Part shown: piece after piece, positions 1 to 32,010 of the stretch | Layout of the letters: each line of letters starts with the position of its first letter | Position numbering within the stretch: position 1 is the stretch's first letter | Assembly: GCA_002720115.1 (NCBI GenBank) | Contig: PBGS01000017.1 | Location: forward strand, 28,276-60,285 | DNA length: 32,010 nt | Direction of reading: 5' to 3' | Origin: Methanobacteriota archaeon | GTDB taxonomy: Archaea > Thermoplasmatota > Poseidoniia > Poseidoniales > Poseidoniaceae | The notes under the pieces: model-generated | Databases searched by the model: none | Seen by the model: only the letters and a program-made list of their open reading frames with translations | Told to the model about the DNA's origin: nothing | Translations under genes and position numbers: made by a program

Positions 1-1284
1 AATATCTCACCAGGAGCAGTAGTTAGATTTGAGGGTGTTTCAGTAAACGAATATCAGGGTAGAATGAGTATAAACGTAAACCAAGCCAGTAGAGTGGAAG
101 TACTTAGAGAAGGTGTTAGAACAGTATCAACACCGGGTGAGCCAGTTGAAATAGGCAAAATAAACTCCGAGGGTAATGTTACAGTTATTGGACGATTGCT
201 TGCGAGCAGGAATGACGTGATTCACAGAAGAGATGGATCAGGTTCAATCGATGTAGTGAGGGGCAGAATAGCTGATGATACCGGTGCTATTGGCTTTCTC
301 TCGTGGGAATCATTTGAGCATGAAATCGGCTCATTGCTAAAAATTGAGAATGCACAGATTAAAGTGTTTAGAGACACACCAGAAATCAATATTGGCTCTT
401 CTTCGAAAATAGAAATATTTCACGATTCTAATTTCGCCTCTGCTGAAGACTTAGTAGCTCGTTCCGTAAGTAAAATTGAGGATTTAAGAGATGGTTCAAG
501 AGATGTAGAAATCATAGTTGAGATACAGAAAATGATCAAACGAGATTTTCAAACCAAAGACGGCGAATCAAAGAGTGTGTGGTCAGGCGATGTTGCCGAC
601 CCAACAGGAAAGTGCCGGTGTTCAATATGGGAGGAACCACCGTTTGATTTTGAATCAACTCCAGTCGTTGTTCGTCTCAAAGGCACAAGAGTCAGAGCTT
701 GGCAAGGTATTCCAGATATTACCGTAGATAATAATTCGCAGGTAGAGGTTTTAGCAGCAGCACCTTGGGGCGAAGAAATAGACCTGGCAAACAATCTTGT
801 CGAAGTAGATTTAGATGAGTTAACAACCGGGGCAAGTAGAGTTGGGATTACCACAAAAGGACATATTGTATCTATTAGGGAAGACTCAGGAATTATCTCT
901 AGGTGTACAGAATGTCGCAGGGTTTTACGAGATGGTAAGTGCTCTCTAGCGACTTGTGTTGACTATGATGGAGTCAATGATTTGAGGTTACGAATGGTGA
1001 TGGATAATGGCAGTTCAACTATTTCCTTGATTGTTAACAAAATAGCAACTGAATCACTTTTGGGAATGACAATGGAGGAAATCTCATCAAAGGTTACTGA
1101 AAATGGTTCCATGCAACTCGTACAAGAAATTAGAGAACGTTTGCTTGGGAAAGAAATTTCCGCCAGCGGAAGGACGATGGTGGATGATCAGGGTGCAATG
1201 CTACTTTCAGACAATGTCGAAGTCACAGAAATCGACTCTGTACTAGCTGCTTCAGAATTGAGAAATAAGTGGGGGGTGGAGTGA
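1..1284 (+). CDS. rpa: Replication protein A (RPA), multi-OB-fold ssDNA-binding protein, 5' partial
   Basis: This protein coats single-stranded DNA during replication, repair and recombination. The reading frame is open from base 1, so the gene starts before the window and the ATG at base 64 is internal; 427 residues are visible. The leading residues (NISPGAVVRFEGVSVNEYQG) fit the end of an OB fold, with the rest of that strand pattern continuing past the ATG. At least two further OB-fold units follow, each with an RG/SG-x-(I/V)-(A)D-x-TG type motif (around bases 265-290 and 590-615). The last unit contains a C-x2-C-x8-C-x4-C zinc site, with Cys codons at 904, 913, 940 and 955, typical of euryarchaeal RPA. 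The stop is followed at once by the RPA-associated protein gene in the same frame. That pairing is the usual archaeal RPA operon and supports the call. Confidence 0.88.
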   Translation, partial: NISPGAVVRFEGVSVNEYQGRMSINVNQASRVEVLREGVRTVSTPGEPVEIGKINSEGNVTVIGRLLASRNDVIHRRDGSGSIDVVRGRIADDTGAIGFLSWESFEHEIGSLLKIENAQIKVFRDTPEINIGSSSKIEIFHDSNFASAEDLVARSVSKIEDLRDGSRDVEIIVEIQKMIKRDFQTKDGESKSVWSGDVADPTGKCRCSIWEEPPFDFESTPVVVRLKGTRVRAWQGIPDITVDNNSQVEVLAAAPWGEEIDLANNLVEVDLDELTTGASRVGITTKGHIVSIREDSGIISRCTECRRVLRDGKCSLATCVDYDGVNDLRLRMVMDNGSSTISLIVNKIATESLLGMTMEEISSKVTENGSMQLVQEIRERLLGKEISASGRTMVDDQGAMLLSDNVEVTEIDSVLAASELRNKWGVE

Positions 1285-2232
1285 TTGCAACCAGCAAGGA
1301 GAATAAGGAGGCAGCCAGCATGGCACATGCTAGCATCCGAATTTAGTGACTCAACTCTAAGTCAGCAGGGCTCGGGTGAGTTCGATCCTATGTTCATTAT
1401 TACCAAGTTAGGGGCAAAGGTGAATCGTGTAATAGTAGCTGGTATGTTAGAGAGATTAGACCCAAGGGAGACATCCAATGGCTCGACTCTATGGCAAGGG
1501 CAACTCAGAGATCCATCGGGACTACACTTTTTCTCGGTTGGAGATTATGCTCCCGAATCGATGAGAGAGTTAACAATTCAATTGTCCTCAAGAGTCGAGG
1601 ACGGAGAATCAATTATGCTACTAATGACAGCAAAGGCGAGATATTTCCAAAATGAGGAAGGTGCAGTATATACAAGTCTGAGACCAGAGGAGGCTGCAAT
1701 TATTACGCGAGAAGATTACAGAAATTGGCTTGTAAGAGCATCAGAAGGTATGCTGGAAAGGATGGACTTACTGGAGAAATCAATCTCACTAGAAAAAAGC
1801 ATTACTGCACTAGAAGCTGCAAACATACCACAAAACATGCAAGAGGGAATCCTTCTCGCCAGCGAACACTATGGAGAAATTGATACTGAACCGTACAGAT
1901 TGAATATTATGAATGCCCTCGACATCGCTGAAGATAAGGTTCCTTCATTTACAACAAAAACCAATGTGTCATCGCAATCTAATCTATCGATTGGCGGTGG
2001 AGAAGACGATAGCACAGACTCTGATACGGTCGAGGGGGTAGACCTAAAGCAAGTTCTGCTAGACTTGATCTCTAGGCTCGACCAAGGTGAGGGGGTTGAC
2101 TTTGATACTCTGCTGTCTAATGCAGCGGCTCGTGGTCACGACAGAGATGCTTCGGAATTATGCCTCGATGAGTTAACTGAAGATGGTACGGTTCATGAGC
2201 CAAGATTTGGTTGGTTTAAGATTACAAACTAA
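1285..2232 (+). CDS. RPA-associated protein (COG3390-like) with C-terminal winged-helix-like region
   Basis: This is a likely partner of the upstream RPA in single-stranded DNA binding. The N-terminal half (about residues 35-145) has OB-fold character: a VIVAGMLERLDPRE stretch, then WQGQLRDPSG and YTSLRPE, as in archaeal RPA-associated (RPAP) proteins. A helical middle (145-220) and an acidic serine/aspartate-rich linker (225-250) lead to a C-terminal unit (250-312) that reads like a small winged helix ending in VHEPRFGWFKI. The start is uncertain. The TTG at 1285 follows the RPA stop directly and has a GGGTGG at 1274-1279 as a possible ribosome site; an ATG at 1327 would remove 14 residues. 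The length (about 300-315 residues) is plausible for the family. Placement after RPA is the main support. Confidence 0.72.
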   Translation: MQPARRIRRQPAWHMLASEFSDSTLSQQGSGEFDPMFIITKLGAKVNRVIVAGMLERLDPRETSNGSTLWQGQLRDPSGLHFFSVGDYAPESMRELTIQLSSRVEDGESIMLLMTAKARYFQNEEGAVYTSLRPEEAAIITREDYRNWLVRASEGMLERMDLLEKSISLEKSITALEAANIPQNMQEGILLASEHYGEIDTEPYRLNIMNALDIAEDKVPSFTTKTNVSSQSNLSIGGGEDDSTDSDTVEGVDLKQVLLDLISRLDQGEGVDFDTLLSNAAARGHDRDASELCLDELTEDGTVHEPRFGWFKITN

Positions 2233-2291
2233 ATTTAAACTCCAACAGGTTCAAGTTCCATTCGCGTTCTCGTATGTTTACAGGTGATGTA

Positions 2292-2645
2292 ATGGCAGGT
2301 ACAGATTTCTTTATTCGTCCAGCAAGTGGTACTTCAAGTTCAGACTGGCTTAGACTACCAAATGCGGACATAAGCGTCTCAATCTCAAGAAGAATTACTC
2401 GTACAGTTACCCACGGTGGAGAGGGTGATGACTTAGTTGACGAGGGCGCCGAATCTGCTATTTATACGGTAAGAGGAGAAATGGATTTTGAAGATTACAA
2501 GAAGATTCTAAAAATGTTCAGAACTGGTCAGCCTTACATTCATGACCCATTTGAAGAAAGAGATGTGAAGTGTGTATTTGGAAAAATCGACTATGATGGA
2601 TCTGAAAAAATATACACATTTGAATTAATTGAAGATATCAGGTGA
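2292..2645 (+). CDS. Small conserved-looking protein of unknown function before the pilus-assembly genes
   Basis: I do not recognise this 117-residue protein. It has no signal peptide or membrane span. The sequence reads as a compact beta-rich protein: DFFIRPASGT, a run of alternating hydrophobics (ISVSISRRITRTVTH), then an acidic stretch, YTVRGEMDFEDYKKILKMF and a closing KIYTFELIEDI strand. The arrangement of a strand pair, a short helix and a final strand reminds me of small phage-tail or baseplate adaptor proteins, but this is an impression only. The ATG at 2292 is preferred over the ATG at 2274 because AGGTGATG lies just upstream. Its stop overlaps the ribosome site of the next gene, so it is probably co-translated with the TadB/TadC-like proteins and may belong to the same machine. 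Confidence 0.6.
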   Translation: MAGTDFFIRPASGTSSSDWLRLPNADISVSISRRITRTVTHGGEGDDLVDEGAESAIYTVRGEMDFEDYKKILKMFRTGQPYIHDPFEERDVKCVFGKIDYDGSEKIYTFELIEDIR

Positions 2646-2653
2646 GGTGAGGT
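2641..2653 (+). promoter_or_regulatory. Tandem Shine-Dalgarno sequence
   Basis: GGTGAGGTGAGGT immediately precedes the ATG at 2655 and overlaps the stop of the preceding gene. It contains repeated matches to the archaeal anti-Shine-Dalgarno complement (GGAGGTGATC), so it decides the start of the first TadB/TadC-like gene and implies translational coupling. Confidence 0.7.
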
Positions 2654-2654
2654 A

Positions 2655-3227
2655 ATGCGTTCACTAGACGAGTCCAGAGAGGTTCTATACGTCATCAGGA
2701 CGTTAGACGTTTTGATGGGTTCAGGTGTTGGTTTAGAGGCTGCAATACACTCGATATCACAGGGTGGGTACGGCATAATTTCCAAGGATTTTGCAAATCT
2801 CATGGATAATATAAACAAAGGTCGGCCACTAGAAAAAGAGCTAAGAGCGCTACTAAAAAAAGCGGAAACAGATGGCTACAAACGCGTAATAAATACTATG
2901 ATCAATAACGTGACTCAAAACACTGACATCATCGAGACATTAAGAAAACAAGGAGAAAGGATGGAAGAATCAAGGACTGAGAGCGTTAAGGAGTACATCG
3001 AGGAACTCGGAGGAGTCCCTGAAACCCTTCTTTCAATAGGTATGATAGGACCAATCATACTTTCGATACTCGGTATTGCGCCACAATTGATGGAGGATGC
3101 GGAAGAACTGTTTGGTCCAATGAACCAGGGAATGATTATGAGCATTGTAAATGCTGGATTACTTCTGACTTTGCTAGGAATGGCAATGATAGGGTTGAAA
3201 GCTCACACTAAAGATCCGGGGTTGTGA
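2655..3227 (+). CDS. TadB/TadC/FlaJ-like membrane protein, single T2SSF domain (first of a pair)
   Basis: This is a predicted inner platform protein for assembly of a type IV-like pilus. Residues about 8-110 form a helical cytoplasmic T2SSF-type domain, with a characteristic G-x-G-(L)EAAI segment near residues 24-31 (VLMGSGVGLEAAIHSI) and a long amphipathic helix. Two hydrophobic spans follow, at about 125-146 (LLSIGMIGPIILSILGIAPQ) and 158-181. At 190 residues it is only half of a typical archaeal FlaJ, which carries two such domains in one chain. The next gene, 3 bases downstream, supplies a second domain. This split resembles the TadB plus TadC arrangement. It probably docks onto the ATPase encoded two genes downstream. 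Confidence 0.75.
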   Translation: MRSLDESREVLYVIRTLDVLMGSGVGLEAAIHSISQGGYGIISKDFANLMDNINKGRPLEKELRALLKKAETDGYKRVINTMINNVTQNTDIIETLRKQGERMEESRTESVKEYIEELGGVPETLLSIGMIGPIILSILGIAPQLMEDAEELFGPMNQGMIMSIVNAGLLLTLLGMAMIGLKAHTKDPGL

Positions 3228-3230
3228 TTA

Positions 3231-3962
3231 ATGTTATTCTCAATTCTTGAAATGTTTAGAAATGAACCTCTGCTGTTATTTTTGATCACACTTGGGGTCG
3301 CTTGCGCAATTGGTGGAATACCGCCTATTCTTGAAAGAAATAGGCGTCGAGGCATCGAAAACGATCTTCCCGCGATGTTGGAAGCACTTTCAGACTCACT
3401 TGGTGCAGGTTTAGGTTTGCAGCAAGCCATGATGGCTGAGGCTGACCGTAACAATGGGACGCTAGGTAAGCTGCTCAGAGAAACTTTGGCAGAAAGCCAT
3501 GCATCATCCTTTGATTCCGCTCTTGCAAATTTTGCAACCAAATCACGTTCTTCACAAGTACAGAGGGTCATGCATTTGATGTCTACCGCTATAGAACAAG
3601 ATGCTCCTCTGCAAAACATTCTCGCAGATATGTCCCGTGATTATGAGAGGCTAAATGATTTGATGAATCGAAGAGAGTCGGATTTGATGGGGCGTTCGAT
3701 TTTGATAATCATGTTTGTTTGCGTTGGATTACCATTCCTCATCGCATTTATTGTCGGGCTTTTTGCACCCCGTAATCAAGGATTCCAGTTAGATTCATTT
3801 AACTCATCATTCACTTTATTCTTTGGAGCAGCTTCCTTAGTAGCCATTTCGGTAAGCGGTAGAATGCTTGGTAGGATGCGTTCGGCTCTATGGTGGGCTC
3901 CGCTTTGGATGGCGGTATCTATGACAATTTATCATGTTGGGATTTTAGTTATTGGAGGTTAG
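3231..3962 (+). CDS. TadB/TadC/FlaJ-like membrane protein, single T2SSF domain (second of a pair)
   Basis: This is the second platform protein of the pilus-assembly set. An N-terminal span (about residues 12-34) is followed by a basic turn (ERNRRRGIENDLPAMLEAL), typical of the linker into the TadB/TadC cytoplasmic domain. The T2SSF domain (about 45-150) has DSLGAGLGLQQAM, matching the G-x-G-L motif of the family. Three further hydrophobic spans lie at about 155-178, 193-210 and 220-241. The start codon is ATG at 3231, 3 bases after the preceding stop, and the last codons contain the GGAGGT ribosome site of the ATPase gene. The three genes therefore look like one translationally linked unit. 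The family is secure; the assignment to TadB versus TadC is not. Confidence 0.78.
   Translation: MLFSILEMFRNEPLLLFLITLGVACAIGGIPPILERNRRRGIENDLPAMLEALSDSLGAGLGLQQAMMAEADRNNGTLGKLLRETLAESHASSFDSALANFATKSRSSQVQRVMHLMSTAIEQDAPLQNILADMSRDYERLNDLMNRRESDLMGRSILIIMFVCVGLPFLIAFIVGLFAPRNQGFQLDSFNSSFTLFFGAASLVAISVSGRMLGRMRSALWWAPLWMAVSMTIYHVGILVIGG
3954..3959 (+). promoter_or_regulatory. Shine-Dalgarno site for the TadA-like ATPase
   Basis: GGAGGT sits inside the last codons of the preceding membrane protein and 6 bases before the ATG at 3966. It fixes the ATPase start and indicates coupled translation. Confidence 0.75.
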
Positions 3963-3965
3963 AGT

Positions 3966-5201
3966 ATGGAGAAAATATTGGAACAGTATGGAAGGGTAAC
4001 AGTCTACATGGAATCGAATCATCCCTCACCGATGTATCACGTAGATGGAGGAGTTGAACCAAATCCATACGGTAATCTTGCAGTATTATTAGAGGACGAT
4101 AATTTGGAAGAAGTGATGTATAATGGTGGAGCGCAATGCGTAAAGGTTGCACACAGAAATCACGGTATGTGCCGCACAAATGTGTGGGTTGACGACCAAC
4201 AGGGTCTTGAAATTACAAAAAACATTGCAGCCTTTACCTCAGTTCCCCTTGGTGATGGGCCAGGTATGGTACCAATCTTCGATGGCCGTTTACCAGATGG
4301 TAGTCGTGTAAATGGAACAATACCTCCAGTTTCGCCTGACGGACCTACTCTTACCATACGAAAGTTCAGGGAAGATCCCCTAACTATGATTGATTTGATT
4401 AAATTTGGAACCGTAAACCTCAGACTCGCTGCAATGATGTGGGTTTGGATTGAGGGTCTTGATAGTCGACCAGCAAATTTCGTTATAGCAGGTGGTACTG
4501 GCTCAGGTAAAACAACCACACTGAACTGCCTGGGTATGTATATTCCATGGCACAAGAGGCTGCTTACTGTAGAAGATACTGCAGAATTACAAGTGTACCA
4601 CGACCACTGGCTACGGATGGAAACTCGACGTGAGAGGCCTGATGGAACCCCTGAAGTAGATATGAACGACTGCTTGAAGTCAAGTCTTCGCATGAGACCT
4701 GATAGAATAATTGTGGGAGAAGTTCGGTCCAGTGAGGCTGCAACCCTACTTACAGCAATGAACACAGGTCACGATGGCTCGTTTGGTTCTCTGCACGCAA
4801 ACACAGCAATGGAGACCATTACAAGAATGATTAATCCTCCAATGAATGTACCACCAATAATGTTGACGGGCCTTGATTTGATTATAATTCAGGCCAGGCT
4901 TTATGTCGATGGTAAAACAGCTCGGAAAATTACCGAAGTCGCTGAAGTAGCAGGTATGGAGGGTGACAAGCCTAGGCTTAACGCCATATGGAAATACAAT
5001 GCGGCCACAGACCAAATTGAAGAGACAGGAATTCCTTCGAAAATGAGAGAAACAATCTGTACAGCAGCGGGCATTACCCCTGCCCAGTTTGAACAGCATG
5101 TTAGACAAAGAGAGCAAATCTTAGGTGATTTGCTCAATAGAGATATTCGAGATATTGAAACCGTTACTAAAGTCATTCAAGGCTTCTATGCCTCTCGTTA
5201 G
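3966..5201 (+). CDS. TadA/CpaF/FlaI-family secretion ATPase
   Basis: This hexameric ATPase would power assembly of a type IV-like pilus. The 411-residue chain has an N-terminal domain (about 30-140) with the DGSRVNGTIPP and TLTIRKF motifs that carry family arginines. It then has Walker A GGTGSGKT (176-183), the Asp box (TVEDTAELQ, about 201-209), Walker B region RIIVGEVR (247-254) and the His box GSLHAN (274-279). The motif spelling is closer to CpaF/TadA than to archaellar FlaI, which agrees with the two separate TadB/TadC-like proteins just upstream. No prepilin peptidase or pilin is adjacent; the nearest pilin is at 11081. The stop codon interlocks with that of the convergent SAP-domain gene (TTAG, 5198-5201). 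Confidence 0.92.
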   Translation: MEKILEQYGRVTVYMESNHPSPMYHVDGGVEPNPYGNLAVLLEDDNLEEVMYNGGAQCVKVAHRNHGMCRTNVWVDDQQGLEITKNIAAFTSVPLGDGPGMVPIFDGRLPDGSRVNGTIPPVSPDGPTLTIRKFREDPLTMIDLIKFGTVNLRLAAMMWVWIEGLDSRPANFVIAGGTGSGKTTTLNCLGMYIPWHKRLLTVEDTAELQVYHDHWLRMETRRERPDGTPEVDMNDCLKSSLRMRPDRIIVGEVRSSEAATLLTAMNTGHDGSFGSLHANTAMETITRMINPPMNVPPIMLTGLDLIIIQARLYVDGKTARKITEVAEVAGMEGDKPRLNAIWKYNAATDQIEETGIPSKMRETICTAAGITPAQFEQHVRQREQILGDLLNRDIRDIETVTKVIQGFYASR

Positions 5202-6931
5202 TCGTGAGACAATTTTAGTCTTGCAAGAAGGTCATCCACCCCATCAATTCTTTTACGAATTGAATTTACTCTTTCTGCTGCGTCTGCAACAGATTCAGCG
5301 AGTTCAATCTCTTCATCCTTATCTTCCTCATCCGTTGTCCTGAATTGCTGGGCGAGTCTTTTCAGGTCAGTAATTATGGAATCAACTTCGGTGTCACTTA
5401 CCTTAATTCCCGGGGCTAGACGAGGTATATCACTAGGGGAAATATGTCCTAATTCTGCACCAATAACTCCAGCCGCAGCGATGACTCTTGGTCTAATTTC
5501 TGCATTATTGACTGCGTAGCCCTTCTTTTCTAAAAATCTGATAACCAGTGTTTGTTGAGTTTCACCATAGACACTACCAGACTTTTCGAGAATTGTTTCT
5601 ACGAGTTGTTCAAACCCAGCAATGTTTCGCTCTAATCTATCTAATGTTCTTCTGTCATTAGCAGATAGATGTATAGATCCATGTTGTAATATTCTTATGA
5701 CTCGTGTACGCCGAGCATTCTTTGGATTTGATGCTGCAATTTCTTGATCGAGTGAAACTTGCAAGTCAAACAAAGCATGCACTCTTCCAGAAATAGAGGG
5801 TAACCTCAAATCAAGTTTCAAGTCTCTTGCTTTATCTTCAAATGCCATTCTGGCCTTCACCATTTCACCATCATTTTCCGCGATTATCTCCGGCAATGAC
5901 TCTCTCAAAATGCTCCTAGAGTCTTCGAATAGTCTCAATGCTTCTCTTTCCCTCCAAGAATTTGGCATTGAATGCATTGCATCTTTTTCCTCTTTGGCCA
6001 TCGAATCTAAGTAAACTAATCTTGACTTTACGAAATTTACAGAATTTGGGTCATTCAATTCAAATCCGTAACTTTCTAGACTCGCTACAAAGGCATTAAC
6101 ATCATCACTATCCTCAACAGATCCTACTATCAAGAAATCCCTGCAAAGTGCATCTATCTCTGCTGTCCTACCCTCTATTTCCATGACATTAGCAGTTGTT
6201 TTTATTGTCGTAATCTCCTGCTCAGGTTCACTAAAATCTACCGCATTCTCTACTTCGCTAGGTTCATCAATAATTTCGATAACAGGTTCAATAGTTTCTT
6301 CGATGATTGTAATTTCAGGCTTTTCAACAACATCAATCGGTTCAGGCACTGAGATAGCAGTTGGAACAATCTTTACATTTACCACGTCATCTTCAGAAGG
6401 ATATGGAATTTGGATTAGTTTAGGGGCTCCTCTTGGTCTTCGTAAGCTCTTTTTGATTACGCCCCAAGCACCCATCTGCGATGTCAACACTCCGGCTACT
6501 CTCATCAAAAGAGCCTGCTTTGTTCCCGAACGGGGGAGGTCAAGTTTGGAACATAAATCATGTAATTGGTCCCTTGAGAGGTTGTCTAATTTTTCTGGAG
6601 TCAATTGCTTTGCATCATGGTTTAGGTGCAGGAATAATCTCTGGCGCCTCTCTCTTATAGAACCCGATTTTTTAACTCCAAAGACAGCGAGTACTTCTCC
6701 TAAGTCATTGTTTAAAATTTGAGGAATCCCATCAGGAGAAAGGTCCCACTCATCAAGAACAAGTTCGGCTATCAACTTAGCACGTAGCACTTCGACAGAA
6801 CCATTTTTGGAAATTCCGTGCTGAGCACAAATCTCTTTCAGGCGGTCTAGTCTTGCCTGATGGAGTTCAGAAAGCAAGGCTTGCTTGTCTTCCATTGGAA
6901 TACCTCTGATATCCTCTCCGCTCCTCTCCAT
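5198..6931 (-). CDS. Protein with three N-terminal SAP-like motifs, probable DNA-binding protein
   Basis: The function is unknown; DNA binding is likely. Three SAP-like helix-extended-helix motifs lie in the first 150 residues: about 20-56 (GISKNGSVEVLRAKL), 71-104 (GVKKSGSIRERRQRL) and 117-149 (DLPRSGTKQALLMRV). Each has the L-x-x-L-C/V...G-x-x-x-(S)GS/T-x-x-x-L-x-x-R/K-L pattern of SAP domains. Residues about 185-245 are an acidic Glu/Ile/Pro-rich linker. The C-terminal half (about 255-577) is charged and helical, with no transmembrane segment and no motif I recognise. The start is ambiguous: ATG at 6931 has a TATA-like box about 29 bases upstream, suggesting a leaderless transcript, while ATG at 6895 (13th codon) has AGAGGT close before it. 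It is divergent from the coiled-coil gene at 7070. Confidence 0.72.
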   Translation of the reverse strand: MERSGEDIRGIPMEDKQALLSELHQARLDRLKEICAQHGISKNGSVEVLRAKLIAELVLDEWDLSPDGIPQILNNDLGEVLAVFGVKKSGSIRERRQRLFLHLNHDAKQLTPEKLDNLSRDQLHDLCSKLDLPRSGTKQALLMRVAGVLTSQMGAWGVIKKSLRRPRGAPKLIQIPYPSEDDVVNVKIVPTAISVPEPIDVVEKPEITIIEETIEPVIEIIDEPSEVENAVDFSEPEQEITTIKTTANVMEIEGRTAEIDALCRDFLIVGSVEDSDDVNAFVASLESYGFELNDPNSVNFVKSRLVYLDSMAKEEKDAMHSMPNSWREREALRLFEDSRSILRESLPEIIAENDGEMVKARMAFEDKARDLKLDLRLPSISGRVHALFDLQVSLDQEIAASNPKNARRTRVIRILQHGSIHLSANDRRTLDRLERNIAGFEQLVETILEKSGSVYGETQQTLVIRFLEKKGYAVNNAEIRPRVIAAAGVIGAELGHISPSDIPRLAPGIKVSDTEVDSIITDLKRLAQQFRTTDEEDKDEEIELAESVADAAERVNSIRKRIDGVDDLLARLKLSHD

Positions 6932-6934
6932 ATT

Positions 6935-6949
6935 TGAGGTTACACCTCA
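6935..6949. repeat. Short perfect inverted repeat in the divergent intergenic region
   Basis: TGAGGT-TAC-ACCTCA is a 6-base inverted repeat with a 3-base centre, lying 3 bases upstream of the minus-strand start at 6931. It could be an operator or could hide a Shine-Dalgarno-like GAGGT in a hairpin. The short arms mean chance cannot be excluded. Confidence 0.4.
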
Positions 6950-6954
6950 CAAAG

Positions 6955-6965
6955 GTATCTAAAAG
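6955..6965 (-). promoter_or_regulatory. Candidate TATA box for the SAP-domain gene
   Basis: On the minus strand this reads GCTTTTAGATA, centred about 29 bases before the ATG at 6931. That is the spacing expected for a leaderless archaeal transcript. It is weak on its own. Confidence 0.35.
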
Positions 6966-7069
6966 CCGCATTATGACGGTTAATTTGTACCGTGAAGATG
7001 TCCATTTTTATGATGTGAAAAGCAACATCTTCAAACGGTTTCACAACTAAGAATACATGAGGCCGAAGC

Positions 7070-7693
7070 ATGGGGCGTTATGAAAGGGCTGCTAAAACCT
7101 CATTGAAAGAGGCAACAGCATTAGCATCTGGAATAATTAATTCGGTTAGGCAGTACTTACGAAGAGAAGAGGTCCGTCTTGAAGAGGAAATGACAGATAG
7201 GGTAGAATCCATACAGAGTATTCTGAATGAAGTTGCTAGCATCCAAGACGCTATAATTGCAGGCTCTACTGAAATTAAGAAAGAGCTTGAAAAGGCTAGA
7301 AAAAGGTTGGTCAAATCAGGTGATAGGGAACTTATGGTTACACAGATAATAGGATCTGCTACACGTTTGGGAGAATTAAGGGCATTACATCTTGATGCAG
7401 TACAAAGGATTCAAGGGGCTCTTGCTAGGCCACCCTCTGCTGTAGATATAATAGAAAGAATGACGAAAGATTTGCTTAAGTTATCAGGATCATGGGAGTC
7501 TTATGCGAGGGAAGTTGACGAATCTATCGCTGATGTTGTAGATGCAAACGCCCCTGTAGAAATGATTGAGCTCCATAGGGAACTTAACAACAACGGATAC
7601 GATTTAATCTTAGCAGGAGACAACAGAGACCCGGAAAACATAGAAAATCAGCGGGCTAAGATTAGAGAGCTTTCTGGAGACGAATCTCTTTGA
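7070..7693 (+). CDS. Helical, probably coiled-coil protein of unknown function
   Basis: I do not recognise this 207-residue protein. It is almost entirely helical and highly charged, with heptad-like runs at about 28-90 (REEVRLEEEMTDRVESIQSI, EIKKELEKARKRLVKS) and again at about 95-160. There is no signal peptide, membrane span or cysteine. It starts at ATG 7070 after GAGGCCGA, is divergent from the SAP-domain gene with 138 bases between them, and ends 1 base before the stop of the convergent HMBS-like gene. A structural or partner role with the SAP-domain protein is a guess from position alone. SMC-kleisin accessory proteins are a superficial comparison, without sequence support. Confidence 0.65.
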   Translation: MGRYERAAKTSLKEATALASGIINSVRQYLRREEVRLEEEMTDRVESIQSILNEVASIQDAIIAGSTEIKKELEKARKRLVKSGDRELMVTQIIGSATRLGELRALHLDAVQRIQGALARPPSAVDIIERMTKDLLKLSGSWESYAREVDESIADVVDANAPVEMIELHRELNNNGYDLILAGDNRDPENIENQRAKIRELSGDESL

Positions 7694-7694
7694 G

Positions 7695-8834
7695 TTAGTC
7701 ATGATCAGATTCATCAAACATCGGGGAGTATATCCTGCCCTCGGAAATCCTCCCGCCTTCTACCAAATCATCGATGTAATCGTCCATTAGTTGTTTCATT
7801 CTTCCTCGCTTTTCCTCTTCGGGTTTTTCTCTGGCAATTTTCAATAGTTGTTGCCAATTGACTACTAAGTTTTGTATTCCAGAATGGCTTTCCTCCACAG
7901 GAAAAATCCTTTCTACGCTGGTAGTTACAGTCCCTTCAATATTGATTGTTTCAAGAATTACATCAATCCTTGAGTCTGAATCCTTGGGCCCTTGATGGCT
8001 GTCTGCACCCGAGAAGGTTTTCCATTCCTTCAAGGGTTTTTCAGAACCGAGTGATTTCCCTCTGTTCCCCACGTCTTGGAGAATAGATCTCACCTTTCTC
8101 TGCTCGATTATCAAGCCTATTTTGTTTCGCATTCTTTTTTCTATAGAGTCTAGGACTGTAACCTCTAATCTCAGAGCAAGTGCTGCACCAGCGTCTATGA
8201 CTTTTGAAAATCTTGAGGCGGGAAAATCTTTTCTTGTAAGCAAAATTGTATAACCCTCAAGTGGTTTAGGAATAAACCTTGACCTAACGTCATCTTGTCT
8301 TTGCATTCCGAGGGTGTGTCTACGAGGTTTAGATTCTAGAGAGGAGTGTAGTGTTCTAGTGGTTGTAAAACCATCAATTTGCCCTTTCTCCCTCAAGATC
8401 TCTAGCCATTTTACCCTTTCAAAAATGTCGTTTGGAGCATCTGGATATTGGTCAACTAATTTGACCTGAATGTCATTACGACTACGTAGCATTTGACGCC
8501 TTATAATTTCACAATCAGCGACGATTATTCCATTCTTAGGAATATATTCGGGTTTATCATTCCCAACCAGAACCCTATTAGGTTCTCTTCTAGGTAAAAC
8601 AAGCGCAGGCGATAATTCACGAATTCTGTTGTTATACCACCATTCCCCTGAAACAGGTACAATGTCGCCATGCCCATCTAACAGCAATTCTACTGCAGTC
8701 TCAGTGTGAGGAACGTGTTTCACAATTAACTCAAGATTATCGGGTGAACTCTTGATGAATTTTTGCGAATGAGTGTTGACTCCATCCCCAATTTCAGGGC
8801 TAAGGAGTAACTCAAAACGATTTTCTTCACCCAT
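7695..8834 (-). CDS. Divergent hydroxymethylbilane synthase-like (HemC-fold) protein lacking catalytic residues
   Basis: Residues about 45-250 can be aligned by eye with porphobilinogen deaminase (HMBS). LLLDGHGDIVPVS (50-62) matches the LLENRADIAVHS region, SPALVLPRREPNRVLV (75-90) matches the EREDPRDAFV strand, and IIVADCEIIRRQMLRSRNDI (103-122) matches the GTSSLRRQCQL...PDL segment with the R-R-Q retained. However, the catalytic aspartate region (KDVP) is replaced by GEWWY. No GGCQVP-like motif is present, and the only cysteine is Cys108, which is not in the cofactor-attachment position. The protein therefore cannot carry the dipyrromethane cofactor in the usual way. The C-terminal part (about 280-379) is unassigned. 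At 379 residues it is longer than typical HemC (about 310). The homology call is my own alignment and is moderate; classical HMBS activity is unlikely. Confidence 0.5.
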   Translation of the reverse strand: MGEENRFELLLSPEIGDGVNTHSQKFIKSSPDNLELIVKHVPHTETAVELLLDGHGDIVPVSGEWWYNNRIRELSPALVLPRREPNRVLVGNDKPEYIPKNGIIVADCEIIRRQMLRSRNDIQVKLVDQYPDAPNDIFERVKWLEILREKGQIDGFTTTRTLHSSLESKPRRHTLGMQRQDDVRSRFIPKPLEGYTILLTRKDFPASRFSKVIDAGAALALRLEVTVLDSIEKRMRNKIGLIIEQRKVRSILQDVGNRGKSLGSEKPLKEWKTFSGADSHQGPKDSDSRIDVILETINIEGTVTTSVERIFPVEESHSGIQNLVVNWQQLLKIAREKPEEEKRGRMKQLMDDYIDDLVEGGRISEGRIYSPMFDESDHD

Positions 8835-8913
8835 GCAGATACCTCGGCTGGCATTGCCAGCACCCTATGGGCGTCAGCCACTCGTTAAGAAGGCGACCCT
8901 TGTGGGTAGGACT

Positions 8914-9888
8914 ATGGAGGACAATGAAGCGCTGGATAAGATAGAATCAATTCGGGATTTGATTAATGCCAATCTTGAAGCCATTATTCTCGAGCAGTCC
9001 TCTACATTTGGGGAGGTTGCTGAAGTTTCTGGGCAGGTTGTCCTAGCGGGTGGAAAGCGAATACGTCCTACAATGGTTATTCTTGCGTACGAATTAGCCG
9101 GCGGCCAAGATATTGATGAAATAATCCCGTTCGCAATGTCCAATGAATTTATTCATACCGCTAGTTTGGTTCATGATGATATCAATGACGAATCCTCGAC
9201 AAGGAGAGGCCATGAAACAATCCATTCAAAACACGGACAAGCAAAGGCAATTATTGCTGGAGATTGGCTATTCTCTCAAGGCTTTGGATTAGGAGGTCAA
9301 TATGAAAAGGAAGTTGTAGATGTCATGGCGCACTATTGCTCAAAACTAGCTAGCGCCGAATTTACACAAATCGATCACATTCTCGATTTAGCAACCTCGC
9401 CAGAGGATTACCTCGAAATTGTTAGTGGGAAAACAGCCGGCCCCTTCGCAGCAGGTTGCAAAGGAGCAGGCTTAATCGCAAAAGCAGGTATGGAGAGTTG
9501 CGAGAAACTATTCCAATTTGGAATGCAGATTGGAATTGCATTCCAACTTGTTGACGATTTATTGGATATCCAAGGCGATGAAAGAATGGGTAAACCGAGA
9601 GGTTCTGATATTTACGAGGGAAAAATGACCCTTCCTATTATCCATGCTCTCACGATATTACACGGAGACCAGCGCACAAGATTTGCAGAAATTCTCCACA
9701 ATTTCGAAGACTCGCTTTTTGACGAATTAATTGCTCTTTTAAAATTTGGAGATAGTTTGAACTACACTGAGATACTTATTCAAAACCACCTTGAAAGGGC
9801 TATTGAAAATCTTGATTTCTTTCCAGATTGTGATGCAAAGCAATTGCTTAAACATCTTGTGAACATCGTGAGAAATCGTCACAAGTGA
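8914..9888 (+). CDS. idsA: Geranylgeranyl/polyprenyl diphosphate synthase (IdsA family)
   Basis: This enzyme condenses isopentenyl diphosphate with allylic diphosphates to make the C20 (or longer) chain for archaeal ether lipids. The 324-residue protein has the GGKRIRP substrate motif, the first Asp-rich motif D88-D89-x-x-D92 (HDDINDESSTRRG), GDWLFSQ, the KTA motif (SGKTAGPF) and the second Asp-rich motif D214-D215-x-x-D218 (VDDLLDI). The frame is open further upstream, to 8773. The ATG at 8914 is chosen because it gives the usual family N-terminus and avoids overlap with the divergent HMBS-like gene. An ATG at 8833 would overlap that start codon. A geranylgeranyl reductase follows 9 bases downstream, so the pair forms a lipid operon. 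Product chain length cannot be read with certainty. Confidence 0.9.
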   Translation: MEDNEALDKIESIRDLINANLEAIILEQSSTFGEVAEVSGQVVLAGGKRIRPTMVILAYELAGGQDIDEIIPFAMSNEFIHTASLVHDDINDESSTRRGHETIHSKHGQAKAIIAGDWLFSQGFGLGGQYEKEVVDVMAHYCSKLASAEFTQIDHILDLATSPEDYLEIVSGKTAGPFAAGCKGAGLIAKAGMESCEKLFQFGMQIGIAFQLVDDLLDIQGDERMGKPRGSDIYEGKMTLPIIHALTILHGDQRTRFAEILHNFEDSLFDELIALLKFGDSLNYTEILIQNHLERAIENLDFFPDCDAKQLLKHLVNIVRNRHK

Positions 9889-9897
9889 GGTTATGGT

Positions 9898-10998
9898 ATG
9901 TCTCAATCTTTCGACAGGGATGTAATCGTTATTGGTGGCGGGCCTGCTGGTAGTACAGTAGCTAGATACGCTGCTGAAGGTGGAATCGACGTTCTTGTAA
10001 TCGATCGAAGAGACCCGATTGGATCACCTCTTCAATGCGGAGAATTAGTCCCTAGTAACGAAGAGATGCGCAGACTTTGTCCAGACGTACCAGATATGGA
10101 CGATTTATTCCAAACCCCTGACAAAGCCATCTCGAGACATTCCAAAAAGATGCATTTAGTGCCTCCATCGGGCAAACCCCTAAAATTTGATTTCGATGGA
10201 TATGTTCTAAACCGCGTTGCTCATGATGAATACTTGGTTGACTTGGCAAAAGAAGCCGGAGCTGATTTTTTGGTCGACTCAAGGGTAGAAAGAGTTGAAG
10301 AAAACTCAGTTATTTTGAGGAACGGCGATATTCATACTGCCAAAGTAATTGTTGACGCAGGTGGCCATAATGGAGTAATTAGAAGAGAATACTGGAACGA
10401 AAAATCAACAAAAATTCCTGTTAAATTCGTGCTAATGGAAGGCGATTTTGGTGAAGCGGTGGAACTGCATTTCGGCTCGATGGCACCAGGCGGATACGCC
10501 TGGATGTTCCCAAAATCTAGCGGTGCAAATATCGGATTGGGTATTCAGAAGTCATTCGCAAAAGGACGTAGTCTCAACGATTACACAGACAAGTTCGTGT
10601 CTAAATATAACGGAGAGATTACATTCAATGGAGCAGGTTCCCTACCTATGTCTGGCACATTGAAGAAATTCGTAAAAGGAAATTATGTATTGGTAGGAGA
10701 TGCAGCTGGTATGGTCTTGCCATCAAACGGAGCAGGAATTACAATTGCAATGATTGGAGGGCGAATCGCTGGACAAGTAATTGCAGAGCACATAAAGTCC
10801 GGACTTCCTCTAGAGGAATATGAGAAGATTTGGAAGAAGCAGATGGGTAAGGTTATGGCTAATTCGAAGCGTTCCTTCAAGATTGGAAGCCTAATTTTTA
10901 GACTTCCAGATTGGATTTTGAATATGATGTTCAATCCTCTAACAAAGGGCATTATATGGAGAGCAGTAACCTGTAGGAAGATGTTTTGGGTAATCTAG
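9898..10998 (+). CDS. Geranylgeranyl reductase family flavoprotein (digeranylgeranylglycerophospholipid reductase-like)
   Basis: This FAD enzyme probably saturates the geranylgeranyl chains of archaeal lipids. Its 366 residues show the N-terminal dinucleotide-binding motif VIGGGPAGSTVA (about 11-22) and the family's PLQCGELVP motif (about 43-51), with the cysteine that approaches the flavin. They also show VDAGGHNG, the substrate-side PGGYAWMFPK segment (about 196-205) and the C-terminal FAD motif LVGDAAG (about 262-268) followed by SNGAGI. It is preceded by GAGGT at 9887-9891 and lies 9 bases after the GGPP synthase stop, so substrate supply and reduction are encoded together. The hydrophobic C-terminus (about 335-366) may associate with the membrane. 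Related menaquinone or chlorophyll-type reductases share the fold, so the exact substrate is inferred from context. Confidence 0.88.
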   Translation: MSQSFDRDVIVIGGGPAGSTVARYAAEGGIDVLVIDRRDPIGSPLQCGELVPSNEEMRRLCPDVPDMDDLFQTPDKAISRHSKKMHLVPPSGKPLKFDFDGYVLNRVAHDEYLVDLAKEAGADFLVDSRVERVEENSVILRNGDIHTAKVIVDAGGHNGVIRREYWNEKSTKIPVKFVLMEGDFGEAVELHFGSMAPGGYAWMFPKSSGANIGLGIQKSFAKGRSLNDYTDKFVSKYNGEITFNGAGSLPMSGTLKKFVKGNYVLVGDAAGMVLPSNGAGITIAMIGGRIAGQVIAEHIKSGLPLEEYEKIWKKQMGKVMANSKRSFKIGSLIFRLPDWILNMMFNPLTKGIIWRAVTCRKMFWVI

Positions 10999-11080
10999 AT
11001 TGCTGGAATAATCAATAAAATACCTGTAATCACACCAAAATAAGCGGTTGTTTCAAGTGATTTGGATGTTAGGGGATATC

Positions 11081-11560
11081 ATGGACAGAGATGACGAGGC
11101 GGTCAGCCCAGTTATTGCAACTGTCCTATTGCTAGCGATAACTGTGTTACTTACTAGCATGGTTTTCATTATGATGTCAACCACTTTAGATAATGTAGAG
11201 AAGGCAGATCCAAAGGCTTCAATATCGGTAAGGGCTCTTTCAAACGGATATCATGTCGTATCCATTACAAGCATAGACCAATCCCTAGACCCCTCAAAAG
11301 TAGAATGGTCAATCGTCAATCAAACCGGACAAAGTCTGAAGGAGCATTATGGTTTTGTCGATGATTCAGAGGTGTATGGGACAGTAGGATCAAACATATC
11401 ATTCCACGATAGGGATGCTGGTTGGTCGGTTACAAAAGGAGACTACTTTGTCATTAATTGCGAATTAATTCAGTGTAATAACGGTGACCACATTTTCCAA
11501 TTGGTTGACAAAGGAAGCAATACAATTTTAGCAACGATCAAATTACCTGTTTCAAATTAA
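11081..11560 (+). CDS. Archaeal type IV pilin-like protein with class III signal peptide
   Basis: A short charged leader (MDRDDEA) is followed by VSPVIATVLLLAITVLL, the hallmark of archaeal pilin N-terminal domains (DUF1628/PF07790 type). The charged leader would be removed by a prepilin peptidase and the hydrophobic helix (about residues 8-32) would form the pilus core. The remaining 125 residues look like a small beta-rich exported domain with two cysteines close together (CELIQC). The ATG at 11081 is preferred over the TTG at 11048 because it puts the charged leader at the very start and has GGGGA just upstream. The gene is a singleton 6 kb from the TadA/B/C-like genes; it could be a substrate of that machine, but the link is only inferred. 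Its stop interlocks with that of moaA (TTAA, 11557-11560). Confidence 0.82.
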   Translation: MDRDDEAVSPVIATVLLLAITVLLTSMVFIMMSTTLDNVEKADPKASISVRALSNGYHVVSITSIDQSLDPSKVEWSIVNQTGQSLKEHYGFVDDSEVYGTVGSNISFHDRDAGWSVTKGDYFVINCELIQCNNGDHIFQLVDKGSNTILATIKLPVSN

Positions 11561-12543
11561 CCGCCAATAAATGACATCTCGATTTTTCGGTCAACAATTT
11601 CTCCACGGTTTTGGGAATAGGCATCGTCCCTCTTGCCCCAAATATCCCTTACCGCACATGCGATTTGTTCTTTAGTAGCATCCATCCTGAGTAATGATTT
11701 CAAATCATTACCCCTATTTGCAAATAGACATGTGTATAGGGATCCATCGGCACTGATTCTTGCTCGATTACAATCTCCACAAAATGGTTTAGAAACACTT
11801 TCAATAAATCCTATTTCTTGACCACCTCGCTGATATCTATTAGCCACTTCTCCAACATGATTTTCTTTTAGAGGCATGAGGTCATCCAACATAGATCGCA
11901 TCATTTCACCCGTGATTACCTCTCCTGTATTCCAGGAATTTGTTTCACCGACATCCATAAATTCGATGTACCTAACAACGACATCAGTCCCCAAAAACCT
12001 CTCAGCAATCTTCTGGACTGAGTGTTCATTGTATCCTGCTCTAATTACAGTGTTAACTTTCACTTTCAATCCCGCCATTCTTGCAGCCTCAATTCCACGC
12101 AATACAGTCTCTGGCTTTTCACTTGTATCTCCCATCGCTTGAAACGTCTCAATATCCAAGGCATCTAATGAAACAGTCACCCTTTTCAAACCCGAAGCAG
12201 CTAACCTTTCAGCAAATTTCTCCAGTAGTATTCCGTTTGTAGTCATAGCCAAATCCAGGTCTTTTGGTAACATTTCTATAAATGAGCACACGTCTCGCCT
12301 GAGTAGAGGCTCACCACCGGTCAATCTTATTTTTTCTAATCCTAGCGGCACGAGAGATTCTACAACCATGGCAAGTTCTTCATAAGAAAGAATTTCATTG
12401 CGACTCAAAAATTCATGATTGTCAAAGTGCTCTCTCGGCATGCAATATCTGCAACGCATGTTGCATCTATCAGTTAGAGATATCCTAAGGTCACGGAGGG
12501 GTCTACCGAGAGTGTCCGTTACCATTGTGTGGCGTAAAGGCAT
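11557..12543 (-). CDS. moaA: GTP 3',8-cyclase MoaA (radical SAM, molybdenum cofactor biosynthesis)
   Basis: MoaA converts GTP to 3',8-cyclo-7,8-dihydro-GTP, the first step toward molybdopterin. The 328-residue form starting at 12543 has the opening VTDTLGRPLRDLRISLTDRC, the radical-SAM cluster motif C-x3-C-x2-C (Cys27, 31, 34; DRCNMRCRYCMP), and the SAM-binding GGEP (RLTGGEPLLR). It has the second-cluster motif FCGDCNRARIS with a later cysteine (LYTCLF), and the C-terminal Gly-Gly needed for activity. Upstream in-frame starts exist (ATG 12564, ATG 12603 and the open frame to 12744), but they give N-termini foreign to the family and run into the divergent aroA. No other moa genes are in the window. 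Length and motifs match the family closely. Confidence 0.93.
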   Translation of the reverse strand: MPLRHTMVTDTLGRPLRDLRISLTDRCNMRCRYCMPREHFDNHEFLSRNEILSYEELAMVVESLVPLGLEKIRLTGGEPLLRRDVCSFIEMLPKDLDLAMTTNGILLEKFAERLAASGLKRVTVSLDALDIETFQAMGDTSEKPETVLRGIEAARMAGLKVKVNTVIRAGYNEHSVQKIAERFLGTDVVVRYIEFMDVGETNSWNTGEVITGEMMRSMLDDLMPLKENHVGEVANRYQRGGQEIGFIESVSKPFCGDCNRARISADGSLYTCLFANRGNDLKSLLRMDATKEQIACAVRDIWGKRDDAYSQNRGEIVDRKIEMSFIGG

Positions 12544-12601
12544 GACGCACTTCAATATGTGCATTGGATGACTTCTTGACCAAAGGCTTTCTGGCAGGTG
12601 C

Positions 12602-13771
12602 ATGAAAGAGGATGCAACACATACCTCTTCGAATAGCGAAGATAAGTTTGATGTGTTAAAGATTGAACCCAGTAAATTGACAGGGACTTTGAAATTACCA
12701 CCATCAAAGAGCCACAGTATGCGCTGGTTGACGCTGGCTTGCATGGATCAAGAACCAACAAAGATTGAGATGTGGGAGGTAGGGGAGGACGTTCAGGCTC
12801 TAATCGATAGTCTTGTTCAATTGGGTATAAGCTGGGAGGATGGTGAGATGATTGGAGGTCCGTTGCGGAAAACAAACTCCGTAATCGATTGTAAAAATAG
12901 TGGAACCGCCCTTAGATTTTTGATAGCCCAAGTGGCCTCCTGTGATTTCTTAACGACCCTTGATGGAGATGCTAGTCTTCGAGCAAGGAGTTCCTTACCA
13001 TTACTGAGAAACCTCAATGTGAAGACTATTTATCATAATGAAAATAGCGAGTATCCTCTTAGTTTAGAGGGCCCTTTTGAGGAAGAATTCGTAGAAATAG
13101 ATGTTTCACAAACATCACAATTCCACTCTGCATTAATGCTGATGGCTCCAAGAACAAAAGGGTTCAACATCACAACAAAGGGAGATGCTGTATCAAGGAA
13201 TCATTCATCATTAACCTGGGAACTCTGCAAGTTAACAGGTGCACGATCTCCCGGTAAACCTTGGAAAGTATCCTGCCCAGATATCGTTATCCCACCAGAT
13301 GCTTCTATGATGGCTTTTGCGAAACTAGCGGGCCTTTCTGTTGAGAATCCGCCACAAGAAAAAGATACTATAGGACACGATTTAGATTATTATGAACTAA
13401 GAGATTCAAATGATCTAATTACACCGATGGCAGCTTGGTTAGCCCTTGGCGAGGGAGGGAAAATTACAGGTGCAGGCCATGCTGCATATAAGGAGTCGAA
13501 CAGGTTAACAAAAACAGTACAAATGCTCTCAGAATTCTCCATTATCTCGCATTTGGATAATGATGTAATCACAGTTCCTGGTAATCAAATACCAATTCGG
13601 CCAACCGGTGTTGTGAAAACATTCGGAGACCACCGAATTCAAATGACTGCAGTCTTACTTGCTTCGATTTGTGGTGGTTTAGTCGAAGGTTCAAATTTAC
13701 ACAGAGTTGCATGGCCCTCTTTCCTTAGTCAATTGGTTGATTGTGGGCTGAGTGTAAAAACTCAGCCATGA
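12602..13771 (+). CDS. aroA: 3-phosphoshikimate 1-carboxyvinyltransferase (EPSP synthase)
   Basis: This shikimate-pathway enzyme joins phosphoenolpyruvate and shikimate 3-phosphate. The 389-residue protein has KLPPSKSHSMRWL (Lys36, Ser37, Arg41), NSGTALRFL, DGDASLRARSSLPLL, TSQFHSALMLMAP, NDLITPMAAWLALGEGG (the catalytic-Asp region), ESNRL and GDHRIQM. It is shorter than the bacterial enzyme (about 427), with trims in the loops. One departure stands out: the C-terminal lysine of the AKTFP-type motif appears to be valine (HRVAWPSFL). The start at 12602 follows AGGTGC and adds an 18-residue polar N-terminal tail before the fold. Its ATG lies within a CATG shared with an in-frame ATG of the divergent moaA frame. 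The 3' end overlaps mutL by 10 bases in a convergent arrangement. No other aro genes are nearby. Confidence 0.92.
   Translation: MKEDATHTSSNSEDKFDVLKIEPSKLTGTLKLPPSKSHSMRWLTLACMDQEPTKIEMWEVGEDVQALIDSLVQLGISWEDGEMIGGPLRKTNSVIDCKNSGTALRFLIAQVASCDFLTTLDGDASLRARSSLPLLRNLNVKTIYHNENSEYPLSLEGPFEEEFVEIDVSQTSQFHSALMLMAPRTKGFNITTKGDAVSRNHSSLTWELCKLTGARSPGKPWKVSCPDIVIPPDASMMAFAKLAGLSVENPPQEKDTIGHDLDYYELRDSNDLITPMAAWLALGEGGKITGAGHAAYKESNRLTKTVQMLSEFSIISHLDNDVITVPGNQIPIRPTGVVKTFGDHRIQMTAVLLASICGGLVEGSNLHRVAWPSFLSQLVDCGLSVKTQP
13746..13767. terminator. Perfect hairpin at the aroA/mutL convergent junction
   Basis: GGCTGAGT-GTAAAA-ACTCAGCC has 8-base perfect arms and a 6-base loop. It lies over the last codons of aroA and the end of mutL. 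The position at a convergent junction suggests an mRNA end or bidirectional terminator for both genes. There is no strong U-tract after it, so archaeal termination is not proven. Confidence 0.45.
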
Positions 13772-15663
13772 CGGCCGAAGTGATGGTCTAAAGCATTGAG
13801 TGGTATTCTCATTGCAGTTGGCCTTCCATGAACGCAAGCCCAAGGGTTTGGTATTCGTCTCATATCATCGAGCAATCTTCTCATTTGTGACAAATTTAAT
13901 TTTTCATTCGCTTTGACCGCACCCCTGCAAGCATTGAGAAATGCAATGTGGTCTTTTCGCTGTTCAACAGTTTCGATGGGCGCACCATCCTCACTCATGT
14001 CCAGAAGAATGTCATGTAGGAATGGTTCTAGTTCACTAGCAGACAACAGTGCAGGGGCACTCGTTATCAAATACCCAGCAACGTTCTTCTCAATTTTGAA
14101 ACCTATGTTTTCTAAATCTTCTAATCTTGCCTCTAATCTAGCAATCTGTCTAGCATCTAAATTTAGGGGTACTGGTGTTATCCTAGCTTGTGCCTCCCAT
14201 AAGCTCTCATCATGCCTTAACCTCTCATACCTAACTCGCTCGTGAAGAGCGTGTTGGTCGATCAGAAGTAGCTCTTCACCAGCCTGCACTAAAATGTATG
14301 AATCTGCAAATTGTGCGAGAGGCTCCATCGCAGGTAAATCGTTGATAACGGGACCTAATGGTTCTGTGTTGTCAATATCCTCTGTATCACAACCAGCGTG
14401 TCGGTGCAAATCTCTTTCTCCTAAAGATAAAGCAGGCGCTATTGCTTCAACACCTGTGATTGTTTGCTGTGATGACTCTGGTCTAGATACTGGTCTTGCC
14501 TTCTGTGATTTTTTCACTTCGTTCGGCTTCTCCCCAGTCAAGGAAATTTGCGCACTTTGTGCCCATGCAGGTTTTTTCATGTCCCTCTTTTCCACAGAAT
14601 TTGGTGCGAGTGAAGTAATACCAGTTATCCCCCCACTTGACTCTGGTTCCGTCGGGGTTGATTCTAGTGTGTATGCGATTGAGCGTTCCAATCTTTCAAG
14701 TACTCTCCAAGAATTTCTCAGCCTGACCTCCCTTTTTGTGGGATGAACGTTAACATCCACCTCTGAAGGAGGTAAATCGAGCTTTAGGACTGCAACAGGA
14801 TGCCTTCCTTGCATTAATCTTGTTCGATAACCTCTCCGTATAGACTGGAGAAATGGTTGAGCAGCAACAGGCCTTCCATTTATGAGGACATGAATGTCAT
14901 CACCTTTGCCTCTGGTTATATCTGGTGTCGAAATCCAACCAGACCAAAGTTCGTCACCAGGTGCATCAGCATCGCTTGGAGGTTGTGAAATCGGAATCAT
15001 TTTTCCTGCTTGCCTTCCTAGAACATCGTATAACCTATCTTCGATTGCGTCTACTGCTGGGACTTCCAAAATGATTTTTTCATCATTTGACAATCTGAAT
15101 CCGACATCTGGATGACTTATTGCATGGGACACGACGACATCAACAACTTTGCTGGTTTCTGTTGCTGGACGTCTTTGGAATGCTAATCTCGCAGGCTGGT
15201 TGGAAAAAATATGTGAAACCTGTATAATTGTCCCTTCTGCCAAACCTGCGGGTTCAATTTTTCCTTTTTTCCCGTTATCCATTGTGATCGTTCGTCCTTC
15301 TGATTGACGCGGTCTGCTAGATATTGTTAGTTTACTAACCATGCCTATACTAGAGAGCGCTTCTCCACGAAATCCGAGCGTCCCAATTTCTGCGAGGTCT
15401 TTTTCCGAGGATAATTTACTTGTTGCATGCCGGTCTAATGCTATTGCTAAATCATCCTCATGGATGCCAGAACCATTATCTGTAATTCGAATTATATCGA
15501 ATCCTCCTCGTTCAATTTCTATTGATATATAGGTTGAACCAGCGTCAATAGAATTTTCCAATAATTCTTTGACTACTTGCGCAGGTCTTTCGACAACCTC
15601 GCCAGCAGCAATGTGTCCAATAGTTCTCTCATCCAATTGTCTAATTCGAGAGGGAGCAGTCAT
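13762..15663 (-). CDS. mutL: DNA mismatch repair protein MutL (endonuclease type)
   Basis: MutL links MutS mismatch recognition to strand removal. The 633-residue protein has the GHKL ATPase domain: IAAGEVVERPAQVVKELLEN (about 18-37), TDNGSGI and GTLGFRGEALSSI. A transducer domain includes LINGRPV and DVNVHPTKREVR. A Pro/Ser-rich linker (about 335-440) leads to the C-terminal dimerisation and nuclease domain. That domain carries DQHALHERVRYE at about 469-480, matching the DQHA-x2-E-x4-E metal site, plus ACRGAVKA (about 577) and CVHGRP (about 608). This makes it the nicking type found in bacteria without MutH. The start codon overlaps the mutS stop by 4 bases (15660-15663), so the two are translationally coupled. 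MutL is absent from most archaea, which points to past transfer from bacteria. Confidence 0.97.
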   Translation of the reverse strand: MTAPSRIRQLDERTIGHIAAGEVVERPAQVVKELLENSIDAGSTYISIEIERGGFDIIRITDNGSGIHEDDLAIALDRHATSKLSSEKDLAEIGTLGFRGEALSSIGMVSKLTISSRPRQSEGRTITMDNGKKGKIEPAGLAEGTIIQVSHIFSNQPARLAFQRRPATETSKVVDVVVSHAISHPDVGFRLSNDEKIILEVPAVDAIEDRLYDVLGRQAGKMIPISQPPSDADAPGDELWSGWISTPDITRGKGDDIHVLINGRPVAAQPFLQSIRRGYRTRLMQGRHPVAVLKLDLPPSEVDVNVHPTKREVRLRNSWRVLERLERSIAYTLESTPTEPESSGGITGITSLAPNSVEKRDMKKPAWAQSAQISLTGEKPNEVKKSQKARPVSRPESSQQTITGVEAIAPALSLGERDLHRHAGCDTEDIDNTEPLGPVINDLPAMEPLAQFADSYILVQAGEELLLIDQHALHERVRYERLRHDESLWEAQARITPVPLNLDARQIARLEARLEDLENIGFKIEKNVAGYLITSAPALLSASELEPFLHDILLDMSEDGAPIETVEQRKDHIAFLNACRGAVKANEKLNLSQMRRLLDDMRRIPNPWACVHGRPTAMRIPLNALDHHFGRHG

Positions 15664-18359
15664 TTGTCATCACCTAAAATTCTCAGCAAAGCGTATAGTG
15701 TATCATGTGCCTCCCTAGGAGTCATTGCATCAGGTTCAATTTTTGATAATGCATCCCTTAAAGCCTTACCAACAGCGTCTATCTCAATTCTTACCTGAGG
15801 TTGCCCAATAAAACCAAGCAATGAGGATTGACCTGCATTTCTTGCAGTAGGTGCCCCTCTTTCACCAGCTTTGGCACCTTTTGCTTGCTTTTCTAAAAAG
15901 CCTAGCAAATCACTCGAACGTTCAACTACATGCCTTGGAAGTCCTGCTAGAGCAGCAACCTGCACACCATAAGAGTCGTCACACGGCCCGTCTGCAACCG
16001 TGTGTAGGAATTTCAATTCCCCATCAGATTCCGCCACTTGTACATGCATATTTACCAATCCCTTAGCCTCACCTTCAAGTCCTATTAGTTGGTGATAATG
16101 CGTTGCAAATAGCGTTCTAGAGTTTAACCTATTACAAATATCCTCAGTTACGGACCAAGCGATGGATAACCCGTCAAATGTGGAGGTACCCCTTCCAATT
16201 TCGTCAAGTAATAACAATGATTTTTCTGTTGCTCTCTTCAATATATGGGCAACCTCCATCATTTCCATCATGAAAGTAGAGCGCCCCCTCCTAATATCGT
16301 CCGATGCACCGACTCTGGTGAAGATTCTGTCAACCAACCCTACTTCGGCACTCTCAGCTGGAACAAAAGATCCTGCCTGAGCAAGTACAGAAAGTAATGC
16401 TGCACATCGTAAATGAGTAGATTTACCACCCATGTTTGGGCCCGTTATCAGTAGAAATCTGCGTTTTTTGTCCAATCGGATATTGTTGGGTACAAATCCT
16501 GTTTGAAGTTCAAGTACGGGGTGTCTCAAACCCTTCGCAATTAATTTGTTACTATCTGAGATAACAGGTCTTGTCCAGGAACGTTTTCTCGCAACCTCTG
16601 CAAAGCATTGCAAAACGTCAATTTGGGCAACCTGTGAACTAATCTTCCCAAGAATTATTGCGTTTTTTCTACACCTGTCCCTAAGATCTCTGAACATATT
16701 ATATTCCATTGAATTTGCTTTCGTCGCTGCTGTGACCAATTTCTCCTCCCACTCTACTAATTCTTCGGTTACATATCGATTACCATTCGTCATTTGTTGG
16801 CGTCTATTCCAATCTTCTGGGACCTTGGACAGATGTGTCTTTGTGACTTCGATATACCAGCCTATTTGTCTATTATGTCTAACCTTGAGAGACGGTATTT
16901 CCAATCTCGACCTTTCTTTTAGTTCCAAGTCTTTGAACCATTTATGGCCAATTGCTGCTGCTTTTCTCAGTTCATCTAAGGTTTCATCAACGCCTTCTCT
17001 GATCAAACCTCCATCTCGAAGTGAAAGAGGTTGCTCATCATTTAGGTTCGCCTGAATATCAATTTTCATGACTTCAAGAATGTCTAACTCCTCTGCTAAT
17101 TTATTAAGTAAGTAGTCGTCTACTTCTGTGCAGATTGCTTTAAGTCGTGGCATTCTTTCGAGGGCAAGCCCAATCGCAACCAAATCTCGCCCACCAGAGC
17201 GATTGTATGATAATTGGGTTGCTAATCTTTCCATATCTCTCAGACCTCGAAGGCTATCTCTCAGTTCATCTAAGCGCTTTGAGGACCTAGCAATTGTTGC
17301 AACAGAGTCATGTCTTTGTTCAATAATCTCTCTACTAGCAAGCGGTCTCAACAACCAATCCTTGAGTGTCCTCCTTCCCATTGATGTTCGGCAGTTATCT
17401 ATTGCTCCGATCAGTGATCCTTCCTTCTCACCAGACAATGTTTTTGTCAACTCGAGATTTCTGAGTGTTGTTTGGTCGAGGATCATGTTTCCCTCGGGGC
17501 GAATGACTTCGATTTCCCTAAAATCGATAGAATCGACTATGTGCATGGCAGCTAGATAATCTGCAGCCAACCCTGCAGCGTCCATCGCTAGTGGTGAATC
17601 ATCCAAATCTATATGACCTAAATCAGCAACATCAAGTATATTTTTCAGGGAATCCCGTCCTTTGCGGCGTGATGATGTGTGTTGCGATAGAGTAACACCA
17701 TCCAATTGTGAAATCACTGACCTAAACTCTTCTTTTTCAGCATCTCTTGGGGTGAAAACCAATTCTTTGGGGTTACTACGCAATAGGTCGTCCAACAATC
17801 TAGACCACCTTTCATCACCGTGGTGTTCCATCGTCCAAACATGTCCAGTAGAAGCATCGAGAATGGCAATTCCAATCCCTTCTCCTTTGGTTGAGATTGC
17901 TGCTAAACCTGCCACTTCATCAGTTCCAATTAGACTCTCCTCGTAAAGAGAACCCGGTGTATAAACACGAGTAACAACCCTCTCGAGTAATTTCGCACCT
18001 TCTCTGAGGTTGTCTTCTTGCTCGGCGACACATACCTTATGGCCAGATTTCAACATTTGTCGAAGGTTATCTTCCAGTGCATGCCAAGGGAATCCAGCCA
18101 TTGGAATTGGCTCATCCGCTTTTTTGTCTCGACTGGTTAATGTGAGCCCTAAAACCTCTGATGCGACCACTGCATCTTCATGAAATTGCTCGTAGAAGTC
18201 CCCCATACGGAAAAATAGAACGCAATCAGGATATTCTTGTTTGATATCCATATATTGATCCATCATTCCTCTTTTCGCCATCGGGACCCATCCATTGCTT
18301 GCGCTAGGATTACCCGACTTCGCAGGAGGTTCGTAAATGATGCCCTTGTCGAACAGCAA
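15660..18359 (-). CDS. mutS: DNA mismatch repair protein MutS (MutS1 type)
   Basis: MutS recognises mismatches and small loops. The 899-residue protein has the mismatch-binding domain with the GDFYEQF wedge motif (Phe55, Glu57), and a connector domain. It also has the core and clamp helices (about 270-600), and an ABC-type ATPase domain with Walker A GPNMGGKS (about 640-647), the signature TFMMEMMEVAHIL, Walker B LLLLDEIGRGTSTFDG and the TLFATHYHQL His switch. The Phe-x-Glu and full domain set identify MutS1 rather than the MutS2-like proteins common in archaea. The first 26 residues may be an extension; an ATG at the 27th codon (MAKRGMMDQY) fits the usual family start. It is encoded directly upstream of mutL, making a bacterial-style mutS-mutL operon in an archaeal genome. 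Confidence 0.97.
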   Translation of the reverse strand: MLFDKGIIYEPPAKSGNPSASNGWVPMAKRGMMDQYMDIKQEYPDCVLFFRMGDFYEQFHEDAVVASEVLGLTLTSRDKKADEPIPMAGFPWHALEDNLRQMLKSGHKVCVAEQEDNLREGAKLLERVVTRVYTPGSLYEESLIGTDEVAGLAAISTKGEGIGIAILDASTGHVWTMEHHGDERWSRLLDDLLRSNPKELVFTPRDAEKEEFRSVISQLDGVTLSQHTSSRRKGRDSLKNILDVADLGHIDLDDSPLAMDAAGLAADYLAAMHIVDSIDFREIEVIRPEGNMILDQTTLRNLELTKTLSGEKEGSLIGAIDNCRTSMGRRTLKDWLLRPLASREIIEQRHDSVATIARSSKRLDELRDSLRGLRDMERLATQLSYNRSGGRDLVAIGLALERMPRLKAICTEVDDYLLNKLAEELDILEVMKIDIQANLNDEQPLSLRDGGLIREGVDETLDELRKAAAIGHKWFKDLELKERSRLEIPSLKVRHNRQIGWYIEVTKTHLSKVPEDWNRRQQMTNGNRYVTEELVEWEEKLVTAATKANSMEYNMFRDLRDRCRKNAIILGKISSQVAQIDVLQCFAEVARKRSWTRPVISDSNKLIAKGLRHPVLELQTGFVPNNIRLDKKRRFLLITGPNMGGKSTHLRCAALLSVLAQAGSFVPAESAEVGLVDRIFTRVGASDDIRRGRSTFMMEMMEVAHILKRATEKSLLLLDEIGRGTSTFDGLSIAWSVTEDICNRLNSRTLFATHYHQLIGLEGEAKGLVNMHVQVAESDGELKFLHTVADGPCDDSYGVQVAALAGLPRHVVERSSDLLGFLEKQAKGAKAGERGAPTARNAGQSSLLGFIGQPQVRIEIDAVGKALRDALSKIEPDAMTPREAHDTLYALLRILGDDK

Positions 18360-18384
18360 ATGACGTAAAATCTACAGAACTAGA

Positions 18385-19650
18385 TTAGAAAACTTCGCCT
18401 CTACGTATGGCGTCTATTACGTTCCATCCCATTATAGACAAAATCATTACACTAATAAGAATAAATCCAAGGTCTAAGATTCCCCTAAGGCTTGTAAAAG
18501 ATGTTCGCGCATTACTATCTATAGAGAATGACGAGGTGTCATCAGAATAATCAGAACCGTGAACAGAAATCATTCCATTGTCATCACAGGTTGCATAATT
18601 TGGTAAAATTTGGAGCGGTTCTGGTAGTTTTTCAATCGAAACCTTGTCATCGTAAATTACCGCAACTGTAGTAGAACCCATTCCTCCGAACAGCCATACG
18701 TTACCATTCTGATCATTAGTTGCAGCATGGCTTGATAACCCGAGGGAATTTATTTCGCCATCTGAAATAAAGACAGTGTCGGATGTTCCAGTAGCAACAT
18801 ATCCGTTCCCTGTAGGATATATCCCATGAATTGTACCTTCGTCACCCATGTGAATAATCTCAATTGATGGTGATCCTGTCCCATCCCAAGAAGAATGTAG
18901 CACTAACTCATATCTTGGTGGAGATGTTGGATTAGAACCAAGCCAGTTTGGTGGCGCTTGCCAAGAACCTCCTACTAGCCATCCATCCGATGTAGGATGG
19001 AGTGTATCCAGATGCATTGCACCTTCAAAATCTGATATAGGCTCCGCAATTGCAGATTCAGTTATTGATACAGCAGCAATAGAATCACTTGTTCCTGTCT
19101 GAACAATCATTAGAAATTGGTTATCTTCATCAGCGGAAATGTGTGTAGCAGTTAGGTTTGTTCCAAAGTCAAACTCACACCAAGTGGTTTCACACCCTTC
19201 ATTACCGTCTTCGATATATCCAAGAGTACCCTTATTACCTAAACAGGCATATATCCTTCCTTCATGTTCTTCCAGGCAAGTGGCGAAAGTTGCCGGGAAT
19301 TCATTTCCATTGTGCGATATAATCTTTGTATCCTCACTCTGATAAAGAACAGAGTCGCCTGCAGAATCAATAACAGTCCCCTCTACGTCAAGCGAGCTTC
19401 CCTGACGTACACCTGACAAATCACTTGACCAATCGATTAATACAGCCCCAATTATGACTATAATTGAGAATGCTGCAAATGATAACCATTGATGCTCGGA
19501 TTCCTCTTCGAGCAGTCTACGCCAGCCAGACATTGGATGGCCTAGGGATTGGTCATCAATGACCTTTACTCTTTTTATCGCTAGCAAATCCTCATCGGCA
19601 TGGTCATAAAGGGAAGGTCGGTCGCAAAGGCGCACGGAGGTATCAAGCAT
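18385..19650 (-). CDS. Membrane-anchored protein with large extracellular, possibly beta-propeller domain
   Basis: I do not recognise the family. The 421-residue form (start 19650) has a charged cytoplasmic N-terminus of about 50 residues, a hydrophobic span (about 53-74, FAAFSIIVIIGAVLIDW) and an outside region of about 310 residues. The region is rich in Gly, Ser, Asp and Thr, with repeated short strands ending in phrases such as DGWLVGGSW, GNGYVATGTS and GNVWLFGGMG. A C-terminal span (about 390-410) and a basic tail follow. The repeats resemble blades of a beta-propeller or YVTN/Kelch-like sensor. Six cysteines sit outside, compatible with disulfides. The start is uncertain: ATG 19650 overlaps the L10e start codon, while ATG 19533 would trim the cytoplasmic tail and leave 115 bases for the divergent promoters. 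It ends 25 bases from mutS on the same strand. Confidence 0.65.
   Translation of the reverse strand: MLDTSVRLCDRPSLYDHADEDLLAIKRVKVIDDQSLGHPMSGWRRLLEEESEHQWLSFAAFSIIVIIGAVLIDWSSDLSGVRQGSSLDVEGTVIDSAGDSVLYQSEDTKIISHNGNEFPATFATCLEEHEGRIYACLGNKGTLGYIEDGNEGCETTWCEFDFGTNLTATHISADEDNQFLMIVQTGTSDSIAAVSITESAIAEPISDFEGAMHLDTLHPTSDGWLVGGSWQAPPNWLGSNPTSPPRYELVLHSSWDGTGSPSIEIIHMGDEGTIHGIYPTGNGYVATGTSDTVFISDGEINSLGLSSHAATNDQNGNVWLFGGMGSTTVAVIYDDKVSIEKLPEPLQILPNYATCDDNGMISVHGSDYSDDTSSFSIDSNARTSFTSLRGILDLGFILISVMILSIMGWNVIDAIRRGEVF
19636..19641 (+). promoter_or_regulatory. Shine-Dalgarno site of the L10e gene
   Basis: GGAGGT lies 7 bases before the ATG at 19649. It is a strong match and fixes the start of this ribosomal protein gene. 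Confidence 0.75.
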
Positions 19651-20188
19651 GGCACGTAAGCCCGCAAAGATGTACCGCAGACTCAAAGGTCCTGCATATA
19701 CTCGACGTAAGTACATTGGTGGTGTACCAAATAACAGAATTATGCAGTTTCACGTTGGTAATAGGCGTGCGGCAGAGACTGGACAGTTTTTGATGGAACT
19801 AAATCTGATTGCCGACGAATCCTGTCAGATTAGGCATACAGCACTTGAAGCTGCTCGTGTGATTTCCAACTCAACAATAAGAAAGGTTGCTGGTGCTCAA
19901 AACTATGCTCTAAGAATCCACACATATCCTCATCACGTATTGCGTGAAAACAAACAGGCAACAGGTGCAGGAGCAGACCGTGTATCTCAGGGTATGCGAT
20001 GTGCTTTTGGAAAAAATGTGGGAACGGCAGCAAGGGTGAAGAGAGGTCAAAGAATAATATCTTTACAATTCACTCCCGAACATTACCTTGTCGCTAAAGA
20101 CGCCTTGAGAAAGGCTAGCATGAAGTTTCCAACACCATGCACAACCAGACTAATCCGTGGTCACGAGCACGTCAAAGGACTAGTTTGA
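19649..20188 (+). CDS. rpl10e: 50S ribosomal protein L10e (uL16 family)
   Basis: This is the archaeal/eukaryotic L10e, equivalent to bacterial L16, located near the peptidyl-transferase centre and the tRNA acceptor arms. The 179-residue protein starts MARKPAKMYRRLKGPAYTRR and has GGVPNNRIMQFHVGN. It also carries the family signature around ADRVSQGMRCAFGKNVGTAARVK, with RIHTYPHHVLRENK before it. Length and sequence fit the family throughout. It is transcribed alone here, divergent from the membrane-anchored propeller-like gene and followed by a 113-base spacer before Rli1. The neighbouring genes for translation suggest a loose translation group, not an operon. Confidence 0.96.
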   Translation: MARKPAKMYRRLKGPAYTRRKYIGGVPNNRIMQFHVGNRRAAETGQFLMELNLIADESCQIRHTALEAARVISNSTIRKVAGAQNYALRIHTYPHHVLRENKQATGAGADRVSQGMRCAFGKNVGTAARVKRGQRIISLQFTPEHYLVAKDALRKASMKFPTPCTTRLIRGHEHVKGLV

Positions 20189-20213
20189 TTCAAATCTGCT
20201 TATGGCAGAGTGT

Positions 20214-20228
20214 ATTGGCAAAGCCAAT
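20214..20228. repeat. Short perfect inverted repeat downstream of L10e
   Basis: ATTGGC-AAA-GCCAAT has 6-base arms and a 3-base loop, 26 bases after the L10e stop in the 113-base spacer before Rli1. It could be an mRNA 3' hairpin or an operator for Rli1. No T-tract follows directly. A possible TATA-like stretch (AATAGTATAC, near 20265-20274) lies about 30 bases before the Rli1 ATG. Confidence 0.4.
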
Positions 20229-20301
20229 TCATCATTGTTGACCAATTTCACCGGGCGTTTCATGAATAGTATACCTACACGAAGATACAGAGGCCGATAT
20301 C

Positions 20302-22071
20302 ATGCGCATTGCAGTTCTGATTGAAGAGAAATGCAAGCCAAAGAGTGATGCCTATGATTATCTAAAAAAATGGGCAGGCTCCTGTGGAGCGGAATGTATT
20401 CAGATGAATGGTGATAAATTCAAAATTCTTGAGACAGCGTGTCCTCCTTGTTTTGTTAGGGCGAAGCATTGTCCTGACGGGGCGGTAGTGGTAGTGAATC
20501 TTCCCGCTGAACTAAAGACGGATATGATTCATAGGTATTCCTTGAATGGTTTTAGGCTCTTCAGACTCCCAACACCATCTAAGGAGTCAGTGGTTGGAAT
20601 ATTAGGTCCGAACGGAATGGGTAAATCTACTGCGTTTAATATTCTCAATGGCTCAATAATTCCAAACCTTGGAGATTTTGAAGCCGATGAACTATGGTGG
20701 GATGATGTAATACAAAGCCTTCCTCGAGGAGAACTTAGAGATTTTTTGGTTGATGTCAGTGAATCTAATGTTTCTGTAGCACTAAAGCCTCAGTACGTCG
20801 ATCATATCCCTAAAGCAGTAAAAGGAATGGTAGGTCAGTTACTCTCTTCAGTAGATGAGAGAGGAATCTACGAAGAGATGGTTTCAAAACTCGGAATCGA
20901 CCATTTACTCGAAAGGAATCTAGACCAATTATCTGGTGGAGAACTCCAAAGAGTAGCAATCTGTGCTACCTTGTTGAAGAAAGCTGATGTATACTTCTTT
21001 GATGAACCATCATCATATTTGGACATCCACGAAAGAATGAGAATTGTAAACATAATTCAAGAATTATCACAAACGGCTAGAGTTATTGTCATCGAACACG
21101 ATTTAGCAGTTTTAGACGTCCTTGCAGATCTTGTGCATATAGTGTATGGCAAAAAGGGTGCATTCGGAATTTTTACGCCTGCGCGTTCAACCAGACAGGC
21201 CATAAATGCATATTTAGACGGGTTCCTTGCTGAGCAGAATGTTAGAATTAGAGATAAACCAATAAAGTTTCAAACTCATAATGACAGATCAAATGAATTA
21301 GGAAACCCGGTAGTTGAATGGGGTGGCCTAGAAAAGAAACTCGGAAATTTCAATCTAAAAACCGGTGACGGAAAGGTTCACCAGTCAGAGGTTGTGGGTG
21401 TTGTCGGACCAAACGGTACAGGTAAATCTACGATGATAAAAATACTAGCAGGCGAGCATGAGTACGATGGTGGCTGGGTTACAGCAGATGCATCAATTTC
21501 ATACAAGCCACAACATATCGATACCGACATGGATTGCGATGTACAAACCTGGCTCAATGCTGAGGTTGGACCAAAATGGCGAAGCGGAGAGTACAGTGTA
21601 AATGTAATCAAGGCATTGGGTGTTGACGAGATGCTCACAAAGCAGGTTTGTAATTTATCAGGCGGAGAGGCTCAAGCGGTGGCAATATCAATTTGCTTAG
21701 GTAGAGAGGCCGACTTATACCTCTTGGATGAACCCAGCGCACATTTAGATGCTAATGCTAGGATGCAAGCTGCCAAAGCAATAAGAAGAACGATGGAGGC
21801 AAATGAAAAAGCAGCATTTGTAATAGACCACGACGTGTATTTCATCGATATCGTCTCAGATTCACTATTGGTCTTCGAGGGTTCAGGAGGAAAACACGGT
21901 ATGGCAGAAGGTACTTTCAGATTAAGAGAAGGAATGAATCGTTTCCTAGGGGGAGTCGATGTTACATTTAGACGTGACCACGATTCAAAGCGTCCAAGAA
22001 TCAACAAGATCTCAAGCAGGAAAGACCGGGAACAACGCGCTAAAGGTGATTTTTACTCATTTGATTCATGA
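20302..22071 (+). CDS. rli1: Ribosome recycling ATPase Rli1/ABCE1
   Basis: This protein splits ribosomal subunits after termination. The 589-residue chain has an N-terminal Fe-S region and two ABC ATPase domains. NBD1 has Walker A GPNGMGKST, signature LSGGELQRVAI and Walker B VYFFDEPSSYLD. NBD2 has GPNGTGKST, LSGGEAQAVAI and LYLLDEPSAHLD. The Fe-S region is unusual. The family normally has eight conserved cysteines for two 4Fe-4S clusters, but here only six are present (Cys11, 28, 32, 47, 50, 57). The CxxCxxCxxxCP motif reads CPPCFVRAKHCP, so its third cysteine is arginine, and the second cysteine of the first motif is also missing (CKPKSD). The start ATG 20302 is supported by the standard MRIAVLIEEKC opening. 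A weak TATA-like element sits about 30 bases upstream. Confidence 0.95.
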   Translation: MRIAVLIEEKCKPKSDAYDYLKKWAGSCGAECIQMNGDKFKILETACPPCFVRAKHCPDGAVVVVNLPAELKTDMIHRYSLNGFRLFRLPTPSKESVVGILGPNGMGKSTAFNILNGSIIPNLGDFEADELWWDDVIQSLPRGELRDFLVDVSESNVSVALKPQYVDHIPKAVKGMVGQLLSSVDERGIYEEMVSKLGIDHLLERNLDQLSGGELQRVAICATLLKKADVYFFDEPSSYLDIHERMRIVNIIQELSQTARVIVIEHDLAVLDVLADLVHIVYGKKGAFGIFTPARSTRQAINAYLDGFLAEQNVRIRDKPIKFQTHNDRSNELGNPVVEWGGLEKKLGNFNLKTGDGKVHQSEVVGVVGPNGTGKSTMIKILAGEHEYDGGWVTADASISYKPQHIDTDMDCDVQTWLNAEVGPKWRSGEYSVNVIKALGVDEMLTKQVCNLSGGEAQAVAISICLGREADLYLLDEPSAHLDANARMQAAKAIRRTMEANEKAAFVIDHDVYFIDIVSDSLLVFEGSGGKHGMAEGTFRLREGMNRFLGGVDVTFRRDHDSKRPRINKISSRKDREQRAKGDFYSFDS

Positions 22072-22082
22072 GAGGTTTGTAA

Positions 22083-23687
22083 ATGCCCGCACAATTACCT
22101 CCTGAAGCACTATCGATAGGACGGGCAAGGAGTAGACTTTCTGCGTCTTCTCTAACTACTTTCCAAAGATGTCCCAAGCAGTGGTTTCTGAATTACAGAA
22201 TCGGCTTGAAAGGTCCACTAAACCCTCACCAAGTTATGGGTATAGTTGTTGAAGATGCATTATGTTCAATTTTAATGCACAGGCCCCCTGTTGTTGATTC
22301 TATAGAGGAACTTAGAAAATGGTCAGACACACTTGTTGAAAAATATGCATCCAATGCTCTAGATACAGGTAAATCGAGATTTGAAGATGCTATGTGGTCA
22401 GTTGGGAACTTCGATGAACACTTCAACGTTGAATACGTCTCATCAATGCTCAAAAATGGTGTAACTTTGCAATTGGAGGAGGTCGAAAAGTGTTACAAAG
22501 CAGGAGGTGGTCTTCACGATTTCGATATACCAGCTCCGTGTTGGGAAACACCTCCTCATTTCACTCAACCAGAAAAAGCGAACAGCATGGTTGTATGGAA
22601 TAACTCACCTCACATTTTCAGTGATGATATTACTTGGCAGGATGCTTGGGAAATCGCTAGGCCATGGGTAAAAGATCCTCGAAATCCTGAACCTCAAAGG
22701 ATGTATCATCTGGATAAGTGGGCAGCAGGAGAGTGTGATTTAGTACACAGGTGGGATGGAAAAACCAGAATTATTGATATCAAGATGGGAGACGGAGGTG
22801 GAAAATTTGCCTCATCTTTGCCGGGACAATTGAATTTCTACGCTTGGCTTTGGAACGAGACTCACGATGAAGAGTGCGATGGAATTGAAGGGTGGTACCT
22901 TACAAATGGATTAAGGAAGGTAGTTGAACTAAATCCACTTTCTACTAGTGATTATAGAAAAATATACAAAAAAATGAAATCATGGTCAGTTGATAATAAA
23001 TTTCCTCTCGAGACGAAATGCGATGGAAATTCGGGTGGTTGCTATTGGTGCTCAATGTCTGAAATTCAATATGACCCTCCTACCATCAAGATGCCTTGTG
23101 AGCCTTTATCTTCAATACCCTCAAGAGTAAATGTCAAGGGTAGGTTACAGGGTGCTTGGGGTCCTCTTCCCAATCACTATGGTGAACCTGTGTTAGGAGC
23201 GATGATTAAATCTGGTGACAAGATGGTAACCATCGAGGAAAGCCAACCCAATGCATACCCCTCAATGCATGATGCTCCTCAAGATGATGTAGTAATTACC
23301 GGTGCATTACCTGGTGTGTGGAGGGGCCAATCAAGACTATATCTTGATGAATTATCTTCGATCGAAACTGATTCAAACTTGGAACTAACCAGAATGGGTA
23401 TGTTACGTACAAAAGCAAATGTTCACGGCGTTGTTTTATCGTGTTCTAAGCGCGATGGAAAAAGGTCAGATGGTCGCCCGTGGTCGATGTTATCATTCCA
23501 TATTTGGGATGGTGAGAGAGTTGCAGAGGTAGTCGCATTCGGGTCAGCAATAAATGCTACTATGTTATCACTCAGACCAGGGTATGAAGTGGTAATCACA
23601 TCTGCAGAGTTAGGTTGGAGAGAAGGACTGGTACAGTTACGTATTGATTCCCGGTCTACCAGAATGGAAATTAAATCGAAGGTTTGA
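22083..23687 (+). CDS. RecB/AddB-type PD-(D/E)XK nuclease with four-cysteine Fe-S motif and C-terminal OB-like region
   Basis: This is a predicted DNA nuclease. The N-terminus has the RecB-family opening RLSASSLTTFQRCPKQWFLN (Cys30), then a helix with Glu57 where the family has His or Glu. The catalytic core follows: GECDLV (Asp219), IIDIK (Asp232, Lys234) and QLNFYAW (Gln249, Tyr253), a complete PD-(D/E)XK set. Three more cysteines come after it (Cys313, 320, 323), which with Cys30 would bind a 4Fe-4S cluster as in AddB and Cas4. Residues about 345-530 are beta-rich and resemble OB folds (RVNVKGRLQG; ANVHGVVLSC; GRPWSMLSFHIWDGERVAEV). This could bind single-stranded DNA. The start has GAGGT at 22072-22076, 11 bases after the Rli1 stop. 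It is a clear paralogue of the next gene. No helicase domain is present, and I do not recognise the exact family. Confidence 0.75.
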   Translation: MPAQLPPEALSIGRARSRLSASSLTTFQRCPKQWFLNYRIGLKGPLNPHQVMGIVVEDALCSILMHRPPVVDSIEELRKWSDTLVEKYASNALDTGKSRFEDAMWSVGNFDEHFNVEYVSSMLKNGVTLQLEEVEKCYKAGGGLHDFDIPAPCWETPPHFTQPEKANSMVVWNNSPHIFSDDITWQDAWEIARPWVKDPRNPEPQRMYHLDKWAAGECDLVHRWDGKTRIIDIKMGDGGGKFASSLPGQLNFYAWLWNETHDEECDGIEGWYLTNGLRKVVELNPLSTSDYRKIYKKMKSWSVDNKFPLETKCDGNSGGCYWCSMSEIQYDPPTIKMPCEPLSSIPSRVNVKGRLQGAWGPLPNHYGEPVLGAMIKSGDKMVTIEESQPNAYPSMHDAPQDDVVITGALPGVWRGQSRLYLDELSSIETDSNLELTRMGMLRTKANVHGVVLSCSKRDGKRSDGRPWSMLSFHIWDGERVAEVVAFGSAINATMLSLRPGYEVVITSAELGWREGLVQLRIDSRSTRMEIKSKV

Positions 23688-23713
23688 ATAAACTCCAACC
23701 TAGGTTCTAGTTC

Positions 23714-25480
23714 ATGCCGGTTCGAAGTGCTAACCCCGAAACGGATGATGTGGGGCGCTTCAACAGATTATCAGCCTCCCAAGCTAATACCTGGGATGAT
23801 TGCCCTAGGTTGTGGTATTATCAAAACAAAATGCGGTTAAAGTTTCCACAAACGCCTCCTTTGTTTTTAGGTAGGGCTGTTGAAGAGTGCGTTTGTAGAG
23901 TCTTGTTAGAATCACCGGGTTTGGTATTTCCAAATGCTCCATTGGACGTCATGTCAAATGGAGCAGACAAATTATTACCATTGTTCGACGATGAGTTGCC
24001 TTCTGATTTTAGAGAATGGTGTCGGGCAAGAGTCGATGTTCACTGGCCAAAAATAAGAGATGAAATGCACTTAGAGTGGAAGAAAAATCCTAGAAAAGCT
24101 GGAAATTGGAACGAGTATTCAATGCAAACATACAGGGATATGTGCGTTACAGCCCTTGAAATGCACATGATTGAGGTCGATCAGTGCCGTAATACCATTT
24201 CTAAGGAGGAATTGGAATGCTGGCGAAATGGTATGAGGCATGAAATTCCAGCTCCGGATGGAAGGGAAAACTCTGGCCCCCACCCTTTGCGAGGTAAAGG
24301 TTCGTGCAGCCTTGTCGAAGCATGGGAAATTGCTAGGCCTTGGTTTGTAGATCCAGATGCCCCACAATTTTCTCTAAATGCTGTCCATCCTGATCACTGG
24401 TTTCAAGGAGAGTATGACATTGTTTACCGTCATGGTGGTAAGGTTAGGATTATGGATCTTAAAGCAAGCAGAGGTGGAGGTGATAGAAGTGGGAATTATG
24501 TTGAACAATTACGGATTTATGCTATGCTTTGGTCGATTACTCATGATGGAAGAATCCCAGATAATCTTGAAGTTTGGTATCTTGGAGTTGGTGTGAGGAA
24601 GGAAGTGAGTGTTCCGAGTCAAGAGGAAATTACAAATTTAGAAAGAAAACTGAAGGATTTATGGCACGAGATAAAAGAAAATAATGTAGATATTAGTGAC
24701 TGTCCCCCAATACCTAGAGCGCTTAGAGGTTATGCTGAAGGCGGATTGGAAATAGAAAACCCCGAAGAAGTTCGTTGCACAAATTGTGATTGGGAAGCCT
24801 TGTGTCCAAGCGGAAGTGGAGATGATGACCTGCCAAAGGGAGGAACGCATCAGCCACCGGGTGATTTGAAAGAATACGATCTAACAGCATTCGAAGATTT
24901 AGTCCCGAGAGTCAACATATTTGCGGAAGTGTTCAGCGTGACTAATGTCCCTACAAAGCCGCCAAATATAACAATAGAAAAGGATGGAGGATTTGCTTTC
25001 GTGCGAATAATTGCAGAAGAAAGTGAAGGGATACTTACTTATCCGGAGGGGCTTGAAAAAGGAGAGACTGTAAGGCTTATCGGCGTTATCCCCTCCACAA
25101 ACTGGAAAGGTGAATTACAGCTAAAGGTTGATCCTCATGCAAAAGTCGAAAGGGCGGACACCAGCCTTGAAGGAGACATCGGGTTGTACGATTTTAGAGC
25201 AAGGTGGAACCTCGTGGGTAGGGTGGCATATACAACATACAAATCAGGTGTAGGCAGGAACGGAAAACCTTGGACTCGAAAAGGTCTAATTCTTATCGAC
25301 GAGACGAGCAGGATTACTGTAGAAGGGTGGGAAAATTCCTGGCCAAGTATCTACAATACTTTGAAACAGGGCGATGAAGTTGTGATACTCAATGTTTCCC
25401 TTGATGCTTGGGCAGTAGAAGTAAAAGCAAATTTAGAGAAAGGAAGCAGCATGTATGTTGTTTCTAGGTCTTGTGAGTAA
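23714..25480 (+). CDS. Second RecB/AddB-type nuclease with Fe-S cysteines and OB-like C-terminus (paralogue)
   Basis: This 588-residue protein shares its plan with the preceding gene: RLSASQANTWDDCPRLWYYQ with Cys30 at the identical position, Glu57, and a shared WEIARPW-x-x-DP motif (about 204-213). The nuclease core is GEYDIV (Asp235), IMDLK (Asp248, Lys250) and QLRIYAMLW (Gln265, Tyr269). The Fe-S cysteines are Cys355, 358 and 364 in the CxxCx5C spacing known from AddB (RCTNCDWEALCP). The C-terminal region (about 385-585) has beta-rich OB-like features, with a second shared phrase NGKPWTRKGLILID matching DGRPWSMLSFHIWD of the first protein. Both active sites look intact, so this is a duplicated pair that has diverged, probably working together or on different substrates. 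The gap between them is 26 bases. The start ATG at 23714 has only a weak ribosome site. Confidence 0.75.
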   Translation: MPVRSANPETDDVGRFNRLSASQANTWDDCPRLWYYQNKMRLKFPQTPPLFLGRAVEECVCRVLLESPGLVFPNAPLDVMSNGADKLLPLFDDELPSDFREWCRARVDVHWPKIRDEMHLEWKKNPRKAGNWNEYSMQTYRDMCVTALEMHMIEVDQCRNTISKEELECWRNGMRHEIPAPDGRENSGPHPLRGKGSCSLVEAWEIARPWFVDPDAPQFSLNAVHPDHWFQGEYDIVYRHGGKVRIMDLKASRGGGDRSGNYVEQLRIYAMLWSITHDGRIPDNLEVWYLGVGVRKEVSVPSQEEITNLERKLKDLWHEIKENNVDISDCPPIPRALRGYAEGGLEIENPEEVRCTNCDWEALCPSGSGDDDLPKGGTHQPPGDLKEYDLTAFEDLVPRVNIFAEVFSVTNVPTKPPNITIEKDGGFAFVRIIAEESEGILTYPEGLEKGETVRLIGVIPSTNWKGELQLKVDPHAKVERADTSLEGDIGLYDFRARWNLVGRVAYTTYKSGVGRNGKPWTRKGLILIDETSRITVEGWENSWPSIYNTLKQGDEVVILNVSLDAWAVEVKANLEKGSSMYVVSRSCE

Positions 25481-25493
25481 ATCCTGAGTTTTG

Positions 25494-25503
25494 TTTATTT
25501 ATT
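25494..25503 (+). promoter_or_regulatory. Candidate TATA box for the small membrane protein
   Basis: TTTATTTATT is centred about 25 bases before the ATG at 25523, the spacing for a leaderless archaeal transcript. It suggests the membrane protein has its own promoter and need not be co-transcribed with the nucleases. Confidence 0.5.
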
Positions 25504-25522
25504 AGTGTTATAATGTAATATC

Positions 25523-25921
25523 ATGGAATCAGGCAAAGTACTGACGAACGCTGAAGAAGGGCTACTAGAAACAGATTCTACTAAGGATTCCTCGGAAGCA
25601 ATGAAGGATGGTGTAGCTAGGAATACTCTGCGAAAGAGGCAAATAAAATTCCTCTCAATTCTCTTAATTGCGTTAATTTCAATATCTATCTCTTGCAATA
25701 TAATTGGGACAAATAAACTCCCTTCAAGTGAGCAACAATTCATTTGTGTTGGATTGGGATACGACTACTATCCACCGGGAGATTGGGATTGTGAACAGAT
25801 AAGAGATGATTATGTTCAATCACGTAATCTGATGAGAATCAGTTTCATTTCAGGATTGGGCGCTGGATTGGCAGCAATTATATTGATTGTCAAGTTTGTA
25901 TCAAACCCAAAAGGTGAATAA
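25523..25921 (+). CDS. Small two-span membrane protein of unknown function
   Basis: I do not recognise this 132-residue protein. A charged, acidic N-terminus (1-40) ends in a basic stretch (RNTLRKRQ), followed by a span at about 42-62 (FLSILLIALISISIS). A loop of about 40 residues carries two cysteines (Cys75 and Cys90), a tyrosine-rich YDYYPPGDWDC phrase and acidic residues. A second span lies at about 104-126. The basic residues before the first span put the N-terminus inside, the loop outside and the C-terminus inside; the two loop cysteines could form a disulfide. It sits between the two large nucleases and the third, shorter nuclease-like gene, but has its own TATA-like box, so a link to them is uncertain. 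Confidence 0.6.
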   Translation: MESGKVLTNAEEGLLETDSTKDSSEAMKDGVARNTLRKRQIKFLSILLIALISISISCNIIGTNKLPSSEQQFICVGLGYDYYPPGDWDCEQIRDDYVQSRNLMRISFISGLGAGLAAIILIVKFVSNPKGE

Positions 25922-26006
25922 ATTTCAGAAATTGGTAAACTGCAAAGTAAGTATGTAGGGTAATTGTACGAAGGATTCACAATCTTTGAAGTGATTACAC
26001 CGGTAT

Positions 26007-26990
26007 ATGGAGACAAGAAAAGTAGCATTAGCCAACCGACCAAATACCTGGTCGATTAGTAGACGTAGTCTAATGAATCAATGCCCAAGAGCATGGATTC
26101 TAAAGTATGGATTCGCAAAAAGACAAGGCGGATTTAATCAACACCTTCGGAATATTTCAGACTGGTCATCGGCATGGAGACTGATGCAAAGAGCTTTGCG
26201 TGGGGTGATTATTGACAGGTTAACTGCGCATCATAGGGGTAATCGTTGGAAAGAAGAAGATTTGGCAGGAAAAATTAGGAACAGAATTATTGGTGCACTG
26301 TTTAGACAAAAGTCGGTCCTTGAGATCATAGAGACCAGAACTGGTAAAGCCAGTGAATTGAGGTCGCAAACTAGTACAAGAAGAGTAGATAGACTAGTCG
26401 AAATCGCTTGTTATAGATTCCATGCAGCGCTTCAATCTCATCCAATAAAAGATATTTTAGACGGACGAATAACGAGGTGGTATCTCTTTTCCAGACTAGA
26501 AAAAACCAAACTTCAAAATTATGATTTGCACATATCTCCTGATTTGGTTTGGTTTAGTGGTTTTACTTGTCATGTACTTAGATTTGCAGTTCAGGATGTT
26601 GCAAGATTGGGAGAGGATAAACGTCTTGAGAATTTTGCAATGGTCGAATGGGCTAGGAACCAGATCGGACTCCCAGCAAACCCTGAGAGATATATGGTTG
26701 AAAACCTATATTGGAATGGTGGGAAATGGAAAATTTGGAAAGAAAAATGTACGCATAGACACGTTGAAGACGCAATAAAAATGATTTATTCGGATATGAA
26801 AGCAATGCGAGAATTGCATTACAAACTAGGTCTGTCTTGTGACCTGTCGCAAATACCCCTGGCAAAAAATAAACTAACTTGCAGAAGTTGTGGGCATAGA
26901 GATACATGTCCCGGTGGTGAGAATCTTTATCTTGCAAAATTAGAGCAATCTGCTCTTGAGATGTCGAAGGCCTCAGGGAAATTTCGTTGA
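26007..26990 (+). CDS. Third RecB/Cas4-like Fe-S protein with a degenerate nuclease site
   Basis: This 327-residue protein has the same frame features as the two nucleases upstream, in a shorter form. It opens SISRRSLMNQCPRAWILKY with Cys26 in place of Cys30, and ends with CRSCGHRDTCPGG, giving Cys292, 295 and 301 in the CxxCx5C spacing. The middle has SPDLVWF (Asp179) where the first catalytic aspartate is expected. However, the following strand reads LRFAVQ, so the D/E-x-K catalytic pair is missing. There is no OB-like C-terminal region. It is therefore a likely inactive, structural or DNA-binding relative, comparable in principle to inactivated nuclease subunits in RecBCD/AddAB-type complexes. 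The upstream spacer (85 bases) shows no clear promoter or ribosome site. The start at ATG 26007 is the first in frame and gives a sensible opening. Confidence 0.65.
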   Translation: METRKVALANRPNTWSISRRSLMNQCPRAWILKYGFAKRQGGFNQHLRNISDWSSAWRLMQRALRGVIIDRLTAHHRGNRWKEEDLAGKIRNRIIGALFRQKSVLEIIETRTGKASELRSQTSTRRVDRLVEIACYRFHAALQSHPIKDILDGRITRWYLFSRLEKTKLQNYDLHISPDLVWFSGFTCHVLRFAVQDVARLGEDKRLENFAMVEWARNQIGLPANPERYMVENLYWNGGKWKIWKEKCTHRHVEDAIKMIYSDMKAMRELHYKLGLSCDLSQIPLAKNKLTCRSCGHRDTCPGGENLYLAKLEQSALEMSKASGKFR

Positions 26991-27023
26991 GATTATGTAT
27001 CGTACTAGTCTTTAACAAAACAT

Positions 27024-27614
27024 TTATCTCATTAGGGGGGGCATTGAATCTATGACCTCTCCGAAATAGATTATTGCGGCACATGCCATTAAGAATGCAA
27101 CAAACAGACCAAGCAGACTACTTCGGGTTGAACTTACCACAAGCAAACTGCCAATAACTAAGGTGTAACATCCAGAAAATGGGGAATATTTGGGGTTCCA
27201 CATATTTTCAAGTCCGGTAGTAAATGAATAAACAATCAAACCTATACCGAGCACAAGTGAAAGTATACTCTCAATTCCAGTTGGAGAGACAGGTACATTC
27301 TTTGTTTCAGGGACCGTGTAGTTCGTCTCTACTACGGTGATATCAGGATTCCTCGAAGCGATTTTATCAATCGCCTTTTGTCTAGCGATTCGACCTTCCA
27401 GTATTTTGATTTCACGGCCATGAGCAGTGCAATAGTCAGTAACTCCTTTTCTCCTTTCATAACAGTTTTCTACTATGCAGAACATTGGATTTTTGTATCG
27501 CTCATTAGTTTGAACATGATTCTTAGTTCTATTCTGTTGAATAGTATTGTAATTGAGTTCAATCTTAGGTTGAGATGAATGAGTTGTAGAGTAAACAACC
27601 GCATCTTCATCCAT
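27024..27614 (-). CDS. Membrane protein with an N-terminal C4-x-C-x-H zinc-like motif
   Basis: I do not recognise this 196-residue protein. The N-terminal cytoplasmic part has Cys46, Cys51, Cys62 and His65 (CIVENC...YCTAHG), a plausible small zinc site. A basic helical stretch (about 66-90) follows. Three hydrophobic spans follow at about 112-130, 145-160 and 163-184. Such a small metal-binding head with a membrane tail could be a sensor or a recruiting protein, but nothing in the sequence names a partner. It begins at ATG 27614 with a TATA-like box about 26 bases upstream. It ends 33 bases from the convergent degenerate nuclease gene. The C-terminal residues (SMPPLMR) are ordinary. Confidence 0.6.
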   Translation of the reverse strand: MDEDAVVYSTTHSSQPKIELNYNTIQQNRTKNHVQTNERYKNPMFCIVENCYERRKGVTDYCTAHGREIKILEGRIARQKAIDKIASRNPDITVVETNYTVPETKNVPVSPTGIESILSLVLGIGLIVYSFTTGLENMWNPKYSPFSGCYTLVIGSLLVVSSTRSSLLGLFVAFLMACAAIIYFGEVIDSMPPLMR

Positions 27615-27635
27615 GCGATAGAATTAGGGGATGCG

Positions 27636-27645
27636 ATTATAAAAT
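27636..27645 (-). promoter_or_regulatory. Candidate TATA box for the zinc-motif membrane protein
   Basis: On the minus strand this reads ATTTTATAAT, centred 26 bases before the ATG at 27614. It is the best TATA match in the window and implies a leaderless or near-leaderless transcript. Confidence 0.55.
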
Positions 27646-27706
27646 CTAACCCGGAATTTGGTTTGTGATGCCAAAAAATCGACATCAATTAGCGTGTGTG
27701 GATGAT

Positions 27707-28489
27707 TCAATTTAGAACCAGCGCCATAAAAAAAACCCAACCCAAAGCAACAATTATTCCATAGAAAACAATTGATTTGGTTTCAGACTTTATCTCTCGC
27801 ATTTGGTCCTTCCACATGTCTCGTAAATCCCGTAATTGATTATACTCAGCGCTGGAATTAGCCAGTTTATATGCTGCTCCAAAGTAGGATTCAAAATTTT
27901 TCTGACATTGTTCTCTATTCCATACAAGATCAAATCTACGGCAATATAGCCACATAACTGAATATAGGTAATTATAGTCAAAGGAATTTTGCCCCGGGAC
28001 AAAAGCAGTTGAATTCTCAAGAGCGAGTTTCACCAGAGTTGGCGCAGCTTCAACCTCTATCCTAAATTGTACGCTTATGGTCATTGGATTATCGTACAAT
28101 CCCCTAAATGAGTTTAGTTCTGACAACGCAACTTGAAAGTAACCATCAGCAATTTGGTATGCGTACTTTTTTTCGAATATCTCATAAGTGTAGTGCAAAT
28201 CAATCATTTTCGCTCTATTCCAGCACTCTTTCGCTGTAGCCATATCTCCTCGATTTAATTTGTCTATCATTACTCTTGCCAAATTTTCAATCTTGTCTGC
28301 GTTTGTATTTTCTACGTTTACAAGAACATAAGGTTGGGACTGTGTCAGATTCTGGTTATTATCACCCGCTGTGGGTAAACTTCTGGCAAAGGCCGCTAAG
28401 GAATTATCTTCGAGTTTAGTTTCAACAGCAACCCATGAAGTACCATTCCAAACCATGCTACCGTCTGGGCTGTATATTGGTTCGGACAT
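27707..28489 (-). CDS. Tail-anchored protein with helical repeat-like cytoplasmic domain, unknown function
   Basis: I do not recognise this 260-residue protein. The N-terminus has IYSPDGSMVWNGTSWV, resembling the short W-x-G-x-x-W (DUF2510-like) segment found ahead of many bacterial and archaeal membrane proteins. Residues about 60-235 are helical, with features reminiscent of TPR-type repeats (MIDKLNRGDMATAKECWNRA; YFQVALSELNSFRG), but with low certainty. A single hydrophobic span at the C-terminus (about 238-258) would anchor it as a tail-anchored protein. The ATG at 28489 is chosen over a TTG at 28519, because a palindromic TATA-like element lies about 29 bases before it. It follows the zinc-motif protein on the same strand, 92 bases upstream in transcription order. 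Confidence 0.6.
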   Translation of the reverse strand: MSEPIYSPDGSMVWNGTSWVAVETKLEDNSLAAFARSLPTAGDNNQNLTQSQPYVLVNVENTNADKIENLARVMIDKLNRGDMATAKECWNRAKMIDLHYTYEIFEKKYAYQIADGYFQVALSELNSFRGLYDNPMTISVQFRIEVEAAPTLVKLALENSTAFVPGQNSFDYNYLYSVMWLYCRRFDLVWNREQCQKNFESYFGAAYKLANSSAEYNQLRDLRDMWKDQMREIKSETKSIVFYGIIVALGWVFFMALVLN

Positions 28490-28510
28490 TGTTTTGCCTA
28501 ACCCACGCCA

Positions 28511-28524
28511 ATTATTCAAATAAT
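28511..28524 (-). promoter_or_regulatory. Candidate TATA box, palindromic, for the tail-anchored protein
   Basis: ATTATTCAAATAAT (self-complementary apart from the centre) sits about 29 bases before the ATG at 28489 on the minus strand. It supports that start over the upstream TTG at 28519, which falls inside it. Confidence 0.45.
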
Positions 28525-28584
28525 CTGATACTGATTGAATACAAGTTTGTCAAGTCATTCAAGGTTTGGACCCCAAATAAAGGG

Positions 28585-29244
28585 TTAGATAAGTGATACT
28601 AAATCTGCTAATACCCCTTCGACATCCTTGGCCTTAGTCACACCACTAGCAAGTAACACTCCCTCTGCACCAAGTTTGATGGCAGTTGAAACATCCTGCC
28701 CATTTTTGACCCCTGCCCCACACAATACTCTTACCTCAGGATTTACTTCTTTGACAGCAGCAACGGTGTCTGAGACTATGGCAGGGTCTGCAGTAGTTAC
28801 TGAAATATCTCCTCCTATAAGTTCAGGCGGTTCCACAGCAATGAACGTCGGACCTAGTTCTGCCAGAGCGCGTGCTTCTGCAACATCTGCCGCACATGCA
28901 CAAATGGGAAATCCTTCTGGAAGCATTGACATCAACTCTTTAACATGTTCAATTGGAACTTTGTGCTCAGCATGATTTATGATTGTTCCAGCCGCCCCTC
29001 TAGCTATCGCAGTTTGAGGTTCTAACCAACCGGTGTAACTACCCTGTCCAACAGGATCTAGGTGTTGAGACCAGACCTCCAATCCAGCAATTGAACTGAC
29101 CGTTGAAAGATCAAACGCACTAGTAACTGCAACCATTCTAGCACTTGTACTGACATCTGCCATAAGTTTTCCAAGTATTTCAGCAGAATCTGCCATGGCA
29201 GTCGAATAAGTCTTGAAATTAACTACAATAAGCGGGGCATCCAT
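28585..29244 (-). CDS. tpiA: Triosephosphate isomerase (archaeal short form)
   Basis: This enzyme interconverts glyceraldehyde 3-phosphate and dihydroxyacetone phosphate in glycolysis and gluconeogenesis. The 219-residue protein is shorter than bacterial TIM (about 250), as is normal for archaea. It carries VVNFKTY (Asn and Lys of the active site, residues 8-11), INHAEHK (catalytic His, about 91), VEPPELIGG (catalytic Glu, about 138-140) and the phosphate-binding LCGAGVKNG and GVLLASGV. The start ATG 29244 gives the standard opening MDAPLIVVNFKTY. A GGGTG-like sequence precedes it closely; no TATA box is clear. It is not in an operon with other glycolytic genes here, but the neighbouring nucleotidyltransferase shares its strand, with 39 bases between. 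Confidence 0.96.
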   Translation of the reverse strand: MDAPLIVVNFKTYSTAMADSAEILGKLMADVSTSARMVAVTSAFDLSTVSSIAGLEVWSQHLDPVGQGSYTGWLEPQTAIARGAAGTIINHAEHKVPIEHVKELMSMLPEGFPICACAADVAEARALAELGPTFIAVEPPELIGGDISVTTADPAIVSDTVAAVKEVNPEVRVLCGAGVKNGQDVSTAIKLGAEGVLLASGVTKAKDVEGVLADLVSLI

Positions 29245-29283
29245 GATACACCCTATGGGTATGTCCTTTTTGGAAACTGCGAT

Positions 29284-30255
29284 TCAAATTGTGCCTTCAC
29301 TCTGAATATGTCCGGGTGGAACAGTAACTCCATGACCAACAACGACGTTTGTCAGATTAGCATCATTTCCTACTATTGCATTCTCACCAATCAAGCAGTT
29401 TGATACTATGGCTCCTGATTTGATTATTGCTCCTTTGAGCAATGTAGATTCAAAAACCTGTCCAGCAATATTGCATCCAGATTGGACCATGGAATTCTTG
29501 GCTGTAGTTTGATTTGATTGATGCCATGAACCATCGATCACTCTGCCTGTTTTGAATCTATTTTCCTCTATGCATTTCTTGATGCCTTGATGCCAACTCT
29601 CAGGGGTGCCTGCATCTATGAAGTATCCCGGGAAAGGAAAACCTGCAAGGCTCCCTTCTTCTGCCAAGACTGGGAAAATATCTCTCTCTAAACTATGTTT
29701 TCCCATTGGCATTATGTCGAATACATCGTCCTCTAGCAAGTATGAACCTGCGTTTATCAAGTTAGAAAAAACCTCTTCAGGTTTTGGTTTTTCTTTGAAT
29801 TGTGTAATATGTCTTGAGTCATTTAGTCCTACTATCCCGAATCGTGTTGGGTCTTCAACCTCCCACAAAGCCAGAGTTCCCTTGACATTCATCGAGTTGT
29901 GTTGCTTGAGCATATCTCCAACACTCAGCGACGAGACTACATCTCCATTAAAGCAAGCAAATCTCCCAGAAATTATGTCACGACAGTTTCCTAGTGCACC
30001 ACCGGTTCCAAGGGGTTTGTCCTCTGGTACAATCCGTACATCAAAATCAACGTTTGCCTCTTTGAAATATTTCCTTATCATCTCAACCTTGTACCCACCA
30101 GCAACCACGACCTCGTCCACTAATTCAGGTGGGACGCCTTCAACCACTCTTTCGAGGAGTGTAGCATCTAACATAGGTAAGAGTGGTTTTGGTATGTCAT
30201 TAGTCCATGGACGAAGACGGGAACCTATTCCCCCAGCAAGAACGACCACCTGCAT
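29284..30255 (-). CDS. Sugar-phosphate nucleotidyltransferase with left-handed beta-helix tail
   Basis: This enzyme would make an activated sugar (NDP-sugar) for glycan or glycolipid synthesis. The 323-residue form has the Rossmann-like nucleotidyltransferase motifs VVLAGGIGSRLRPWTNDIPKP (residues 3-23), PLGTGGAL, FNGDVV and the catalytic-region FKEKP. Residues about 255-323 show hexapeptide-like I/V/L-x(4-5)-G repeats (VQSGCNIAGQVF; LLKGAIIKSGAIVSNCLIGE), the beta-helix tail seen in many archaeal mannose-1-phosphate guanylyltransferase and GlmU-type enzymes. The substrate cannot be read from the sequence. The start at ATG 30255 (MQVVVLAGG) matches the family; upstream in-frame ATG codons at 30270 and 30288 add short extensions. 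It is divergent from sucC. Confidence 0.9.
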   Translation of the reverse strand: MQVVVLAGGIGSRLRPWTNDIPKPLLPMLDATLLERVVEGVPPELVDEVVVAGGYKVEMIRKYFKEANVDFDVRIVPEDKPLGTGGALGNCRDIISGRFACFNGDVVSSLSVGDMLKQHNSMNVKGTLALWEVEDPTRFGIVGLNDSRHITQFKEKPKPEEVFSNLINAGSYLLEDDVFDIMPMGKHSLERDIFPVLAEEGSLAGFPFPGYFIDAGTPESWHQGIKKCIEENRFKTGRVIDGSWHQSNQTTAKNSMVQSGCNIAGQVFESTLLKGAIIKSGAIVSNCLIGENAIVGNDANLTNVVVGHGVTVPPGHIQSEGTI

Positions 30256-30270
30256 TAGCGTGCCGACCAT

Positions 30271-30301
30271 AACTTCTCTATTGAACACATCGCGAGAAGT
30301 T
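30271..30301. repeat. 7-base dyad in the divergent sucC/nucleotidyltransferase spacer
   Basis: AACTTCT (30271-30277) and AGAAGTT (30295-30301) are perfect inverted repeats separated by 17 bases. They lie between the minus-strand start and the sucC promoter region. This may be an operator for one or both genes; the wide spacer and short arms leave it tentative. Confidence 0.35.
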
Positions 30302-30330
30302 GGGTATAGTAACGCATCATTGAAAGGTCG

Positions 30331-30340
30331 CCTTTAATTC
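30331..30340 (+). promoter_or_regulatory. Candidate TATA box for sucC
   Basis: CCTTTAATTC is centred about 25 bases before the ATG at 30360. A GGTG-containing sequence also lies between, so both leaderless and short-leader transcripts are possible. Confidence 0.4.
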
Positions 30341-30359
30341 GGGGGTGTTGGAGAGAATC

Positions 30360-31568
30360 ATGAATATCCATGAGTATCAAGGGAAAGCCCTACTAAAAAA
30401 AGCCGGAGTTCCAGTTCTAGAAGGAGTTCATTGTACAAGCGTAAAGCAAGCATTGGATGCATATGAAAAACTGGGTTCAGAGGTTGTCGCAGTGAAGAGT
30501 CAGATTCACGCTGGCGGTAGGGGTAAAGGTACTTTGTACGACCCAAATACGAAGAAAGAAGTCATGCAGGGGGGTGTAAAAATAGCCTTCTCAAAAGAGG
30601 AAGTAGAAACCTATGCTACTAACATCCTTGGAAACATTCTGGTAACTATTCAAACGGGAGCTGATGGAAAAATTGTCAATAATTTGTATGTGGAATCTGG
30701 ATGCTCTATTGCACACGAGTATTATTTGGCACTCCTTGTAGACAGAGAGAGAAAAGAGGTTCTCATCATGGCATCAACCGAAGGTGGCGTGGATATAGAA
30801 GACGTGGCTCACAATACTCCTGAGAAAATTCACAAAGTCAACGTAGACCCCAACTCAGGTCTCCTAGGATTCCAAAAAAGAGATCTCGGGATGGCTTTGG
30901 GACTAACTGGTAATGCTCTGAAATCATTCTACAAAATGCTAGGTAATATGTATGAAATGTTCATGTCAGAAGATTGTGCAATGGTTGAGATAAATCCTTT
31001 GGTGAAAACGGAAGATGATGAAATCATCGCACTAGACTCCAAAATTTCATTCGATGAGAACGCCGAATTCCGACATAAATACTGGGACGAGTTAAGAGAT
31101 TTGTCTGAAGAAGAAGAAGTCGAAATAAGAGCCAAAGAGACCGGATTATCTTACGTAAAATTAGATGGGAACATTGGTTGTTTAGTTAACGGCGCTGGAT
31201 TGGCAATGGCCACTATGGATGTCATCAAGCTGTATGGCGGGGAACCGGCAAACTTCCTCGATGTAGGAGGAGGAGCAAATGAGGAGCAAGTAAAGACGGC
31301 TTTCTCAATTATCCTTGAAGACCCCAATGTAAAAGGAATACTTGTCAACATATTTGGCGGAATCATGCGCTGCGATATAATCGCTAGAGGAGTAATTGGT
31401 GCGACACAATCACTAGGATTGGATGTTCCCTTAGTTGTCAGATTGGCAGGTACTAACGTAGACGAAGGAAAGGCAATTCTTGCTGGTTCAGATTTGAATA
31501 TTCATCCTGCTGATGATTTGGCAGAAGGCGCACAAAAAATAGTATCGTTAATCTCAGGAGGCGAGTAA
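30360..31568 (+). CDS. sucC: Succinyl-CoA synthetase beta subunit (ADP/GDP-forming)
   Basis: This subunit binds nucleotide and, with the alpha subunit, converts succinyl-CoA to succinate with ATP or GTP formation in the citric acid cycle. The 402-residue protein starts [19 protein letters not shown], has the ATP-grasp features [13 protein letters not shown] (residues about 44-56), [20 protein letters not shown], and AMVEINPLV. It has the ligase domain [26 protein letters not shown] and [11 protein letters not shown]. The length is close to the usual 390. The ATG at 30360 is preferred over the open frame to 30345. The next gene, sucD, begins 1 base after its stop. Nothing in the sequence shows which nucleotide it uses. 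Confidence 0.96.
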
Positions 31569-31569
31569 T

Positions 31570-32010
31570 ATGGCAATATGGATTGAAGAGGATGCAAAGG
31601 TATTGGTTCAAGGAATTACGGGAAAACAAGGCATGTTCCACGCTGAAAGAATGATTGATTATGGAACTAACTTAGTAGGCGGCGTAACCCCTGGTAAGGG
31701 TGGTCAAACAGTACTTGGTGTTCCTGTTTACGACAGTATGATCGATGCTATAAAAGATACAAATGCGGACGCCACTGTGATATATGTACCTCCTCCCTTT
31801 GCCGGAGAGGCAATAATGGAAGCAGCAAATGCTTTTGAGACTGTCAAAGGCGAGGGAGTTATTGTTTGTATTACGGAAGGAATTCCAACATTAGACATGG
31901 TAAATGCCGCATCTTATGTTGCTAATAGAAAGAAAGTCAGGCTTATTGGACCAAATTGCCCTGGAATCATTACACCAGGTGATAATGGAGGAGCAAAGCT
32001 TGGAATTATG
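31570..32010 (+). CDS. sucD: Succinyl-CoA synthetase alpha subunit, 3' partial
   Basis: This is the CoA-binding, phosphohistidine-bearing subunit. The visible 147 residues start [20 protein letters not shown] and show the Rossmann-type CoA-binding region. [14 protein letters not shown] is at residues 16-29, [15 protein letters not shown] follows, then [28 protein letters not shown] and [14 protein letters not shown]. The window ends before the active-site histidine, so that residue cannot be checked. It begins 1 base after the sucC stop, the standard sucCD order, and the frame stays open to the last base of the window. A typical full length would be about 290 residues. Confidence 0.95.

Follow-up and report, generated by a model that had tools for sequence, protein, structure and literature searches.

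In the window, by which we mean the whole 32,010-nucleotide stretch of DNA analysed here, two adjacent genes, A and B, encode paralogous proteins that we read, with moderate confidence, as order-specific core nucleases of Poseidoniales. They are of the RecB/Cas4/AddB type, with an Fe–S staple and RPA-type OB folds, and likely act on ssDNA ends or flaps, in replication or repair; a third gene nearby, C, would be independent of them. The parts of A and B are known and the architecture appears to be new: a Cas4/RecB nuclease joined to tandem RPA-type OB folds, duplicated, and specific to one order within its phylum. A search of the open-access literature, which is weak evidence on this point, turned up no account of either these proteins or a loss of Mre11 in Poseidoniales.

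A and B carry complete nuclease domains

The window lies on an 80-kb contig of a 2.03-Mb genome that is 81% complete. Three open reading frames on its forward strand, A (22083–23687, 534 aa), B (23714–25480, 588 aa) and C (26007–26990, 327 aa), each open with an S-x-S...C(P)x-W motif, the N-terminal cysteine opening that the original prediction had described in three same-strand genes. Against the Pfam PDDEXK_1 model (PF12705; gathering cut-off, 22 bits), A scores 46.6 bits (5.5e-12) and B 50.4 bits (3.8e-13), with the match of B spanning the whole model; C falls below the cut-off at 13.6 bits.

Alignments of 29 diverse A homologues and 27 B homologues support the prediction of complete nuclease motifs in both proteins. 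The catalytic block of A (E217-x-D219, D232-x-K234 and Q249...Y253; 22731–22841, forward strand) is invariant. The nuclease domain of B (aa 18–365; 23765–24808, forward strand), supported by PF12705, the B alignment and matches to viral RecB/Cas4-type models, contains C30, D235, D248-x-K250, Q265, Y269 and C355-x2-C358-x5-C364. D235, D248-x-K250 and Q265 are invariant, and Y269 is kept in at least 90% of the homologues. A and B are probably active DNA-cutting enzymes.

All three proteins have one N-terminal and three C-terminal cysteines in the pattern of an Fe–S staple. The predicted arrangement is canonical in B and C and has one position shifted in A. The candidate N-terminal ligand of A, Cys30 (22170–22172, forward strand), is invariant in the A alignment. 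Its C-terminal cysteines, C313-x6-C320-x2-C323 (23019–23051, forward strand), depart from the usual CxxC(x5)C spacing; C313 is present in all aligned homologues of the window's family, while CxxC(x5)C occurs in A only in the second family of the order (four homologues). This difference in spacing indicates that one ligand position moved within the A family. From their cysteines, B and A are predicted to bind an Fe–S cluster, probably 4Fe–4S, less certainly so for A because its ligands have moved. In AddB and Dna2, a loop across the active site, supported by the staple, lets single strands thread through (PMC4716839); Cas4 proteins, which have this module too, are DNA exonucleases (PMC3466216, PMC5704561).

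Structural matches agree with the RecB/AddB/Cas4-type identity proposed originally, which the PDDEXK_1 hits support for A and B and the Cas4 fold for C. The nuclease part of B matches RecB/Cas4-type nucleases only in a library of viral predicted structures. Searching solved structures with individual A or B sequences yielded no useful match, and the A and B profiles retrieved from solved structures only RPA and a weak Cas4 match.

Tandem OB folds and the common origin of A and B

B as modelled by AlphaFold2 (pLDDT 88, pTM 0.84) has a helical/beta nuclease region followed by two C-terminal beta domains, at about aa 396–485 and 495–584 (24899–25465, forward strand). These domains match RPA (Foldseek E = 3e-9) and other tandem OB proteins, and OB folds dominate the matches of the whole model; at the profile level, B matches Pyrococcus abyssi Rpa at 7e-4. 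The tail of A, a tandem OB fold at about aa 345–527 (23115–23663, forward strand), has a profile match to archaeal replication factor A (E = 0.024) and is covered by the full-length profile alignment with B. With both profiles matching Rpa1, the OB-like tails that had been suspected from the sequence are confirmed, as is the proposed paralogy: A and B are homologous from end to end (BLASTP 2e-35, 24%; profile–profile probability 100).

In a phylogenetic tree, A and B form separate, fully supported groups, and both families of the order are found inside each; one long-branched B sequence of the second family has a weakly supported placement. Since each group is monophyletic with the family-level splits inside it, the duplication is older than the divergence of the two families.

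Relation to known nucleases

A and B resemble Cas4 and solo-Cas4 (PF01930, TIGR00372) in the PD-(D/E)XK core, with its D, D-x-K and Q-x3-Y motifs, and in the four Fe–S cysteines split between the termini; archaeal solo-Cas4 is also vertically inherited (PMC5704561). However, at 14.7 bits (A) and 20.9 bits (B) they fall short of the TIGR00372 equivalog cut-off of 65. Unlike Cas4, they have Rli1, PAC2, aIF2a and L44e as neighbours and no cas genes nearby, and they contain large insertions and two OB folds, the latter not described in a survey of Cas4 (PMC5704561).

The nuclease domain of Dna2 and bacterial Bad likewise combine an Fe–S RecB-type nuclease with an OB element and RPA-related handling of ssDNA (PMC4716839, PMC7430649). 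By contrast, A and B have no fused SF1 helicase and no match to PF08696, and their OB folds are tandem and C-terminal. With the AddB, AdnAB and RecBCD modules they share an AddB-type Fe–S nuclease and two nuclease-bearing partners side by side, but they lack a helicase or inactivated-helicase domain; a UvrD-type protein is encoded elsewhere in the genome, and, as originally stated, no helicase gene is adjacent. The OB folds of archaeal RPA (Rpa1), to which the tails correspond, are in A and B fused to a nuclease.

A and B are an ancient trait of one order

We surveyed 293 genomes drawn evenly from the phylum, comprising 82 Poseidoniales and 211 others, six of the latter from the same class. 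A B profile that also catches A matched 79 of the 82 Poseidoniales genomes and none of the 211 others. All named homologous loci belong to Poseidoniales or marine Euryarchaeota records, and no relatives of A or B were found in the viral contigs, phages and plasmids searched. In Poseidoniales, A–B is an ancient trait passed on by vertical descent.

The position of the pair is fixed, with Rli1 before it and a PAC2/aIF2a/L44e block after it; L10e lies upstream of the locus and L44e/aIF2a downstream. In the window, the upstream neighbour is an ABCE1/Rli1-like two-domain ABC protein (20302–22071, forward strand; ABC_tran 6e-38), and A starts 11 bases past its stop codon. The corresponding gap in 26 relatives is 9–66 bp, and that between A and B is 26–61 bp. 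The Rli1-like gene and A are probably co-transcribed.

The tandem arrangement with its short gap, the intact nuclease sites of both proteins and their joint descent would fit an obligate A–B heterodimer that resembles AddAB in its two nuclease subunits. Gene content makes this rather unlikely, although it fares best among the alternatives. Only B is present in 12 of the 16 second-family genomes sampled, and in the two of these B-only genomes that were examined a radical SAM-type gene stands upstream of B in place of Rli1–A. Conversely, two close relatives from the window's genus have A followed by unrelated genes at an intact locus, and B was not found elsewhere in these genomes, which are about 80% complete. 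Each gene has thus been lost without the other, which argues against an obligate complex; a facultative one is possible. Neither Rli1 nor A lies directly upstream of B in the B-only genomes.

Other DNA-end machinery in Poseidoniales

Neither Mre11 nor NurA was detected in the Poseidoniales sample. In these mostly draft genomes, Mre11 (SbcD model) was found in 0 of 82 Poseidoniales versus 199 of 211 others, and NurA, with a profile model that is not very sensitive, in 0 of 82 versus 65 of 211. A single-contig Poseidoniales genome (96% complete) also had neither. This result raises the question of how Poseidoniales, among the most abundant archaea of the surface ocean (PMC6461757), process DNA ends. 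In a DUF87 (HerA) survey, the matches in the window's family are HerA/VirB4-like ATPases of ~700–800 aa, and we do not claim that HerA is absent; a survey of the Rad50 zinc hook is not interpreted, as its control missed known Rad50 carriers.

Of 41 relatives, 37 have UvrD_C, for the most part in frames of ~1600 aa beside PDDEXK_1 (AddB-like) frames of ~1200 aa. One such pair scores 1.7e-40 for AddA and 2e-5 for AddB-like, and the best solved-structure matches of the large subunit are AddA and AdnB. Given this pair, resection is more plausibly the work of an AddAB-like machine than of A–B, and we regard that machine as the better resection candidate. The core A/B nucleases and the AddAB-like machine together provide concrete, testable proteins for DNA-end processing in the order.

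A combined scheme, in which A and B are Dna2-like ssDNA nucleases carrying RPA modules and, jointly with the AddAB-like machine, took over resection and flap trimming after the loss of Mre11 and NurA, is conceivable but doubtful. We give slightly less weight to a replacement of Mre11–Rad50/HerA–NurA end resection by A–B. The distributions are complementary, with A/B in 79 of 82 genomes of the order, where neither Mre11 nor NurA was detected, and in 0 of the 211 others, yet this pattern amounts to one phylogenetic event and establishes no causal link. A–B are without a motor, and the AddAB-like pair is the obvious resection enzyme in the order; its discovery weakened the simple replacement scheme.

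A and B belong to a rich repertoire of RecB-type nucleases in the order. An AddAB-like gene pair is located on contig 42 of one genome (G000). Two further single-domain PDDEXK_1 families of ~400 aa are common (examples of 446 and 418 aa), one of them near Cas4 at 58.7 bits against the cut-off of 65. On contig 51 of G000, a 1200-aa protein with a UvrD helicase and a full PDDEXK_1 domain adjoins a 719-aa HerA/CedD/VirB4-like ATPase; the two may form a distinct locus for defence or DNA transfer.

Proposed action of A and B

If A and B are core ssDNA nucleases, as we favour, their OB pair would capture ssDNA or compete with RPA for it. The strand would then thread into the Fe–S-stapled nuclease domain, where the D/D/K metal site would cut, trimming 3′ or 5′ tails or flaps in replication or repair. 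As no motor is fused to either protein, a helicase encoded elsewhere, such as the AddAB-like one, could supply the ssDNA. Alternatively, the partner of the OB folds may be a protein and not DNA; in Dna2, the OB domain on its own binds Rpa but does not bind DNA (PMC4716839).

The genomic setting could point to an RNA substrate or merely reflect inherited gene order. A role in RNA metabolism would fit the close coupling of A to Rli1/ABCE1 across the first family and the ribosomal genes on either side of the locus. We consider it improbable, more so than the resection schemes: characterised RecB/Cas4-type nucleases are DNA enzymes, the OB folds match RPA best, and B-only genomes retain B without an adjoining Rli1. 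The original prediction had raised the prospect of a defence system, and a nuclease with nucleic-acid-binding tails, with weak PADLOC matches to DruK and Cas4 (1e-4 to 6e-7), would suit an enzyme directed against viruses or plasmids. Near-universal presence in one order, a vertical tree, fixed housekeeping neighbours and the lack of copies in the phages, plasmids and viral contigs searched make such a function very unlikely.

Gene C is probably independent of A and B

C, probably independent of A and B, is a catalytically degenerate protein of the Cas4 fold. By BLASTP, it shares with A and B just the N-terminal motif, and its profile alignment with B is marginal, so that the predicted relatedness of all three proteins holds over the full length for A and B and, for C, would be one of modelled fold. 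The AlphaFold2 model of C (pLDDT 73) retrieved ACE1 and AdnAB, Cas4 and RecE nucleases in Foldseek (4e-4 to 1e-2), the best solved-structure match being the Argonaute-associated, Cas4-like ACE1 (9iac; 4e-4). Unlike ACE1, C is without D-x-K, and an Argonaute gene was seen neither in the window nor in the compared neighbourhoods.

An alignment of 39 C rows, which include duplicates of one genome, agrees with the predicted loss of D-x-K and retention of four cysteines. D-x-K is found in none of the rows and its lysine is replaced throughout, while the P-D and four-cysteine patterns are largely kept. Most rows have R-[FLIM]-x-x-[QE] in the strand at the D-x-K position, and some have D-x-Q. Because the rewritten motif is conserved, C is probably functional, in a non-nuclease role.

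The home locus of C contains tpi (triosephosphate isomerase), a nucleotidyltransferase and sucC. In the order, 108 of 244 genomes have a match to the C profile, and similarity falls off beyond the genus. In relatives, C lies about 17–32 kb from A–B on the opposite strand, or on another contig. Three other genomes, one of them a single contig of 2.06 Mb, share the gene order Rli1-A-(B)-PAC2-aIF2a...sucC-tpi-C; there, C is encoded on the other strand, at a distance of about 30 kb. Relative to them, the ~25-kb block that runs from C to PAC2 in the window's genome is flipped but keeps its internal order, and this is the only genome among those compared in which C stands beside B. The three-gene cluster of the original prediction is therefore a local accident.

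From marker order and strand in the three genomes, we place the inversion breakpoint between the A–B block and the C–tpi–sucC block at 25922–26006. It would lie downstream of the gene for a small predicted membrane protein (25523–25921, forward strand), because homologues of that gene follow B in two relatives. An assembly error at the joint between C and A–B is possible and would leave the conclusion on the three genes unchanged.

The heteromeric DNA-end complex without a helicase that had been proposed for A, B and C, with its appeal to three adjacent same-strand genes and to the dead site of C, a feature of some nuclease complexes, is the least credible reading and was rejected on synteny and the inversion: C sits in a conserved neighbourhood of its own, none of the other genomes compared shows the inversion, C is patchy where A/B are near-universal, and A and B each occur alone. 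Gene C is a warning against inferring a complex from adjacency in one genome.

The interval just 3′ of B (25480–26007) is a variable slot, occupied by different genes in different species at the same place in relatives.
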